This document shows positions 1 to 64,000 of a stretch of 64,000 nt of DNA, piece after piece (position 1 is the stretch's first letter; the number at the start of each line of letters is the position of its first letter). Location of the stretch: the NCBI GenBank assembly GCA_017387565.1, contig JAFOEY010000004.1, positions 1 to 64,000 of the forward strand. Reading direction: 5' to 3'. Under the pieces are notes generated by a model that did not search any database, had not been told where the DNA came from, and saw nothing but the letters and a program-made list of their open reading frames with translations. The position numbers and the translations under genes were made by a program. This DNA is from Lachnospiraceae bacterium (GTDB taxonomy: Bacteria > Bacillota > Clostridia > Lachnospirales > Lachnospiraceae).

Positions 1-140
1 AAAGTATGACTTTGGGACCCGCAAAACATGAGAAAGTAGCCCGATTAGGGCGGATTTCGAATGTTTTAGGATTGCGAGAGCACAAAGTGCGTAGCAATCC
101 GTTGGTATCATGGGGGCAAAATACCTTTTGCCCCCAACAT
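1..140 (+). repeat. Dispersed intergenic repeat, copy A (left end cut by window)
   Basis: This stretch matches, almost base for base, positions 32892-33030 and, in reverse complement, most of 25770-25880. It holds the internal hairpin modules GCCC-GATTA-GGGC and GGATTGC...GCAATCC with a nested GCAC/GTGC stem, and the right terminal module ending in CCTTTTG-CCCCCAACAT. The left terminal arm lies outside the window. It ends about 10 bp before the ribosome binding site of the following penicillin-binding protein gene, so it would lie in that gene's 5' untranslated or promoter region. Confidence 0.85.
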
Positions 141-163
141 CGTATTATTTAGGAGGCTTTTTT

Positions 164-2857
164 ATGAATTACAGTAAAAAAGGTATTAAGAAAAAGCAGA
201 AGCAATTAAATTCTACCGGTACTAAAATCAAAAAAATGTTTCTGGTTTATTTCTTAAAAGCCATATTAATATGTTTCATCGGAATCGGAATCATCGGAGC
301 CTGCATGGGCATCGGAATGTTTAACGGAATTTTAGCATCCTCTCCGGATATATCCACTCTGGATGTAACTCCCTCCGGATATGCTACTTTTGTTTATGAT
401 TCAAAAGGCAACCAGATGACGAAACTCGTTGCCACAAATTCAAACAGAAGTTATGTAAATATGAATTCCATTCCGAAAAATCTTGCAAATGCATTTGTTG
501 CAATTGAAGACGAGCGTTTTTATGAACATAACGGTATTGATATTAAAGGTATTGCCCGTGCCGGTATGGAAGCGGTCAAAAACAAGTTTAAGTTCAGTCA
601 GGGTGCATCTACCATTACCCAGCAGCTCTTAAAGAATAACGTTTTTGACGATGCCTGGGTCACCGAAACAAATCTGGTGAACAAATTTAAGCGAAAATTC
701 CAGGAGCAATATCTGGCTTTGGAACTCGAAAAAAGAATGTCAAAAAGTGATATTTTAGAGTTGTATATGAATTCCATCAATCTGGGGCAGAATACCCTTG
801 GTGTCCAGGCGGCCTCCCGTCGCTATTTTGACAAAAACGTGTCCGATTTAACGCTTTCGGAATGTGCTGTTATTGCGGGAATTACTCAAAATCCATCTAA
901 GTATAACCCAATTTCACATCCCGATAATAATGCAACAAGACGTGAAAAGGTTCTAAATAACATGCTTGAACAGGGATATATTACCCAGTCAGAGTACAAT
1001 GTTGCCATGGCCGATGATGTTTATTCCCGTATCAAGTCTGTTAATGAAACCATGGATGTTGAATCGGTCAATACTTATTTCGTAGATGCGGTCATTGATC
1101 AGGTTATCAAAGATCTTATGGAACAATTGGGTTATAATGAGACGCAGGCTTACAACCTTGTATACAGCGGTGGTTTACAGATTAATACCACACAGGATCC
1201 TGAAATCCAAAAAATTTGTGATGAAGTCTATAATGACGAATCCAATTATCCTTCCAATGTAAAATGGTTATTACATTATGAACTGACAATAAAAAAATCA
1301 AACGGAGAACAGGAAAATCACAGTACTGAAATGTTTAAAAGTTATTTTAAACAAAGTAATGCCAATTTTGATCTTCTTTACTCTTCCCAGGATAAGGCCT
1401 ATGAAGCCATTGAAGAATATAAAACCGCTGTTATGGGATATGGAGATAAAGTGGAAGCTGAAAATATCGTTTTAACTCCACAGCCACAGGTATCCTTAAC
1501 TATTGAAGATCAACATACCGGATATATTGTTGCCATGATTGGCGGACGCGGCACAAAAGCATCCAGCCGATCTTTAAACCGTGCAACATCCACAACCCGC
1601 CAACCGGGTTCCACCTTTAAAATTGTATCAACTTATGCTCCTGCACTTGACAGCGCAGGTCTAACCTTAGCCTCCGTACAGAATGATGCTCCTTTCAATT
1701 ATGAAAACGGTCGTCCGGTATCAAACTGGTACGGTGGTGCTTACAAAGGTATTTGTACACTCCGTTACGGTATTGAACAGTCTTTAAATATTGTTGCCGT
1801 AAAGACGCTGACACAGATTACCCCACAGCTTGGATTTGACTATTTACAAAAGTTTGGTTTTACCACACTGGTAGAAAGACGTGCAGTTACCAATTCCTCA
1901 ACCGGAAAAACCGAAATATACTCTGATATCCAGCAGGCGCTGGCTTTAGGCGGTATTACCGACGGTGTTACCAACATGGAATTAAATGCATCCTATGCAA
2001 CTATCGCTAATGGCGGTATTTATATCGAACCGGCTTTATATACCACTATTCTGGATCACGACGGAAATGTTATTTTAGACCGGACCAATCCGCAGACAAG
2101 ACGTGTTCTTCAGGAAACCACTGCTTTTCTTTTAACGGATGCCATGGTCGATGTTGTGACCAAAGGTACCGGTGGAAGTGTCAACTTCGGTGGTATGTCC
2201 ATTGCAGGTAAAACCGGAACCACATCAAGCTATCGTGATGTTTGGTTTGCAGGATATACACCTTATTATACGGCTACTACATGGACAGGATATGACAATA
2301 ACGAAATCATGCATGACAAAACTGAAAAGAATTTATCGAAAACCATGTGGCGCGCTGTCATGAGTCGAATACATGAAGATTTGCCAAATAAAGAGTTTGA
2401 AAAACCGGATGGAATTGTAACTGCATCCGTCTGTACATCTTCCGGAAAACTTCCGGTGGCAGGTATGTGTACCACGCATACAGAATATTTTGCCGAAGGT
2501 ACTGTTCCAACAGAGACCTGTGATGCACATTACGCCGGAACAGTATGTGCTGCAACCGGTCTTCCCGCCGATGCGGCCTGTCCGTTTAAGGTTCCCGGCA
2601 TTGTAACCATACCGCCTAGTGTTGACGGAAGTCCGGCATCTCAACAGATATGTCCTCATAATGCATCCTACTATGCGACAAACCCTGATGCTTTTGTTGC
2701 AGACAGCCAGGCTGCTCTGGCATCTCAACAGGCTGCTGCCGCTGCACAGGCTGCTGCCGCCGCACAAGCTGCACAGGATGCTGCTGCCGCCGCTGCCGCA
2801 GATGCTGCTGCCCAGGCTCCGGCACCGGATCCCGCAGAAGCACCACCGGCGCAATAG
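164..2857 (+). CDS. Class A penicillin-binding protein (PBP1A family), transglycosylase/transpeptidase
   Basis: Bifunctional peptidoglycan synthase, 897 aa, anchored by one N-terminal membrane segment (about residues 25-53) after a Lys-rich cytoplasmic tail. The GT51 glycosyltransferase domain shows EDERFYEHNGID (115-126) and GASTITQQLLKN (148-159). The transpeptidase domain has the STFK active site with Ser483 and Lys486, and KTGT at 683-686. The start at 164 is chosen because AGGAGG lies at 151-156; the earlier in-frame ATG at 110 falls in the dispersed repeat. The last 50 residues are an Ala/Gln/Pro-rich low-complexity tail outside the catalytic core. A strong terminator follows. Family assignment is secure; which PBP1 paralogue it is cannot be decided. 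Confidence 0.96.
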   Translation: MNYSKKGIKKKQKQLNSTGTKIKKMFLVYFLKAILICFIGIGIIGACMGIGMFNGILASSPDISTLDVTPSGYATFVYDSKGNQMTKLVATNSNRSYVNMNSIPKNLANAFVAIEDERFYEHNGIDIKGIARAGMEAVKNKFKFSQGASTITQQLLKNNVFDDAWVTETNLVNKFKRKFQEQYLALELEKRMSKSDILELYMNSINLGQNTLGVQAASRRYFDKNVSDLTLSECAVIAGITQNPSKYNPISHPDNNATRREKVLNNMLEQGYITQSEYNVAMADDVYSRIKSVNETMDVESVNTYFVDAVIDQVIKDLMEQLGYNETQAYNLVYSGGLQINTTQDPEIQKICDEVYNDESNYPSNVKWLLHYELTIKKSNGEQENHSTEMFKSYFKQSNANFDLLYSSQDKAYEAIEEYKTAVMGYGDKVEAENIVLTPQPQVSLTIEDQHTGYIVAMIGGRGTKASSRSLNRATSTTRQPGSTFKIVSTYAPALDSAGLTLASVQNDAPFNYENGRPVSNWYGGAYKGICTLRYGIEQSLNIVAVKTLTQITPQLGFDYLQKFGFTTLVERRAVTNSSTGKTEIYSDIQQALALGGITDGVTNMELNASYATIANGGIYIEPALYTTILDHDGNVILDRTNPQTRRVLQETTAFLLTDAMVDVVTKGTGGSVNFGGMSIAGKTGTTSSYRDVWFAGYTPYYTATTWTGYDNNEIMHDKTEKNLSKTMWRAVMSRIHEDLPNKEFEKPDGIVTASVCTSSGKLPVAGMCTTHTEYFAEGTVPTETCDAHYAGTVCAATGLPADAACPFKVPGIVTIPPSVDGSPASQQICPHNASYYATNPDAFVADSQAALASQQAAAAAQAAAAAQAAQDAAAAAAADAAAQAPAPDPAEAPPAQ

Positions 2858-2880
2858 TGAAATACAGAAAATCAAAAAAA

Positions 2881-2912
2881 CGGATGATCTTTTTATCGAT
2901 CATCCGTTTTTT
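2881..2912 (+). terminator. Rho-independent terminator of the PBP gene
   Basis: A perfect 9-bp stem CGGATGATC/GATCATCCG with an 8-nt loop is followed by TTTTTT, 23 bp after the stop codon. The A-run before the stem could also serve the opposite strand, but the convergent gene ends more than 80 bp away. Confidence 0.92.
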
Positions 2913-2920
2913 AATTGTGA

Positions 2921-2982
2921 TCCGAAAGAATTATCCGAAAAATTATCCGAAAAAATTATCCAAAAATAATTATCCAAAAAAG
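2921..2982. repeat. Short tandem repeat, about 13 bp x 5
   Basis: Imperfect units of the form TCCGAAAAAATTA (12-14 bp) are repeated five times between the PBP terminator and the convergent gene ending at 2996. The AT-rich units look like slippage products; no coding or regulatory role is visible. Confidence 0.8.
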
Positions 2983-2995
2983 ACATGGTGTGTTG

Positions 2996-5713
2996 TCATT
3001 TGATGTCCGAAATATAATAGGTTATCTTCGCAGGATTTATTCCATCAATTTTCACTTCAATATCCTTCGAATAATAAAAGAACGGTGAAGAAAAAACCGG
3101 AATTAAATAGTGAACTGTCTGGTTTTTCTTTAACTTTTCCCTTCCTGTCCGAATTTGGAACTGATATTTTTCTCCATCAATATCACTTTGAAACAACAGC
3201 AAAAAAGAATCTCCGGTGATATCTTTAGAAGCAATTTCCAAATCAATATAAGATATTTCACTACCCTGAATAGAACCATTTTCACAGGACACTTCGCTTA
3301 AACGTTCTTTTTCATCCTCTATAGCCGTGCCCCATAAGTATGGTAGCATTCCCATATCTGTGCGATGATTTAGCATGCCCAGTTTTCTTTTTCCATCCTC
3401 TGCAACATCACACTTGGATGCTCCATCCAGCATATATATGACATCTTCGTATATATATGGCTGATATCCCATTTTCAAAATTGTCTGATATAATTCAGGT
3501 GAGCGAAGGCTGACCGGTGCTTCATCAAAACGAATATAAGGTGCCAGCAAAATCAATTTCGGCCTTTTTTCTCGAATCATTTCTATCGCTTTTTTCTGCA
3601 TCATACCATTACTGATATTATAGGCTGATGTATACGGATAATCCATCTTTAAATCAAAAATAACAGTATGGGATATTTTATTTGTCAAATCCAGAAATGA
3701 TTCTTCTGCCTCTTCCTGTTTCAAAATAAACTGTATATTTTTAAGACTGTTCAATGTAAGCCCCTGTATAAATCCGCTTCCCATATGATCCATTCCGACA
3801 CTGTCTCCCGAAACATAGACAACCGGATCCTCTATTGCGGTCTCGTTAATAAAAACCTCTGCTTTTTCCGGAATCTGTCTGACACAGACCAAGGGCTCCG
3901 TTCTAACCGGCAAATAATCTCTTATTAAAAATCCACAGACCAGAATAAGAAAAACAAGCCATACTGCCTTTGTTTTTGACCTCAGACAATCCATGATAAA
4001 ATAAGAAAGATAAATTAAACAAAACACAACTCCTAAAGTCGCAAGTCTCAATCCTTCATCATAGCGGACACAGGCATAATTTGCTATGACAAAAAAAACG
4101 ACAGCCATAGCAACAAAAGCGGAATTTGCCTTTTGATTTCCTGACAAAGCAGCAACCAAAACTGCCAGATATGGAATAAGAAATGCAAATGTTTCGACCG
4201 GATGAAATTCGTGACCAAAAATTTCAGTACCATTTACCCATAACGTTGTTGCCGCATTTTCCTGTAAAAATCTGAGAATCTGCCAAAACCATGGGATAAA
4301 ACATATGCCAATCAGTACTAAAACAATCCATGCACCCAGCAGTATTTTTTTCTCTTTTGATGGTATATCCCTAAATACATCTTTATAATTATGCGTTTTA
4401 GAATATTGTTTCCACCTCAACTTCACTTCTTTTATCAGACGATAAATTATTTCCGGCAAAAACGCAACAGCCATAGATGCACCAATCGACACATTATAAA
4501 ATATTCCGGTAATACATAAAAGCACCCACCACCAGAAAAACCACAAATTATTTTTCCACACTCTGTCACAAAGTAATATCAGAAATGCCGCTATAAAAAT
4601 CACATAACGAACACCGGCCTTTTCGACCATATAAGGCATAAGCAACCAGATCATAAAAACAGCACTACTTCGTCTGTTCAGGCAATTTGCCAGAACAATT
4701 GCCAGAAATGCCGCTATAAAAAGATTTGCCACTACAACACCGACATTTTGAGAAAAATAAAATCCGTCAAAAAAGAGATAATTGAAAAAGCTATATACAT
4801 AATCACACAAGCCATGGATAGGATCGATATCAAAATAGGGAATTTTTTCATAAGATATGAGCTGTTGCATAGGTAATGCCATCTCTCCATTATGAAAAAA
4901 ATCAACACTCATCATTCCTTCAGGAGTACGCATAACCGACATCGTAGCAATCGAAATCAGGGCACATACGGAAATATCCGTTTTCTTTTTTATCAGACGG
5001 TAAATCTGAGCTCCGAAAAAAACGAAAAATACAGCCACACAAAACCATTTCCATTTGTGGGAATTAAAAAGTTCGATCAATCCAGCTTCATTTTCGTATT
5101 GATAAAAGAATCCAAAATATCCCAGAAAACAAAAAGGCAACATAATCTGTGCATAGACAGAAATCTTTTTAGTAGTACTATGGATATTCTGTTTTTTTAT
5201 CAGGGCCCATACCAGATATACTGTCATACACACAAGATAACATACTACAACGCAATTTCTGATATCGGCAAAGCGGGTACGATGAGTTACAAATCTTCCG
5301 GACAATGCCGTCTCAACAGCGATTATTGCAAATACTCCCAACAAAAGTGCGGAAGCAAAATCGGACAAAATATTATCATAACTTTTCATTAACTTTTGGG
5401 GTTTCTTTTGAGGATTCACAAAATATCTGTGTTTTACCCACAAAAACAAAGTAAAACTAACAGGGATACATCCAAGAAGAAGATAAAATATACTCATATC
5501 TCCCATCTTGTTATAGCCACTATAAACCGTCCCTCCTGCAACAAACTGTGTATAATCCGGCCATCTGCCATAATACAGTCTGCTTATTCCCCATGCAAGC
5601 ATTGCAGAAAGAAGCACGCTAAAAGAGGCAGCAGCCAACGCTTCTGCCCCATTTTGAATGGAAATCTCTTTTTTAATACTTTGAATGACATTCTTCCAAT
5701 TGTTAACTTTCAT
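2996..5713 (-). CDS. Large polytopic membrane protein with extracytoplasmic C-terminal domain, function unknown
   Basis: A 905-aa protein with about 13 hydrophobic segments spread over residues 25-600, followed by a soluble domain of about 300 residues with alternating strand-like segments. The shape (many membrane segments, acidic residues in external loops such as DFFHNGE near residue 272, then a globular tail) resembles GT-C membrane glycosyltransferases, but I see no decisive family motif and treat this as a guess. The gene overlaps the 3' end of the upstream kinase-like gene by 11 bp, so the two are very probably co-transcribed and translationally coupled, suggesting a shared envelope-related task. 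Confidence 0.85.
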   Translation of the reverse strand: MKVNNWKNVIQSIKKEISIQNGAEALAAASFSVLLSAMLAWGISRLYYGRWPDYTQFVAGGTVYSGYNKMGDMSIFYLLLGCIPVSFTLFLWVKHRYFVNPQKKPQKLMKSYDNILSDFASALLLGVFAIIAVETALSGRFVTHRTRFADIRNCVVVCYLVCMTVYLVWALIKKQNIHSTTKKISVYAQIMLPFCFLGYFGFFYQYENEAGLIELFNSHKWKWFCVAVFFVFFGAQIYRLIKKKTDISVCALISIATMSVMRTPEGMMSVDFFHNGEMALPMQQLISYEKIPYFDIDPIHGLCDYVYSFFNYLFFDGFYFSQNVGVVVANLFIAAFLAIVLANCLNRRSSAVFMIWLLMPYMVEKAGVRYVIFIAAFLILLCDRVWKNNLWFFWWWVLLCITGIFYNVSIGASMAVAFLPEIIYRLIKEVKLRWKQYSKTHNYKDVFRDIPSKEKKILLGAWIVLVLIGICFIPWFWQILRFLQENAATTLWVNGTEIFGHEFHPVETFAFLIPYLAVLVAALSGNQKANSAFVAMAVVFFVIANYACVRYDEGLRLATLGVVFCLIYLSYFIMDCLRSKTKAVWLVFLILVCGFLIRDYLPVRTEPLVCVRQIPEKAEVFINETAIEDPVVYVSGDSVGMDHMGSGFIQGLTLNSLKNIQFILKQEEAEESFLDLTNKISHTVIFDLKMDYPYTSAYNISNGMMQKKAIEMIREKRPKLILLAPYIRFDEAPVSLRSPELYQTILKMGYQPYIYEDVIYMLDGASKCDVAEDGKRKLGMLNHRTDMGMLPYLWGTAIEDEKERLSEVSCENGSIQGSEISYIDLEIASKDITGDSFLLLFQSDIDGEKYQFQIRTGREKLKKNQTVHYLIPVFSSPFFYYSKDIEVKIDGINPAKITYYISDIK

Positions 5714-7319
5714 TTTGGATCCTCATATATTCTTCATAACTCATCCGATAATCGTCTTTAATCCATTTTTTTAAACAGGATTTAATTTCATTCACTTTTA
5801 TAGGTTTTGAAATACAGTCTGTAAATCCCTGTGTCTGACAATTTTTGCACTCCTCGCTTCCGCCGTGAATTGACATCATGACAATGGGAAGCTTCTGAAA
5901 ATATTCACTATCCTGAAATCGAATTTCCTTAACTGTCTCAATACCACTTTTGCCAGGCATCATCTGGTCTATCAGAACCATGTCATAATCCTGGGTTTTT
6001 AACATTTCAATGCATTCAACACCGTTTTTGACTCCGGTAACCTTTACTCCCACAGCTGATAACACCGAATCAACCAGCTTTCTCACCTCTCTGTTATCAT
6101 CCACAACCATCACATGAACATCTGAATGAAATAGGCGATTGTTTTTTTCTTGCGCTTTATTAGCAATGGCTGACTGCTTCAATTCCAATATTTCGGATTT
6201 TTGTTTGTTCTGGCGCTCTTCAATGGTCTGATCGTTTTCCACGCGCTGCAATAGTCTGATTTTAAAATTAGTTTTTCCATTTTCATTAATCTCAGTCAGA
6301 TCGCCTTCCAGCTCACCGATAATTTTTTTACTTAAATAATAGCCCAATGCCTTTTTATCAGCTGCAGTCTTATTTAATATCGTATTACTGTCAATACGAA
6401 TGATCATCGTAATATTATCTTTTTTTCTCAGATTGATTCCGTTTTCATAGGTAACATAAACATTGACCTCCGATTCGGAATTATACATTAGAAGATCAGC
6501 ACATATATTGGTAAGAGCACTCTTTAATTGTGCTTTACGTCCATATAATTCCACCGGCATTTGATTGTCCAAATCAAGAGTAAAATGCTTGTTTTTCCCC
6601 TTGATCAGATTTTCCATATCTACTGCAATCGCAGAAAAAAACTGTTGTACGTCATAGGTATCACTATGTTCTGCATTTCTCTGTGGCTGCATTCCCAGAT
6701 TCGGTGATTGAACAGCCACTGATTGCTCTGAGGAATTATACATTTCCACCATGGCAGTATGCGTTACCTTACTAAATATATCTTCCATAATCTCGAAAGT
6801 CTTTATTAAAATAATTGCCATAACAATATATTCAACTGTTGATACCAGAATATCCATATAAAGAGTATTCCATCCATCAGCAGGCTTGTTTCCGCTATAA
6901 ACAAAATATCCTAATTTGGATCCTTTAACAAGAATCATGCCAACAAATGCCACCATCGACATCTTATGTAAAATATTTCGATTTAAATATATCAGACTGA
7001 CGATTGGTAAAATAAAATAAAGTAAAGACAAATCCAAAATAGGATTGCATGCCAGCATTAAGAGTAATAATTCCAGACAATATAAATTACAGGATGAAAT
7101 AATATGCTCATTATAACAAAATTTATTCACCACAAATGGAACTACAGAAAAAAATAAAACACATCCGCAGACAACCATCATCTCATTAAATGAATATGGC
7201 AATATCCCCATATGATACACAATCACTACCAGCGGAATAAGCCCCAAAAATCCCAATAATGCCAGCGATAATTTCTTATTTGCTCTCAACAAAACATCTT
7301 TTTGATTAATTCCCGACAT
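5703..7319 (-). CDS. Membrane protein with degenerate histidine-kinase core and C-terminal receiver domain
   Basis: 538 aa. The first 190 residues contain about six membrane segments. The central region resembles a kinase ATPase domain at its N-box (LKSALTNICADLL), but a phosphoacceptor H-box and clear G1/G2 glycine motifs are missing. The last 125 residues are a receiver domain with the acidic pair in VVDDN, the phosphoacceptor Asp in LIDQMMPGKSG and the conserved Lys in ISKPI. Start at 7319 is preferred because GGGGGA lies just upstream. It overlaps the downstream 905-aa membrane protein gene. Known hybrid kinases need an intact core, so this is more likely a phosphoryl sink or a protein driven by another kinase (inference). 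Confidence 0.85.
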   Translation of the reverse strand: MSGINQKDVLLRANKKLSLALLGFLGLIPLVVIVYHMGILPYSFNEMMVVCGCVLFFSVVPFVVNKFCYNEHIISSCNLYCLELLLLMLACNPILDLSLLYFILPIVSLIYLNRNILHKMSMVAFVGMILVKGSKLGYFVYSGNKPADGWNTLYMDILVSTVEYIVMAIILIKTFEIMEDIFSKVTHTAMVEMYNSSEQSVAVQSPNLGMQPQRNAEHSDTYDVQQFFSAIAVDMENLIKGKNKHFTLDLDNQMPVELYGRKAQLKSALTNICADLLMYNSESEVNVYVTYENGINLRKKDNITMIIRIDSNTILNKTAADKKALGYYLSKKIIGELEGDLTEINENGKTNFKIRLLQRVENDQTIEERQNKQKSEILELKQSAIANKAQEKNNRLFHSDVHVMVVDDNREVRKLVDSVLSAVGVKVTGVKNGVECIEMLKTQDYDMVLIDQMMPGKSGIETVKEIRFQDSEYFQKLPIVMMSIHGGSEECKNCQTQGFTDCISKPIKVNEIKSCLKKWIKDDYRMSYEEYMRIQNES

Positions 7320-7386
7320 ACACGTTCCCCCAAATATATAACAAATTAATTTTAACACACCACTATGCAGATTGTAAAACATTTGC

Positions 7387-7392
7387 TATAAT
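7387..7392 (+). promoter_or_regulatory. Extended -10 promoter element for the coiled-coil gene
   Basis: TGCTATAAT forms an extended -10 hexamer 60 bp upstream of the start at 7452. No good -35 is seen 17 bp upstream, as expected for extended -10 promoters. Confidence 0.5.
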
Positions 7393-7451
7393 TATTTTAC
7401 CTTTCGAAGGTACGACTTATGATATTGAAATGATATAAAGGAGTGTTACAA

Positions 7452-7796
7452 ATGGAAAAAGACACCAGAATTCAGGACGAAATTTACAAAGAATTAAAAG
7501 TATCTTTTACTTCTGTTGAACAGCAGATTAAGGCACAAAAAGAGGCAAAAAAGCTTTTAAAATTCAGGGCAGAGCTTTACAACCAGTGTCTGGACGACCA
7601 TCTGCTTGAAAAGGGAAGTAAAGTAATCAGACAACATCTGGACGAAGTAAAATCCGAAATCAAATTAATTGATGATCATATTGAAGAACTCATTGTGGAA
7701 AAAGATGCTTATCGCATTGAGTTGGAAGTATTTGAAGATAAATACAGAGAAAAAATAATGCCCGTCAAAAAGGAATCGGAAGAAGAGGAATCCTAA
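7452..7796 (+). CDS. Small coiled-coil protein, function unknown
   Basis: 114 aa, soluble, highly charged, predicted almost entirely helical with heptad-like patterning and an acidic C-terminal tail (SEEEES). The start ATG at 7452 is preceded by AAAGGAG at 7437-7443; an in-frame GTG nine bases earlier overlaps this binding site and is rejected. It is transcribed alone, divergent from the kinase-like gene, and followed by tRNA-Thr. No family recognised; such proteins are often cytoskeletal, chaperone-like or flagellar export partners, but nothing here selects one. Confidence 0.75.
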   Translation: MEKDTRIQDEIYKELKVSFTSVEQQIKAQKEAKKLLKFRAELYNQCLDDHLLEKGSKVIRQHLDEVKSEIKLIDDHIEELIVEKDAYRIELEVFEDKYREKIMPVKKESEEEES

Positions 7797-7874
7797 TACA
7801 TAAAATATCATTTGAAAAACATTTAGTACTTCTTTATTAGTACTATTTTGCATGTAAATTGCAAAACAATTTCA

Positions 7875-7903
7875 TTGACAAAACATTATCACCATGCTAC
7901 AAT
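7875..7903 (+). promoter_or_regulatory. Sigma-A type promoter of tRNA-Thr
   Basis: TTGACA (7875-7880) and TACAAT (7898-7903) are separated by exactly 17 bp, ending 20 bp before the tRNA 5' end. Confidence 0.85.
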
Positions 7904-7923
7904 GAACGTCGGTGAGTAAACCG

Positions 7924-7996
7924 GCTGATATAGCTCAGGTGGTAGAGCGTCGCATTGGTAATGCGGAGGTCACGGGTTCGAGTCCCGTTATCAGCT
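7924..7996 (+). tRNA. tRNA-Thr (anticodon GGT)
   Basis: A complete cloverleaf can be drawn: acceptor GCTGATA/TATCAGC, D stem GCTC/GAGC, anticodon stem TCGCA/TGCGG around the loop TTGGTAA, T stem ACGGG/CCCGT with loop TTCGAGT. The anticodon GGT reads the Thr codons ACC and ACT. The 3' CCA is not encoded. It stands alone with its own promoter and terminator. Confidence 0.96.
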
Positions 7997-8004
7997 TTCA
8001 AAAG

Positions 8005-8036
8005 CACTCGAAAATCAAGGTTTTTGGGTGTTTTTT
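8005..8036 (+). terminator. Terminator of tRNA-Thr
   Basis: CACTCGAAAA pairs with TTTTTGGGTG (10 bp with G-U pairs) around a 6-nt loop and is followed by six T residues. Confidence 0.8.
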
Positions 8037-8076
8037 ATTGCCACAAACTGACACAAGTTAGATAATTCCTACGATT

Positions 8077-8136
8077 AAGTCTACAGTTGCTGATAGTATG
8101 AGAGCTTTCCAGTCGATTGTAGGCTTTTTCTTTTTT
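8077..8136 (+). terminator. Second hairpin and T-tract downstream of tRNA-Thr
   Basis: AAGTCTACAGTTG (8077-8089) pairs with CGATTGTAGGCTT (8114-8126) allowing G-U pairs, followed by a T-rich run. It may be a back-up terminator or the remnant of a lost tRNA transcription unit. Between here and the sigH stop at 8239 I see no gene. Confidence 0.5.
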
Positions 8137-8238
8137 CAACGCTGAACAAAAAAAGTGCATTGAACACTTTGTCAAAAATTAGTTAAGAATAGGGCAAAAT
8201 GAATACTCCGGAAACGTACGAATATTACACTACATTTT

Positions 8239-8853
8239 CTATTCAGGGGTTTTTAATTGCTTTTTAATTTTTGTCTTGACACGGTTTAGTGCATTATCTG
8301 TGGATTTTGGATCCTTACCCAGGAGTCTGGCAATCTCCTGATAATTCATTCCCGTCATAGACAACTCCAGTACCTCCCGTTCAAATGCACTCAGATCATG
8401 TTCAATAATTTTTTCAATTGCCTCCACATTCTCCCTGTCAATCAAAATCTCTTCCGGATTGCGTTCGGAGGAATTCTGAATTGCTCCGATTAACTCACCT
8501 TCCATGTCGGTTTCTTCCTGATTTTTATACAGCGAAATGTAGGAATTTAACGGTGAATGCTTCTTGCGATTTGCTGCCTGAATGGCGGTATACATCTGTC
8601 TGGATACACAAAGATCGGCAAAGGTGTAAAAGCTTGCATCCCTGCCGCTGTCATAATCCCTGACCGCCTTAAACAGACCGATCATGCCCTCCTGAATCAG
8701 ATCATCCTTATCTGCTCCCAAAATAAACATTCTTCCGGCCTTGCTACGTACCACATTTTTATATTTTTCCATTAAATAATCGACGATCTGCTGCTCTCCT
8801 TCTCGATAGCGGATGATAAGCTCCTCATCGGAATATTCTGAATATTTTTTCAT
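8239..8853 (-). CDS. sigH: RNA polymerase sigma factor SigH (sporulation/stationary-phase sigma-70 family)
   Basis: 204 aa, usual length for Spo0H. Sigma region 2 is visible with DKDDLIQEGMIGLFKAVRDYD (core and -10 recognition) and region 4 ends with a helix-turn-helix, GMNYQEIARLLGKDPKSTDN, that contacts the -35. SigH directs early sporulation and transition-state genes in endospore formers. It is the last gene of the cysE-cysS-mrnC-rlmB-sigH run, the same neighbourhood as in Bacillus and other Firmicutes. Only 11 bp separate it from the rlmB stop, with a weak TTAGG as binding site, implying translation coupling. Confidence 0.94.
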   Translation of the reverse strand: MKKYSEYSDEELIIRYREGEQQIVDYLMEKYKNVVRSKAGRMFILGADKDDLIQEGMIGLFKAVRDYDSGRDASFYTFADLCVSRQMYTAIQAANRKKHSPLNSYISLYKNQEETDMEGELIGAIQNSSERNPEEILIDRENVEAIEKIIEHDLSAFEREVLELSMTGMNYQEIARLLGKDPKSTDNALNRVKTKIKKQLKTPE

Positions 8854-8864
8854 GTTATGTAAAC

Positions 8865-9605
8865 CTAACTCATTCTTTGTCTTACAATTTCATAAGCAAG
8901 CACACCGGCGGCAACCGAAGCATTCAGAGAATCAATATCTCCCTTCATCGGAATGGATGCAGTCATATCACATTTCTCTTTTACCAGACGGCTTACCCCT
9001 TCCCCTTCATTTCCAATTACCAGTCCAATGGGGCCTTTTAAATTCAGATCATACATCCTGGTTCCGTTCATATCTGCACAGACAAACCAAAGCCCCTCTT
9101 TTTTCAGCTCTTCGATGGTCTGTCCCAAATTGGTAACCTTGGCAACCGGCGTATAGTTTAATGCACCGGCTGAAGTACGGGCAACCGTTGCGGTAAGTCC
9201 AACCGCCCTGTTTTTGGGAATCACAACACCATGGGCACCGGCCAGATTGGCAGTCCTGATGATAGCTCCCAAATTATGAGGATCTTCTATTCCATCTAAG
9301 AGAAATAAAAACGGTTCCTCCTGCTTTTCTTTCGCAGCAGCTAAAATATCTTCTAATTCTGCATAGGTATAAGCTGCACAGACAGCAATCACGCCCTGAT
9401 GCTTTCCGGTCTGGGAAAGCTGGTCTAAGCGTTCCTTTCCCACGAATTTAATCATGGAACCGTGTTTTTTGGCCTCCCGTCTGATGGTAGCCATCGGCCC
9501 ATCCTGACAACCGTCTAAGATATATAATTTATCAATCGTCTTTCCGGAACGAAATGCTTCAATGACCGCATTTCTTCCTTCAATATAAGTTTCTTCGTAT
9601 GCCAT
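8865..9605 (-). CDS. rlmB: 23S rRNA (guanosine 2'-O)-methyltransferase RlmB family, SPOUT fold
   Basis: 246 aa TrmH/SpoU-family methyltransferase. An N-terminal substrate-binding domain (residues 1-75) precedes the knotted SPOUT domain with motifs NLGAIIRTANLAGA, GLVIGNEGEG and SLNASVAAGVLAYE that bind S-adenosylmethionine. The family methylates a ribose in 23S rRNA. Start at 9605 is preferred over an ATG five codons earlier because AAAGGTAG lies directly before it. It is followed by sigH at 11 bp and preceded by mrnC across an intergenic gap holding a short repeat. Confidence 0.93.
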   Translation of the reverse strand: MAYEETYIEGRNAVIEAFRSGKTIDKLYILDGCQDGPMATIRREAKKHGSMIKFVGKERLDQLSQTGKHQGVIAVCAAYTYAELEDILAAAKEKQEEPFLFLLDGIEDPHNLGAIIRTANLAGAHGVVIPKNRAVGLTATVARTSAGALNYTPVAKVTNLGQTIEELKKEGLWFVCADMNGTRMYDLNLKGPIGLVIGNEGEGVSRLVKEKCDMTASIPMKGDIDSLNASVAAGVLAYEIVRQRMS

Positions 9606-9706
9606 AGTGCTACCTTTCATTTAATATAAATCAAATAATCCACAATCCTGTTATATTTTGATATATTGCATCATACAACCATATTTTTTATATCATCATC
9701 GCATCA

Positions 9707-9752
9707 AATATTGGGTCAAAATACCTTTTGACTCAAACATCATATGAATAAA
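9707..9752 (+). repeat. Short derivative of the dispersed repeat (right-end module)
   Basis: ATTGGGTCAAAATACCTTTT followed by GACTCAAACATCAT matches the right terminal module of the 187-bp copy at 32847-33033. It forms an imperfect hairpin by itself (GGGTCAAAA / CCTTTTGACTC) and lies between mrnC and rlmB inside the operon. Confidence 0.75.
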
Positions 9753-9763
9753 AGACTAGATAA

Positions 9764-10204
9764 TCATATAGTTATGTCAACCAATTCCAACCCCCGCTTA
9801 GTCAATTCCAAAATACGGTCTTCCTGTCCGTTCAGATACAAATATCCAAACAAGGCTTCCAGTCCCGTTGCCTTACGGTAATCATTCACAGATGCATTTT
9901 TGGCAACCGTATGCGGTTTTGCATTTCTTCCGCGTTTATAAACGGCTCGTTCTTCCTCTGTCAATTCTTCCATCAAGGCTTCAATCATTTTAGCCTGAAT
10001 CTTAGCGTTTACGACAGCTGTTTTTGTTTTATGTAAACTTCCAGCCTGGCGGTTTCCTCTTCCTACGACAATGCTTCGTATGACGATCTCAAAAACGCAG
10101 TCCCCCATAAACGCCAACGTCAAGGGGGAATACGTCCTTACATCCACATCATCGCTGTCAAATGTCTTTTTAATCTTATCCAGTAAGCTTATGCTCTCTT
10201 CCAT
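9764..10204 (-). CDS. mrnC: Mini-ribonuclease III (MrnC)
   Basis: 146 aa, an RNase III catalytic domain without a double-stranded RNA binding domain, as usual for Mini-III, which trims 23S rRNA precursor ends in Firmicutes. LAFMGDCVFEIVIRS corresponds to the catalytic Asp/Glu signature; a Lys/His-rich loop (GSLHKTKTAVVNA) and RKATGLEALFGYLYL follow as in the family. The gene overlaps the 3' end of cysS by 16 bp, the conserved arrangement in Firmicutes. Confidence 0.93.
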   Translation of the reverse strand: MEESISLLDKIKKTFDSDDVDVRTYSPLTLAFMGDCVFEIVIRSIVVGRGNRQAGSLHKTKTAVVNAKIQAKMIEALMEELTEEERAVYKRGRNAKPHTVAKNASVNDYRKATGLEALFGYLYLNGQEDRILELTKRGLELVDITI

Positions 10205-11598
10205 TTAACACCCTCACGCGTATCTTCCAGAATAATGCCCTTTTCCAAAAGTTCATTTCGGATTGCATCTGCTTTTGCAAAATCTTTGGCTTTCTTTGCG
10301 GCTGTTCTTTCTGAAATCAAAGCCTCAATATCCGAATCAAGCATTTCCTCTTCCTTGTCCACAATAAGCCCGCAGATATCCGTAAGTGTCAAAATTTCAT
10401 TCAGTATCTCCTGCAAAAATTCTTTGGATTTATCTGCAGTCGCATTGATATTAGCAAATTTGATCAATTCAAAGATGGCTGAGATAGCATCCGCTGTATT
10501 AAAATCATCATCCATCGCTTCGTCAAATTTTGTTTCAAAGACTTTCGCTTCTGTTAACAAAGCTTTTTCTGCATCATCCATCTGCTCTTTTTTTGCATTG
10601 GAAAGAGCAAATTTCACATTTTGGGTACCGGTAATAATTCTTTCAAGACCATTTTTTGCTGCCATCATTAAATCTGCACTGAAATTCAGCGGACTTCTGT
10701 AATGCGCAGAGAGCATAAAGAAACGCAGCACCTGGAGGTCATATTTTTCACTGATGTCCCTTACGGTAAAGAAGTTTCCGAGGGATTTACTCATTTTCTT
10801 ATTATCAATATTCAAAAAAGCATTGTGCATCCAGTATTTGGAAAACTCTTTGCCGTTAGCTGCTTCTGACTGGGCAATTTCATTTTCATGATGTGGGAAA
10901 ATCAAGTCTTCTCCGCCTGCGTGAATATCAATCTGTTCGCCCAGATATTTTTTGCTCATAACAGAACATTCGATATGCCAGCCGGGACGACCATCGCACC
11001 AGGGTGATTCCCAATAAGGCTCCCCTTCTTTTTTGGGTTTCCACAAAACAAAATCCAACGGATCTTCTTTTTGATCTTCTCCGCTGACTAATAAAGAACG
11101 CATACCGCCCTGTAAATCATCAATATTTTTGTGTGACAGTTTTCCGTAGCCCTTAAAATTTCTGGTGCGGAAATAAACCGTTCCGTCTTCTGCCACATAA
11201 GCATATCCCTTGTCAACCAAAGTCTGAATCATATCAATCATACCATCGATTTCTTCGGTTGCTTTCGGATGGGTGGTCGCCGGTTTTACATTCATATTCT
11301 GCATATCTTTTTTGCATTCTGCGATATAGCGCTCTGAAATAACGGAGGCATCCACTCCTTCTTCAATGGAAGCTTTGATGATTTTGTCATCGACATCCGT
11401 GAAATTGGATACATAGTTTACGTCATAGCCCTTATGCTCCATATAACGTCTGACGGTGTCAAATACGATCATAGGACGTGCATTTCCGATATGGATCAGA
11501 TTGTACACGGTCGGACCGCAGACATACATTCTGACTTTTCCTTCCTCAATCGGTACAAACTCTTCTTTTCTCTTGCTCAATGTGTTATAGATTTTCAT
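10189..11598 (-). CDS. cysS: Cysteinyl-tRNA synthetase
   Basis: 469 aa class I aminoacyl-tRNA synthetase charging tRNA-Cys. The HIGH-type motif appears as HIGNARP near residue 37, after the zinc-ligand Cys in [14 protein letters not shown] is present as [10 protein letters not shown] near residue 267; a [18 protein letters not shown] segment carries further zinc/active-site residues. Overlaps cysE by 14 bp upstream and mrnC by 16 bp downstream, so it belongs to the T-box-controlled operon and should be induced when tRNA-Cys is uncharged. Confidence 0.97.
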
Positions 11599-12280
11599 AG
11601 CTGTCTCCTTTGCTGTTTCTATCTTTTTGCATTTTTAATTCATCTTCCAATGTTACCACACGCTCCGAAAGCATCTGGTTCATCCGCCAGAGATTATTTA
11701 ATTCTTCCCGTATCGGATCGGGCATATGAACCTGATCGAGCTCTTCCTGCGGTAAGTGTATGTTATCACGTTTTACCACGCGTCCGGGAACACCTACAAC
11801 CGTGGAATTGGGCGGCACCTCTTCCAAGACAACACTTCCGGCACCGATTTTACTGTTGTCGCCGATTTTAAATGACCCCAGCACTTTGGCTCCGGCACTG
11901 ATCATCACATTGTTTCCGATGGTAGGATGGCGCTTTCCCTGTTCCTTTCCGGTTCCTCCTAAGGTCACGCCCTGATAAAGCGTCACATTATCACCAATTA
12001 CTGTCGTCTCACCAATAATAACCCCATTTCCATGGTCAATAAAAAAACCCTTTCCAATCTGCGCACCGGGGTGAATTTCAATTCCCGTTTTTCTGACACC
12101 TCTCTGAGAAATGTATCGAGCCCAGAAATAATGTCCTTTCTGATACAGCTTGTGCGCCAAGCGGTAATGGAGCATTACCTTAAAACTTGGATATAGGAAA
12201 ACTTCCATATCCGAATGTATAGCAGGATCCCGTTCCCTGATTAATGCTATTTCTTCTTTTATTGTATTGATAAAGCTCAT
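11585..12280 (-). CDS. cysE: Serine O-acetyltransferase CysE
   Basis: 231 aa; makes O-acetylserine from serine and acetyl-CoA, the first step of cysteine synthesis. An N-terminal helical domain (to about residue 75) precedes a left-handed beta-helix of hexapeptide repeats with the active-site region IDHGNGVIIGETTVIGDN and GGTGKEQGKRHPTIG. A C-terminal extension of about 55 residues after VVGVPGRVVKRD is charged and partly helical. It is the first gene after the Cys T-box leader, linking cysteine synthesis with cysteinyl-tRNA formation. Confidence 0.95.
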   Translation of the reverse strand: MSFINTIKEEIALIRERDPAIHSDMEVFLYPSFKVMLHYRLAHKLYQKGHYFWARYISQRGVRKTGIEIHPGAQIGKGFFIDHGNGVIIGETTVIGDNVTLYQGVTLGGTGKEQGKRHPTIGNNVMISAGAKVLGSFKIGDNSKIGAGSVVLEEVPPNSTVVGVPGRVVKRDNIHLPQEELDQVHMPDPIREELNNLWRMNQMLSERVVTLEDELKMQKDRNSKGDSYENL

Positions 12281-12465
12281 TTCTATTCTTCCCTGTCTAA
12301 CTCACATATCATTTTCCGGCATCTCTTATAATCTCTGCCGATTTTTTATACTTGTCTTTCCACTATATCCGGAATAGTCTTTCCTTTGTCATTCCACCAT
12401 ATCATACCGGCATATTCTTTCTTTCGTCTTTTACCATATCATGCCGGCATATTCATAACCTTTTC
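12281..12465 (-). other. Untranslated segment between the T-box and cysE, with a duplicated motif
   Basis: No gene is seen. The segment contains two near-identical copies of CCATATCATGCCGGCATATTC (about 12396-12416 and 12433-12453), each with the small palindrome ATGCCGGCAT. This part of the leader lies downstream of the T-box terminator and is transcribed only on read-through. Confidence 0.55.
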
Positions 12466-12467
12466 AT

Positions 12468-12752
12468 AAAAAAATCTCCGACAGAAATACATCTGTCAGA
12501 GACGATAAAATCGCGGTTCCACTCTGTTTTCGACTGTTCTGCCCAAAGACAGATACTGCCGACACCTCAAATCCCTTAACGCGGGAAACGTGTTTTCATA
12601 CTAAATGACTAAATAGAAACATGGTTCCGAAAACAAGCTTACGGATGCACTTCCTAACTGCTCCTGCCGGGATTGCTTTCAGCCGGTGACATTCCCTCTC
12701 TGCTGCGCTCACAATTACTACTCTCTCCGCTCAACGCCTTTTGCTTTTTTCA
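12468..12752 (-). promoter_or_regulatory. T-box riboswitch with Cys (TGC) specifier controlling cysE-cysS
   Basis: Read on the minus strand, the T-box sequence AGAGTGGAACCGCG occupies 12525-12512, followed by a terminator stem TCTCTGACAGA/TCTGTCGGAGA (12502-12475) and seven T residues. Upstream lies a long Stem I region; GGAAGTGCATCC at about 12655-12643 offers the specifier TGC (12649-12647) followed by the usual A, a cysteine codon. Such leaders bind uncharged tRNA and switch from terminator to antiterminator. A Cys specifier fits the first two genes, cysE and cysS. Confidence 0.93.
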
Positions 12753-12757
12753 TTATA

Positions 12758-12786
12758 AGAATATGCAAAAATAACCGATTTGTCAA
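12758..12786 (-). promoter_or_regulatory. Promoter of the cysE T-box operon
   Basis: On the minus strand TTGACA (12786-12781) and TATTCT (12763-12758) are spaced by 17 bp, just before the T-box leader; a second -10-like TATAAT follows a few bases downstream. Confidence 0.75.
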
Positions 12787-12812
12787 CTCCCCAAAACAAG
12801 ATAAATATTTCT

Positions 12813-14729
12813 CTATGATTGCTTTTTTATCTGCTCTGCCAAATCTTCCAAATACATCCAACGCTCCATTTTTTCTTCCAGCAGAGCTTCCGCCTTTTCT
12901 TTGTTTTCGGAAATCTCGCGCAGTTTCACAAAATCGTGAGAATAAGAAAGCATCTGTTTCTCCAATTCCGCTATCTCATCCTCCAATTTTGCCATATCGG
13001 CTTCAATGGTTTCATAATCCTTCTGTTCCTGATAAGAAAACTTCAGTTTCTTTTCCCTTCCGGTATTCCACTTGGGCTTCTCTTTAGTGTTATGTAAACA
13101 TGTTGTATCTGCACAATCTTTGTTTTTATTATTATCAATATGTTCTTTATTCGTTTTCCTCTTTGCGTTTGCTGTATTATCTGTATTTGCTTCATGATAT
13201 GCATTTTCTGTATCTTCACGCAGTCTCTTGTGGTTAACATAATCTGTATAACCACCCTCTGACTGACACAGAATCCCGTTTCCTTCAAATACAAACATCC
13301 GTCCAACGACACGATCCAGAAAATAGCGGTCGTGGGATACTACAATGACAATTCCTGCAAAACTATCCAGATAATCCTCTAAAATCGTCAGAGTCGTGAC
13401 ATCCAGGTCATTGGTTGGCTCATCTAAAATCAGAACATTTGGTGCACTCATTAACACTTTACACAAATATAGCCTTCTGCGCTGTCCGCCCGACAGCTTT
13501 CCAACCGGTCCGTATTGATCTTCGCCCTCAAACAAAAATTTTTCCAACAATCTTGTTGCAGTTATTTTTCCGTCATTAGTTTCTACATATTCGGCAACAT
13601 CTTTGATATAATCAATTACTCTTTGTTGCGGTTTCATCTCTTCTTCGCCGATTTCCTGTGCAAAATAGCCGATACGAACCGTTTGTCCGATTTCCACGTA
13701 GCCAGAATCCGGCTGCACTTCTCCCATGATTATTTTCATAAGAGTTGTCTTGCCACAACCATTATGCCCCATGAAACCGATACGGTCGTTTCGAAGAAAA
13801 GAATATGTAAAATCACGCAATAATACCTGTTCCTGATAGGCTTTCGATATATCATGCAGTTCGATGGTCGTCTTTCCTAACCGACTTTTCATACTTCCGA
13901 TTTCCACACTCTTGTCACTTTGTACATCGACCACCCGGCTCATCTGTTCAAAGCGTTGCAACCGTGCTTTTTGTTTGGTAGAACGCGCTCTTGCTCCTCT
14001 TTGTACCCACAAAAGCTCCGTGCGCAAAATGGAATGCCTTTTTCTGTCTGAAGCCGCTGCCATCTCTTCACGCTCCGCTTTTAATTTTAAGAATCCTTCA
14101 TAGTTAGAGTCATAAGAGTATATTTTCCCCTTATCCACTTCCAAAATACGATTGCAAATGCTGTCCAGAAAATAGCGGTCATGAGTAATCATCAAAATCG
14201 TTTTTCGAAATCGTTTCAGAGTATCTTCCAGCCAGTCTGCCATCTCCTGATCCAGATGGTTGGTAGGCTCATCCAAAATCAAGATATCCGCCGGTGCCAT
14301 CAATGTTTTGACTAATGCAAGGCGTTTTCTTTCCCCGCCGGAAAGCTGTCCGCAGGTTTTATCAAAATCTGTTACCCCAAGCTTACTAAGCATGGCTTTT
14401 GCATCACTTTCACTGACACGTAGCTGATCCGTTTTTTCCAGAGAAGAATCATAATTTTCAAAATGCAAGGCTGCAGAAAGCATGTTTTCGTCGGGATCAA
14501 AAACGGGATTTTGCGGCAAATAGGAGATAACTTTCCCTTTTGCACGGATAATCTGTCCGTCATCCGGTTCATCTTCTCCCACAATCATGCGCAAAAGCGT
14601 TGATTTTCCGGTCCCATTGATACCAAGAATTCCCGCCTTTTCTCCTTCCTGCAAAAAGAAAGAGGCTTTATCAAAAATCTTGCGTTCTCCATATGCTTTT
14701 GTAATTTCATCTACAGTTAAAATATTCAT
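12813..14729 (-). CDS. ABC-F family ATPase (Uup-like), two nucleotide-binding domains
   Basis: 638 aa, no membrane segments. Two ABC domains are visible: Walker A GINGTGKST (about 35-43), signature LSGGERKR and Walker B LILDEPTNHLD in the first; GHNGCGKTT, LSGGQRRR and LILDEPTNDLD in the second. The C-terminal 90 residues form a coiled coil, joined by an Asn/Lys/Thr-rich low-complexity linker of about 45 residues that looks like an expanded simple sequence. ABC-F proteins act on ribosomes or, for Uup, on branched DNA; the coiled-coil tail favours the Uup-type group. Transcribed alone. Confidence 0.93.
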   Translation of the reverse strand: MNILTVDEITKAYGERKIFDKASFFLQEGEKAGILGINGTGKSTLLRMIVGEDEPDDGQIIRAKGKVISYLPQNPVFDPDENMLSAALHFENYDSSLEKTDQLRVSESDAKAMLSKLGVTDFDKTCGQLSGGERKRLALVKTLMAPADILILDEPTNHLDQEMADWLEDTLKRFRKTILMITHDRYFLDSICNRILEVDKGKIYSYDSNYEGFLKLKAEREEMAAASDRKRHSILRTELLWVQRGARARSTKQKARLQRFEQMSRVVDVQSDKSVEIGSMKSRLGKTTIELHDISKAYQEQVLLRDFTYSFLRNDRIGFMGHNGCGKTTLMKIIMGEVQPDSGYVEIGQTVRIGYFAQEIGEEEMKPQQRVIDYIKDVAEYVETNDGKITATRLLEKFLFEGEDQYGPVGKLSGGQRRRLYLCKVLMSAPNVLILDEPTNDLDVTTLTILEDYLDSFAGIVIVVSHDRYFLDRVVGRMFVFEGNGILCQSEGGYTDYVNHKRLREDTENAYHEANTDNTANAKRKTNKEHIDNNKNKDCADTTCLHNTKEKPKWNTGREKKLKFSYQEQKDYETIEADMAKLEDEIAELEKQMLSYSHDFVKLREISENKEKAEALLEEKMERWMYLEDLAEQIKKQS

Positions 14730-14830
14730 ATACGCTACTTTTCTCTTATGACCCCTTTATTTGTAAGTTATGTAAACTCATTCCTGTTTAAAGCAGCATT
14801 GTTTGAAATGCTTTTATGTAAACCTTTTGC

Positions 14831-15166
14831 CTATCCCAGCAATCCCTTCTCGGCAATCCGGTCCCATTCACTTTTTCTGCTCTCATATTGTTCACTGATC
14901 CAGGCTGCTAACTCATCTTTTCCTTCATCTGAATAAGGAAATTCTTTGGAATATATTTTTTCCGGATCGGTTTTTGCAAAATTCTTTGGTCCCGGCCAGA
15001 TATAGGCAATCAGTGTCGCATCCGCTTTCTCCTCCGGCGTACTGAATTTTACAAACTCCATGGGATTGCGGTTTACCCGGTAATTCATCCCGCTGACACT
15101 GCCATAAAAGGCTTCTCCGTATTCATAATGGCTTAACAAATATAAATCCTGACTGTTTACTACCAT
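14831..15166 (-). CDS. Conserved-looking small soluble protein, function unknown
   Basis: 111 aa, acidic, rich in aromatic residues (YEYGEAFYGSVSGMNYRV), no membrane segment or signal peptide. GGTGGGAAT precedes the ATG. The composition and codon use match neighbouring chromosomal genes. It stands between the ABC-F gene and the DUF4349 lipoprotein gene without overlap. No family recognised. Confidence 0.7.
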   Translation of the reverse strand: MVVNSQDLYLLSHYEYGEAFYGSVSGMNYRVNRNPMEFVKFSTPEEKADATLIAYIWPGPKNFAKTDPEKIYSKEFPYSDEGKDELAAWISEQYESRKSEWDRIAEKGLLG

Positions 15167-15226
15167 ATTCCCACCATCTAAAATCTATGTTTCTTCTTTC
15201 TAATCCATGGAATTATTTTCTTTTAT

Positions 15227-16402
15227 CTATTTTTGTTCATTTTCGTCATTATTTTCTTGTGGTTTCTGACTCTTATTATTCTCTTCCGCTTTCTGAGCAT
15301 TTACAGCTTCATTTTCTGTCTTTTGTATTCTTGCAGCTTTCTTGGCAGCTTTTTTCTCAGCTTTTTTTGCTTTTCTTTCTGCTTTCTGTGTCTTTCTGTC
15401 AATTCCACGCACTTTACGTTCTTTTTTATCCCGAATTGCTTTTCCAATCAACTTAACGGCAATCACAATTATGATTCCCCAGACAACCAGATAAGGAAGG
15501 CTGGAAATAAACCAGATAACAAAATTAACCAGATCTTCTATCACGCCTGCCAGATTATCCGAAAAACCATCACTGATTTTTTCAAAAAAGGTTCTTTCAG
15601 CAACGGGAGTATACTTTTCGACTTCCGCAATATTTAAATAAACGGTACTGTACTGAATCTGATTATCAAAGGTCCGAAGCTGTGATTCCTGGCTTTCTAA
15701 CTGATAACGTACTTCTGACAAGCGGCTCTCAATGGTAATCATATCCTCTACCGTCTCTGCCTGCTCAATCATTTCCAAAAGACGCTCCTGTTCAGCCTCC
15801 AATGCCTTTTTATGGCTCTCTAAATCCACATACTGTAAGGTTACATCCGTCACGGTTTCATTTTTACTGGTCACATTGGATTTCTCGGAAACAGAAGACA
15901 AAAACTCATCCAGTTTGACAGAAGGAATGCGAATGGTCAGATTTGCATTTTTCGTATCACTTGAGCGATAACTTCTGCCGTTATATGTATAACTATCCTC
16001 AATATAGCCGCCAAGTGCTTTGGTCTTTTCCTCAATCTGTCCGATTAGGGCATCAAACTGTTCGGTTTCCACATCCATGGAAACATTGCGAATCAATTTC
16101 CGGTTGCTGGCTGATTCGTCTAACATTTCGGCATCCGTACCACTATCATATTCTTCGACTGCCTCTTCTGTATATTCTTCATCCATGTATTCAGTTTCAT
16201 ATTCATAATCATCATAGGAACCCTTGGATGCAGATGAATTCATATACAAATCATCACTCATATAGTATCCGCCTGCATCTGTAGTATCATATGATGAATC
16301 TAATGCATATGCCGATTCTGTCGTATCGGAAGCGCCACACCCCATCATTGCAGTTGACATAACTATAGTTAATAGTCCTGCACATAAAAATCGTTTTCTC
16401 AT
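15227..16402 (-). CDS. DUF4349 domain lipoprotein
   Basis: 391 aa. A lipoprotein signal peptide ends in the lipobox MMGC (Cys at about residue 22), followed by an acidic Tyr/Asp/Glu-rich stretch. The DUF4349 domain (about 100-300) starts at RKLIRNVSMDVETEQFD and contains a long coiled coil (KKALEAEQERLLEMIEQAE). A C-terminal membrane helix (about 298-322) and a Lys/Ala-rich cytoplasmic tail follow. Members sit in the envelope and resemble zinc- or stress-linked anti-sigma-like proteins, but no defined function is known. GGAG lies before the ATG at 16402; a short dispersed-repeat module lies 25 bp upstream. Confidence 0.9.
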   Translation of the reverse strand: MRKRFLCAGLLTIVMSTAMMGCGASDTTESAYALDSSYDTTDAGGYYMSDDLYMNSSASKGSYDDYEYETEYMDEEYTEEAVEEYDSGTDAEMLDESASNRKLIRNVSMDVETEQFDALIGQIEEKTKALGGYIEDSYTYNGRSYRSSDTKNANLTIRIPSVKLDEFLSSVSEKSNVTSKNETVTDVTLQYVDLESHKKALEAEQERLLEMIEQAETVEDMITIESRLSEVRYQLESQESQLRTFDNQIQYSTVYLNIAEVEKYTPVAERTFFEKISDGFSDNLAGVIEDLVNFVIWFISSLPYLVVWGIIIVIAVKLIGKAIRDKKERKVRGIDRKTQKAERKAKKAEKKAAKKAARIQKTENEAVNAQKAEENNKSQKPQENNDENEQK

Positions 16403-16426
16403 AATCCTGTCTCCTTTTCCAATTTG

Positions 16427-16474
16427 TGATATCATGAGGTCAAATTACCTTTTGTCTCCAACATCACGATATCT
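16427..16474 (+). repeat. Short derivative of the dispersed repeat (right-end module)
   Basis: GATATCATGAGGTCAAATTA plus CCTTTTGTCTCCAACATCA matches the right terminal module of the 187-bp copy (GGTATCATGGGAGCAAAATA...). It lies in the 5' region of the DUF4349 lipoprotein gene. Between here and 16630 there is only AT-rich DNA with an imperfect palindrome around 16564-16592. Confidence 0.7.
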
Positions 16475-16629
16475 CTATATTTGTGTTCTACCAAGAAAGC
16501 ATGTTATGTTAACCAAAAGAACCGTTTTATAAATTGATTTCTTCATAAACAAACTATCCCGGTTGATTACATATTAAATATACGTAAATCACCAGGCTAA
16601 TTTATGGAAAAAATCAAAAAAATATCATC

Positions 16630-17721
16630 TTATAAATTCGTATAGAAAATACCTGTCACATATTGTACAAACAAAGACATTGCAGTAATACAAACCCAGC
16701 AGCAAAAGCCCATAATAATCGGTTTCCCGCCCTTTTTAATTAGATTAACCAGATTGGTATTTAATCCGATGGCACACATAGCCATGGCAATAAAGAATTT
16801 TGCCAGCCATTTCATTGCCGGAATAAAGCTTCCGATATACAAAGTTGTCAATCCGCTTTCCGGAAGCATGCCCATAATGGTTGTAAGTACTGCCGCTGCA
16901 ATAAAATATAAGATAAAAAACGGAAATACGCTTTTAAATGAAAACGAAGTACCCTCGCCACCCTTTTTCTTGGACTGAGCGGTCCGGTACAATGCCAATA
17001 CCAAAGTAATTGGGATAATGGCAAGGGTTCTGGTCAGTTTTACCGTTACCGCTGCAGATAAAATACCATCGGTGTGATAAATACTTTCTGCCGTGGAAGC
17101 AGCCGCCGTTACGGATGAAGTATCATTAACTGCTGTACCGGCAAAGATGGCAAATCCCTCTGAACCAAGTCCGATGGCATGTCCGAAAGCCGGGAAAATC
17201 AAAGCAGCCAATACATTAAATAAAAAAATGACAGAAATCGCCTGAGCCACTTCTTCGTCATCTGCATCGATGACCGGAGCAGTAGCAGCTATCGCAGAAC
17301 CGCCACAGATGGAAGAACCGACACCAACCAGACAGGAAACCTTAGGATCTGCCTTTAACACCTTCATCATCACAAAAGATACAATTAATGATGTCGCAAT
17401 GGTTAATACGATGACCGGAAGACTCTGTCCTCCTACTTTTGCAATCGTACCAAGATTCAAGGAAAATCCCAGAATAATGACTGCCCACTGTAAAATCTTT
17501 TTAGATGTAAATTTAATGCCATCCTTTAGTTGCTCTTTGCTTACCAGTCCTACGTTGATTAAGGTAATAATCATACCGATTAAAATGGAAAACACCGGTG
17601 CACCAATGACTTCAAAGGAAAAACCTCCTACAGACAGGGTTGCTAAAAAAGTAGCAACACCTGCAATAATAGCACATAGTAAAATACCCATTCCTTTTGA
17701 TTTAACAAATTTCATTTTCAT
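16630..17721 (-). CDS. YeiH/UPF0324 family membrane protein (putative sulfate exporter)
   Basis: 363 aa, 9-11 hydrophobic segments covering the whole length. The family signature region SCLVGVGSSICGGSAIAATAPVI and GTAVNDTSSVTAAAS are present; the family is annotated as putative sulfate exporters, though biochemical evidence is thin. GAGGAG precedes two possible starts; the second ATG, at 17715, has better spacing. It stands alone; a TTGACA and TA-rich stretch near 17775-17745 on the minus strand may be its promoter. Confidence 0.9.
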   Translation of the reverse strand: MKMKFVKSKGMGILLCAIIAGVATFLATLSVGGFSFEVIGAPVFSILIGMIITLINVGLVSKEQLKDGIKFTSKKILQWAVIILGFSLNLGTIAKVGGQSLPVIVLTIATSLIVSFVMMKVLKADPKVSCLVGVGSSICGGSAIAATAPVIDADDEEVAQAISVIFLFNVLAALIFPAFGHAIGLGSEGFAIFAGTAVNDTSSVTAAASTAESIYHTDGILSAAVTVKLTRTLAIIPITLVLALYRTAQSKKKGGEGTSFSFKSVFPFFILYFIAAAVLTTIMGMLPESGLTTLYIGSFIPAMKWLAKFFIAMAMCAIGLNTNLVNLIKKGGKPIIMGFCCWVCITAMSLFVQYVTGIFYTNL

Positions 17722-17792
17722 AATCTCCTCAATGTTAAACTAATTATTTATCTTCTATTTTATACTCTATATAATGTGTCAACTTATATCAT

Positions 17793-18821
17793 CTAATTCT
17801 GCTCTAGCAAATTCACAACCGTTTCATAATCATCGCTTTGGGAAAATGCCCACATTATTTTAGCACTGAGCGCTTCGACTGTCATCAAGCCGGCAGATAT
17901 AACTCCGGCTTTTTTTGCCTCAATGCCAACCTGATAAACCGATAAATCCGTACCGTCATAAAGACATTGACTGATGATACAGACAATTACCCTCTTATTT
18001 GTTGCATGGATAATAGATGGCAACAAATCATGCGGAACACCGCCACAGCCAAACGCCTCTAAAATAATGGCACGATGCCCGGAGTCAACAAGGATATCAA
18101 TCAAATCACCTCGCATGCCCGGTATTAGTCTGATACAGAGCGGAACCATGTTTATAGCATCATCCCCACAGATATTTAGGGAGGCATTTTCCAACATTCC
18201 TTTTTTAGAAGAAACCGATGGGCGACATTTCCAAACCACATTTCCGCATACATCCATTTCTCCGACATCCTCTGTATTGATACTCTCAAATGCCGCCATT
18301 TTTTTGGAATAAACCTTCTTTGCGCATAATGCATCTATGATTTTTCCATTAAAAACAAGTACAATCCCCTTCTGATTAGAACATGCCACACCAATCGCAT
18401 CTGCCAGATTTTTCGTACCATCTGTATTTGGTGCATCAAACGGTAATTGCGAACCGGTAAAGACAACCGGCTTTGTCACATCAGAAAGCATATAAAATAC
18501 ACCGGCCATTGTGTAAGCCATGGTATCGGTTCCATGCGTAACCACAACACCATCATAGCAGGTATCGGCCAGGGCAGTCTGTATTTCTAATGCAAGTTTT
18601 GCCCATTCCTTTGGAGAAATATTCGTACTGTCTAAACAGAATACCTCTTTCCAGTCAAGCGCAATCTCTTTATCGAAAAACTCTCCCATAGGGTATAGAG
18701 TTTTTCTTGTTATATCATAATCAAACCCTTTAAATACAGTCTCAGAAGCCGGCATCAATCCATCCTCTGTCGGAACAGATGCAATCGTACCTCCGGTCAT
18801 TAAAATCAGTATGCGTTTCAT
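17793..18821 (-). CDS. Type I L-asparaginase
   Basis: 342 aa cytoplasmic asparaginase/glutaminase family protein. The first catalytic Thr lies in MTGGTIAS (residues 8-15) and the second in VVTHGTDTMAYTMAG; no signal peptide, hence the cytoplasmic type I form. It hydrolyses asparagine to aspartate and ammonia. The start overlaps the stop of the upstream adenine deaminase gene by 4 bp (ATGA), so the two are co-transcribed; both release ammonia from nitrogen compounds. Confidence 0.93.
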   Translation of the reverse strand: MKRILILMTGGTIASVPTEDGLMPASETVFKGFDYDITRKTLYPMGEFFDKEIALDWKEVFCLDSTNISPKEWAKLALEIQTALADTCYDGVVVTHGTDTMAYTMAGVFYMLSDVTKPVVFTGSQLPFDAPNTDGTKNLADAIGVACSNQKGIVLVFNGKIIDALCAKKVYSKKMAAFESINTEDVGEMDVCGNVVWKCRPSVSSKKGMLENASLNICGDDAINMVPLCIRLIPGMRGDLIDILVDSGHRAIILEAFGCGGVPHDLLPSIIHATNKRVIVCIISQCLYDGTDLSVYQVGIEAKKAGVISAGLMTVEALSAKIMWAFSQSDDYETVVNLLEQN

Positions 18822-20554
18822 TCTTCTGCCTCTACCGGAATAAAACAGAATTTGGTTACATCAAATAATCCCTCATCCGTCAGTTTTAAATCCGGAATTA
18901 CCGGTAACGACATAAAGCATAGAGTCATAACCGGATCTACTTCACCATAAATTCCAAGTTCTTTTCTTGCCGCATCATGGATAGCAGTCAGCTTGTCTTT
19001 TACCCATTCACCACTCTTTTCACTCATCAGCCCGGCAATCGGCATAGGCATGCTTTCTATCACTTTTAAATCCTTTACTAATACGATTCCGCCTTCCTGC
19101 TCTTTTAAATGCAGGACAGCAGCCTCCATTTCCGCATCCGATGTTCCTGCAACAATGATATTATGAGAATCGTGGGCGATGGAAATTGCAACCGCTCCGT
19201 CTTTGATACCATATCCCTTCAAAAAAGCACAGGCAACATTTCCTGTTGCGTGATGACGCTCCACGACCGCCACTTTGACAATATCTTCATCGGGATTATA
19301 GATGAACTCTCCCTGTTCATCCAGTTGTACGGTAGCTGTCGTTTTTCCCGTTACAACTCCTCCCGGTAAAATCTGAATCACATTGACATGGTTGCTTTTT
19401 AAATGCATCTTGAATTTATCAGCAGAAAAGTCTTTTAACACAATACTTCCCTTTACCGAATCAATACTGTATTTTTCTTCTTCTTTTAGATAAACACCGT
19501 CCTTGGCAACGACTTCTCCACCAAGAATCACTTGTCCGGCTTCAAAATCAACCAAATCCTTCAGCAATACAATATCTGCACAATAACCGGGCGCAATCGC
19601 GCCTTTATCCTGTAGTCCAAAACATTCAGCCGCATTTAAGGTTGCCATACGAATGGCAGTAATGGCATCAATGCCTTCCTCCACACAGATTTTTAAATGA
19701 TTATCCAGATGTCCTTCCTCCAATATTGTTTTGGGCTGACGGTCATCCGAGCAAAGCAGACAGCGACGGCTGTTTTCTGTTGTTACGCCTTTTAGCAGCG
19801 TACGCAGATTGTGACAGGCCGACCCCTGTCTTAACAATACATACATACCGTTATCGATGCGATCCTGCATCTCTTCTACTGTGGAACATTCGTGATCTGC
19901 CAGAATGCGCGCAGAAGAATAGGCATTGAGATCCTTGCCGAATGTTGCCGGAGCATGTCCGTCAATCAGCTTTCCGGCTTTTTTGGCTACCATCAGTTTA
20001 TCTAAAACGCTATCATCACAATTGATAACGCCGACAGAATTCATAAACTCACCTAAGCCCAATATCCGTTCCCGTAAAATGGGCTCTTCCATTTCAGGTG
20101 CATTGATAACGTCACCGGCATTTTCAAAAGGTGTGCTCGGCACACAGGACGGAAGCATATACTGAATATCCAACGCGGTATTTTTTGCTGCTTCCATCAT
20201 ATAATCAAGGCCCTTAATACCGCATACGTTTACAATTTCGTGTGGATCGGCAATAATGGTCGACGTGCCGTGAGGTACTAATAGTTTTCCCAGTTCCTCC
20301 GGTGAAACATACGAAGATTCAATATGAATATGACTGTCGATATAACAGGGAGATGCATACATTCCGTTTGCATCAATTTCCTGCTCGCCTTCATATTGAC
20401 CAACACCTGCAATCCATCTGTCACTGATGGCAACATCGCCCTCTACAATCTTTCCGGAAAAAACATTGACGACCTTACAGTTTTTAACTACCAGATCTGC
20501 TTTTCTTCTTCCGCCTGCAACTTTAATCAATTTTTTTAATTCTGCCTTTTCCAT
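18818..20554 (-). CDS. ade: Adenine deaminase
   Basis: 578 aa amidohydrolase converting adenine to hypoxanthine and ammonia. Metal-binding HIHIESS (near residue 75), the segment HGTSTIIADPHEIVNVCG and DGHAPATFG are typical of the Ade family, as is the C-terminal HDSHNIIVAG domain. Start at 20554 (ATG) follows GGAGG by 7 bp; a TTG two codons earlier is less likely. A -10-like TATACT lies about 45 bp upstream. It is first in a two-gene operon with asparaginase. Confidence 0.95.
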   Translation of the reverse strand: MEKAELKKLIKVAGGRRKADLVVKNCKVVNVFSGKIVEGDVAISDRWIAGVGQYEGEQEIDANGMYASPCYIDSHIHIESSYVSPEELGKLLVPHGTSTIIADPHEIVNVCGIKGLDYMMEAAKNTALDIQYMLPSCVPSTPFENAGDVINAPEMEEPILRERILGLGEFMNSVGVINCDDSVLDKLMVAKKAGKLIDGHAPATFGKDLNAYSSARILADHECSTVEEMQDRIDNGMYVLLRQGSACHNLRTLLKGVTTENSRRCLLCSDDRQPKTILEEGHLDNHLKICVEEGIDAITAIRMATLNAAECFGLQDKGAIAPGYCADIVLLKDLVDFEAGQVILGGEVVAKDGVYLKEEEKYSIDSVKGSIVLKDFSADKFKMHLKSNHVNVIQILPGGVVTGKTTATVQLDEQGEFIYNPDEDIVKVAVVERHHATGNVACAFLKGYGIKDGAVAISIAHDSHNIIVAGTSDAEMEAAVLHLKEQEGGIVLVKDLKVIESMPMPIAGLMSEKSGEWVKDKLTAIHDAARKELGIYGEVDPVMTLCFMSLPVIPDLKLTDEGLFDVTKFCFIPVEAEE

Positions 20555-20654
20555 TGCCAATCCTCCATTTTTATTCTGTTTCTATATAAAGTATAACAAT
20601 CAAAAGTAAATTTTCATACTCTGACAAATCATATTTCCATCACACGGTGCGATT

Positions 20655-20742
20655 TACAATCATATGGTTACATTTTTTCATTCATATGGTTGCATTTTCC
20701 GCTCCGATGATTGCATTATCCACTCGTATGGTTGCCTTTTTC
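20655..20742. repeat. Tandem repeat, about 22 bp x 4
   Basis: Four imperfect units of the type ATATGGTTGCATTTTTCATTC lie between the stop of the CPBP gene and the adenine deaminase promoter. No terminator is seen there; the repeats may replace one or be slippage products. Confidence 0.7.
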
Positions 20743-20744
20743 AT

Positions 20745-21734
20745 TCAAATCAGTGTTGCATAGATCATAAATACAATCCAGAATATAAAGAACAGTCCCA
20801 TTCCGACATTCAGGGCAACCGTCTTGAACACCTGGCCTTTTTCAATCGGATCACTTGCAGGCTGTAATGATATATTTTTGAAATTAACAGCCAATATAAT
20901 AATGCCGGCAATTACCAGACCTATGATAACCAGAAAATAAACACCAAATATGGCAAGACCACCCAGATTTCCCATCAGATAGGAAACCATCTCATTCGGA
21001 TCGGTAATACTGCCATCCATTAACTTTGTAAGTCCGCTGGCTTTTACCACCAGTAAGCTTGCAATAGAGCCTAAGAAGTTAATCATCATATGTAAAACAA
21101 TGGTATAAATGACCTTTCCGGATTTGGCATAAACATAACCAAACACACAACCTAGTACAAATGCATAGCAAAACTGATAGATATTGCCATGATAAAATCC
21201 AAACATCAATGCCGATAACAGAATAGCCAGTTTTTCACCAAATTGAACAGTTCTGTCAATGATTAGTTTACGAAACAACAATTCTTCTGCAATTGGGGCA
21301 CAAATTACCATAACCAGTGCATTCATCCACAACTCATTGCTTGTTGCAATCTCTATAATGCTGTTTTGTACCTGTCCCTGCTTAACCATTGAAATGACAG
21401 TAGCCAGATAGTTTCCAAGAATGTTTGAAATATACATGCCTGCATAGCTGACTAAAAAAAAGCCCAGTATTTTTTTTACACTGAATTTCTTTTTTTCTAT
21501 TGTTACAACCGGACGAATTCTGGTTAACATAAAAACTGTAATAGGCACCGCAATGATATACATTGGTAACATCATCACTAAGAACCCATACTTTTCGAAT
21601 ATATCCGGAAACATAGTGGCACATATATTTCCAAGCCCCAGCTGCAAAGCAATAATTATAATTGTTCCAATAAAATAGCAAATCCCTATTTTTGATAAAT
21701 ATTTTCTGTTTTGTTTGACTGTATTTTGTTCCAT
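20745..21734 (-). CDS. CPBP family intramembrane glutamic endopeptidase
   Basis: 329 aa with about eight membrane helices. The CPBP (Abi/CAAX protease) signature is present: motif 1 AEELLFRK with paired Glu and Arg, motif 2 MFGFYHGN with the His, and motif 3 LHMMINFLG with the third His/Asn. These residues build the intramembrane active site. Bacterial members process or protect against small peptides, including bacteriocins, but no such gene cluster is adjacent. Single transcription unit. Confidence 0.92.
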   Translation of the reverse strand: MEQNTVKQNRKYLSKIGICYFIGTIIIIALQLGLGNICATMFPDIFEKYGFLVMMLPMYIIAVPITVFMLTRIRPVVTIEKKKFSVKKILGFFLVSYAGMYISNILGNYLATVISMVKQGQVQNSIIEIATSNELWMNALVMVICAPIAEELLFRKLIIDRTVQFGEKLAILLSALMFGFYHGNIYQFCYAFVLGCVFGYVYAKSGKVIYTIVLHMMINFLGSIASLLVVKASGLTKLMDGSITDPNEMVSYLMGNLGGLAIFGVYFLVIIGLVIAGIIILAVNFKNISLQPASDPIEKGQVFKTVALNVGMGLFFIFWIVFMIYATLI

Positions 21735-21865
21735 CTTTCAAATCCTTTCTCAACATATACAAATTACGTTTATTATATCACATAGACCGGCGTCTCAGTG
21801 TGATTTCATTGTATTTTTACAAGCATAATTTAGTTTCCGTAAAAAGATAATAATTTTCCATATAG

Positions 21866-21902
21866 GAAAAAAACAGCAATTGCACAAATCATGCACAATT
21901 GC
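21866..21902 (-). terminator. Terminator of the PurF-like gene
   Basis: On the minus strand GCAATTGTGC pairs with GTGCAATTGC (10-bp perfect stem, 7-nt loop) followed by a TTTTTTT run, 33 bp after the stop codon. Confidence 0.85.
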
Positions 21903-21934
21903 CGTAATATCATTATGTGTGGATGCCCACTCTC

Positions 21935-23338
21935 TTACTCCTTGCCATTCCAACAATAAGTACAGAGCTTATCCGGGTCAATTCCAACTGCTTCGAGCAT
22001 ATCATCCAAACGATGATAACGAAGAGAGGTGAAATTCAATTTTTCACAAATCATATCAACCATCTTCTGGTATTTGGGGTTATCCGGATCTGCATACTCC
22101 TGCAATACCTCTTTGGATACATCATCGCCTTCGAGTTCCTGAATAACGCGACGTGCAATCAGTTCCATCTCAGATTTGGAACGTGAAAAATTCAAATACT
22201 TACAGCCAAATAACAAAGGCGGACATGCCGGTCTGATATGAACCTCTTTCGCACCGCTTTCATACAAAAACTCTGTTGTTTCTCTTAGCTGTGTACCACG
22301 CACAATCGAATCATCAATCAATAACAATCTCTTATCCTTGATTAAGTCATGCACCGGAATCAGTTTCATATGTGCAATCAGATCACGTTTCTGCTGAATG
22401 GTCGGCATAAACGAACGAGGCCATGTCGGTGTATACTTGACAAAAGGTCGTGAAAACGGAATGCCTGATTCATTGGCATAACCAACGGCATGGGCCGTAC
22501 CCGAATCGGGAACACCGGCAACAACATCGACTTCCACATTGTCCCGTCGTGCCAACAGTTTACCACAGTTGTATCGCATCTGTTCTACGCTGACACCTTC
22601 ATAACTGGCAGAAGGATATCCGTAATAAACCCATAAAAAGGTACAAATCTTCATATCTTTTCCGGGTGCTACCAAAGTCTTGCAGCTTTTTTCATCGAAT
22701 ACGACAATTTCACCCGGTCCCAATTCACGGTCATCTTCATAACCCAGATTCAGATAAGAAAAGCTTTCAAAGCAGGCACATCTTGCATCCTCTTTTTTGC
22801 CTAAAACCACAGGAGTTCTGCCCATCTTATCTCTTGCTGCATAGATACCGATTGGTGTTAAAATCAACATGGATAAAGAACCGTCAACAACATCCAATGC
22901 ATACTGAATACCTTCGATCAGATTCTCTTTTTGATCAATCAGCGCCGCAACCAACTCCGTGGAATTGATTTCACCGTTGCTCATTTCAAAAAAGTGTGTG
23001 GAACCTTTCAGAATCTCGGATACAATCTCATCCGCATTATTAATTTTACTTACGGTTGTGATGGCAAAACTGCCATGATGAGAACGTACCAGTATGGGCT
23101 GTGCCTCATAATCGGAAATACATCCGATACCATATTTTCCTTCCAGACCACCAAGTTCTTTATCAAATTTTGTCCTAAACGGTGTGTTTTCAATATTATG
23201 AATTTCTTTTGAAAATCCATTGTCACCATATACTGCCATTCCGGCTCTTCGTGTGCCTAAATGTGAGTGATAATCTGTTCCAAAAAACAAATCAAACGTA
23301 CAGCTTTCTTTGGAAGCCACGCCAAAAAATCCACCCAT
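21935..23338 (-). CDS. Amidophosphoribosyltransferase-like protein (PurF family) lacking the catalytic N-terminal Cys
   Basis: 467 aa, with the two-domain layout of PurF, which makes phosphoribosylamine from PRPP and glutamine. The phosphoribosyltransferase half is intact: PRPP signature LLLIDDSIVRGTQ, and Cys residues in ACPPLLFGC and LCTYCWNG that resemble iron-sulfur ligands of the Bacillus enzyme. The N-terminal half is not canonical: PurF starts Met-Cys-Gly, with Cys as glutaminase nucleophile, whereas this begins MGGFFGVAS; the usual HTRYST and HNG motifs are also replaced (GCISDYEAQPI, HHGSF). It may use free ammonia or be regulatory. Single gene with its own terminator. Confidence 0.88.
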   Translation of the reverse strand: MGGFFGVASKESCTFDLFFGTDYHSHLGTRRAGMAVYGDNGFSKEIHNIENTPFRTKFDKELGGLEGKYGIGCISDYEAQPILVRSHHGSFAITTVSKINNADEIVSEILKGSTHFFEMSNGEINSTELVAALIDQKENLIEGIQYALDVVDGSLSMLILTPIGIYAARDKMGRTPVVLGKKEDARCACFESFSYLNLGYEDDRELGPGEIVVFDEKSCKTLVAPGKDMKICTFLWVYYGYPSASYEGVSVEQMRYNCGKLLARRDNVEVDVVAGVPDSGTAHAVGYANESGIPFSRPFVKYTPTWPRSFMPTIQQKRDLIAHMKLIPVHDLIKDKRLLLIDDSIVRGTQLRETTEFLYESGAKEVHIRPACPPLLFGCKYLNFSRSKSEMELIARRVIQELEGDDVSKEVLQEYADPDNPKYQKMVDMICEKLNFTSLRYHRLDDMLEAVGIDPDKLCTYCWNGKE

Positions 23339-23412
23339 TTCTTTTCCTCCTATGATGTAAAATCAAAAGTACGAGACAAGTATAGCACAATCATTCCATA
23401 AAAAAAAGCATT

Positions 23413-23446
23413 AAAAAAGACGATTTCAGCCGAAACCGCCTTTTTG
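23413..23446 (-). terminator. Terminator of the chemoreceptor gene
   Basis: GGCGGTTTC/GAAATCGTC (9 bp with G-U pairs, 4-nt loop) is followed by TTTTTT on the minus strand. The plus-strand reading also ends in T residues, so it may be bidirectional. It lies beyond the 38-bp tandem repeats, giving the chemoreceptor mRNA a 3' untranslated region of about 200 nt. Confidence 0.8.
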
Positions 23447-23458
23447 TTTTTCTTTTTA

Positions 23459-23609
23459 CTTTTCCTTCTTATTCTTCTATTTTATTTTTATTTTTGCTTC
23501 TCCTTCTTATTCTTCTATTTTGTTCTTATTTTTGCTTTTCCTTCTTATTTTTATATTTTGTTCTTATTTTTGCTTTTCCTTCTTATTCTTCTATTTTATT
23601 CTTATTTTG
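23459..23609. repeat. Tandem repeat, 38 bp x 4, pyrimidine-rich on plus strand
   Basis: Four units (23459-23496, 23497-23534, 23535-23572, 23573-23609) of 38, 38, 38 and 37 bp share the pattern CTTTTCCTTCTTATTCTTCT then ATTTTGTTCTTATTTTTG. The period is not a multiple of three and stops occur, so it is not coding. On the mRNA strand it is almost purely purine with A/U interruptions. Confidence 0.9.
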
Positions 23610-23652
23610 CTCTTCTTTCTTTTTCTTCTTTTTCTTTTCGGATTTGTATTCC

Positions 23653-25653
23653 TTAATTTAACCGGAAAGAATTTGCCATATCCAGAAGATTTTGTGAGCA
23701 ACCACTTAACTGCTGACTGATTGCAGTATTTTCTTCTGCGCTCGCTGCGTTACTTTCTACCATCTCGGCAATTTTTTTCAACTCATCATTGATATTCTCA
23801 ATAAAGCTTTGTTGTTTCTTGACATATTCAACGATCTGTTCAATCTGTGTCTTGGATTCAAGTGAATCATCAATGCCCTGTTTCATGGCAGCCGAAGTGA
23901 CGCTAACCATTTGTTTGCCACGTGCAACAGCATCCTGCGATTCCTTAATCAGTTTACTGATATTCTCACTGGCTTCCGCACTGGAAGTAGCAAGTGTTCC
24001 GATTTCACCTGCAACGACTGCAAATCCTCGTCCTGCTTCTCCTGCTCTTGCAGCTTCTATAGAAGCATTTAATGCTAACAGATTAGTCTGATCGGAAATA
24101 TTGGCAATTTCATCCGCGAAGGCGACAATTTCTTCCGATGATTTCTCAATCAATTCCATTGCATGAACTAAAGCTTCCATTTCTTCTGCACTATGCTGTA
24201 AATGTTCATTGGTAATATCTGCATTAGTACGAACACTCATAGCACGATCTGTAATAGAGCGGGTCTGCTCTGTTAAATGTTCCACATCCTCTGAAAGTGA
24301 ATTAATTGCAACATTTTGATTCGTTGCACTTTCTGCAACCGTCTCCGAAGTCTGCTCTAACTGCTCAGAATATTGATTTACCATCTCTGATTCTTCCCTG
24401 ATACCTGAAAAAGCTTCGATCAGACTTTGCATTATTGCTTCCAATGCTTCTTTTATCTGAATAAAACTGCCTTTAAACTCTGTATCAATGGTTGCTGTTA
24501 AATCCTTGTTGGAAATAGCTGTAACTGTATTGGAAATCTGATTGATATATCCGCTCAGACTGTCAATCGTCGAATTTAAGGAATTGATCAGGTTTTCAAT
24601 CTCGCAGGAATTCTTTTCTTCATCAAAGAACAGATTTAAATCACCATCTGCAATCCTTGTAACTTTTGAACTGATGGATGAAAGCGGCACAAACAGTTTC
24701 TGTACTTTTTGAATTGTATATTTCTTGGCAAGCTGTCTGGCAAAAAGGAAAATGCCTATGTAAATTACAATAAACATAATCATAATCAAAACCATATGCA
24801 CTGTGGACTGTACCGAAATAACTTTCCAACTCGTCACCGCAGAATTGGCAGAAGTCGCCAGCTTAAATCCGCCGCGATAATCCAAAATCGTCTTTGTTTT
24901 CAGTTCCTGTTCCAGTACTTTTTCATATCGTCCATGGTTTGCCTCTGAAACCGAAACTCCCGTTTCATCCTTCAACGCATAATCTTCATTGGGATGTACC
25001 AGAATGATACCATCAGAAGTGGTCAAAAAAACATATCCGCTGTTGGAATAACTGCCTTCCATCAAAGACACAAGGTCATTCATATACATATCCATACCAA
25101 CAACTCCGGCCATTTTACCATTTTTAAAGGTTGCCTTTGAAAGTGTAATACAAATACCACCAGACTGTATATCTACATAGGGATCAGAAATATAGACTTG
25201 ATCAGGATTTGCCTGTGCCTGCTTGTACCAATCACGTTCCGTAACCACAAAATCCTTTGGCGGTTGCCAGCCACCACTCATAATAGTCACATTTTCATCA
25301 TAGCAGCTGTATACTGCGGAAACCTGATCATCCAATGCCACCATTGAATCAACATATGCCAGAATATCTTCAGGCTCCGTTACCGTACCACTGCTGATAC
25401 CTCCGGCAATGGAATTTAGCATGCTGACTTTTTCCTGCATGGCAGTATCAATCTGAGAAGCATAAATATCAGCATGATCACGATTTTGTCTAACCAGCAT
25501 GATATTAAGCATTGTCAGTACCATAATCAGTGTGAAAACCGTTACAATGAGAAGCACCCAGCTCAGCGAGTGTACAAAGGTTTCTTCTACTCGATTACAC
25601 AAATACCGTGCCTGATTCTCAGATGATTGTGTTTTGTCTTTTTTCCACTTCAT
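23653..25653 (-). CDS. Methyl-accepting chemotaxis protein with extracytoplasmic Cache sensor
   Basis: 666 aa. Two membrane helices (about 32-55 and 288-310) enclose a double-Cache type sensor domain with the ligand-pocket-like segment [24 protein letters not shown] segment follows and then the cytoplasmic signalling hairpin, whose tip [20 protein letters not shown] and [11 protein letters not shown] is the most conserved part of receptors binding CheA/CheW. No CheR-docking pentapeptide at the end. AAGGGG lies before the ATG. A rearranged dispersed-repeat copy lies about 70 bp upstream. Its ligand is likely a small organic acid or amino acid by analogy with Cache receptors (inference). Confidence 0.95.
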
Positions 25654-25725
25654 GTATTCCCCTTCTTTCCGTTTTACCCCTGGTTTTATTATTCCCGCAA
25701 ATTATATTTTGTTACTTACTGATGT

Positions 25726-25907
25726 ATATGGATTGCTACGCACTTTTCTCAATCCATGATATCAACGGATTGCTACGCACTTCGTACTCCCACAATCCGT
25801 AAACAATCGAAATCCGCCCTAATCGGGCTACTTTCTCATTTTGCGGATCCCAAAGTATATTTTTTCATGCGAGCATGAAAAGTATGACCTTTCAACCCTG
25901 ATATCAT
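25726..25907 (-). repeat. Dispersed intergenic repeat, copy C (rearranged right end)
   Basis: Reverse complement of copies A and B: left arm ATGATATCAGGGTTGAAAGG (25907-25888), the hairpin CATACTTTTCATGC/GCATGAAAAAATATAC, the GCCC-GATTA-GGGC module and GGATTGT...GCAATCC. Instead of the usual right terminal module it carries a second, shortened copy of the GGATTG...GTGCGTAGCAATCC hairpin. Base changes relative to A and B in the stems keep pairing through G-U, which hints at RNA-level selection or coincidence. Confidence 0.85.
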
Positions 25908-25996
25908 ATTATAACAAAAAAACAAATCTCTGTATACGAAAAAAATAGGACAAACATCATAAAAATGGTATACAAACTTTATTTCAGATATGAGAA

Positions 25997-26209
25997 TTAA
26001 GCTGCTTTTACAAGTGCAACAATTCCGACAACAATCAGAACCGGAATTGCAATGTAAATCAGTCCCGCCACTACCAGTCCAATCAACAGCATGGGAAGAA
26101 AAACAATATACAGTAAGATTTTTGTAATCCCCCAGGCTGCTTTAATTGCAAAAAACAGCAGTTTTCCAAAAACAACAATCATTAATATCGTAAAAATAAA
26201 TGTCAACAT
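25997..26209 (-). CDS. Small hydrophobic membrane protein
   Basis: 70 aa made of two long hydrophobic segments (about 3-25 and 32-68) with a few Lys residues between. GGAGGGAAAAG lies before the ATG, supporting translation. It stands alone between the chemoreceptor region and a small hypothetical gene. No family recognised. Confidence 0.7.
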   Translation of the reverse strand: MLTFIFTILMIVVFGKLLFFAIKAAWGITKILLYIVFLPMLLIGLVVAGLIYIAIPVLIVVGIVALVKAA

Positions 26210-26394
26210 ATCTTTTCCCTCCTAATAAATACGTTTCCGTTTTTAAAATTGTGTTTTAAAATCTGATTCTTTTTTCTTTCGTCACATATTCCTCATGACT
26301 AAGTACATTATAAATTTGAATTATAGAAATATAAACCGCTAAAAGCCAAAAATAAGACCATTTATTTTGCCAAATTCGAAAAAAACGGTGGATT

Positions 26395-26420
26395 GCATGA
26401 CCTTTTGCCTCTGATATCAT
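26395..26420 (-). repeat. Minimal derivative of the dispersed repeat
   Basis: On the minus strand ATGATATCAGAGGCAAAAGG then TCATGCAATCC: the left terminal arm of the large repeat joined directly to its GCAATCC stem half, as from an internal deletion. The rest of the gap between 26210 and 26500 shows no gene. Confidence 0.55.
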
Positions 26421-26500
26421 TATAGTAAGTTTACATAAAAAACCAACAAAATGCACAGGAAACATCCTGTGCATTTCAGCCAATACATAACATTTTGTAA

Positions 26501-26680
26501 CTAGATTGTGGAAACAAATTTCATTTCACTCCTTAACATATCATCAAAACTTAAGGACTGACCCGGCTCATCTGCCGTTTTTTTCAACTGTTCCCTGCCT
26601 TTTGTCGAATCACGATCATATCCAAACCGTGCTTCGCGAATCCGAAAATACTCCATTTCTCCTCCTAAAACTCTACGCAT
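26501..26680 (-). CDS. Small soluble protein, function unknown
   Basis: 59 aa, charged, beginning MRRVLGGEMEYFRIREARFG. AAGGAGG precedes the ATG at 26680; a second AGGAGGAG lies inside the reading frame just before Met9, so an eight-residue shorter product is possible. The sequence has no membrane segment. A perfect 16-bp palindrome lies about 75 bp upstream and may control it. Confidence 0.6.
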   Translation of the reverse strand: MRRVLGGEMEYFRIREARFGYDRDSTKGREQLKKTADEPGQSLSFDDMLRSEMKFVSTI

Positions 26681-26754
26681 ACTATCATCCTCCTTGATCA
26701 TAGCTGAAAACATATTGGTTTACAATAACGCATTCACAACATATAGTTTTACCA

Positions 26755-26790
26755 ATTATATCAACTACAACATCTTGTAGTTGATATAAT
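26755..26790. promoter_or_regulatory. Perfect 16-bp inverted repeat, candidate operator
   Basis: ATTATATCAACTACAA (26755-26770) and TTGTAGTTGATATAAT (26775-26790) are exact reverse complements around CATC. The arms contain TATAAT in both orientations. No T-run follows on the plus strand, so a terminator role is less likely than a repressor site for the small gene starting at 26680. Confidence 0.6.
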
Positions 26791-26919
26791 CATGCTAAAA
26801 AATCACAGAAATATCAAGTATTTTATGTCTTCTTTGCTCTTCTTTTATTAATATATTTTTATCTCTGAAGCTTATAAAACAGTTTCCTAAAATATTATAC
26901 CAATCATCCTTTAGTCTCT

Positions 26920-27984
26920 TTACTTCAATCCTTTCATTTTTATTTTGTCTTCATACATTGCCTTATCAGCCTGTAAACACATCTCATTACAATCCATATC
27001 ACCATCCTGATATACAACACCGATTGCACATGAGAAAGGTGTTTTCGCAATTTTTTCTTTCATTTGTTTCACTAATTGCTCTGTATCATTTCTTTTCTGA
27101 CCAAAACACAAAATCATAAATTCATCCCCGCCAATGCGGTATAAAAAGCAGTTTTTGGGAATAACCGATTCAATACAATGAACGATGGTTGATATTGCCT
27201 CATCTCCTTTGGCATGACCATATTTATCGTTCCATTTTTTTAAATCATTCAAATCTAATGATATCAAGGCACTGATATTTGCCTCATTTTTTTCGTAATC
27301 CAGAAAAAAGCATCTTCGGTTCAGAACATTTGTCAAAGGATCTCGTTTAAACTGCTGGGAATTTAAATAGAGATAATAAAATGTCATAGCTATCGCACCG
27401 GAAGTATTAATAACACCTTCGTACTTCCATACCGATTCCAGGACTGTAGCCAACAAAAATATTATCACTACTGCAACCGAAATAACGGTCTCCGAAATTC
27501 TTACAGACCTATTCATTTTGACGGTACAGACAATTAACATGATCTCATAAAAACCGGTCGTAACAAAAGCAAAATATCCAATCGGTCCGCGGACAAATTG
27601 ATTATCCACTGTATAAGAATATGCAATATCCGTAAAAAGTGCTGAAAAAGCAATCATTGTATTGATGATTAGTGGTAGTGCAAACCAGAAAATCCTTTTA
27701 TCGTTTTGTTTTTCCAGCAGTAACAATATCACTACAAAAACAATAGCCGGTCGAATACTATAACCAATTGCCGACATCCAAATTCTCAAGGGAGACAGTG
27801 TATCAAATGTGGCTGTCCAATACTCTATCGAATCAACCGTAACCAGACACAACACCATAACGCACGATATCAGATACAGCACACGAATCCTCTTATTGAA
27901 ATAATCATTAGTAATAATAAAAACAAGAAGACAAAACACAGTCACAACTGTTGCATAGTTTATTCCTACTAACTCTTTAACCAC
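26920..27984 (-). CDS. Membrane-bound GGDEF diguanylate cyclase
   Basis: 354 aa. About six to seven membrane helices occupy residues 1-195; the cytoplasmic GGDEF domain follows with NVLNRRCFFLDYEKN, SLDLNDLKKWNDKYGHAKGD and the catalytic GGDEF itself in YRIGGDEFMI. It is expected to make cyclic-di-GMP from GTP. No RxxD inhibitory site is obvious before the GGDEF motif. GTG at 27984 is taken as start because GGAGG lies 7 bp upstream. It is followed by a non-coding stretch with the 16-bp palindrome. Confidence 0.93.
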   Translation of the reverse strand: MVKELVGINYATVVTVFCLLVFIITNDYFNKRIRVLYLISCVMVLCLVTVDSIEYWTATFDTLSPLRIWMSAIGYSIRPAIVFVVILLLLEKQNDKRIFWFALPLIINTMIAFSALFTDIAYSYTVDNQFVRGPIGYFAFVTTGFYEIMLIVCTVKMNRSVRISETVISVAVVIIFLLATVLESVWKYEGVINTSGAIAMTFYYLYLNSQQFKRDPLTNVLNRRCFFLDYEKNEANISALISLDLNDLKKWNDKYGHAKGDEAISTIVHCIESVIPKNCFLYRIGGDEFMILCFGQKRNDTEQLVKQMKEKIAKTPFSCAIGVVYQDGDMDCNEMCLQADKAMYEDKIKMKGLK

Positions 27985-28019
27985 TGCCACACCTCCTTTT
28001 TTACTCAGTATAATACATT

Positions 28020-28733
28020 CTACGAAATATTGGCAGCAATCCCTATGGAAACATAGTTGTCCAGTATAGCTCTCAAATCGGTTCCCTGTAAAGCTTCATA
28101 ATTTCGAATTCCTTCTACCATATATGAAATCCTTCCCGGCGAAATCTTTTTTTCTAAATACCGGTCTTTATAAAACTCATCGGTGGAAACGGTTCTTTCT
28201 CTTAGAATTCCTTTGCATTCTTTTAATCTGCAGCTTGGGAAATTCACATTCCAGATCTGATTGCTTCCTAATGGTTTATCCATCAACTCAGCTATAATAT
28301 CTTTTATGTATTCGTCCGTTACCTCATGCATTTCATCTGCATCTTCCGAAAATGCAATTGTATGAATCTTTTGAAAAGAAGCTTCAAAAGCTGCACCTGC
28401 AGTCGCAGAATACTGCAAATCCGAACCGACATTATATCCATAATTAATGCCGGAAAAAACATGATCCGGCTTTCCCGGCACAATATTTAACACACCGATT
28501 CTCACACAATCAGCCGGTGTTCCATCACAGGCATATGCATGAACTCCCGGTATAGGGAAATCCACTTCCCATGCCTCAATACTGTGTCTTAAAGTAATGC
28601 TATGTGACACGGCACTTCTCTGACTTTGTGGAGCAACTACCCATACCTCGCCAAATTCCATTGCAACTTCAGCAAGACGAATCAATCCATCTGAATCAAT
28701 CCCGTCATCGTTTGTAATCAATATCTTTTTCAT
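28020..28733 (-). CDS. surE: 5'/3'-nucleotidase SurE
   Basis: 237 aa, near the usual length. The metal-binding N-terminus ITNDDGIDSDGL contains the paired Asp; APQSQRSAVSHSIT, DGTPADCVRIG and SGINYGYNVGSDLQYSATAGAA are the further SurE motifs. The enzyme dephosphorylates nucleoside monophosphates and may act on other phosphate esters. It lies 36 bp upstream of the diguanylate cyclase gene and may be co-transcribed with it. Confidence 0.95.
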   Translation of the reverse strand: MKKILITNDDGIDSDGLIRLAEVAMEFGEVWVVAPQSQRSAVSHSITLRHSIEAWEVDFPIPGVHAYACDGTPADCVRIGVLNIVPGKPDHVFSGINYGYNVGSDLQYSATAGAAFEASFQKIHTIAFSEDADEMHEVTDEYIKDIIAELMDKPLGSNQIWNVNFPSCRLKECKGILRERTVSTDEFYKDRYLEKKISPGRISYMVEGIRNYEALQGTDLRAILDNYVSIGIAANIS

Positions 28734-28855
28734 ATGACTGCTCCATTTCTGATTTTTTCAATATCACTTCTTAGATACTATACAAAACAAAACTGAACAT
28801 TTTGCTTTTTCTATTTTCTTCATAAATCACAGCACGCGTTTTTCCATTCACACTT

Positions 28856-30664
28856 TTAATACCGTAAATCCGGCTCGATCTCATTGGCAATAATAAAATG
28901 TGCTTCTATCTTCTGTTCCTGAGAAATCGGATTATCCTTACAATATACAATTTGCAAATCCGGCAAATCCAATAGCGGTGTCAGGTCTTTTATGTAATTA
29001 TCCGTAATATCAAGCACCTTTAATTTAGGAAACGAAGCAATAAAATCCAGTGTTTCAATCTTATTTCCTTTAACATATAGTTCTTCCAATCCCGAAAAAT
29101 GAGAAAGTGCATCTTTCAGATCCGAAAAAGCAAGGGAATCATAATTAGCCATTTTCACAAAGCCCTCTGAAAGTACATTGATATTGGTAATAAAACTGGT
29201 TCCCCCAATGTCGAGTACCTTTAATGTATTATTTTCTTTGAGTTTTTCCACTTCCACTCCAACCTTAGAGTTAGTCAGATATAACTCTTTCAGTGTCGGA
29301 ATTTGAAAGACAACAGAAATATCGGTCAATAATGAAGTATCCCGCATATCCAATATTTCCAGACTTGGCAGATTCGCCAATTCTTCAAAATGATCAACAT
29401 CCCCATAATTACTGTAAATCTGTATTTCTTTTAGATTCGGAAGACCTGATACTACCCTTAAATCAATCTGACTACATCCATGGAGTTTCAGTTTTTCCAG
29501 CCCGGTTAATGACTGAAGAGACTGTAAATAATCAATTCCATATATCTCCAACGATTTTAAATTGGGAAACTTTGAAAAATCTAAAATTCCCTGTTTGGAT
29601 GACGAATAATAAATCATCAACTCTTCTAATTCGGTCAGTTTCTCTATTACCATAAAATCATTGATTTCATTGTTGTAATCCAGACGCAGCTTTTTGAGCG
29701 TTGTCATATCTTCCAGAAAACGGATATCGCATATTTCGGTATCCCGTATCTCCAGTTCCCTCAGGTTTGTTAACTGATTTAAAAAAGACAAATCCCTTAC
29801 ACTATCTGATTCAATATAGAGCGTTTCCAATCCGGAAATATTTTTTATTGATTCATATTGTATTAAAGCATCCGCATTGACTGACAGCTCTTTCAAATTC
29901 TGTAATTCAGAAACCAAAGTTAAATCCGTCAAATTATAATTATCAATCATCAATCTTTCCAATGATACAAATTTGTCAATGCCTTCTAACTCATTTTGAG
30001 AGTAATCCAGATTCAGACTTTTGATATTTTCCGTTTTCGGAACAATTGCCAACAGGTCTTTGGGCGTATTTCCGCATGCTAATGCAATCAGATTTTTCAA
30101 TCCATCCAACTGTCCTTTTGAAAGCATTTTATAACCAATATCCAGTTCCTCCAGACCGGAAAAGAACCGGATATCATCCATTCTGCCTTCCGCTGTTGTT
30201 TTAATTTCAACCGTTTGGATTTCTCCGTCTCCAATCCGGTAATCAACAAAGTATTGATCCGCGGGATCCCTTAATCTCAAATATTTGATTGTAGCCAGCT
30301 CTTTTCTTGTGACCTCAGATACGTTTTTTCCGAATACCTGCTCAACAAAAGAAATAAAATATGGCGAAGAAATCTCATACCTTGATACAACTTCCATAAC
30401 CGGTTCTGTTTCATTCCCTTTTTCCTCTCTTGCAGACATCAAAAGAACGACCGAAAGGATACACACAAAACAGAAGAACAATATAACAGCCGGAATATTT
30501 GTGTTATTTTCTGTATTTGTTTCTTTGGGAGTTACAACAACCTTATCTTCCTGACGATCAATTAAAAAGAATGCATTACAATATGCACATTTAAAAGTAT
30601 CTTTTCTTACACGTTTTAATGTTGCCCCACAGTTTGGACATTCCGCTTTTACCACTCGTATCAT
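28856..30664 (-). CDS. Zinc-ribbon, single-pass membrane protein with leucine-rich repeats
   Basis: 602 aa. A cytoplasmic N-terminal zinc ribbon (CPNC at 9-12, CAYC at 26-29), one membrane helix (about 58-80) and an extracytoplasmic region with about a dozen leucine-rich repeats of 20-24 residues (pattern LxxLxxLxIxxxxIxDLxxL) between 165 and 590. The order resembles proteins that couple outside protein binding to an inside zinc-binding module, but no enzymatic domain is seen. It is not linked by overlap to surE. Confidence 0.88.
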   Translation of the reverse strand: MIRVVKAECPNCGATLKRVRKDTFKCAYCNAFFLIDRQEDKVVVTPKETNTENNTNIPAVILFFCFVCILSVVLLMSAREEKGNETEPVMEVVSRYEISSPYFISFVEQVFGKNVSEVTRKELATIKYLRLRDPADQYFVDYRIGDGEIQTVEIKTTAEGRMDDIRFFSGLEELDIGYKMLSKGQLDGLKNLIALACGNTPKDLLAIVPKTENIKSLNLDYSQNELEGIDKFVSLERLMIDNYNLTDLTLVSELQNLKELSVNADALIQYESIKNISGLETLYIESDSVRDLSFLNQLTNLRELEIRDTEICDIRFLEDMTTLKKLRLDYNNEINDFMVIEKLTELEELMIYYSSSKQGILDFSKFPNLKSLEIYGIDYLQSLQSLTGLEKLKLHGCSQIDLRVVSGLPNLKEIQIYSNYGDVDHFEELANLPSLEILDMRDTSLLTDISVVFQIPTLKELYLTNSKVGVEVEKLKENNTLKVLDIGGTSFITNINVLSEGFVKMANYDSLAFSDLKDALSHFSGLEELYVKGNKIETLDFIASFPKLKVLDITDNYIKDLTPLLDLPDLQIVYCKDNPISQEQKIEAHFIIANEIEPDLRY

Positions 30665-30882
30665 ATATTTTCTTCCCCGATTTTCTTCTATATTCTAAAT
30701 AACTTTTCTTCTAACCAGCATTTTTCATTTTCCGAATGCTTTTCCAAATTATTTTTCCTTATATTATCTTAGCATTTGTTTTTTCATTATCCAACATCTT
30801 TAAGCTCAGAATTTGTTTCCGCAATTCTCACAATTACAAAAATCCACAATTTCTTCCTGCAATCACAAATTTCACGATTTCA

Positions 30883-30930
30883 ACATTTCGCTATTTTTAC
30901 ATTTCGCTATTTTTACATTTCGCCATTTGC
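30883..30930. repeat. Tandem repeat, 16 bp x 3
   Basis: ACATTTCGCTATTTTT occurs twice exactly and a third time as ACATTTCGCCATTTGC, ending four bases before the stop codon of the downstream-strand gene. The gap from 30665 to 30933 is otherwise AT-rich with no gene seen. Confidence 0.85.
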
Positions 30931-30933
30931 AAA

Positions 30934-32670
30934 CTATAACATTTTGAGCAATGCAGCCAATCCTTCCTGTTGATAAATCTCTTTATAAAAAGCAACCTCA
31001 TCTTTAATCAGTTCATCGATGACTTTCATTCCGAGAAGTTCAACCGGAGCTTTATCATCCGTCATCAGATAGCCGCCCTTTTCATATTTTACAATATTTG
31101 TAGATACCTGCTCCATCATTGTGAGAATCTCTGCATCTTCTTCAGCTTTCATGTTAGCTTCAAAAACAGAAAGAACATTTTCATTATTGGAAGCAAATAG
31201 TTCCCGGTTGGTGCTTCTTTCAACATCTACGGTATAGACCTGCGAAAACACATTGGATATCGTATCCGCAAGATATTGATTGATACTTCCTTCTTTACTG
31301 CCACGCATATTCATGTTGACCACCATGACTCCATCATCCGTCAGATGATCTTTTACCAGTTCAAAAAATTCCACGGAAGACATCTGAAATGGTATGGTAA
31401 TGTCCTGATAAGCATCTACCATAATCACGTCATATTGATCCTCAATGGCATTCAGATAGGCACGTCCGTCATAGGTCGTCACATCCACATTGGAGGGGAG
31501 TTCAAAATACTGCACTGCAAGTTCTGTTATCTTTTCATCAATTTCCACACCGGATATCAAAACATTATCAAAATATCTTTCACACTGTGTTGCATAGGTG
31601 CCGGTGCCGTTCCCTAAAATCAGGATGTTCAGCTCATCTTTCTCATGAATTCCCGCCATCAGAGGAGCAGCCATCGCATAATCGTAATACATGCCCGTCA
31701 GCCCTTTTTCCTTTCGATACACAGACTGGACACCAAAAAGAACATTGGTAGACAACACAACCTGTTTTTCATCTTCATAAACCTGAAGGTAGTTATAAAT
31801 CGATTCCCCTTCATATGTCAGATCATCCTGCCAGAAAGCAAAACTATTATCATGGCCCAGAAGCACACAGACAAGGAAAATCACAATGCTAATCGGAAGC
31901 TTCCGGGCTTTGAAAAAATTTACGCATCCACTCATAAAATAAATGATTGCTAACAAAAGTAAAATCCCTGCAAATATCAGAAACGTAATCGAAGTTCCGA
32001 CTGCCGGGATGCTGATAAAGGTTGGAACAAAAGTACCGATGATGCTTCCTATGGTGTTGGCAGCATTCAGATTTCCAACCAGTTTTCCGTTATCATCAAG
32101 ATTATCAACCGTAAATTTTACCAATGACGGCGTAACCGTGCCCAGTAAAAAAAGAGGAAACACAAATATAACCATGCAGGCTGCAAATCCGGCAATAATC
32201 AGGAAGTTACTGCTAACCGTAAAAATTAACAGCGCTGAAATGCCAAGGATAATATATTTTCCGACTACCGGAATTAAAGCAATCCAGATAGCCGCAATCA
32301 TAATACGGACATACAGCTTATCGGGATTGGGATTTTTGTCAGCACTTCTTCCGCCATAAATATTGCCCAATGCCATTGCAATCATAATTGTACCGATGAT
32401 GATCGTCCATACAATCTGCGAGGAACTAAAGTAAGGTGCCATCAGTCTGCTTGCCCCCAGTTCCACTGCCATAACTGACATACCAGCAAAAAACTCTGTC
32501 AGATACAGATAAATTCTGTTCTTTAGAATTGGTCTTCTGTCACTTACTTTTTCGCATGTCGCTGTATTTTTTGCTAAATTGTCTGTTGTTAATTTGTTTG
32601 TTGCATTTGTTGTTATGTTGTTTGTTTCATTTGTTGTTGCATTTACATTTTGGCTCATAATTCTACTCAT
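30934..32670 (-). CDS. Fused membrane transporter-like/spermidine synthase-like protein
   Basis: 578 aa. An Asn/Thr-rich N-terminal tail of about 45 residues precedes seven to nine membrane helices (about 50-270, containing ELGASRLMAPYFSSSQIVW), then a Rossmann-fold aminopropyltransferase-like domain with ILGNGTGTYATQCERYF as nucleotide pocket, GVEIDEKI and DVIMVDAYQD. Fusions of this kind are common and annotated as fused MFS/spermidine synthase, but their reaction is unproven. No other polyamine genes are adjacent. The binding site is weak (AAAAGAAAAG). Confidence 0.9.
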   Translation of the reverse strand: MSRIMSQNVNATTNETNNITTNATNKLTTDNLAKNTATCEKVSDRRPILKNRIYLYLTEFFAGMSVMAVELGASRLMAPYFSSSQIVWTIIIGTIMIAMALGNIYGGRSADKNPNPDKLYVRIMIAAIWIALIPVVGKYIILGISALLIFTVSSNFLIIAGFAACMVIFVFPLFLLGTVTPSLVKFTVDNLDDNGKLVGNLNAANTIGSIIGTFVPTFISIPAVGTSITFLIFAGILLLLAIIYFMSGCVNFFKARKLPISIVIFLVCVLLGHDNSFAFWQDDLTYEGESIYNYLQVYEDEKQVVLSTNVLFGVQSVYRKEKGLTGMYYDYAMAAPLMAGIHEKDELNILILGNGTGTYATQCERYFDNVLISGVEIDEKITELAVQYFELPSNVDVTTYDGRAYLNAIEDQYDVIMVDAYQDITIPFQMSSVEFFELVKDHLTDDGVMVVNMNMRGSKEGSINQYLADTISNVFSQVYTVDVERSTNRELFASNNENVLSVFEANMKAEEDAEILTMMEQVSTNIVKYEKGGYLMTDDKAPVELLGMKVIDELIKDEVAFYKEIYQQEGLAALLKML

Positions 32671-32757
32671 CTTTTCTTTTTATTTAGCTTCCAAATCGAC
32701 TTTGTTTCTTGTTCTGGGCCTACTTAATAGCTTATTTGAATACACAAACTAAGAAAA

Positions 32758-32790
32758 AACGAATGGCAAAAACAACCATTCGTTTTATTT
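32758..32790 (-). terminator. Terminator downstream of the Fur-like gene
   Basis: CGAATGG/CCATTCG with a 9-nt loop; on the minus strand it is followed by TTTTTTCTT. On the plus strand the tail is TTTTATTTTAT, so it might work both ways, but there is no plus-strand gene upstream. Confidence 0.75.
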
Positions 32791-32846
32791 TATCATATTT
32801 ATCCCATTCCGTTAAGCATTTAAAATTCACAACCTTTTACGTATTT

Positions 32847-33033
32847 ATGATACCAGGGTCAAAAGGTCATACTTTTCATGCTCGCATGAAAAAGTATGAC
32901 TTTGGGACCCGCAAAACATGAGAAAGTAGCCCGATCAGGGCGGATTTCGATTGTTTACGGATTGCGAGAGCACAAAGTGCGTAGCAATCCGTTGGTATCA
33001 TGGGAGCAAAATACCTTTTGACCCCAACATCAT
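32847..33033 (+). repeat. Dispersed intergenic repeat, copy B (complete)
   Basis: The only full-length copy, 187 bp. Terminal inverted repeats are ATGATACCAGGGTCAAAAGG and CCTTTTGACCCCAACATCAT (imperfect). Internal modules in order: CATACTTTTCATGC/GCATGAAAAAGTATG hairpin, GCCC-GATCA-GGGC hairpin, and GGATTGC-GAGA-GCAC-AAA-GTGC-GTA-GCAATCC nested hairpin. It encodes no protein. Its right end lies 2 bp beyond the Fur-like stop codon. The family resembles a miniature inverted-repeat element or a structured REP-type repeat. Confidence 0.9.
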
Positions 33034-33035
33034 AT

Positions 33036-33470
33036 TTATGCTTCACAATCTTCTGTGCAATTATGATTTACAACCTTCTGTGTATTAACATAACCGCAAC
33101 ACCTCAGACCTTCTGATATTACCTTGTTCCACTCATCGGTCGATAGCCTGCAAATGGACTGATCATCCAATTCTACGATACACCCACCTTTCTTTTCGCA
33201 ATTCATGCCACAGGAAATGCGGTACATATTCTTACGGCTGATGGCACCGATTTCTTCCAAAAGATTGATCATGCGGTATACAGTTGCTGCTCCCAAGGAA
33301 GGATCTTTTTCCACCGCCTTATAATATATCTCCTTACAGCATGCACATTCTTCCTGCAATATAATGTCCAACAGAATCTTACGTTGTTTCGTTATTCTGC
33401 AACCATTTTCTTTTAGTCTCTGCAAAACCGTTTCTTTCTGCATATTTGTTCTGTGATAATTTGCTGTCAT
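33036..33470 (-). CDS. Fur-family-like regulator with atypical Cys-rich C-terminus
   Basis: 144 aa from the ATG at 33470, chosen because AAAAAAGGAC lies 7 bp upstream. The winged-helix half is Fur-like: LKENGCRITKQRKILLDIIL and the recognition region GAATVYRMINLLEEIGAI. The usual dimerisation domain with HHH and CxxC motifs is absent; instead there are Cys residues in ISCGMNCEKKGGCIVELD, RCCGYVN and NCTEDCEA. It is downstream of the FeoB-associated peptide and FeoB genes, on the same strand, so a role in iron or other metal sensing is plausible. Confidence 0.85.
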   Translation of the reverse strand: MTANYHRTNMQKETVLQRLKENGCRITKQRKILLDIILQEECACCKEIYYKAVEKDPSLGAATVYRMINLLEEIGAISRKNMYRISCGMNCEKKGGCIVELDDQSICRLSTDEWNKVISEGLRCCGYVNTQKVVNHNCTEDCEA

Positions 33471-33598
33471 CTGATTGTCCTTTTTTACCGGATTTTTATA
33501 TTCAGCAGTTCCTTTCACATTCCTTTCACAATCCTTTCACATTCATTTTAAAGTCTATTTTTTAATTATGCCTGCACAAAAGAAGTACAAATATAGTC

Positions 33599-33775
33599 TT
33601 ATTCATCTCCGGCATGGGAGTTATCATTTTTCGAATTATCACATTCTTTTTTGGAACAGCATCCGGCTAAAGGACATCCGATGCATCTTGTACCTTTTTT
33701 CTTTTGTTTCCATATATAAAGAACTGCTGCAACTATTAAAACAAGTATAATTCCTACAACAATCAAATTTCCCAT
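33599..33775 (-). CDS. FeoB-associated Cys-rich membrane protein
   Basis: 58 aa small protein. One N-terminal membrane helix (IVVGIILVLIVAAVLYIW) is followed by Lys residues and a Cys cluster, RCIGCPLAGCCSKKEC, matching the FeoB-associated Cys-rich membrane protein family. AAAGGAG lies before the ATG, and the gene begins only 19 bp after the feoB stop. The family is thought to assist FeoB-mediated ferrous iron uptake, possibly by binding metal at the membrane. Confidence 0.9.
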   Translation of the reverse strand: MGNLIVVGIILVLIVAAVLYIWKQKKKGTRCIGCPLAGCCSKKECDNSKNDNSHAGDE

Positions 33776-33794
33776 TTGTTCTCCTTTCTGAAAT

Positions 33795-35804
33795 TCACGA
33801 TACAGCCTTCTTCAATTCATATTCTGCGCTAAACAGCTTATTCGTTCTGTAAATCATTCCCACAACAATAGCTATCATGACAAGTACTGCGATCAGTCCC
33901 CAAACAAATCCGTTTCCAATCTTACCTGTCGTAATCAGTGTACCAACCTGATATACAAAAAAAGCCACCGTGTAACCTGTTCCTAACTGAAGGGCAATGC
34001 CTCCCCACAACCATTTTTTGCTCTGCATTTCCGAATTCATGGCACCAAGTGCTGCAAAACAAGGCGGTGTGAATAAGTTAAACATCAGGAAAGCAAGAGC
34101 TGCCACTTTTGTAATCGCCATTGCAGATGCAACCACATTGCCATCTCCAACAAGTGCAAGTTCTTCCGTGTCAATAAAAGCACTCAAGCCATAGCAGACT
34201 GCCAGTGTTCCTACTACATTTTCTTTTGCAATAAAACCGGTTACCGCTGCTGCTGCAAGCTGCCATGCCGCAATTCCGACAATCGGAACTAAGATAACTG
34301 CAATCGGTGAAGCAATGGTAGCAAGGATAGAAGTACTTTCCAGTCCTTCCTCTACTACCTGCAATTTCCAGTCGAAGGATTGCATAATCTGTACAATCGT
34401 ATTACATACAAGAATGATGGTTCCGGCTTTAATAATATATGCTTTTCCACGTCCAAGCATGGAAATCACAGCCCTTTTCAGGCTTGGAACCTTATATGCA
34501 GGTAATTCAATGATAAAGAAGGATTTTCTGAATTTATATCCGGTTATGGCATTTACTAATAAGGCTCCAAGCAAAATTAAAAGAATACCGACAAAGTACA
34601 TCAGGGTTCCAACCCAGGGAGTATCCGGAAAAAATGCACCCACAAACAACGCAATTACCGGAAGTTTTGCGCCACAGGGCATAAAGGGCGTCAGCATGGC
34701 TGTTGCTCTTCTTTCTCTCTCATTCCGGATAGTACGGCATGCCATGATACCCGGAATGGCACATCCGGTACCGATTACCATAGGAATAACGGATTTACCG
34801 GAAAGACCCACTCTTTTAAAGATTGGGTCTAAAACAACCGTGGCTCTTGCCATGTAACCGCAGTCTTCCAAAAGAGCAATCAGAAAATACATAACCATAA
34901 CAAGTGGCAGGAAACCTACAACCGCACCTACACCACCAATAATACCATCAACCAGCAATGACTGTAAGAACGGATTTGTATTTTCTATCAATCCTGCTAC
35001 CCATCCCTGGAAAGCTTCTATCCAAGAAACCAGCCAGTCTGCAATCCATGTTCCCACAGTAGACTGGGAAATATAAAACACGCCAAACATTACCAGAGCA
35101 AAAATCGGAATACCAAGCCATGGATTTGTTAGAACCGCATCGATTTTGTCCTGTCCGTTTTTTTCTTTTGTTAAAACCTTTCTCTTCTCAACCAAAGAAA
35201 CCATCGACTTAACAAAGTCAAAGCGCTTTCTGTCAGCAGCTTCTACTTCACTCTTATTATGCAAATCAATCTCTTCCTGCACATAAGGTGCTTTTTGTTC
35301 ACAGCCGTTTAAAGATACTGCTTTCGCTACTACATCTTTTAATCCGACATGTCCGGCAGAAGTTGATACCGTTTTTATAACCGGACATCCCAGCTTTTCA
35401 GACAAAAGTGTTTCATCAATCTCGGTATCTTTTTTCTCATTAATATCGCTCTTATTCAGGGCAACCACCACCGGGATACCAAGTTCTAAAAGCTGTGTAG
35501 TAAAAAACAGACTTCGGCTTAAGTTTGTGGCATCCACAATGTTAATGATTACATCCGGATTTTCATTCTTGACATAGGCACTGGTAATACTTTCTTCCGA
35601 TGTAAACGGCGACATGGAGTAAGCTCCCGGTAAGTCTACCGCAATTAATTCTTCCTTTCCATCATAATATGTTTTTTTGATCCGGCTTTCTTTCTTTTCT
35701 ACGGTAACTCCGGCCCAGTTTCCGACCTTCTCATTTCTTCCGGTCAGGGCATTATACATTGTCGTCTTTCCGCTGTTTGGATTTCCCGTTAATGCGATTC
35801 TCAT
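33795..35804 (-). CDS. feoB: Ferrous iron transporter FeoB
   Basis: 669 aa. The cytoplasmic G domain shows G1 GNPNSGKT (7-14), G3 DLPGAYSMSP and G4 NKSD, followed by the spacer helical domain and the two inverted Gate segments of the membrane part (PFMPCGAKLPVIALF and the second Gate region with FTPCFAA-like Cys, here LFTPPCFAALGAM). It imports Fe(II) driven by nucleotide hydrolysis or a gradient. AAGGAGG precedes the start. A perfect GTTAGTTATAACTAAC palindrome lies 47 bp upstream, so transcription is likely repressed by the nearby DtxR protein when iron is abundant. Confidence 0.97.
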   Translation of the reverse strand: MRIALTGNPNSGKTTMYNALTGRNEKVGNWAGVTVEKKESRIKKTYYDGKEELIAVDLPGAYSMSPFTSEESITSAYVKNENPDVIINIVDATNLSRSLFFTTQLLELGIPVVVALNKSDINEKKDTEIDETLLSEKLGCPVIKTVSTSAGHVGLKDVVAKAVSLNGCEQKAPYVQEEIDLHNKSEVEAADRKRFDFVKSMVSLVEKRKVLTKEKNGQDKIDAVLTNPWLGIPIFALVMFGVFYISQSTVGTWIADWLVSWIEAFQGWVAGLIENTNPFLQSLLVDGIIGGVGAVVGFLPLVMVMYFLIALLEDCGYMARATVVLDPIFKRVGLSGKSVIPMVIGTGCAIPGIMACRTIRNERERRATAMLTPFMPCGAKLPVIALFVGAFFPDTPWVGTLMYFVGILLILLGALLVNAITGYKFRKSFFIIELPAYKVPSLKRAVISMLGRGKAYIIKAGTIILVCNTIVQIMQSFDWKLQVVEEGLESTSILATIASPIAVILVPIVGIAAWQLAAAAVTGFIAKENVVGTLAVCYGLSAFIDTEELALVGDGNVVASAMAITKVAALAFLMFNLFTPPCFAALGAMNSEMQSKKWLWGGIALQLGTGYTVAFFVYQVGTLITTGKIGNGFVWGLIAVLVMIAIVVGMIYRTNKLFSAEYELKKAVS

Positions 35805-35850
35805 GACGCATCCTCCTTTTTTTCTTGTTCGGTTTTTATATCAGCATTGT

Positions 35851-35866
35851 GTTAGTTATAACTAAC
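35851..35866. promoter_or_regulatory. Candidate DtxR-type operator upstream of feoB
   Basis: GTTAGTTATAACTAAC is a perfect 16-bp palindrome sharing its half-sites with two sites before feoA (36515-36555). It lies 47 bp before the feoB start. Confidence 0.75.
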
Positions 35867-35932
35867 TGCAAGTTTTTAAAAAAAGTGATGTCATCACCTT
35901 TCTCTTGTATAGTACAGTCAAATATATACTAT

Positions 35933-36044
35933 TTCCTTATTCTTATATTCCTTATTCTTATATTCCGTATACTATATTTCGTATGCTATATTCCGTATGC
36001 CATATTTCGTATGCCATATTTCGTATGCTATATTCTGTATGCTT
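35933..36044. repeat. Tandem repeats in the feoA-feoB gap: 15 bp x 2 and 14 bp x 6
   Basis: TTCCTTATTCTTATA is repeated exactly at 35933 and 35948; then six 14-bp units like TATTTCGTATGCTA run from 35961 to 36044 with one to three differences each. Together with the operator they occupy most of the 353-bp gap between feoA and feoB; no gene is seen there. The repeat number could affect read-through from feoA to feoB. Confidence 0.9.
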
Positions 36045-36157
36045 ATAATCCCCATACTCTCATTCCAATGCGGAAATAATTTCTGATTATGATTCATGAT
36101 CATGATTTGGAGTTATGATTTAGATTTTTGATTTCTGCTTTTAATATCTTCATCTTC

Positions 36158-36370
36158 TTATATCGAAATAGCTCTTGCTAAATCTGTATCAATGTTATAT
36201 CTGGCATCCTTGATAGAAACGACACAACCGCCTTTGATATGGGAATTTACCGTAATAGGTTCTCCGCTATAACATCCCAAAGAAAAAAGAAAAGACTTCA
36301 GTTCTTCATCTTCGGCTTCAATATCTTTCACGATATATTCTTCGCCAATTACTGCATCTGCTAAACTCAT
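36158..36370 (-). CDS. feoA: FeoA domain protein
   Basis: 70 aa SH3-like FeoA protein, the usual partner of FeoB. The pattern GEEYIVKDIEAEDEELKSFL, LGCYSGEPITV and a final DLARAISI fits the family. Start at 36370 is supported by GGAAAGGTGG; an earlier in-frame ATG would add 27 unrelated residues. It precedes feoB on the same strand and is preceded by a promoter overlapped by two DtxR-type palindromes. Confidence 0.92.
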   Translation of the reverse strand: MSLADAVIGEEYIVKDIEAEDEELKSFLFSLGCYSGEPITVNSHIKGGCVVSIKDARYNIDTDLARAISI

Positions 36371-36514
36371 AACTTCTGCCACCTTTCCGTTCGTTTTCTT
36401 CACGTTGCAAACTGTCGAGATTGAAATACACACTTTGTACAGCGCATTCAAAACACATAAAAGTTGCCCTATTCAATCTATACAAACACTCTTTTAATGC
36501 TTCAATAACGTCCA

Positions 36515-36567
36515 GTTAGTTCCCACTAACCAAGACCGAGTTTAATATAACTAACTGCTTTTGTCAA
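36515..36567 (-). promoter_or_regulatory. feoA promoter with two overlapping DtxR-type operators
   Basis: Minus-strand TTGACA (36567-36562) and TAAACT (36544-36539) are 17 bp apart. GTTTAATATAACTAAC (36540-36555) covers the spacer and -10; GTTAGTTCCCACTAAC (36515-36530) lies just downstream, around the expected start of transcription. Binding of a repressor here would block RNA polymerase. No gene is seen between 36371 and 36700 besides these signals and the divergent dtxR promoter. Confidence 0.8.
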
Positions 36568-36670
36568 GGCAGTTTCTCATAAAAATTCCTTATTGATATT
36601 TTTTCTCAATAACACCAGCTATAAAAATACTGCTACACAAATCGCACCGCTGACAGTCAGCCAATTTTAA

Positions 36671-36699
36671 TTGTCATTTGAGTTCAAAAATGATATGAT
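36671..36699 (+). promoter_or_regulatory. Promoter of the DtxR-family gene
   Basis: TTGTCA (36671-36676) and TATGAT (36694-36699), spacing 17 bp, 25 bp before the ATG with GGAG in between. Confidence 0.75.
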
Positions 36700-36723
36700 G
36701 TGGGAAAAGAATGGAGTAAAAAT

Positions 36724-37125
36724 ATGAGTTATATCAAGCATCGGGCAGACGAATCTCTTGAAGATTATTTAGAGACAATCCTTTTATTACAAAAAAACAT
36801 CGGACAGGTTCGCTCTATCGATATTGCCAATGAAATGAATTTTACAAAACCAAGTGTCAGTATTGCCATGAAAAATCTTCGCGAAAAAGGTTATATAACC
36901 ATGGCAGATACCGGATATATCACGCTGACCGAGGATGGCAGGCAACGAGCTGAAGATGTCTTAGAACGGCATACGATACTTGCCGATTTACTAATGCATA
37001 TCGGCGTAAGCAAAGAAACCGCTATGGCTGATGCCTGTAAAATCGAACATGATTTAAGCGAGGAAAGCTTTGAGGCAATTAAGCGGGCACTCCATTCCTC
37101 AAAGCTTTTATCCGACAACCGTTAG
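36724..37125 (+). CDS. DtxR/MntR family metal-dependent regulator
   Basis: 133 aa. An N-terminal winged helix (SIDIANEMNFTKPSVSIAMKN) and the C-terminal metal-binding/dimerisation helix region with HTILADLLMHIGV and CKIEHDLSEESFEAI, whose His, Glu and Cys match DtxR/IdeR ligands. No SH3 extension, as in short MntR/IdeR forms. The Cys before the Glu-His pair is a feature of iron-type members. It is divergent from feoA and separated by the GTTAGT/ACTAAC palindromes, so it is the probable iron repressor of the feo genes. Start at 36724 follows GGAG. Confidence 0.93.
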   Translation: MSYIKHRADESLEDYLETILLLQKNIGQVRSIDIANEMNFTKPSVSIAMKNLREKGYITMADTGYITLTEDGRQRAEDVLERHTILADLLMHIGVSKETAMADACKIEHDLSEESFEAIKRALHSSKLLSDNR

Positions 37126-37153
37126 TGAAAGCTTCATGATAAATTCTTTGTGT

Positions 37154-38344
37154 CTATTTCTGCTTATTCTCATTGCGATTCAATACATGGAACAAAAACA
37201 GCATCAGGCACAATGTCATCGGGAACAACAGACCAATGCGCATTCCCACATAGATACTGCCGCCAAACATATCTGCCACTCTTCCGACAACAGCAGGACC
37301 TATACTTCCTCCCAGATCACCCGCCATTGCTAAAAGTGCAAACATGGCTGTTCCTCCCATCGGAAATGCTTTGGATGAGATGCTGATTGTCCCCGGCCAC
37401 ATGATCCCTACAGAAAAACCGCAAACAATACATCCGGCAAGTCCAATCATCGGATTTTTCGAAAATGATGCTAACAGATAACATACAAAACACAAGATTC
37501 CTGAACCAATCATAAACCGGTTCAGGTTTATTTTTTCACCGGCTTTGCCATACAGCACTCGTGAAACTCCCATGGTCACGGCAAACATGCAAGGTCCGGC
37601 AATATCTCCTAGTGCCTTTGAAAATCCGAGTGCCGATTCTGCGTATGCAGATGCCCATTGAGCCATAGCAAGCTCGGATGCCCCGGAGCATACCATCATC
37701 ACAATAGCAACTAAAAACATGGGATTTGAAAAAAGTGTGAAAATTCCCATTCCCTGTCCTTCCTCTACCAGATTTTCAATCGGGCATGTTGCAAAATTGA
37801 AAATATTGATAGCAGGAATCAAAGCAAAGATAACTGCAAGCCATTTCCAACTGTCAATGCCAAATATCAGAAAGAAAACTGTCGATACAAGTATGGTTCC
37901 GACTGCTCCCCAACAATAAAAAGAATGCAACAGACTCATGGTAGCCTCCTTGTTTTCAAACGGACATGCTTCCACAATAGGACTTCCCAATACCTCAATT
38001 AAACCACTTCCGATTGCATACAGAATTACACTCATAATAATACCAACAAAAGGTGAGGGAAGTATCTCCGGTAAAAAAGCTAAACCCACAAGCCCTGCTG
38101 CCGAACAGACTTCAGAAGCAACAATACATACTCTATATCCAATTTTGTCTACATACCTGGCGCAAAACAGATCCACCAAAAGCTGCGTAAAGAAAAAGAA
38201 CGTTGATATTAAGGCAATACTTCCAAGTGAAATATGATAATCGGTATGAAATTTCAGAAAAAGCAAAGGCGCAAAATTTGCAGCCACTGCCTGCGTTACA
38301 AATCCTAAATAACATGCTATTTTTGTTTTTTTATAATTCTTCAT
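37154..38344 (-). CDS. Major facilitator superfamily transporter
   Basis: 396 aa, 12 hydrophobic segments. The cytoplasmic loop signature after helix 2 is seen as DLFCARYVDKIGYR, and the second half repeats the pattern (GVSRVLYGKAGEKINLNR). The overall likeness is to sugar/fucose-type MFS permeases, but substrate cannot be told. It is divergent from an AraC-family regulator with a cupin domain, so a carbohydrate substrate sensed by that regulator is a reasonable inference. Converges on the DtxR gene with only 28 bp between stops. Confidence 0.92.
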   Translation of the reverse strand: MKNYKKTKIACYLGFVTQAVAANFAPLLFLKFHTDYHISLGSIALISTFFFFTQLLVDLFCARYVDKIGYRVCIVASEVCSAAGLVGLAFLPEILPSPFVGIIMSVILYAIGSGLIEVLGSPIVEACPFENKEATMSLLHSFYCWGAVGTILVSTVFFLIFGIDSWKWLAVIFALIPAINIFNFATCPIENLVEEGQGMGIFTLFSNPMFLVAIVMMVCSGASELAMAQWASAYAESALGFSKALGDIAGPCMFAVTMGVSRVLYGKAGEKINLNRFMIGSGILCFVCYLLASFSKNPMIGLAGCIVCGFSVGIMWPGTISISSKAFPMGGTAMFALLAMAGDLGGSIGPAVVGRVADMFGGSIYVGMRIGLLFPMTLCLMLFLFHVLNRNENKQK

Positions 38345-38480
38345 CTTTTTTTCCCTCGTTTTCCTTCGTCATAATTCTTATGTAATGCTCATCACCACAC
38401 CATACACTTATGTACCCTCGCCCTATCCTTTTTCTGTATTTTAATAGAAATATATAACATTTTTATTGACTTTTCACTGT

Positions 38481-38515
38481 ATCATTTCGCAAAAATACTG
38501 TATAATATCGCAAAA
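38481..38515 (+). promoter_or_regulatory. Direct repeat, candidate AraC-type operator, overlapping a -10 element
   Basis: ATCATTTCGCAAAA (38481-38494) and ATAATATCGCAAAA (38502-38515) match at 12 of 14 positions with a 21-bp period, two helical turns, as AraC-family half-sites often do. The second covers TATAAT (38501-38506), the likely -10 of the regulator gene. It lies between the divergent MFS and AraC genes. Confidence 0.65.
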
Positions 38516-38539
38516 CAGAAATCTTTGGAGGAAACCGCC

Positions 38540-39433
38540 ATGTCTCAGACAGAAAAGAAAATTTCTGCCAGCATAAAAACCGATGATACCCTGATGGAAA
38601 CAACTCTACACGGAACTTCTCTTTTTCCGTTCAGATTTTATGACGAAAAAATGGAGGATTTTGACTTTAACCGCATTGATTGGCATTGGCATACCGAATT
38701 TGAATTTGTGTATATCGAATCCGGGATGGTGCACTTTCATATCGGTGAAAAAAGCTTTCCTTTATCCGAAGGGCAGGGAATCTTCATAAATTCCAAGCTG
38801 CTTCATCAAATGCATGCAGAACATAACGCTGCAATTCCCAATTTTCTTTTTCTTCCGTCTCTGATTGCACCGACAGACAGTAGTATCTATCAGAAATATG
38901 TATTGCCCTATTTAAACTCTTCTTTGGATTATTCTATTTTTTCTTCTGCATCAGAGTGGCAGGAGAAAGTTCTGTCTGAAATGAAAAAGCTGATAGCGCT
39001 TAGCAGAAATGAGATGAATGAGCTCCTAGTCTCTATTCAAATACAAAAGATATGGTCTCTCATAGCAGCAAATGTTGCCTGTTATCCAAAAACGCAAAAC
39101 TTGAATTCTTCATCCCTTGCACGATTACAAATGATGATGCAGTTTATTCACTCAAATTACAACACTGACATTTCTCTTTTAGATATTGCAAAAGCCGGTG
39201 ACGTGAGTATCAGTACCGCTTTGAACTTATTCCGCAATGTACTGAATACTTCTCCGGTCAACTATCTGATATGCTACAGGATAAAAGAGGCAGCACTTCT
39301 CCTTACAAATACAGAAAAAAAGGTCAGTGCTATTTCCATAGAAACCGGATTTCGCAATACAGACTATTTCTGTAAGACCTTTAAGAAAATGTATTCCCTA
39401 ACTCCTACAGAATATAGAAACAGAAAAAAATAA
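38540..39433 (+). CDS. AraC family transcriptional regulator with cupin sensor domain
   Basis: 297 aa. The N-terminal cupin/AraC-binding domain has WHWHTEFEFVYIESGMVHFH and GQGIFINSKLLHQMHA, typical of sugar-sensing members. The C-terminal 100 residues contain the two helix-turn-helix units, the second ending DYFCKTFKKMYSLTPTEYRN. Start at 38540 follows GGAGG at 38527-38531. Divergent from an MFS transporter gene that it probably controls. Confidence 0.94.
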   Translation: MSQTEKKISASIKTDDTLMETTLHGTSLFPFRFYDEKMEDFDFNRIDWHWHTEFEFVYIESGMVHFHIGEKSFPLSEGQGIFINSKLLHQMHAEHNAAIPNFLFLPSLIAPTDSSIYQKYVLPYLNSSLDYSIFSSASEWQEKVLSEMKKLIALSRNEMNELLVSIQIQKIWSLIAANVACYPKTQNLNSSSLARLQMMMQFIHSNYNTDISLLDIAKAGDVSISTALNLFRNVLNTSPVNYLICYRIKEAALLLTNTEKKVSAISIETGFRNTDYFCKTFKKMYSLTPTEYRNRKK

Positions 39434-39441
39434 ATGTCCGA

Positions 39442-39483
39442 AAAAGAGGATACTGCATAGCAGTAGACACTATGCAGTATCTT
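39442..39483 (-). terminator. Hairpin terminator, minus-strand orientation
   Basis: GATACTGCATAG and CTATGCAGTATC form a perfect 12-bp stem with a 9-nt loop. On the minus strand it is followed by CCTCTTTTTC; on the plus strand no T-run follows. It lies just past the stop of the permease remnant at 39502. Confidence 0.65.
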
Positions 39484-39501
39484 CCAATCAAACAGACTAT
39501 G

Positions 39502-39687
39502 TCACTCCACATTCTTAAGTGCTTCATCCATAGGAATCTTTTTGATTCTTCTAAAATCAAAAAACATAACAACCAGATACCCAATCAGGACAAACGTAAA
39601 CATTTTGAGATATCCTGCCGGTTCAATCACGAATGCAAACCATCCGCTATAGCTGAACATACATGATCTTTTATTCAGTCTCCACAT
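39502..39687 (-). pseudogene. Remnant of the C-terminus of an FtsX-like ABC transporter permease
   Basis: The frame ending at 39502 reads a last membrane helix, MFTFVLIGYLVVMFFDFRRI, then KKIPMDEALKNVE and a stop. This ending is characteristic of large MacB/FtsX-type permeases of Lachnospiraceae, which are normally several hundred residues long. No upstream part or partner ATPase is present: the adjacent sequence is the Hpt gene, whose 3' end overlaps the frame. It is therefore a deletion remnant that kept its stop codon and terminator. Confidence 0.65.
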
Positions 39688-40051
39688 TTTCTTTTAATTT
39701 ACGAATGGCACTTGTCACGACCATATAATCTATAGAGACCTGCCGCCACAGCAGCTCGCATTTCTCCTCATCTACAGGCTCACTTTCCCATTTGCGCAAC
39801 ACCTCTGTCAACGCACTTGTCGATTTACTCAAACGATCAAAAGAAAAATTTTGGCTGAGACCTTTCAGCGTATGTACTGCCCGAAATGCCATACCGTAGT
39901 CTTTCTGCTCCATTGCCTCTAAAAGTTTTTCATAACTGTCGTCATCTAAAAATTTAATTACCAGTCGTTGTATCAACGCTTCTTTTACCAAACGCGATTT
40001 AACATTCTGATAATTTCCTTCACATGCCAAATAAAACTCCTGTAAATCCAT
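39671..40051 (-). CDS. Stand-alone histidine phosphotransfer (Hpt) protein
   Basis: 126 aa helical protein with the Hpt signature AVHTLKGLSQNFSF, phosphoacceptor His60. Hpt proteins carry phosphoryl groups between the receiver domain of hybrid kinases and a final response regulator. No kinase is adjacent, but hybrid kinase 46274-48460 and the receiver protein 5703-7319 in this window lack an Hpt domain, so this could serve one of them (inference). Upstream neighbours are a ferredoxin gene and non-coding DNA. Confidence 0.85.
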   Translation of the reverse strand: MDLQEFYLACEGNYQNVKSRLVKEALIQRLVIKFLDDDSYEKLLEAMEQKDYGMAFRAVHTLKGLSQNFSFDRLSKSTSALTEVLRKWESEPVDEEKCELLWRQVSIDYMVVTSAIRKLKENVETE

Positions 40052-40193
40052 CTTCCTCTCCCTTGCAACTTTATAAAGAATGAATTATTTTGTCACATTA
40101 TGTTTTAATTCATTCCTTAATTCCCTCATTTTTTATATATTCCGTATCATCATATCAATTTCCCCTTGTTTTTTCAATCATTCTGCTTTTTTA

Positions 40194-40262
40194 TCTTCAC
40201 AACAGATTGGCGAGACAATTTTTATTACGGTATTGAAGGAGTTACTCCGGTAAACAAATAAG
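40194..40262 (+). pseudogene. Possible transposase C-terminal scrap
   Basis: A short frame ending in TAA at 40260-40262 reads TDWRDNFYYGIEGVTPVNK. The GVTP-type ending is reminiscent of some transposase C-termini, but the match is from memory of general patterns only and the stretch is too short to be sure. The rest of 40052-40292 shows no gene. Confidence 0.25.
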
Positions 40263-40292
40263 CAGCTCATTTTGATCCGTTTTCAAACTTTT

Positions 40293-40475
40293 TTATTCTA
40301 TTTCAATGGCATTTACCGGACAGCTTTGTGCAGCTTCTTTTGCGACATCCTCCTGCTCCGGTAATATTTCGCCATCTGCAAGCGCCACGTTCTCATCCGT
40401 CATTCGAAACACTACCGGACAAATGCTCGCACACAGCCCACAGCCGATACAATTTTCATTTACATATGCAGTCAT
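40293..40475 (-). CDS. 4Fe-4S ferredoxin
   Basis: 60 aa. CIGCGLCASICP gives Cys9, Cys12, Cys15 and Cys19, and the C-terminal SCPVNAIEIE gives Cys52. The lack of a second full CxxCxxC motif means a single [4Fe-4S] cluster bound by Cys9, 12, 15 and 52, with Cys19 left over. It would carry electrons in anaerobic metabolism. Start at 40475 is set by TAGGAG; an upstream ATG adds ten unrelated residues. Confidence 0.93.
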   Translation of the reverse strand: MTAYVNENCIGCGLCASICPVVFRMTDENVALADGEILPEQEDVAKEAAQSCPVNAIEIE

Positions 40476-40599
40476 AAATTTGCTCCTATCACAATATATT
40501 TTCATTTATATTCTTTACAGTCGGCACAAAATTATCCATTTATATAACATAATTCTTCCGAAAAAAGACAGACTAAATCATATGATTGGAGGAGACAAC

Positions 40600-41094
40600 A
40601 TGAAAATCATCAAGCACTTTTTTCAAAAAATTATGTTATTTGTATTATGCGGATATATCTACTGTTTTATCGAATTAATCTATAGAGGTTACACTCACAT
40701 ATCCATGTTTTTGTTGAGTGGCTTTCTGGGTGTATACTGCATTAATCTTCCTCATTATTTATACCGTCATAAACCGGACTATTTTGAACGGGTATTAAGT
40801 TCTACCGTTTTGTGTACCCTTGGAGAAGGCATCACCGGATTAATTGTGAATGTCTACTTGGAACTGAACGTCTGGGATTACAGCAGCCTGCCCTTCACCT
40901 TCTTCTGGGGTCAGTGCAATGCATTTTTCGTACTTGCTTGGGCATTCATTATCGGACTTATCGGAATCTTTTTTTGCGATGGTTATTGGTACTATATCTG
41001 TAAATATAAAGAGCAGCCCTATTACAAAATCTTTGGAAAAGAATTTTTGAGACTGCCCAAAAGAAAAAATGAAAAAAAGCGGGTATCTCCATAA
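40600..41094 (+). CDS. Putative ABC transporter permease (CmpB-like) membrane protein
   Basis: 164 aa with four hydrophobic helices. The region TLGEGITGLIVNVYLELNVW and FFWGQCNAFFVLAWAFI fits the small family annotated as putative ABC-transporter permease of type IV (CmpB). GGAGG lies before the ATG at 40600; the frame extends further upstream but across a ferredoxin gene on the other strand. No ATPase gene is nearby, so the transport role is uncertain. Confidence 0.82.
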   Translation: MKIIKHFFQKIMLFVLCGYIYCFIELIYRGYTHISMFLLSGFLGVYCINLPHYLYRHKPDYFERVLSSTVLCTLGEGITGLIVNVYLELNVWDYSSLPFTFFWGQCNAFFVLAWAFIIGLIGIFFCDGYWYYICKYKEQPYYKIFGKEFLRLPKRKNEKKRVSP

Positions 41095-41115
41095 GGATGA
41101 TACCCGTTTTTCTCA
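41079..41115. terminator. Bidirectional terminator between convergent genes
   Basis: CGGGTATC (41080-41087) pairs with GATACCCG (41099-41106); T-runs follow on both strands. The stop codon of the plus-strand permease lies in the loop and the hairpin ends 7 bp before the stop of the HD-GYP gene. Confidence 0.88.
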
Positions 41116-43155
41116 TTCGTTTTCTTCTAACCAGATTTCCTTTGCAATGGCAAGAAGATCCGAATCGATTTTCCCAAGCTCTGCTTCTTCACTTAAAATG
41201 TCAAAAGCAACTTTGACGGACTTCGGCTTTTTATACGGGCGGTCATCCGCAATCAACGAATCATAGATGTCCATAATCGTTAGGATTCGCGTCATAACAT
41301 CCAGCTTATCCGCACCAATTCCGTTCGGATAACCTTTTGCATTTAATAGTTCGTGATGATTTGACGCCATTGCCCTTACATCCTGATAATCCTTTCCAAA
41401 ATGCATATGGCTCAGAATTTTATCCGTATATACAACATGACTCTGCATGATGGTTCGCTCATGCTCCGAAAGTGTTCCCGCCTTAATATGTAAATCATCC
41501 CATTCTTCAGTTGTCAGGTATGGTATTCTTTCTCCATCCGGCGAAACATATTCTGTCTTCCCGATATGGTCAATCATTTCCCATTCATCCTCTTTTAACG
41601 GACGGCCACAGTTAAATCCACCAAGTTTTTCTAAAAAGGTTTGAATCTCTGCAATCCGTTCATCTGCTTCTCTGCGGGGAAGTGCACCCATAAGCGCATC
41701 ATTTTCCAGCTTTAATGAGATCATTTCCAGTCTTGCACGCAAGGGAGCTTCCAGATGTCCAAGTTTTGTCGGCTTATCCATGACTTCCAAGGGAACATCC
41801 ATTTTTCCTATATCATGCAACATCGCTGCAAGGTACATCTGATTTTTATCCTTTTTAGAAAAATGAAGTTCCGTTCTTTTTTCTTTATGCATCCTGTTTA
41901 TATAATCCAGCATCTGGAGCGAACGCTTTGCCACATTTTTTGTATGATTGGCATTATATGGAGTTCTACCTTCAATGGCTTCCGCCATACAATCAGCCAT
42001 GGAGAAAAGCATCTTTTGCATCTCATCGGCACGTTCCTTTTGAAGACCGACATATCGGATAAGCAGAAAAACAAAGAATGTTACAACTGCAGCTATCGGC
42101 ACATATAATACCGAAAAGCGGACACCCGATATTCGGAAAACAAGCAATGTACACAAAGGGTACAAAATGGTCATTCCCAATGTTGCAAATAGCTTCGTCC
42201 GTACCCTGCACTTTCTTATCAGAATACTGAATAAGCCTATTAAAATTGACGCAACAAGTACCTCCGTCCAAACCGGAGCGGGATAAATACGTCTGTTTGT
42301 CGCAAAGGCCCAGGCAGCATTCGCATGACACTCTACCCCATACATTTCCGTCGCGTGATCAATCGGGACACGATAGGAATCAAGCATTCCCTCTTCATGC
42401 GCACCGACAAGCACAATACTGTCCGCAAAATATCCGATAGGAACACTCCCATCCAATACCTTCGACATGGAAATCGTTTCAAAATCACCGGGATTGCCGC
42501 TATACTGAATTTCAACAACGGACGGAAGATCGGAAAGCGATTCTTTTCCACAGATACTTTCTGCTATCTGATAAGAAAAACTTTTATATAAGACACCTTC
42601 CGATGATACCGTCGTATATACCTTGCGGACATATCCGTCTTCATCCAATATGATGTTTGTAAATCCCGAACAGGATACTGCATCCAATCCTTCATACGCA
42701 GTCGTTTCATTTGTAATACTACTTTCCAATGCAAAACCCTTTTGTGTCTCCACAAGCCGGCTGTCACTTTCCAGTTTGGATGCAAACAGTACATTTCCGG
42801 ACTTCTTTACAGCATCGACAAGAGCTTTATCACCTTCCGAATGATTCGTCCCCGTAAAAATTACATCCATTCCAATCAGGCGCGGACTATTTTGCGAATC
42901 TTTATTTAGTATTCCGATTAAATCTGCAAATAGTTGCCTGTCCCAGTCCGAATAGGGACCAAGCTCCGATAACGTTGCCTCATCAATAGCAATGATTTTA
43001 ATCTGATTTGGGATTGCATCCGGCTCTTGGAATAAAGAATCCTCTGCAATGACTTCCAATTCTTTGGGTATTTTAAAAACGATAATAAATACTGTAAATA
43101 AGATAAGAAAAATGTTCGGCAAAATGCTCAAAACAATATTTTTGGTTTTACTCAC
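41113..43155 (-). CDS. CHASE2 sensor / HD-GYP domain protein, predicted cyclic-di-GMP phosphodiesterase
   Basis: 680 aa. After a membrane helix (10-29) comes an extracytoplasmic CHASE2 domain (about 30-295, with IKIIAIDEATLSELG and GMDVIFTG), then three membrane helices (about 300-375) and an HD-GYP domain. Visible metal residues are HDIGKMD, HVVYTDKIL and NHHELLNAKGYP; DIYDSLIADDRPYK closes the domain. The GYP motif is retained, supporting cyclic-di-GMP hydrolysis. An insertion of about 100 residues separates the HD and GYP parts. Divergent neighbours suggest a single-gene unit. Confidence 0.92.
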   Translation of the reverse strand: MSKTKNIVLSILPNIFLILFTVFIIVFKIPKELEVIAEDSLFQEPDAIPNQIKIIAIDEATLSELGPYSDWDRQLFADLIGILNKDSQNSPRLIGMDVIFTGTNHSEGDKALVDAVKKSGNVLFASKLESDSRLVETQKGFALESSITNETTAYEGLDAVSCSGFTNIILDEDGYVRKVYTTVSSEGVLYKSFSYQIAESICGKESLSDLPSVVEIQYSGNPGDFETISMSKVLDGSVPIGYFADSIVLVGAHEEGMLDSYRVPIDHATEMYGVECHANAAWAFATNRRIYPAPVWTEVLVASILIGLFSILIRKCRVRTKLFATLGMTILYPLCTLLVFRISGVRFSVLYVPIAAVVTFFVFLLIRYVGLQKERADEMQKMLFSMADCMAEAIEGRTPYNANHTKNVAKRSLQMLDYINRMHKEKRTELHFSKKDKNQMYLAAMLHDIGKMDVPLEVMDKPTKLGHLEAPLRARLEMISLKLENDALMGALPRREADERIAEIQTFLEKLGGFNCGRPLKEDEWEMIDHIGKTEYVSPDGERIPYLTTEEWDDLHIKAGTLSEHERTIMQSHVVYTDKILSHMHFGKDYQDVRAMASNHHELLNAKGYPNGIGADKLDVMTRILTIMDIYDSLIADDRPYKKPKSVKVAFDILSEEAELGKIDSDLLAIAKEIWLEENE

Positions 43156-43330
43156 AGATAACTCTCCCTTATAGAAAAAAGTATATCATAAAATTAATTC
43201 TTATGTCTGTCCAAAGAGGAACTTGCCGCCCTTTCTGCAGATCTCGTTACCTTAAGGTGACATGCTGGCAAATAATCTCACGCATCAGGATTTATGCAAT
43301 GTCCATTCCACAAATAATCGAAATTACCAA
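43156..43330 (-). other. Leader region of the HD-GYP gene with a small hairpin
   Basis: No gene seen. GTTACC-TTAA-GGTGAC (43246-43261) forms a hairpin within a possible outer stem TTGCC/GGCAA (43223-43227, 43267-43271). I cannot match it to a known riboswitch; standard cyclic-di-GMP riboswitch motifs are not seen. Confidence 0.35.
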
Positions 43331-43528
43331 TCACATTTTATCAATATCAAAAAATCGGCTCACCTGATTCTTTGCCTTTAAAACGTCAAAAGAACAAGCA
43401 TAATCAAATCTGTCCCCTTTTGTATTTCCGATTTCGTTCGATTTCTTCAACATACCCGTAATGATATAAAATGTAGCAGACAGACCTAATAAAACACCTG
43501 CCACAGAATAAAGAAAAAATAAATCCAT
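43331..43528 (-). CDS. Small single-pass membrane protein
   Basis: 65 aa with one N-terminal membrane helix (about 4-25, YSVAGVLLGLSATFYIITGM) and a charged cytoplasmic tail. The ATG follows the stop of the upstream zinc-ribbon membrane gene by one base (TGATATG), so translation is coupled and the two probably work together. No family recognised. Confidence 0.75.
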   Translation of the reverse strand: MDLFFLYSVAGVLLGLSATFYIITGMLKKSNEIGNTKGDRFDYACSFDVLKAKNQVSRFFDIDKM

Positions 43529-43529
43529 A

Positions 43530-44738
43530 TCACATATCCTGCCTTTCTTTCACAAAATCCCTGACTACTTTCTCGGTTGTCAGATGCAAACTCTTTCTAA
43601 GACTTTGAAGATTGCGTAAACCTCCTGCCAACAATGCCGGAATTCCAAGAAATAAAACAGAATCAACCCATCCTTGCATTTCTATATCAAAACAGGCAAT
43701 TCTGGGAAGAATAAATGCACCAAGCACACTAAGCAGAATTCCCATTATAATTGCTGTTTTCAAAGTCTTAGGTCGGCTTGGAGGAAGAGCACCAACAACT
43801 TTTCCGGTTTGACCGTTTACCAGAATCGTGTATTCCCGGTCGCCCTCATGAAAAATCATAAACCACACCGGAAATAATGCATACTCCTCTTTTTCAATGG
43901 CATACTTAGGACTGCTTTTCAACAATGTACATTGTTTCAATGCAACATTTTTTTGCATCTGCTCCCAGAACATTTCTTTGACACGTGACAGGGCAATGGT
44001 TTTTAACTGATCTGTCTTGGAATCCATCAAATCAGCATAAAATCCGGACAAATATTCTACCTTAAAATCCATCATGTCTCTATCATAAAACGGTTCCAAA
44101 CGTTCTGATGATTCATTTGACAAACGATCCGATGCATCCACCGGAATGTTTTTGTATGTAGCAACTGCCTCCCGAAAGCAAATCATTGTGCTACTATCAT
44201 TGCTGCCTTTTTCCGTATATTGCCCCTGTATCAGTTGTTTATCTTTGTAACAAATATCATAAAGCCAAAAAGGAACATAGATTCCCCGCAGCAAATCAGG
44301 ATTAAAATACTTTATTTCATCCGGAACAAATTTTCCCTGTATGAATTTTTCCCGGATATTGGCAATTGCATAGTTTTTTGTAATGGAAAATGGAATAATA
44401 TACTTCGGTCTCCTTCTTTTCGCTATGCGATCAAAGACAATGGTTGGTTGTCCGCAATACGCACAATACGTCGACGCCTCTACGTCATTAATGACAAGCT
44501 CTGCTCCGCAGCTTTTACATGTATATATCTCACATTCTATGAAATCATCAGTCCGCGAAGGATCGTCAATTTTTGAATGATTGCCAATTTTCAAATCATC
44601 GTCGGCTTTCTTTGTAAGTTCTTTTTCCTCGTCAGTTTCCTCAACAGGAAACATACCCAGACAATACTCACATACCATCATTTGAAGTTCGGCATCGTAT
44701 TTTAATGCACCACCGCAAAAATTGCATTTTTGAGTCAT
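43530..44738 (-). CDS. Zinc-ribbon (TFIIB-type) containing membrane protein
   Basis: 402 aa. Two zinc ribbons at the N-terminus: CNFCGGAL...CEYC (5-34) and CKSCGAEL...CAYC (about 74-94). A middle globular domain (about 110-300, with YVPFWLYDICYKDK) and two C-terminal membrane helices (about 320-370) follow. Proteins with this order are widespread in Firmicutes and have no established role; an E. coli-like membrane remodelling role is not supported here. It is co-transcribed with the 65-aa membrane protein. Confidence 0.85.
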   Translation of the reverse strand: MTQKCNFCGGALKYDAELQMMVCEYCLGMFPVEETDEEKELTKKADDDLKIGNHSKIDDPSRTDDFIECEIYTCKSCGAELVINDVEASTYCAYCGQPTIVFDRIAKRRRPKYIIPFSITKNYAIANIREKFIQGKFVPDEIKYFNPDLLRGIYVPFWLYDICYKDKQLIQGQYTEKGSNDSSTMICFREAVATYKNIPVDASDRLSNESSERLEPFYDRDMMDFKVEYLSGFYADLMDSKTDQLKTIALSRVKEMFWEQMQKNVALKQCTLLKSSPKYAIEKEEYALFPVWFMIFHEGDREYTILVNGQTGKVVGALPPSRPKTLKTAIIMGILLSVLGAFILPRIACFDIEMQGWVDSVLFLGIPALLAGGLRNLQSLRKSLHLTTEKVVRDFVKERQDM

Positions 44739-44823
44739 TTTTCGTATTCTCCCTTTTCATTGTCACTTTTTGTTGTCATATGAAACTCTGTTTATAATTG
44801 AATACTCCTTTATTTAAAGCACT

Positions 44824-46041
44824 CTATGTCAATATCAATTCAACTCTTCTAAGCAAAAAATCAATAATATTAACATGGATAATTCCATCATGACTCATAT
44901 CAATTTTATCAAGAGACATAACATATTTAGGTGATGCATCGGTGATTTTGCTATATGCTCCAAATTCTCTTTTTATGGTTTCTTCACTTGCTAATAAATA
45001 TGAAACCTGTATAAAGCACTTCTTTCCGTTCTTTATTGCGACAAAATCAATTTCTCCTTTATATGTTTTACCGGCAAATACCGTAAATCCCCTTGTCCGC
45101 AATTCGTTATATATAATGTTTTCTAAAAAGAAAGTATCCTCATAGTTAATTGTATTTGTATTAATTGTCCTAAATCCAACATCTATAGCATATTGTTTTT
45201 CCTTATTGCTTAATGCTGATTTTCCAACAATGTTATATCTTCCTACTCCATGTATCAAATATGCCTTTTTCATACGCTCCAGGTAGTTATATATTGTCCG
45301 CTTTGATATATTTTTGTTATTTTTTTTATACGTATCAATAATGTTTTCAATAGACAATTCTTTTCCGGCGTTTGCAAGAATATATAATGAGATATCCATA
45401 AATGCCTTTTTATCAGCACTTTTTGTCTTTCCTACAATATCCCTATTGACGATACTTTCATACAAATTCACTAAGTATTTATGAGCTGCCGACTCTTCTG
45501 TATAATCAAATCGAAGTGGAAATCCACCCCATTTTAAATAATCCATAAACAAATCATCCGTAAACTCTTTATTGTTGAGTTCAAAATATTGCTTCATTTC
45601 AAAAAAAGAAAAAGGGAAAATCTCAAACTCAACCGTTCTTCCCGTAAGCAGAGTGGATAGTTCTCCTGAAAGCAATGCCGAATTGCTACCGGTAACAAAA
45701 AGAGATACATTAAGCGTTGCCCTAAATGAAGCCAATGCTTTCTCGAAGCTTTCAATATGCTGGATCTCATCTAAAAAAATATAGTATTTATCATCATCAA
45801 GAATTCTGCTTTTAATGTCTTTATTCAAGTCCGAAGCATCAACGATATAATCATAATCCATATCTTCAAAATTTAAATAAATGATATGATCTTTACTAAT
45901 TCCATTATCTAACAATTCATCCTTTATTGTATCTAGTAAAATTGATTTTCCGGATCTTCGTACGCCTGTTATAACTTTTATTATATCAGAATCATAATAT
46001 GGCCTTATTTGCTCAAGATATGTTTCTCTTTTAAGTTTCAT
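44824..46041 (-). CDS. AAA family ATPase with DUF4143 domain
   Basis: 405 aa. Walker A TGVRRSGKS (about 24-32), Walker B YYIFLDEIQH and sensor GSNSALLSGELS belong to the AAA_14 group; the C-terminal half (about 195-400) is a DUF4143 domain with a nuclease-like GEIDFVAIKNGKKCFIQVSY stretch. The start at 46041 is fixed by GGAGG and by a promoter that lies inside the longer open frame. Such ATPases are scattered accessory genes of unclear role. Lower GC than neighbours suggests transfer. Confidence 0.9.
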   Translation of the reverse strand: MKLKRETYLEQIRPYYDSDIIKVITGVRRSGKSILLDTIKDELLDNGISKDHIIYLNFEDMDYDYIVDASDLNKDIKSRILDDDKYYIFLDEIQHIESFEKALASFRATLNVSLFVTGSNSALLSGELSTLLTGRTVEFEIFPFSFFEMKQYFELNNKEFTDDLFMDYLKWGGFPLRFDYTEESAAHKYLVNLYESIVNRDIVGKTKSADKKAFMDISLYILANAGKELSIENIIDTYKKNNKNISKRTIYNYLERMKKAYLIHGVGRYNIVGKSALSNKEKQYAIDVGFRTINTNTINYEDTFFLENIIYNELRTRGFTVFAGKTYKGEIDFVAIKNGKKCFIQVSYLLASEETIKREFGAYSKITDASPKYVMSLDKIDMSHDGIIHVNIIDFLLRRVELILT

Positions 46042-46062
46042 ATATGCACCTCCACAATTCAC

Positions 46063-46107
46063 ATTATACCAATCGTTATTTATTTGTGCAAGCACACTTT
46101 GCACAAA
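46063..46107 (-). promoter_or_regulatory. Promoter and palindromic operator of the AAA/DUF4143 gene
   Basis: Minus-strand TTGCAC (46091-46086) and TATAAT (46068-46063) are 17 bp apart. The -35 lies inside an inverted repeat TTTGTGCAA-N7-TTGCACAAA (46083-46107), and another TTTTGTGCAC occurs about 20 bp further upstream. The layout suggests repression at the promoter. Confidence 0.75.
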
Positions 46108-46221
46108 TTCATCGTTTTTAGTTTTTTGTGCACTATTTAATTCAAATTTATGTTCTGCGCCGAACTTGTACCCCATACAGATTGGCAGAAAAATCATCCC
46201 AAAAATAACGACATAAATAAA

Positions 46222-46260
46222 AACAAGGCTGTCGCATTAAGTAATTAGTGCAACAGCCCT
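46222..46260 (-). terminator. Terminator of the hybrid kinase gene
   Basis: GGCTGTTGCAC.../...GCGACAGCC stem with internal mismatch, followed on the minus strand by TTGTTTTTATTT, 14-50 bp after the stop codon. Confidence 0.8.
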
Positions 46261-46273
46261 ACTAAAATAAAAC

Positions 46274-48460
46274 TTATCTGTCCAGATTTCGCGCAATGGT
46301 TTTGATCACTTCATCCATCACAATCGGCTTTGACAAATGCCCGTTCATTCCGGCTTCCATTGATGCCTGTACATCCTCAGCAAAGGCATTTGCCGTCATC
46401 GCAATAATAGGAATCTCTTCTCCATCAGGACGATTTTTTAAATTGCGGATAGCATTTGTCGCCTCATAACCATTCTTATTTGGCATCATGACATCCATAA
46501 GAATGATATCAAATGTGCCCGGCGGATTGTCCGTAAAGATATTTACTACTTCGTCACCATCACCGGCTCTGGTAATTTGCATTCCAAGTTCTTCCAACTG
46601 TACAATCGCTATTTCAGCGTTTAAATCATTGTCTTCAGCCAAAAGAACTTTCAGTCCGGTTAAGTCTACTTTATCAACAGCATAATCCGTTTTCTTTACT
46701 TCACATTCATCCGTGATTTCCATAGGCAAATCAACAATAAATGTTGAACCAACACCCTTTTTACTCTCCACCAAAATCGTTCCACCCATTAGGTCAACAT
46801 ACTTTTTGGTGATAGTCATGCCTAAACCGGTACCCTTATACTGCGTCCGGGCACCATGCTCTTCCTGTGAAAACTCATCAAAAATATGATCAACAAATTC
46901 TTCAGACATGCCAATACCGGTATCGGTTATCCGATATCTTACATGAATATATTTTTCATCTTTTTCTTTATCATAGCTAACCGCATAGGTGACAGTACCA
47001 CCATCATTCGTAAACTTTACGGCATTTCCGAGAATGTTTACCAATATCTCCCTGACACGCACGGCATCGGTCAATACATAGCGGGCTTGCGGTTCTTCGA
47101 CTTCGGTTTGAAAGTTGATATTACGATTGGACAGGTAACCGGACATTATGGTAAGCACAGAATTCGAAACTTCAGCAATATCAACAGGTGTCGGCATATA
47201 TTGGATTTTACCGCTTTCAATACGGCTGATATCCAACACATCATTGATAAGAGCAAGCAAATGATCGGAACTGTCACTGATTTTATCCAGACAATTCTTG
47301 ATTTCAGGCGATGGACTATGTTTCATCGCAATATTGGTAAAACCGATAATGGCATTCATAGGTGTCCGAATGTCATGAGACATATTATTGAGGAAAGTAC
47401 TTTTTGCTGCATTGGCTGACTCTGCCATCAGACGCAGTTGATTCAATTCCTTGTTTGTCTCCTGCTCCAGCTTCACCATTTGACTACTGCGTTGCACCTT
47501 AATCAAACTAAAGAACGCCAATAACATCAATAATGCTATAACGGATATGAAAATTGTCAGTGTCCGAACGGTGGAATTCATCATATTCATGGTACTGATT
47601 GCCACAGCATCCGCAGGAATTAAAAGCATCAACGTCATATCATAGTCATCTAACGTTGTAAGACAATAGTAATACTCAGTCTGATCCAACAGTATATTTG
47701 CAGCTGCAATACCATTCTTATCCAGTTGCTCTTTGATCATGTCAAAACTCCGTCCCTGAACATACTCCGCTTCTTCTAACGCCTTGTAAACATTCCGGGC
47801 ACCAATGACATCGTCAATATCTGCATCAAAATAGACTAATGTTCCATTTTTCTTGATGATATAAGTTGCCGCACTGCCTCCGTAGGTCGTGGTGGTATAA
47901 TATTGTTTCACCGTCCGGATATCTTTCAATAACACGACATGGGTAAAGCGGATTTTATCATCTCCCATTGTGATGGGCGTATCCAATTCCTGCGAAAACA
48001 CCAAAAAGCTTCCATCAATCGTATCGGTTTCAGAAACAAAGGTATGCCGCTTTTCTCCATCCAACAGATGGCTGATATCATACCAGATTCCTGCCGGACC
48101 GTCACTTAAATACGCGGTACCCTGTTCATCTAAAAGCATCACCCGACACCCATACATATCCGTACAGAAATCATTTTCCATATGCGCTATGTTCTCAGAC
48201 ACATCCTGACTGTCCTTGAAATGATTTCCCTGTACAGCGTTATTGAGGCCTGCCACTAAATTCCAATGGGTTTGAAGGCCATTGTCCAAATTCGTCCGAA
48301 TCTGAGTAACCATTTCCTCTAACTGACTGGAACGCTCCTCAATCGTCAACTTCATTAAAGAATTACGTATGAAAAGTACGCCAAACGCCAGGACAACGAC
48401 CAAAATCATCGCAAACGCAACGGGCAAAAGATATGTAATTATTCGTTTTCTCTTCTGCAT
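46274..48460 (-). CDS. Hybrid sensor histidine kinase with C-terminal receiver domain
   Basis: 728 aa. Two membrane helices (about 10-30 and 303-325) bracket a Cache-like extracytoplasmic sensor. The kinase core is complete: H-box NNMSHDIRTPMNAIIGF, N-box ILVNILGNAVKFT, DTGIGMS and GTGLGM. The receiver domain has LLAEDNDLN, phosphoacceptor Asp in ILMDVMMPNKNG and Lys in LSKPI. It has no Hpt or output domain, so a separate Hpt and regulator are needed. It follows the solute-binding/nucleotidase-like lipoprotein gene by 58 bp on the same strand, suggesting that lipoprotein presents its ligand to this sensor. Confidence 0.94.
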   Translation of the reverse strand: MQKRKRIITYLLPVAFAMILVVVLAFGVLFIRNSLMKLTIEERSSQLEEMVTQIRTNLDNGLQTHWNLVAGLNNAVQGNHFKDSQDVSENIAHMENDFCTDMYGCRVMLLDEQGTAYLSDGPAGIWYDISHLLDGEKRHTFVSETDTIDGSFLVFSQELDTPITMGDDKIRFTHVVLLKDIRTVKQYYTTTTYGGSAATYIIKKNGTLVYFDADIDDVIGARNVYKALEEAEYVQGRSFDMIKEQLDKNGIAAANILLDQTEYYYCLTTLDDYDMTLMLLIPADAVAISTMNMMNSTVRTLTIFISVIALLMLLAFFSLIKVQRSSQMVKLEQETNKELNQLRLMAESANAAKSTFLNNMSHDIRTPMNAIIGFTNIAMKHSPSPEIKNCLDKISDSSDHLLALINDVLDISRIESGKIQYMPTPVDIAEVSNSVLTIMSGYLSNRNINFQTEVEEPQARYVLTDAVRVREILVNILGNAVKFTNDGGTVTYAVSYDKEKDEKYIHVRYRITDTGIGMSEEFVDHIFDEFSQEEHGARTQYKGTGLGMTITKKYVDLMGGTILVESKKGVGSTFIVDLPMEITDECEVKKTDYAVDKVDLTGLKVLLAEDNDLNAEIAIVQLEELGMQITRAGDGDEVVNIFTDNPPGTFDIILMDVMMPNKNGYEATNAIRNLKNRPDGEEIPIIAMTANAFAEDVQASMEAGMNGHLSKPIVMDEVIKTIARNLDR

Positions 48461-48518
48461 ATGAGTGCTCTCCCCAAATTCTCTTTACACACTGTACATT
48501 AAGTAATTATCCTGCCAT

Positions 48519-50438
48519 TTATCGCATAATAATATAATCCGTTGGTGCTTCCAGTTGTCCGCCTTCTTCCACCAGACGCTGCATCAGATATCCTTCTGCC
48601 TTGGGACCGGTTGAATCAACTTCCTCTACTCCCATCTGTTCCATAACCTCAGACATATACCAGTCACGTTCGCCGTAGATTAGGAAAGAATAGGTTTTAC
48701 TGCGATCCAGTTCTTCTCCCTCTATCGTCAGGGCATTGAGTGTATATCCACTTTCCGTTTTGGTAATATCCATCTCGAAACCACTGGATACATACAAGGT
48801 ACTGTCATTGCAGACCGCACCACGGTTGCCGGTCATCGAGAGTGTTGTCTCCACAAGTGTATAAATCTGATCACCGGTCAGTTCCATAAGTCCCGGCCAA
48901 CCGCCGTCATTCTTTGCCAGATAACCCAGATCTTTCTGAGAATAATCACCGGCATAAATATCGCTGGCAGCATAACAGGACTGCATAAACACCAGATCCA
49001 CACCGGACAATACGCGCATCGTATTTGCAATGGCAGAAGCCGCCTGATTGCCATGTTCCGGGGTGAAATCGTTGGAGTAAGCGGTGTCGATGTGGGCAAC
49101 AATCTCCGTACCCGGTTCTTCCCCGGCTAACTCCTCATTAAACACAGCCAATGCTTCCTCCGGTGTCTTAACTTCATCGTTTAAGATCATCTGCACGACA
49201 TCTTTGGAAATACGGAACATCTCATTGGATGCCAAACGAATATACAACTTATTCTGTTCCATATAGGGTTTCAGGTTATCCATCTCCGGCATCAGTTCCA
49301 ATGTCACGTCTTTTTTGTAAGGCACCATGTTTTTACCGTAGGAAATATGATCCTGCCCCTGCTGATTTACCATAGCGGTCATGATATCCAAAATCAACTT
49401 TTCCCGTTCAGGATCATCCATCCCCTTATTGGAAGCCGCAATCTGGAATGTAGGATAGGTCAGATACCAGTTATTCTGTTCTGTCTGTCCGAAATAAGGT
49501 AACAAAAGCACCTCGTCCTGACCGCGACCGGGGAAGGAAATAACATCCGCACCGGTACCACGGAACATGGCAGCTTTGCCCTCACTAAACAGTTCCTTCG
49601 GTGTTCTGTTCTGATAGGTAGCATCCTCTGCGCCAAGACCAACTTTTTCTTTAAAATCGAAGAAATTCTCGAAAATAGGCAGCCATACTTCCTTTGAAAG
49701 CTCCTGTGTAGCGCCACTCTCATACTGCTGGCGCCACTTACGTCCCTCTATACTTTGAAGCATTGGAATGGATGCGCCCTGCAAAACCTCCATGCAGGTA
49801 TAATCCGCAGAAAAGTCTGACACAAAGCTTCGAATGCCTGCTTCTTCAAAAGTCTCACAAGCATCAATAAAGCTTTCATAGTCTGTTGGAATGGGCACAT
49901 TGTACTCATCGAACAGGGTTTTGTTGATGATAATGCCATCCACCTCCTCGCAGGTGGGAAGCCAGTTTACCGACCCATCATCATAGGTATAGCTGTCAAG
50001 ATAAGAGCCATAATATGTAGAAGCCAGTTCCGTATTGCTCAAATCATACAAATAATCCTTTAAAAGAACCGCATCCTTCAGGGCAAAGCGGCGCACCGTC
50101 AAAATGTCGGGCATATCGTCATGATCCTGACGAAAACGGTAGTAATCCGTGGAATTGGTTGCTAAAACAAATTCAAATTCTACCTCCGGGAACAGATCAC
50201 AGAGATACTCAGTATAGGTATCCAACATCTGATTGCCCCAGCAGGCAACTACGACCTTTTCCTTTTGTTCTCCCTGTGAAACAGCATTTTCCTGTTCATC
50301 TGCCTTTGACACGACATTTCCCTGTTCATCTGTCTGTGTTTTCACATCATTTTCTTCTTTACCATTCTGGTTACCGCAGCCCATAAACAGTGTTGCTGCC
50401 ATGACTACTGAAAGCAAAATGCAAACTGCTCTCTTCAT
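48519..50438 (-). CDS. Lipoprotein: solute-binding domain fused to 5'-nucleotidase C-terminal-like domain
   Basis: 639 aa. Signal peptide with lipobox MGC (Cys21), a Gln/Glu-rich spacer containing two degenerate copies of TDEQGNVVSKADEQ, then an ABC-type solute-binding fold (about 62-435; VVVACWGNQMLDTY, DDGSVNWLPTCEEVDGIIIN). The last 190 residues resemble the 5'-nucleotidase C-terminal domain: GNQAASAIANTMRVLSGVDL, LMELTGDQIYTLVETTL, SSGFEMDIT. The metallophosphatase domain that normally precedes it is absent, so catalysis is unlikely. No permease is adjacent; the partner is the hybrid kinase downstream, pointing to sensing rather than uptake. Confidence 0.85.
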   Translation of the reverse strand: MKRAVCILLSVVMAATLFMGCGNQNGKEENDVKTQTDEQGNVVSKADEQENAVSQGEQKEKVVVACWGNQMLDTYTEYLCDLFPEVEFEFVLATNSTDYYRFRQDHDDMPDILTVRRFALKDAVLLKDYLYDLSNTELASTYYGSYLDSYTYDDGSVNWLPTCEEVDGIIINKTLFDEYNVPIPTDYESFIDACETFEEAGIRSFVSDFSADYTCMEVLQGASIPMLQSIEGRKWRQQYESGATQELSKEVWLPIFENFFDFKEKVGLGAEDATYQNRTPKELFSEGKAAMFRGTGADVISFPGRGQDEVLLLPYFGQTEQNNWYLTYPTFQIAASNKGMDDPEREKLILDIMTAMVNQQGQDHISYGKNMVPYKKDVTLELMPEMDNLKPYMEQNKLYIRLASNEMFRISKDVVQMILNDEVKTPEEALAVFNEELAGEEPGTEIVAHIDTAYSNDFTPEHGNQAASAIANTMRVLSGVDLVFMQSCYAASDIYAGDYSQKDLGYLAKNDGGWPGLMELTGDQIYTLVETTLSMTGNRGAVCNDSTLYVSSGFEMDITKTESGYTLNALTIEGEELDRSKTYSFLIYGERDWYMSEVMEQMGVEEVDSTGPKAEGYLMQRLVEEGGQLEAPTDYIIMR

Positions 50439-50608
50439 AATTCTTCTCCTTTGTCATTTGATTTTCCCTTTGAGAATGAATTCTTAGCTATTGAACGAAG
50501 TCAGACAATACACTGCTTAGACACTGTATAAAAAAAGACACTCCGATTTATCATAGCGTGCCTCTAGCTTACTTCCTGCAACTGGCTACCATACTGTAAT
50601 TTCAGGCC

Positions 50609-51049
50609 CTATAGCTTTGCGTCATACTCTTTCGGGTATTTTGCCGAATTTATATGCAATAAACTATTCAGCAATCCACCATTGCTTCCCACATGAAATT
50701 CTACTGTTTTATAAAACAAATCACTGCTTCCGATTGTGAGTACACTCATGTAAAGCATCATCTGCACCGTGTACAGAACTACTACTAAATAATGTTTGAT
50801 CTTGATTTTACATATCTCACAAATATTAAAAAAAATGAGCATTGGTGCAAAAATCCCTATAAGATATGTCAGCTTATTTGCCAAAATCGCCGTTTCCAAA
50901 CAAGTCGCGCTTGCTAAAGTATAATAACCACCATTACCAATCACTGTTATTATTATTAATAGGATTTGATTTATTTTCATATTTTCATTTATGGCAACAG
51001 ACCATAAAAAGATCAATACTGAAACCAAAAAGCAAACCAGATAAAGCAT
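50609..51049 (-). pseudogene. Truncated multi-pass N-terminal sensor domain (probable decayed GGDEF or kinase protein)
   Basis: 146 aa from the ATG at 51049 (AAGGAGATAATAATC upstream). Four to five membrane helices and the segment CLETAILANKLTYLIGIFAP, LTIGSSDLFYKTVEFHVG resemble the membrane sensor region of longer Lachnospiraceae GGDEF/kinase proteins, which continue with more helices and an output domain. Here the frame breaks off after GGLLNSLLHINSAKYPKEYD, and no output domain follows. I therefore take it as a truncated gene, though a short independent protein is possible. Confidence 0.6.
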
Positions 51050-51293
51050 GATTATTATCTCCTTAACAGTAATTCTATAACTTATACGAAGATCGTACAT
51101 GATACATTTAATCATTCAATTCTGCGCATAATTTAATTGATGTTACCATTTTTTCGTTGAAAAAACAAGAAATCTCCATCTCTTTCTAACATATTTTTTC
51201 ATTTTCAAATAATATCTTCTACCTCAATCATATGTAATTTTTGTAAACACCGAGTAAAAGTTATTTTTCAATATTTACAACATTCCATCTTCC

Positions 51294-51527
51294 CTATATC
51301 AAATCCGGAATCTCATCCCAGATAGTAACCGCCATAACAAAATCCCAAAAGGGAAAGGCCTGTGCTTCTGTCACGGGTTTACCAATCAGTCGGTATATTT
51401 TTCTAATAATGTAGGATGCTTCTAATCTTCTATTGAAATGAGGTAAGCCTTTTGACAAAATAGTTTGGCAGAATAGTATGGTTGAAAAAGAAAATAAAAT
51501 ACTATACAATGTAACAGACTTAAACAA
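51294..51527 (-). pseudogene. Possible gene fragment
   Basis: The last 50 codons of this frame (RRLEASYIIRKIYRLIGKPV, then AFPFWDFVMAVTIWDEIPDL) look protein-like, while the beginning overlaps AT-rich promoter DNA of the inositol-phosphatase gene. No ribosome binding site is seen. It may be the end of a decayed gene; the stretch 51050-51590 has no other candidate. Confidence 0.25.
51452..51510 (+). promoter_or_regulatory. Two candidate promoters of the inositol-phosphatase family gene
   Basis: P1: TTGACA (51452-51457), 16 bp, TAGTAT (51474-51479). P2: TTGAAA (51482-51487), 17 bp, TACAAT (51505-51510). Both point at the gene starting near 51598. Confidence 0.6.
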
Positions 51528-51597
51528 AAGAAGAATATAAAGAAGATGGATTAAAAGAAAATAAAGATAAAAAGAAGAAAACAGGCAGGAAATGCAT

Positions 51598-52362
51598 ATG
51601 AATTGTTTAGTAGATCAGATTGAAAAAGTTGTAAGAGAATGTGGAGAAATTTTACTGCATGCGGATCGAACCGCATCTTTTGTGTCATCAAAAGAAGGTC
51701 ATGGAAATTTTGTGACGGTATATGATAAAAAGATTCAGGAAAAGCTGCAAAAAGATCTGGCAGTTGTATTGCCCGAAGCTGTATTTGTCGGGGAGGAAGA
51801 AGATATGCATGCCGATATTCATAACGGATATGCTTTTGTTGTTGATCCAATCGATGGAACTGCTAATTTTGTTCGCGATTTGAAAGCCAGTGTGATTTCA
51901 GTCGGATTATTAAAAGATGGACAGCCTTATATCGGCGTTATTTACAATCCCTATTTGGATGAGATGTATACAGCAAAGAAAGATTGCGGGGCATTTTTGA
52001 ATAAAAAACCAATTAAGGTATCGGATAAGCCATTGTCAGACGGATTGGTGTTGTTTGGGACAGCTCCCTATTATAAAGAATTAAATGATAAGGCATTTGA
52101 TATGGCGCATCACTTTTTTAAACAGGCACTGGATTTACGTCGCACAGGGACCGCTGCACTTGATATCTGCCTGATTGCTTCGGGAAGGGCTGAACTGTTT
52201 TTTGAACTGATATTACAGCCTTGGGACTATGCAGCCGGTTGTATTATTTTAACAGAAGCAGGTGGCAAAATTGAAACGCTGGAAGGGACTTCTGTTACCT
52301 TTGATAAACCCTGCTCTGTCATTGCTACAAACGGATGTAAGGTTGTTCCGTATAAAGGATAA
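51598..52362 (+). CDS. Inositol monophosphatase family protein
   Basis: 254 aa. The metal-binding motifs of the family are all visible: VGEEED (first Glu pair), DPIDGTANFVRD (second) and WDYAAGCIILTEAGG (third). The family dephosphorylates inositol monophosphate, and some members act on 3'-phosphoadenosine 5'-phosphate or fructose 1,6-bisphosphate, so substrate is uncertain. ATG at 51598 has AGGA 7 bp upstream; an ATG six bases earlier is the alternative. It is transcribed alone, before the tRNA-Val/tRNA-Met unit; the 52363-52540 gap is AT-rich without a gene. Confidence 0.93.
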   Translation: MNCLVDQIEKVVRECGEILLHADRTASFVSSKEGHGNFVTVYDKKIQEKLQKDLAVVLPEAVFVGEEEDMHADIHNGYAFVVDPIDGTANFVRDLKASVISVGLLKDGQPYIGVIYNPYLDEMYTAKKDCGAFLNKKPIKVSDKPLSDGLVLFGTAPYYKELNDKAFDMAHHFFKQALDLRRTGTAALDICLIASGRAELFFELILQPWDYAAGCIILTEAGGKIETLEGTSVTFDKPCSVIATNGCKVVPYKG

Positions 52363-52542
52363 ACAATGGAAAGCAATGGAAAGTATTGTGATTTATTGGA
52401 TATAATTGGAATAAATACTGGAAAAATAGCATTGCGATATTATTGGGAAAATAATGAAAAAATATGAAAAAGAATAAAAAAGAATAATGGCAAGAATAAT
52501 GAAAAAAATTATAAAAAGCAAGAAAAATAATTATAAAATTGC

Positions 52543-52572
52543 TTGACAAGTACAATGCATTTAATATATACT
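52543..52572 (+). promoter_or_regulatory. Promoter of the tRNA-Val/tRNA-Met unit
   Basis: TTGACA (52543-52548) and TATACT (52567-52572) with an 18-bp spacer, 38 bp before tRNA-Val. Confidence 0.8.
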
Positions 52573-52610
52573 AACAAAGTCGGTTGCAAAAAGTAATCGA
52601 AACAAAAAAT

Positions 52611-52683
52611 GGGATCTTAGCTCAGCTGGGAGAGCATCTGCCTTACAAGCAGAGGGTCATAGGTTCGAGCCCTATAGGTCCCA
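52611..52683 (+). tRNA. tRNA-Val (anticodon TAC)
   Basis: Cloverleaf: acceptor GGGATCT/AGGTCCC (one G-U), D stem GCTC/GAGC, anticodon stem TCTGC/GCAGA around CTTACAA, T stem ATAGG/CCTAT. The anticodon TAC reads Val codons. CCA is not encoded. Confidence 0.96.
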
Positions 52684-52690
52684 TTTATAT

Positions 52691-52764
52691 GGCGAGATAG
52701 CTCAGTTGGCTAGAGCATACGGTTCATACCCGTAGTGTCGAGGGTTCGAATCCCCCTCTCGCTA
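52691..52764 (+). tRNA. tRNA-Met (anticodon CAT)
   Basis: Cloverleaf: acceptor GGCGAGA/TCTCGCT (terminal G-U), D stem GCTC/GAGC, anticodon stem TACGG/CCGTA around TTCATAC, T stem GAGGG/CCCCC with one A-C mismatch. The anticodon stem lacks the three G-C pairs of initiator tRNA, so it is an elongator Met tRNA or the Ile tRNA whose CAT anticodon is modified. CCA is not encoded; 7 bp separate it from tRNA-Val. Confidence 0.93.
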
Positions 52765-52775
52765 TTCCGATAGGT

Positions 52776-52816
52776 CCCGAGAGCCTTGATTTTATAAGGT
52801 TTTTGGGATTTTTAAT
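52776..52816 (+). terminator. Terminator of the tRNA unit
   Basis: CCCGAGAGCCTT pairs with AAGGTTTTTGGG (G-U pairs included) and is followed by ATTTTTAATTTT. ATAGGTCCC just before it repeats the 3' end of tRNA-Val, perhaps a scrap of a lost tRNA copy. Confidence 0.7.
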
Positions 52817-52852
52817 TTTGAAAAAGTAATCAAAGTAATCAAAAAGGTAATC

Positions 52853-52892
52853 AAATAAAAAAGCACTTGGATATATATTCTCCAAATGCTTT
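52853..52892 (-). terminator. Terminator of the AAA ATPase gene
   Basis: On the minus strand AAGCATTTGGA pairs with TCCAAGTGCTT and is followed by TTTTTT, 16 bp after the stop codon. Confidence 0.85.
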
Positions 52893-52907
52893 GTGTTTTA
52901 TTGTTAT

Positions 52908-54092
52908 TTAATTTTCTTCACACCATTGCTTATATTCGTCTAGTCTTTGAATATAACCGGTAAATTCAGGGACAGTAAAATCCAATTCTGAATGTCTAAC
53001 AGGAAATATAATTCCTTTACTTATTAATTGTGCTCTAGTTGGTGAAATTGTTTTTACTTTTTTGTTCAATTGCTTTGATACATTAGAAATTGTACATGGT
53101 AATTCTTCACAAGATACCATTGCAAATATAAATTTCTTTTCACCATCTGAACATCTCTCATATCTAACTTTAAAAAATCCAACATCTAATAAAGTGAAAA
53201 ATTCTTCTATATTATTATCAATATGACACTCTTGAATTATTTTATCATCAGTATTCTTATAAACAACTTGACACAGCTGTTGAATAAAAAATGGGTATCC
53301 TTTTGTAATCTTTATTATTTTTTTAATTGCATCTTCTGTATAAGATATTTTAAATTTTTTAGCAGGTTCTACTATTGCTTTTTTTGATTGGTCATCTGTT
53401 AATGAACCTATTTCTTTATACAAAAACAATCTTTCTGAATAAGATTTTTCCTCTGATAGCATTTTATATATTTTTGGTAATCCGGCACCCACAATCATTA
53501 CAGGGTATCCAAGTTGATTGGTGCGATGTAATGCAGCAATTAAAGAACCTAATTCATTCTGTTTCATATATTGAATTTCATCAATAAAGAAGCATATTGG
53601 TGTTTCCGTTTTATATGCCGTTTCTCCAATTGTTACAAATACTTCTGTTAAGCTCTGGGTTAAGCTATTTGACTTATATAACTCTCTTTCTTGTACAGAT
53701 AAAGAAAATGTACTACCATTTGGATCAAATGATACAACTAACGATTTTATTGCATCCAATGGTTTTTGTATTAAATGTTTAAATTTCTCTTTTGTACTTA
53801 CTTTTCTTAGAAAAGCTTGTGAACAAGTTGCAATTTGAGAAATAAAATCATTTCTTTCTTCTACTTCAATATGTCTACAAAATATCTCTTTTTCTTCAGC
53901 TATATCTTGTAGTTTGTTTATGAGAACTGTTTTCCCAACTCCACGTAATCCACTAAATATAATAGATTGTGTTGGAATGTTCATTTTTAACGCGATAAAC
54001 ATCTGTTCAATAGCATTAATATCATCATCACGTCCAGCAATATATGTTGGCATTAATCCTGCACCTGGCCTATATGGATTTACTTTAAACAT
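52908..54092 (-). CDS. AAA/STAND-like ATPase, accessory gene
   Basis: 394 aa. The P-loop FSGLRGVGKTVLINKLQ (about 44-60), Walker B CFFIDEIQYM and GYPVMIVGAGLPKIYKM define an AAA_16-like ATPase; C-terminal residues 260-394 hold a winged-helix-like region (TISNVSKQLNKKVKTISPTR). Start at 54092 is fixed by GGAGGTGATTTT and by the promoter just upstream. Base composition is clearly more AT-rich than the flanking ispF and greA genes, in keeping with transfer. Downstream of tRNA genes but without integrase. Function unknown; similar proteins occur in plasmids and defence or regulatory islands. Confidence 0.87.
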   Translation of the reverse strand: MFKVNPYRPGAGLMPTYIAGRDDDINAIEQMFIALKMNIPTQSIIFSGLRGVGKTVLINKLQDIAEEKEIFCRHIEVEERNDFISQIATCSQAFLRKVSTKEKFKHLIQKPLDAIKSLVVSFDPNGSTFSLSVQERELYKSNSLTQSLTEVFVTIGETAYKTETPICFFIDEIQYMKQNELGSLIAALHRTNQLGYPVMIVGAGLPKIYKMLSEEKSYSERLFLYKEIGSLTDDQSKKAIVEPAKKFKISYTEDAIKKIIKITKGYPFFIQQLCQVVYKNTDDKIIQECHIDNNIEEFFTLLDVGFFKVRYERCSDGEKKFIFAMVSCEELPCTISNVSKQLNKKVKTISPTRAQLISKGIIFPVRHSELDFTVPEFTGYIQRLDEYKQWCEEN

Positions 54093-54099
54093 AAAATCA
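54065..54099. repeat. 35-bp direct repeat, copy 1 (start of the AAA gene)
   Basis: CTGGCCTATATGGATTTACT then TTAAACATAAAATCA covers the first codons and part of the ribosome binding spacer of the AAA gene. An identical copy lies at 54238-54272. Confidence 0.97.
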
Positions 54100-54110
54100 C
54101 CTCCAATTGT

Positions 54111-54139
54111 ATTATTACACACTTTCACGTCGTTGTCAA
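54111..54139 (-). promoter_or_regulatory. Promoter of the AAA ATPase gene
   Basis: Minus-strand TTGACA (54139-54134) and AATAAT (54116-54111), spacing 17 bp, right before the GGAGG of the gene. Confidence 0.8.
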
Positions 54140-54237
54140 TTTCCTTGCGTCGATTTACGTTGTTAAAAGTGCTAGACTTTTCTCTTGTTTCAGCTGCCAT
54201 TGAATTTATTTCTAGGGAACGTCTGCTTTGAGAATGT

Positions 54238-54272
54238 CTGGCCTATATGGATTTACTTTAAACATAAAATCA
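54238..54272. repeat. 35-bp direct repeat, copy 2 (before the small-gene pair)
   Basis: Exact copy of 54065-54099 outside any gene. On the plus strand it supplies TTTACT (54252-54257), 18 bp before TATACT (54276-54281), a possible promoter for the gene starting at 54299. Confidence 0.97.
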
Positions 54273-54298
54273 TGCTATACTTATAGAAAGGTAATTTT

Positions 54299-54538
54299 AT
54301 GGTTTTTGAAACAATAAATAAACCATTTGAACTTAAGCCTTACCGTTTGAGGCCAAAAGAAAAAACTAAAATCGAACACGAAATTAACACTAATTATAGC
54401 AAGTATAATGGACAAGAATATTGTGTACATTATTCATATGGATTGGATAACATAGCATATAGATATTATTTTGAAAACCATGGTTTCAATCAGTATAATA
54501 TATATATGCGAAGAAAAATCAAGTCAAGAAAGAGATGA
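54299..54538 (+). CDS. Small basic protein, function unknown (first of a pair)
   Basis: 79 aa, Tyr/Lys/Asn-rich, basic C-terminus (MRRKIKSRKR). AAAGG lies before the ATG. Its stop is 4 bp before the start of the next gene, so the two form an operon. Size, pairing and AT-rich composition recall toxin-antitoxin or phage accessory modules, but no family motif is recognised. Confidence 0.6.
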   Translation: MVFETINKPFELKPYRLRPKEKTKIEHEINTNYSKYNGQEYCVHYSYGLDNIAYRYYFENHGFNQYNIYMRRKIKSRKR

Positions 54539-54542
54539 TTAT

Positions 54543-54773
54543 ATGGAAGAACTAATTAGTAGATTAAATGCAATTTCAAATTCTTATTTTGAATTTGTTG
54601 ATAGTGTTATTGATTATGCCGAAGAAAAAGAAACTCATTTATACCTAATAACAGAGTATCTAAATACCAATCCTTCGGCTACGCCCTCAGATGTACTAAA
54701 ATTTATATCTTTTCAACCAGACTTCTTTGATAATGAAGAAGTTCATGTTAATAATGCTCTGCTTGTTGGATAA
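54543..54773 (+). CDS. Small acidic protein, function unknown (second of a pair)
   Basis: 76 aa, acidic and helical (MEELISRLNAISNSYFEFVD). The start is placed by coupling with the preceding stop; a longer in-frame version overlapping the first gene is less likely. The opposite charge of the two products (basic then acidic) would suit a complex between them. Unrecognised. Confidence 0.6.
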   Translation: MEELISRLNAISNSYFEFVDSVIDYAEEKETHLYLITEYLNTNPSATPSDVLKFISFQPDFFDNEEVHVNNALLVG

Positions 54774-54819
54774 CAAACATAGTATATTTATTTTGATTAC
54801 TCCTAAATGAGGTGAATTT

Positions 54820-55398
54820 ATGCGAATAGGAATGGGATATGATGTTCACAAATTAGTGGAAGGCCGCGATTTAATCATGGGTGGTGTAACAATCCCCTAT
54901 GAAAAAGGACTCTTAGGTCACTCCGATGCTGACGTATTGTTGCATGCGATTATGGATGCTTTACTTGGTGCTGCTGCACTCGGAGACATTGGCAAACATT
55001 TTCCGGATACGGATGAAAAGTACAAAGGAATTTCCAGTATCGAATTATTAAAGCATGTGGGAAGCTTATTGGAAGAAAATCATTTCATGATTGAAAACAT
55101 TGATGCTACCATTATTGCACAGCGTCCCAAAATGCGCCCCTATATTGACCAGATGCGCCAAAACATTGCCGATGCTTTAGAGGTTGACATAACACAAATT
55201 AATGTAAAAGCCACAACCGAAGAAGGTTTAGGCTTTACCGGAAGTGGTGAAGGCATATCTTCTCAGGCAATCTGCATGTTGACATCACCTGCAAGTCTCA
55301 TGGATATGCAGGCTGACATAAGTCAAATGTCGAATCAGCAGGCAGTTCCCGGTGGTAACTGTGGCGGATGCATGGGATGTCCAAGAAACCAAGCATGA
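54820..55398 (+). CDS. ispF: 2-C-methyl-D-erythritol 2,4-cyclodiphosphate synthase with Cys-rich tail
   Basis: 192 aa; IspF is usually about 155-160 aa. It converts CDP-methylerythritol 2-phosphate to the cyclic diphosphate in the MEP isoprenoid pathway. Metal ligands Asp8, His10 and His42 match the enzyme family exactly, with [17 protein letters not shown] and [12 protein letters not shown] also present. After residue 155 there is an added tail with Cys181, Cys184 and Cys187 (CGGCMGC), not part of the known fold. GAGGTGA precedes the start. Single gene between the accessory patch and greA. Confidence 0.95.
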
Positions 55399-55533
55399 CC
55401 ATAAACACAATTTGAAATATTACGTTGTTATCTAAGCGAAAACAAATACCAATGTTTCTGTGATTGATATCATAATTTCAATTACACAAACGAAACCTTG
55501 CATACAAATTTAATATGGATGAAAAAATAACAC

Positions 55534-55569
55534 AAAAAATGTCGGGCTAAAATTTATTTAGCCCGACAT
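55534..55569 (-). terminator. Terminator of greA, overlapping its stop codon
   Basis: ATGTCGGGCTAAA (55539-55551) and TTTAGCCCGACAT (55557-55569) form a perfect 13-bp stem with a 5-nt loop; TTTTTT follows on the minus strand. The greA stop codon lies in the 3' arm. The gap 55399-55533 shows no gene. Confidence 0.93.
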
Positions 55570-56044
55570 CTTCTTTCATAACATCAATTTTCTTAATTAA
55601 CAAATCATAGCTTACCTTATCATTAACGCAAACCGTGACCTTATCATTTACCTTATGCCCCATCAGCGCTTTTCCCACCGGCGATTCCGTACTAATCAAT
55701 CCTTTAAGCGAATTTTCACGCATCGTTGTCACGATGCAGTAAGTCTCTTCACTGTGATCATCACAAAACTCAACGGTCACTTCTTTATTGATACCGACTT
55801 CATCTTCCGGAGATTCATCCGATACAATCACCGCGGTCTTAATCATGCGTTCCAAAAAACGGATACGGCTTTCATTGGCATTCTTTTCTTTCTTGGCAGC
55901 CTTATATTCAAAATTTTCGCTTAGGTCACCATGTGCCCTTGCCGTTTTCACATGCTCTAAGAGTTCCTGTCGGACCGTAATTTTACGGTATTCGATTTCC
56001 TCCTGCATTTTTTCAATATCACTTTTCGTTAATTCGTTATTCAT
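55547..56044 (-). CDS. greA: Transcription elongation factor GreA
   Basis: 165 aa. The N-terminal coiled coil carries the acidic tip region HGDLSENFEYKAAKKEKN, which enters the RNA polymerase secondary channel to stimulate transcript cleavage; the C-terminal FKBP-like domain ends with STESPVGKALMGHKVND. A strong terminator overlaps its stop. Upstream mecA starts 30 bp before it on the same strand, so they may share a transcript. Confidence 0.93.
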   Translation of the reverse strand: MNNELTKSDIEKMQEEIEYRKITVRQELLEHVKTARAHGDLSENFEYKAAKKEKNANESRIRFLERMIKTAVIVSDESPEDEVGINKEVTVEFCDDHSEETYCIVTTMRENSLKGLISTESPVGKALMGHKVNDKVTVCVNDKVSYDLLIKKIDVMKEDVGLNKF

Positions 56045-56074
56045 AATTCACGCTCTCTTAATATTGCTCGAATA

Positions 56075-56821
56075 TTAATTTCCCTTCAGTTTTCCAATCG
56101 CATTCTCTGCAATCAGGCATTCGCAATGTTCCTTAATAAACATTGCATGCTCTGCCTTTTCTGAAACGAAATGTCCATATTCATATGCTGTCAGATACAC
56201 TCCGGCCAGTGTTCCGGCCTCTGATTCATTTCTATCAACAATCAGATAATAAGTATCATGGTCATGATCTTTATACAAACTACTACCGACTTCCTTCGGT
56301 AATTCTACGGCTTTGACATATCCGAACAGATCGGAAACTCTGTCAAAAGCAAATATTTTCCGATCCAGACTGACAAGATGCCTTGTTCCATCCGAATTCG
56401 TTCGAATGGTGTCATCCAGCCCTTTTTCAATCTCTTTATGAATATTTTGCAAAAACTTTTGGAAAAGTTCCGTCCGCTCTTCGTCCGTTGCATTTTCAAC
56501 CTGATCAAGGACTTCATCCGGAATCGGAATGCCCGCATCCTTTTTTAAAGCATTTATCACGGTTCGAAGATCAAATTGCGGTTTCTCCGTTAAAAAGATG
56601 GCCAATCCATGCTCTTTAACCGGCGCAATCTGAAGAGAAGTAAGCGGTCCCTGTGGCTTGTATCCAACTTCTTCACTCGCCTGTTGTACAATGACATGCA
56701 AAAACTCCATTGCATTTTCACTGCGTGTAAAAAAATCTTCAATTGAAACATCATATTGGTCCATGTCCTGTTCTGTCACAACACATTTGACCATATGTTC
56801 ATTGACTCTGAAAAATTCCAT
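56075..56821 (-). CDS. mecA: Adaptor protein MecA
   Basis: 248 aa, slightly longer than Bacillus MecA. The N-terminal substrate-recognition part begins MEFFRVNEHMVKCVVTEQDM; a charged linker follows and the C-terminal ClpC-binding domain contains FAFDRVSDLFGYVK and YYLIVDRNES. MecA hands substrates to ClpCP. Start at 56821 lies 4 bp after the argS stop, so translation is coupled to argS. This is the proteolysis adaptor, not the beta-lactam-resistance gene of the same symbol. Confidence 0.92.
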   Translation of the reverse strand: MEFFRVNEHMVKCVVTEQDMDQYDVSIEDFFTRSENAMEFLHVIVQQASEEVGYKPQGPLTSLQIAPVKEHGLAIFLTEKPQFDLRTVINALKKDAGIPIPDEVLDQVENATDEERTELFQKFLQNIHKEIEKGLDDTIRTNSDGTRHLVSLDRKIFAFDRVSDLFGYVKAVELPKEVGSSLYKDHDHDTYYLIVDRNESEAGTLAGVYLTAYEYGHFVSEKAEHAMFIKEHCECLIAENAIGKLKGN

Positions 56822-56825
56822 TCTA

Positions 56826-58592
56826 TCACATCCGATCAGGTGCACTAAATCCTAAAACATCAATACATGTTTCCAGAATTTCTTTCGTTAACTGTAACAG
56901 TGCAATATATCCCGCCTGTTTAACCTCATCTTCTTCCTGCATGATTTTGGTTGCATGATAGAAGTGGTTAAATGCATTTGCCAAATCATAAATATATGCA
57001 CACACTTTATGCGGTGCCATTTCCGCCCAGGCATTTTCCATCATGGCATTAAAGCCTGCCAAATTCATCATCAGTTCTTTTTCCGCAGCACTTTCTGCTT
57101 TTAAAATAGATGCCTGATCTGCGTTTTTTCCGGTTGCGGCATATTTTGTCAATATAGATTTAATACGAACAATCGTATATAAAATATACGGACCTGTATC
57201 TCCCTCAAAAGAAGTAAATCGATCCACGTCAAAGACATAATCTTTGCTCGCCTGATTTGATAAATCTCCATATTTTATAGCTGCTAATGCAACTATCTGG
57301 GCTGTTTTTTTTGCTTCCTCTTCAGGAACTTCATGATTGCTCACAATTTTTTCATACATCTGATCGTTGATATCGCGAATCAGATTTTCCAGACGCATAA
57401 CACCACCCTGACGGGTTTTAAAAGGTTTTCCGTCTTTGCCATTCATCGTACCAAAACCAACAAAGGTCAGTTTTGTTTCGGGTGTAACCAGCTTGGTCTT
57501 GCGTGCACAACGGAACACCTGTGTAAAGTACAATTCCTGTCTTTTATCTACAACATAAATGATATGATCCGGCTCGATTTTTTCCATACGCTCCTTAATG
57601 GTCGCCAAATCTGTCGTATTGTATAAAGAAGCTCCGTCGCTTTTTAAAATCATACAGGGCGGGATTTCCTTGGTATCGGTCTCTTCTTTTACATCAACTA
57701 CCAGCGCACCTTCGGATTCATGTGCGTATCCTTCCCGTTTCATATATTCAACCATGCCGGGAATGACATCATGGACATCGGATTCTCCTTTCCATAAATC
57801 AAATTCCACATTTAATTTCTCATAATTTTTCTTGAGATCGGAAACAGAAACATTAATAATATGATTCCACAAAGCCCGATATCCTCTCTCCCCATTTTGC
57901 AATCTGAATGTTGCATCCATGGCACGCTCTTTATAAGACGCATCTTCTTTTGATTTTAAACTTGCAGCAGGATATATTTCCTCAAGTTCAGAAATCGTAA
58001 AAGGTGCCTCTTTGGGATAATCCCCATCAAAGCTTTCATCAAAATACGGAAGATCTGGCTGTCTTTCTTTTAATTCGGTGATAATCAACCCCATCTGAAG
58101 CCCCCAGTCTCCTAAATGGATATCACCGATTACCTCATGACCGTTGTATCTGGCAATCCGCTTAATACTCTCTCCAATGATGGCAGAACGTAAATGACCG
58201 ACATGCAGAGGTTTTGCGACATTCGGTCCACCGTAGTCAATCACAATCTTTGACGGCTCTTTTGCTTCTTCAAGCCCATATTTTTTATCAGCTTTCATTT
58301 CTTCCAGATAATCCGCAATAAACTGTTCATCCAGACGAATATTTAAAAATCCGGGAGCAACAGCCTCCACTGATGCAAATACCTTACTGTCTGCACATTT
58401 TGCGGCAACATCATTTGCAATCATAATCGGTGCCTTATGATAGAGTTTCGCACCCGCCATGGCTCCGTTGCACTGATATTCGCACAAATCCGGTCTATTT
58501 GATACGGTTACCTTGCCTAACTCGCCGTCATATCCGGCCTCGGTAAATGCATGTTTCATTTCTTCTGAAATTAAATCTAAAAATTTTTTCAT
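56826..58592 (-). CDS. argS: Arginyl-tRNA synthetase
   Basis: 588 aa class I synthetase. The N-terminal additional domain (about 1-115) is followed by the HIGH-type motif HVGHLRSA and the catalytic domain; the KMSKS loop is replaced by a KTRQGG-type segment as usual in ArgRS. A C-terminal helical anticodon-binding domain ends with DVLGFSAPDRM. Start at 58592 follows GAGG; it lies 8 bp after the queH stop. Confidence 0.95.
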   Translation of the reverse strand: MKKFLDLISEEMKHAFTEAGYDGELGKVTVSNRPDLCEYQCNGAMAGAKLYHKAPIMIANDVAAKCADSKVFASVEAVAPGFLNIRLDEQFIADYLEEMKADKKYGLEEAKEPSKIVIDYGGPNVAKPLHVGHLRSAIIGESIKRIARYNGHEVIGDIHLGDWGLQMGLIITELKERQPDLPYFDESFDGDYPKEAPFTISELEEIYPAASLKSKEDASYKERAMDATFRLQNGERGYRALWNHIINVSVSDLKKNYEKLNVEFDLWKGESDVHDVIPGMVEYMKREGYAHESEGALVVDVKEETDTKEIPPCMILKSDGASLYNTTDLATIKERMEKIEPDHIIYVVDKRQELYFTQVFRCARKTKLVTPETKLTFVGFGTMNGKDGKPFKTRQGGVMRLENLIRDINDQMYEKIVSNHEVPEEEAKKTAQIVALAAIKYGDLSNQASKDYVFDVDRFTSFEGDTGPYILYTIVRIKSILTKYAATGKNADQASILKAESAAEKELMMNLAGFNAMMENAWAEMAPHKVCAYIYDLANAFNHFYHATKIMQEEDEVKQAGYIALLQLTKEILETCIDVLGFSAPDRM

Positions 58593-58600
58593 CTTATCCC

Positions 58601-59218
58601 TCATTTTTCATTCTGACTGAATACACAGCCACAGAAATTTTGTCTGTATAAATCATATTCCTTTGATAATTCAATGGAACGTTTATAACCGTTTTTCTTT
58701 TTAAAGTCTGATGGCAAAAACGGGACATGAACTTCTTTACCGCAGGCCTCCCCAATGGCATTGAGCCTTTCAGCATCCTTTAAAGGACTAATGGTTAAAG
58801 AGGTGGTAAAATAATCATATCCTGATTTCGCTGCATATCTGGCAGCTTCTTTTAAACGCAATTCAAAACAAATACCACAACGTTCACCGCCTTCTTTGTC
58901 TTTTTCATGCCCTTTTACAGCATCAAAAAACAGTGTCGGCTCATAATTACCTTCAACAAAATCAATGGGATATTTACACTTCTTTTGCGCATTGAAAGCA
59001 TCAATCAGACGTTTTTGTTCCTTCACACGTTTGCAATACTCCGTCTCGCTTGTAATGTTCGGATTATAATATAATACCGTAATGGAAAAATAGTTTCCCA
59101 GATACTCCAGCACATAACTGCTACATGGTGCACAGCAACAATGAATAAGTAGTTTTTTCCCTTGTATATTCGGCAGTTCCAATATCTCATCCAGCTTTTT
59201 TTGATAATTTATGCTCAT
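58601..59218 (-). CDS. queH: Epoxyqueuosine reductase QueH
   Basis: 205 aa. Cys-rich motifs of the QueH family are intact: LIHCCCAPCSSYVL near the N-terminus, GERCGICFELRL in the middle and NFCGCVFS near the end, which bind a [4Fe-4S] cluster and an adjacent metal. The enzyme carries out the last step of queuosine synthesis in tRNA, instead of QueG. It lies at the head of the queH-argS-mecA-greA run. Start may also be one codon earlier, at 59221. Confidence 0.93.
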   Translation of the reverse strand: MSINYQKKLDEILELPNIQGKKLLIHCCCAPCSSYVLEYLGNYFSITVLYYNPNITSETEYCKRVKEQKRLIDAFNAQKKCKYPIDFVEGNYEPTLFFDAVKGHEKDKEGGERCGICFELRLKEAARYAAKSGYDYFTTSLTISPLKDAERLNAIGEACGKEVHVPFLPSDFKKKNGYKRSIELSKEYDLYRQNFCGCVFSQNEK

Positions 59219-59236
59219 CATTATTCCCAAACCATT

Positions 59237-61849
59237 TTATTTTTCAGATGTCTGCTCATCATCCGGTTCCTGTTCTTTTTGGGATGTCTGCCCGTCATCC
59301 GTTTCCTGTTCTTTCTTGGATGTCTGCCCGTCATCCGTTTCCTGTTCTTTCTTGGATGTCTGCCCGTCATCCGTTTCCTGTTCTTTCTCGGATGTCTGCC
59401 CGTCATCCGGTTCCTGTTCTTTCTCGGATGTCTGCCCGCCATCCGTTTCTTGTTCTTTCTCGGATGTCTGCTCTATTTTATTCATTTTAGCAATTCTTTG
59501 TATTTGAGCTGCAATCAATTCCCTTGCGATGTCATCATTTTTCTTTGCTTCGCTTACCGAAGTATCCGAAAAAACATCAAGTTCACAGAACTGTTCCAAA
59601 AATCTGGCACCCGGAATCGGTCTTGAATAATAATACCCCTGCACATAACGCACACCAATTTTACGAAGCATTTCTACCTGATCTTTGGTTTCTACACCTT
59701 CACAAATAACTTTAATGCCCAGACCGTGTGCCATCTCAACGATCTTGGTCAAAATCAGAATGGAAGCCTCCGATGTGATAGATTCACTAAAGAATTCCTT
59801 ATCAATTTTTAATACATCAAACGGGAAATCCTTTAACATATTCAACGATGAATAGCCTGATCCGAAATCGTCCATCGAAAGCGGAATATCCTCTGCTTTT
59901 AAACTATTCATAATCGATAGCATCTTTCCCTGGTCCATAAACAGAACGGTCTCTGTTACTTCCAATTCTATACTTCTTTTCGGAACGTCATAGCGATGAA
60001 GTACTTCTTTTACCTTTTCCAAATACTGCGGATTATGAAGCAAAACACGTGACTGGTTAACTGATATCGGATAAACCGTTTTTCCTGCATCCACAAGTTG
60101 TCTGATTAATTGACATGCACTTTCAAGCATATACATATCCAATTGCTCAATAAAACCGTTTTTTTCAAAGACAGGTATAAAATCAGAAGGATACACCATG
60201 GTTCCATCGTCACGAATCCAACGAACCAATGCTTCACCACCATATAGACGATTTTCACTGATATCCCATTTAGGCTGAATAAACAGCTTGAACTCTCCAT
60301 TAAACAATGCACTTTCCATGGTCGATTCAATCATATCGACCTTGCGCATATCCTTTACCATTTTATCTGAATAAATGGCAACACTTTCTTTTTCTTCACC
60401 ATTTAATTCTTTTCTGGCTGCATTTGCTTTATCAATAATAACCGAAATATCTTCAGAAGAATCCTGGATTTTATATACACCACGTTTAAATTTGATAGGA
60501 TATCGGATGCCGATATCCAAAGCCCTTGCATTTACCTTATCTGTAAAAACAAACAATCTTTCTTCCATAACCAGTGTATTCTTAGTCAACAGAACAAATT
60601 GGTCTGCATTCATACGGACACATATTTCGTTGGAAGAGAAAATGCGTTCTGCTTCTTCCGTAATCGCCTTCAATAGCAAATCCGCCTTTTCATGCCCATA
60701 TGCCTCATTAATATAACGAAAGTTCGAAATATCAAACCGATGTACGGAAAATGCCATTCCTTTATAACGCTTAAGGATTTCAGTAGCCTCACGCTTAAAG
60801 TAGTTCAGGTTTTTACCACCTGTAATTTCATCTTCAAACGCAAACTGCTCTATCATTTTATTTACTCTTGCACTACTTAAAAATCCTAAAATCAAGATAA
60901 GCAACATCAGAAAAATAATGATGATTACCGTACCGACCGTACTGCCGACAATACGGCTTTCACTCATGTTGAATGCATCATCCGAATAGAAAAGGGCAAC
61001 AACAACATCCTCATATCCATCCACCGTAACACATGCCAGATAATAATTCATACCATCTTTATTCTGGCATACAACGGTCTCGCCATCCGGAGTCGCATTC
61101 TCAATAGTTGATTTCAATTTAGAAACCGAACGAGTGTTAATATGATACATAGTAGTTGAAAAATCCAGGAAATTTTCATATTTCTTCTGCTCATTTTCCA
61201 TGGGATATGTTGTTGCCAGAATATGGGTATCTCGGTCAAAAACATAAATTTCACCGATACTCTTCATATTGGCAAATGCTTCACTCTCGATCATATGCGC
61301 ACAGTTCTGGGAAGCAACAACAATTCCTTCAAATTTTTCCTCAACAAAAACAGGAACAACATAAAGCAGCATGTATATTTCCTGATTCAGAAAATAATCA
61401 TTTACAACAAAGAAGCAATTATTGGTAATCGTACTAAGATCTTCAAAACGTTCCCTGACATTACGAACATCACCATCTTCATAAAGTGCAACCCCATCTT
61501 CTGTAATATAAACCAAATCCGTAATATCATCCGAAGTTGCGTATTTTGATAATGTCAGTACAATCTGAGCATCCGTACACTGTTTAGACAGCTTCGCTTC
61601 AATTTCCTCGCAGGCACTGTTTGTGCTTTTCTCGATTCCCTTCATCCGATCATTCATTGCTTTCTCAGCAACCTTCAACTGCGATTCGTACTGTTCACTG
61701 ATGACATCTTTTAAATTGTCCCGTATTAAACGAATATGCACAAAACAGGCTATCAGGATTCCAAGAGAAGCCAATACACCTATAATGATGGACGGTATGA
61801 TATTTTTACGGGCACTTCCATGTGCATTTTTCTTTTCCCAATTAAACAT
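59237..61849 (-). CDS. Cache sensor/degenerate GGDEF/EAL protein with Glu-rich repeat tail, predicted cyclic-di-GMP phosphodiesterase
   Basis: 870 aa. Two membrane helices (about 14-35 and 303-328) enclose a Cache-like sensor. The GGDEF domain is inactive-looking: the motif reads NADQF in CVRMNADQFVLL. The EAL domain is complete: GEALVRW, NQSR, ELEVTE, MDDFGSGYSS, KIDKEF, EGVET and QGYYYSRPIP keep the metal and catalytic residues. So it should degrade cyclic-di-GMP under sensor control. The last 80 residues are six 12-residue repeats (QTSEKEQETDDG). Start at 61849 follows GGAGAG. Confidence 0.94.
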   Translation of the reverse strand: MFNWEKKNAHGSARKNIIPSIIIGVLASLGILIACFVHIRLIRDNLKDVISEQYESQLKVAEKAMNDRMKGIEKSTNSACEEIEAKLSKQCTDAQIVLTLSKYATSDDITDLVYITEDGVALYEDGDVRNVRERFEDLSTITNNCFFVVNDYFLNQEIYMLLYVVPVFVEEKFEGIVVASQNCAHMIESEAFANMKSIGEIYVFDRDTHILATTYPMENEQKKYENFLDFSTTMYHINTRSVSKLKSTIENATPDGETVVCQNKDGMNYYLACVTVDGYEDVVVALFYSDDAFNMSESRIVGSTVGTVIIIIFLMLLILILGFLSSARVNKMIEQFAFEDEITGGKNLNYFKREATEILKRYKGMAFSVHRFDISNFRYINEAYGHEKADLLLKAITEEAERIFSSNEICVRMNADQFVLLTKNTLVMEERLFVFTDKVNARALDIGIRYPIKFKRGVYKIQDSSEDISVIIDKANAARKELNGEEKESVAIYSDKMVKDMRKVDMIESTMESALFNGEFKLFIQPKWDISENRLYGGEALVRWIRDDGTMVYPSDFIPVFEKNGFIEQLDMYMLESACQLIRQLVDAGKTVYPISVNQSRVLLHNPQYLEKVKEVLHRYDVPKRSIELEVTETVLFMDQGKMLSIMNSLKAEDIPLSMDDFGSGYSSLNMLKDFPFDVLKIDKEFFSESITSEASILILTKIVEMAHGLGIKVICEGVETKDQVEMLRKIGVRYVQGYYYSRPIPGARFLEQFCELDVFSDTSVSEAKKNDDIARELIAAQIQRIAKMNKIEQTSEKEQETDGGQTSEKEQEPDDGQTSEKEQETDDGQTSKKEQETDDGQTSKKEQETDDGQTSQKEQEPDDEQTSEK
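59247..59472. repeat. In-frame tandem repeat, 36 bp x 6, encoding the tail of the EAL protein
   Basis: GATGTCTG recurs exactly every 36 bp from 59247 to 59463. Each unit encodes QTSEKEQETDDG or a variant (QTSKKEQETDDG, QTSQKEQEPDDE). Three-fold periodicity keeps the frame, so copy number can vary without loss of function. Confidence 0.95.
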
Positions 61850-61936
61850 GAGTCTCTCCATAACATACATAGTTTTTCGCCATTTATCCCCAATTACCTT
61901 CCGGCGAAAAAATCTTACTTAAGTAAAATACTTAAA

Positions 61937-64000
61937 TTATATGGTTGCTATATCAATCAAATTCAATTTATCCTTCTTGCCATTTTCCAGACTTGTCAGA
62001 AGTGCATTTGCCGTATCTAAGCTTGTCAGACAATTGACACCGGTCTCAATTGCGGTTCTTCTGATTAAGAAACCGTCTCTTGACTTATCCCGTCCCTGTG
62101 TCGGTGTATCAATTACCAGGTCAATACGGTGTCCAAGCAGTAAATCCATAACCGTCGGTGATTCCTGTTGGATTTTATTAACCTTTCTGGCTGCGACGCC
62201 TGCATCTTTTAATGCCTTTGCCGTAGAACGTGTTGCATAAATGGTATATCCCAGCTTTTCAAATCGTCTGCCGATTTCAATGGCCTCTCCCTTGTCCGCA
62301 TCTTTTACGGTAATAATCAACTGCTTGTGCTTCGGAAGATCAATACCGGCTCCTAAAAACGCTTTGTACAAAGCTTCATCAAAGCTCTCGGCAATGCCAA
62401 GACATTCTCCGGTAGACTTCATTTCCGGTCCTAAGCTGATTTCCGCACCACGGATTTTTTCAAACGAGAATACCGGCATTTTGATTGCAAAGTAATCGGC
62501 TTTGGGCTGAAGTCCGGGCTCATAGCCCAAATCCCTGATTTTTTTACCGATAATGACTTCCGTTGCCAGATCTACAATCGGAATTCCCGTCACTTTACTG
62601 ATATAGGGAACGGTACGCGAGGATCTGGGATTGACTTCAATAACATAAACCTCATCACCCATGGCAATAAACTGAATATTAATCAGACCGATAACATGTA
62701 GCGCTTTTGCGAGACGTCTGGAATATTCTGCAATCGTCTCTCTGACTTTATCGCTGATTGTCGGTGCCGGATATACGGAAATACTATCTCCGGAATGTAC
62801 ACCGGTACGCTCAATATGTTCCATAATACCCGGAATTAAGATATCGGTTCCGTCACAGACAGCATCGACTTCCAACTCTTTTCCCTGCAAATATTTATCT
62901 ACCAAAATCGGATGATCCTGGGCATAACGGTTGATAACCGCCATAAACTCTTCAATCTCGGCATCATTTAACGCAATCTGCATGCCCTGTCCACCCAATA
63001 CATAGGACGGACGAACCAGTACCGGATAACCAAGTCTGTTGGCAACTTCTTTGGCTTCTTCTGCTGTATATACGGTTCCGCCTGCTGCCCTCGGAATACC
63101 GGTCTCTTCCAAAATCTTATCAAACAATTCTCTGTCTTCGGCAGCATCCACATCTTCGGCCTTGGTACCTAAAATCGGAACTCCCATCTTCATCAGGCTT
63201 TCCGTTAATTTAATTGCTGTCTGACCACCGAACTGAACCACGGCTCCATCCGGTTTTTCAAGACGGACAATGTTTTCCACATCCTCCGGTGTCAGAGGCT
63301 CAAAATACAATTTATCTGCGATATCAAAGTCAGTTGAAACTGTTTCCGGATTGTTATTTACGATAATGGTTTCATAGCCCGCTTTTGAAAACGCCCATGT
63401 GGCATGAACGGAGCAATAGTCAAATTCCACACCCTGACCGATACGGATAGGACCGGAGCCCAAAACCAGAACTTTCTTTTCCGGTCTTGTTTCTACGGCT
63501 TCATTTTCCGAACCGAATACCGAATAATAATAAGGGGTTGCCGCCTCAAATTCTGCGGCACAGGTATCTACCATCTTGAAAGCGGCAACGATACCATTGT
63601 CATAACGCATCTGACGAATTTCTGTCTCACTCTTTCCGGTAAGCTTTGCAATCACATTATCCGGGAATTCCAGACGCTTTGCCTCTTTCAATAACTCTAC
63701 CGTGAGGTCAGAGTTTTTCAATTGTTGTTCCATTTCAACCAGAATGGCGATTTTATCAATAAACCAGATATCAACTTTGGTAATATCATGAATGGTTTCA
63801 TAATCAATCCCCTTGCGGATTGCTTCCGCAATGATAAAGATTCTCTGGTCATCCACAATTTTCAAGCGTTCTTTTAAGTCTTCAACGGAATATTCCGAAA
63901 AATCATAACTCATTAAAGAATCGACATGCTGCTCCAATGAGCGGAGTGCTTTCATCAAAGCACCTTCGAAATTGTTACAGATACTCATGACCTCACCGGT
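61937..64000 (-). CDS. carB: Carbamoyl-phosphate synthase large subunit (partial, C-terminal two thirds)
   Basis: At least 687 codons; the frame runs through the window end (the residues before MSICNNFEGAL are TGEV, as in CarB), so about 380 N-terminal residues are missing. Seen are the end of the first ATP-grasp half, the oligomerisation domain (about 30-150), the second ATP-grasp half with VLGSGPIRIGQGVEFDY, VRPSYVLGGQGM and VEVNPRSSRTVPYIS, and the C-terminal MGS-like allosteric domain with TPTQGRDKSRDG. The enzyme makes carbamoyl phosphate for pyrimidines and arginine. carA would be expected outside the window. Confidence 0.96.
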   Translation of the reverse strand, partial: TGEVMSICNNFEGALMKALRSLEQHVDSLMSYDFSEYSVEDLKERLKIVDDQRIFIIAEAIRKGIDYETIHDITKVDIWFIDKIAILVEMEQQLKNSDLTVELLKEAKRLEFPDNVIAKLTGKSETEIRQMRYDNGIVAAFKMVDTCAAEFEAATPYYYSVFGSENEAVETRPEKKVLVLGSGPIRIGQGVEFDYCSVHATWAFSKAGYETIIVNNNPETVSTDFDIADKLYFEPLTPEDVENIVRLEKPDGAVVQFGGQTAIKLTESLMKMGVPILGTKAEDVDAAEDRELFDKILEETGIPRAAGGTVYTAEEAKEVANRLGYPVLVRPSYVLGGQGMQIALNDAEIEEFMAVINRYAQDHPILVDKYLQGKELEVDAVCDGTDILIPGIMEHIERTGVHSGDSISVYPAPTISDKVRETIAEYSRRLAKALHVIGLINIQFIAMGDEVYVIEVNPRSSRTVPYISKVTGIPIVDLATEVIIGKKIRDLGYEPGLQPKADYFAIKMPVFSFEKIRGAEISLGPEMKSTGECLGIAESFDEALYKAFLGAGIDLPKHKQLIITVKDADKGEAIEIGRRFEKLGYTIYATRSTAKALKDAGVAARKVNKIQQESPTVMDLLLGHRIDLVIDTPTQGRDKSRDGFLIRRTAIETGVNCLTSLDTANALLTSLENGKKDKLNLIDIATI

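Follow-up and report, generated by a model that had tools for sequence, protein, structure and literature searches.

Folded structure is a known property of bcr1, a repeat of the Bacillus cereus group, and REP/ERIC repeats are not known to carry a target duplication at each copy. bcr1 has also been linked to a 5-base motif, TTTAT, as described in PMC6542083. The RNA family RF01699 ("Clostridiales-1 RNA") was described from Clostridiales and the human gut (Weinberg 2010; PMC2864571), and the table on the motif in that paper marks it 'y' for RNA and 'n' for both cis-regulatory and switch, that is, as a probable RNA. Its Rfam type is 'Gene; sRNA'. Mobility is absent from the text of PMC2864571 available to us, unlike the element reported here, and we found no treatment of RF01699 as mobile in the titles and abstracts of the openly accessible literature searched.

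Results

We analyzed a stretch of 64,000 nucleotides from a Lachnospiraceae bacterium (the window, at its full length) and identified a full-length element of 185 bp, TGAT...ATCA, at positions 32848..33032 on the forward strand. Its ends were set by duplications across many copies, and here the exact 6-bp target duplication TATTTA occupies 32842..32847 on the left and 33033..33038 on the right. The first-pass annotation had drawn this copy at 32847-33033; the copy itself was real, while its outermost A/T belonged to the TATTTA duplication. We found three RF01699 matches in the window with cmscan, at 121.7, 98.8 and 77.7 bits (gathering score 48). The first is the core of the full copy (32848..33000, forward strand) and covers the whole RF01699 model, so that a family that the annotation did not recognise is one already catalogued in Rfam. 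The second is a decayed copy in reverse orientation that lacks the terminal hairpin (25754..25906, reverse strand; 91.0% identity by BLAST) and the third is a copy cut by the start of contig C2 (1..141, forward strand; 95.7%), both of which had been proposed from the sequence and aligned as such. The reverse copy carries an additional partial repeat of the third hairpin, and a shortened version of it is present in the related genome G008; this copy is the older one. Three short derivatives had also been noted, and we recovered two right-end fragments on the forward strand (16427..16466, E 5e-6; 9717..9742, E 1.8e-5) and a possible left-end fragment on the reverse strand (26397..26419) that was weak enough (E 0.03) to have arisen by chance.

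In the minimum-energy fold, the RF01699 core is closed by a stem (32848-32855/32993-33000) and holds three hairpins at about 32856-32910, 32914-32956 and 32957-32992. The element and RF01699 have the same sequence and fold, and the Rfam model ends at 33000, thereby omitting the right end and a terminal hairpin at 33002..33025 (forward strand; arms 33002-33011 and 33016-33025). This hairpin includes the right terminal repeat and was found in many copies from other genera. The minimum fold energy of the full copy was -84.8 kcal/mol, whereas 100 dinucleotide shuffles averaged -43.6 (sd 4.4) and went no lower than -59.6; the hairpin folding that had been proposed is beyond chance. The opposite strand likewise folds strongly (-73.0 kcal/mol). 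The terminal inverted repeats are TGATACCAGGGTCAAAAGG and TGATGTTGGGGTCAAAAGG, with a consensus of ~19 bp (TGATnnnRGGGTCAAAAGG). No ORF of at least 90 aa was found inside the element, in line with the earlier view that it encodes no protein, and the genes said to adjoin the copies were confirmed as encoding a Transgly plus Transpeptidase protein (PBP), an MCPsignal chemoreceptor and a FUR-family protein. The element is thus short (185 bp), multicopy (121 matches in 2.9 Mb) and apparently non-coding, as a miniature inverted-repeat element (MITE) should be. Two other structured RNAs lie on the reverse strand of the window, a T-box leader at 12495-12743 and a c-di-GMP-I riboswitch aptamer at 50574-50655.

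The family was not confined to the window. The host genome (G000; 2.9 Mb, 69 contigs) had 121 matches at E <=0.001, a count that was 115 in a less complete genus-wide run. Within the genus, matches occurred in four of nine genomes, namely the host, G002 (46), G008 (37) and G006 (15), and the other five had no RF01699 match. In a survey of Lachnospiraceae that scored at most nine matches per genome, 161 of 299 genomes had a match, 130 of them above the cut-off; counted by genus, the same sample gave 160 of 298. A class-wide sample gave matches in 16 of 391 genomes, 12 in the family of the host and four outside it (one weak). Eleven contig stretches, all from Lachnospiraceae or Lachnospira MAGs, contained an exact match to 34 bases of the left part. 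Similar DNA occurred at three places on one Butyrivibrio fibrisolvens plasmid (best 72.6% over 96%) and in three unannotated phage records from human faeces, one spanning the whole element at 70.8% and two spanning 29-38%.

Many host contigs start or stop inside a copy (e.g., C2:7-110 and C56:7-110), with contig-end copies also in C16, C19, C29:5-108 and C27, C30:6-130; near-identical copies seem to break the host assembly. Among the variants, a sister subfamily with the ends TGATGTAAGTGTCAAAAGT has a like general layout (L019:1501-1678, L039:1501-1679 and L112:3191-3301). A divergent RF01699 variant beginning TGATAATAACTCGC (L003:1501-1659 and L040:1501-1659) adjoins one common gtcccttacattg repeat in G000 and G002. 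Outside the family of the host, L235 (G680) and L243 (G461) each hold a tandem pair of overlapping RF01699 matches.

Exact 5- or 6-bp direct repeats lay immediately outside the TGAT/ATCA ends in 20 of the 24 full-length copies with both flanks (18/18 in the host genome and 2/6 in sister species; L021, without a right flank, was omitted), as against shuffle means of 0.9 (5 bp) and 0.5 (6 bp) for the same copies. Twelve other genera gave 36 duplications in 60 copies, spread over nine genera; applied to 2000 shuffles of the flanks, the same rule found 2.6 on average and never more than 9. The other 24 copies, including all of those from G278 (6), G117 (5) and G109 (1), had none. Pooling 57 copies yielded the target consensus A|TNNN(N)A|T. 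In the 36 five-base cases the first base was T in 97% and the last A in 92%, with a preceding A in 94% and a following T in 86%; the same four positions stood at 86, 86, 76 and 90% in the 21 six-base cases. Shorter derivatives of 92 and 103 bp each had a 5-bp duplication of their own. The suggestion that the repeats were of the REP/ERIC type fitted poorly, since copies have target duplications of their own.

Host contig C2 is collinear with contig C6 of G008 over ~140 kb (aligned blocks 81-98% identical), and a search for empty sites in close relatives, as had been recommended, found an element-free sister site for 11 of the 18 duplication-verified host copies. For 14 of these copies we searched the joined flanks in G002, G008 and G006, and for 10 the match ran across the junction in at least one sister genome. 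Nine of the 10 were aligned, at up to 97.5% identity and with the target present once, L026 and some others differing by indels of no more than 6 bases in or close to the junction; the tenth, L017, was taken from search rows without a base-by-base alignment. Only one flank was matched for L008, L010 and L015, and only short pieces for L028. The four remaining copies, all on C2, were instead compared directly with contig C6 of G008: one (132555-132739) gave a further clean empty site, one site was element-free and locally rearranged, and in two the flanks failed to align across the site. The window copy at 32848-33032 is absent from both G002 and G008. Its site in these species consists of short tandem repeats, with G002 having 28 extra bases, and we therefore call it element-free rather than a textbook empty site. 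In the sister sequences (window 32740-33100; G002 C28 ~200-400 and G008 C6 ~35950-36150) the order is TATTTA, TGATGCAA and TATTTA, which may be an ancestral repeat or an excision footprint.

We then asked what the copies say of the RNA. The alignment used for covariation comprised 20 diverse copies from 14 genomes, out of 112 oriented copies, and 27 of the 49 predicted pairs showed double-sided changes with pairing kept, so that the stems were conserved across genomes. On the Rfam strand, 38 mispaired cells across genera were G.U and 10 were A.C, with the reservations that cells are non-independent events and that the aligned copies were found with an RNA model, which favours G.U. A recount within the host genome, on 27 distinct full-length sequences chosen by DNA similarity from the fetched loci, gave 17 variant cells with G.U and eight with A.C, a fixed G.U pair being excluded. 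The G.U excess across genera is a sign, not proof, of selection at the RNA level. Genomes G628 and G461 belong to two other families of the class; their copies keep the internal loop ATGAG opposite CGAAT and have outer stems very unlike those of the host element. Most of the G628 and G461 copies also retain the loop of hairpin three, which varies in two of the three G628 copies. In G680, a genome from the family of G628, the ends resemble those of the host element. Taken as sequence comparisons, these patterns make a selected RNA function of the RF01699 core plausible.

A promoter-like sequence (TTGACA with at most two changes, 17 bases, TATAAT with at most one change) read into the left end of 18 of 112 copies, as compared with 3 of 63 true right ends and 38 of 1171 matched intergenic target sites. 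The background sites came from just two contigs, belonging to two species, and 46 of the 109 right sides had been placed at the Rfam model end rather than the true end. Such left ends occurred in all three genome groups (4/30, 4/22 and 10/60). When spacings of 16-18 were allowed, the counts were 23/112 at the left, 97/1171 in the background and 10/63 at true right ends; left and right thus became similar, and the difference between them depends on the exact 17-bp spacing. Off-register control spacings at the left gave 14/112 (12-14) and 12/112 (20-22). TATAAT was enriched beside the left end, and because this is partly due to the AT-rich target rule we used the matched-site spacing test instead. 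Outward hybrid promoters starting from the TTGAC of both ends showed no excess of -10 boxes at the 17-bp spacing. By a simple ORF rule, applied to the 48 of 52 loci with ORFs on both sides, the right neighbour was co-directional in 33; under the same rule 15 copies lay between divergent genes and two between convergent ones. We infer that transcription may start near the left end, and a promoter-proximal sense bias of the element is possible.

Both sets of results bear on whether the element is a plain MITE, whose stems would serve transposition or DNA folding only and whose RNA would be functionless in itself. MITEs commonly have inverted repeats and hairpins, which counts for this reading, as do the strong fold of the opposite strand (-73.0 kcal/mol), a host-genome ratio of G.U to A.C of just 17 to 8 and a promoter bias that needs exact 17-bp spacing (16-18 gives 23/112 left and 10/63 right). 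It accommodates less well the cross-genus G.U excess of 38 to 10, the ATGAG/CGAAT loop kept in G628 and G461 despite differing outer stems, and the 18/112 left ends with 17-bp-spaced promoters against a background of 38/1171, and we put its chances somewhat below even. A further reading, that the element is a mobile structured RNA riding host promoters, we regard as doubtful. The element would insert or survive in sense orientation, a short distance downstream of sigma-A promoters, and its transcripts would thus begin near the left end; the RNA core, which occurs with other outer stems in other bacterial families, would work either as a 5' leader or in trans, and IS1182-like transposases would have carried it through the whole bacterial family. 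We marked this reading down because left ends and true right ends barely differ at 16-18 bp spacing.

A transposase with matching ends had been named as something to look for, and we found one in relatives of the host, in the form of an IS1182-like insertion sequence (IS), and none in the host genome itself. The four genus genomes with matches held four DDE_Tnp_1 genes in three genomes; none was found in G002, which has 46 element matches. One of the loci, L256 in G006 (genus of the host), is a 1871-bp IS with a 546-aa transposase and the ends TGATTTAAGGGTCAAAAGG and TGATTTGAGGGTCAAAACC. The transposases of L256, L258 and L260 had DUF772 and DDE_Tnp_1_6, both above the Pfam cut-offs, and these are the typical domains of the IS1182 family. 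The best NCBIfam family for the three genes was IS1182 (NF033551), at 135.9 (L256), 120.8 and 126.4 bits; since all scores fall under the curated cut-off of 270, we use the name IS1182-like. Relatives (E 1e-30 or better) were found in 15 of the 299 Lachnospiraceae genomes. Both ends were present at six IS loci: L256, L258, L259, L261, L265 (shortened, ~1.05 kb) and L273. L256 stops at a contig end, and of the five loci with both flanks three had duplications by eye (TCAATA, TGACA and TAATA) and two, L261 and L273, had none. The exact end motif occurred 14 times in 23 IS1182-like loci, 12 of the occurrences being distinct (L273 and L279 overlap), was not found in 10 other transposase loci, and occurred eight times in 284 kb of host DNA, each time at an element end. 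At E 1e-30 or better, there was no IS1182-like gene in the host genome (69 contigs) or in G008. RF01699 was present in 10 of the 15 IS-bearing genomes versus 161 of 299 overall (counted by hand), which is no clear association. The shared ends argue that IS1182-like insertion sequences are likely drivers of the element.

Other candidates were set aside. Two IS1634-family genes (G000 and G008) and the DDE_Tnp_1 gene L254 (G000), which fell into no assigned family, had no matching ends. Pairs of element ends lying 0.3-5 kb apart were screened in G000, among the ends listed in fetched loci; the pair in L092 enclosed metabolic genes, that in L094 enclosed no recognisable transposase gene, and the remainder were weak or used ends common to adjoining elements. 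Exact end motifs paired at IS distance were not found in five relatives (two single-contig genomes being among those with hits). Integrase-type (rve) genes were sought in the four genus genomes, in a screen that also used one ISNCY model in seven genomes, and numbered two in G000 (IS30-like by eye) and one in G002; G006 and G008 yielded no rve gene. A transposon-like locus in G002 (L097; C25 ~84.4-87.7 kb) holds three genes, among them an integrase-type transposase and an ATPase-like gene, and matching ends were not found there. The TG...CA ends and 5-6 bp duplications do recall the IS1202/ISAjo2 group as presented in PMC10132070 and PMC10045372, and a short-duplication rve transposase of that kind could in principle be the driver in place of an IS1182-like one. 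Such a driver is improbable given that rve genes are so few and that the rve loci read had no matching ends, which the IS1182-like loci do have.

Discussion

We conclude, with a probability of about 0.8, that RF01699 in Lachnospiraceae is a MITE with a probable IS1182-like driver and a putatively selected RNA fold. The MITE idea of the first-pass annotation was borne out by inverted terminal repeats, target duplications, element-free sister sites and an IS with matching ends, and none of the outcomes it had named as counting against it (occurrence in the window only, unconserved stems, no empty sites) was observed. Mobility of the element is close to certain. This non-autonomous DNA transposon inserts at A|TNNN(N)A|T, duplicating 5 or 6 bp, and is broadly yet patchily distributed. 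In the mechanism that we propose, it would likely be moved in trans by IS1182-like DDE transposases (DUF772 plus DDE_Tnp_1_6). The Rfam strand would be transcribed, in part from host promoters directly upstream, and the fold of the resulting RNA would be under selection. An ordinary multicopy small-RNA gene family spread by duplication or recombination would suit the Rfam type 'Gene; sRNA', the listing as a probable RNA in the PMC2864571 table and the 27 of 49 pairs in which double changes preserve pairing, but it is highly improbable and already contradicted, as regards the Lachnospiraceae copies, by the exact 5/6-bp duplications at copy ends, the sister sites with the target once and the IS with the same ends.

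RF01699 itself was already known; what is new is that an orphan RNA family is here connected to a MITE and to a probable transposase. A family with no known function thereby acquires a way of spreading, a rule for its target sites and a probable driver. Annotations that treat each RF01699 match as an independent sRNA gene would have to be revised, and it becomes testable whether a selected RNA can be borne by a bacterial MITE that makes use of host promoters.

Among known systems, REP/ERIC repeats differ from the element, which has 5/6-bp duplications where those repeats are not known to have a duplication at each copy. IS1272, which is listed in the IS1182 family, has inverted-repeat ends and a related transposase family, as does our candidate driver; unlike the element, it replaces inverted-repeat targets without duplication according to PMC5678879. 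The ISMac2-related MITEs of Methanosarcina acetivorans come close in length (160-169 bp) and in having an IS1182-family partner (PMC3852290), whereas their hosts are archaeal and the direct repeats, as the column in that source appears to read, are 4 or 0 bp rather than 5-6. bcr1 resembles the element in being dispersed, short, multicopy (11 to 130 per genome) and endowed with mobile features, as given in PMC6542083. By description, the two differ in their hosts, and it is the element that has 5/6-bp duplications at A|TNNN(N)A|T and an IS with matching ends.
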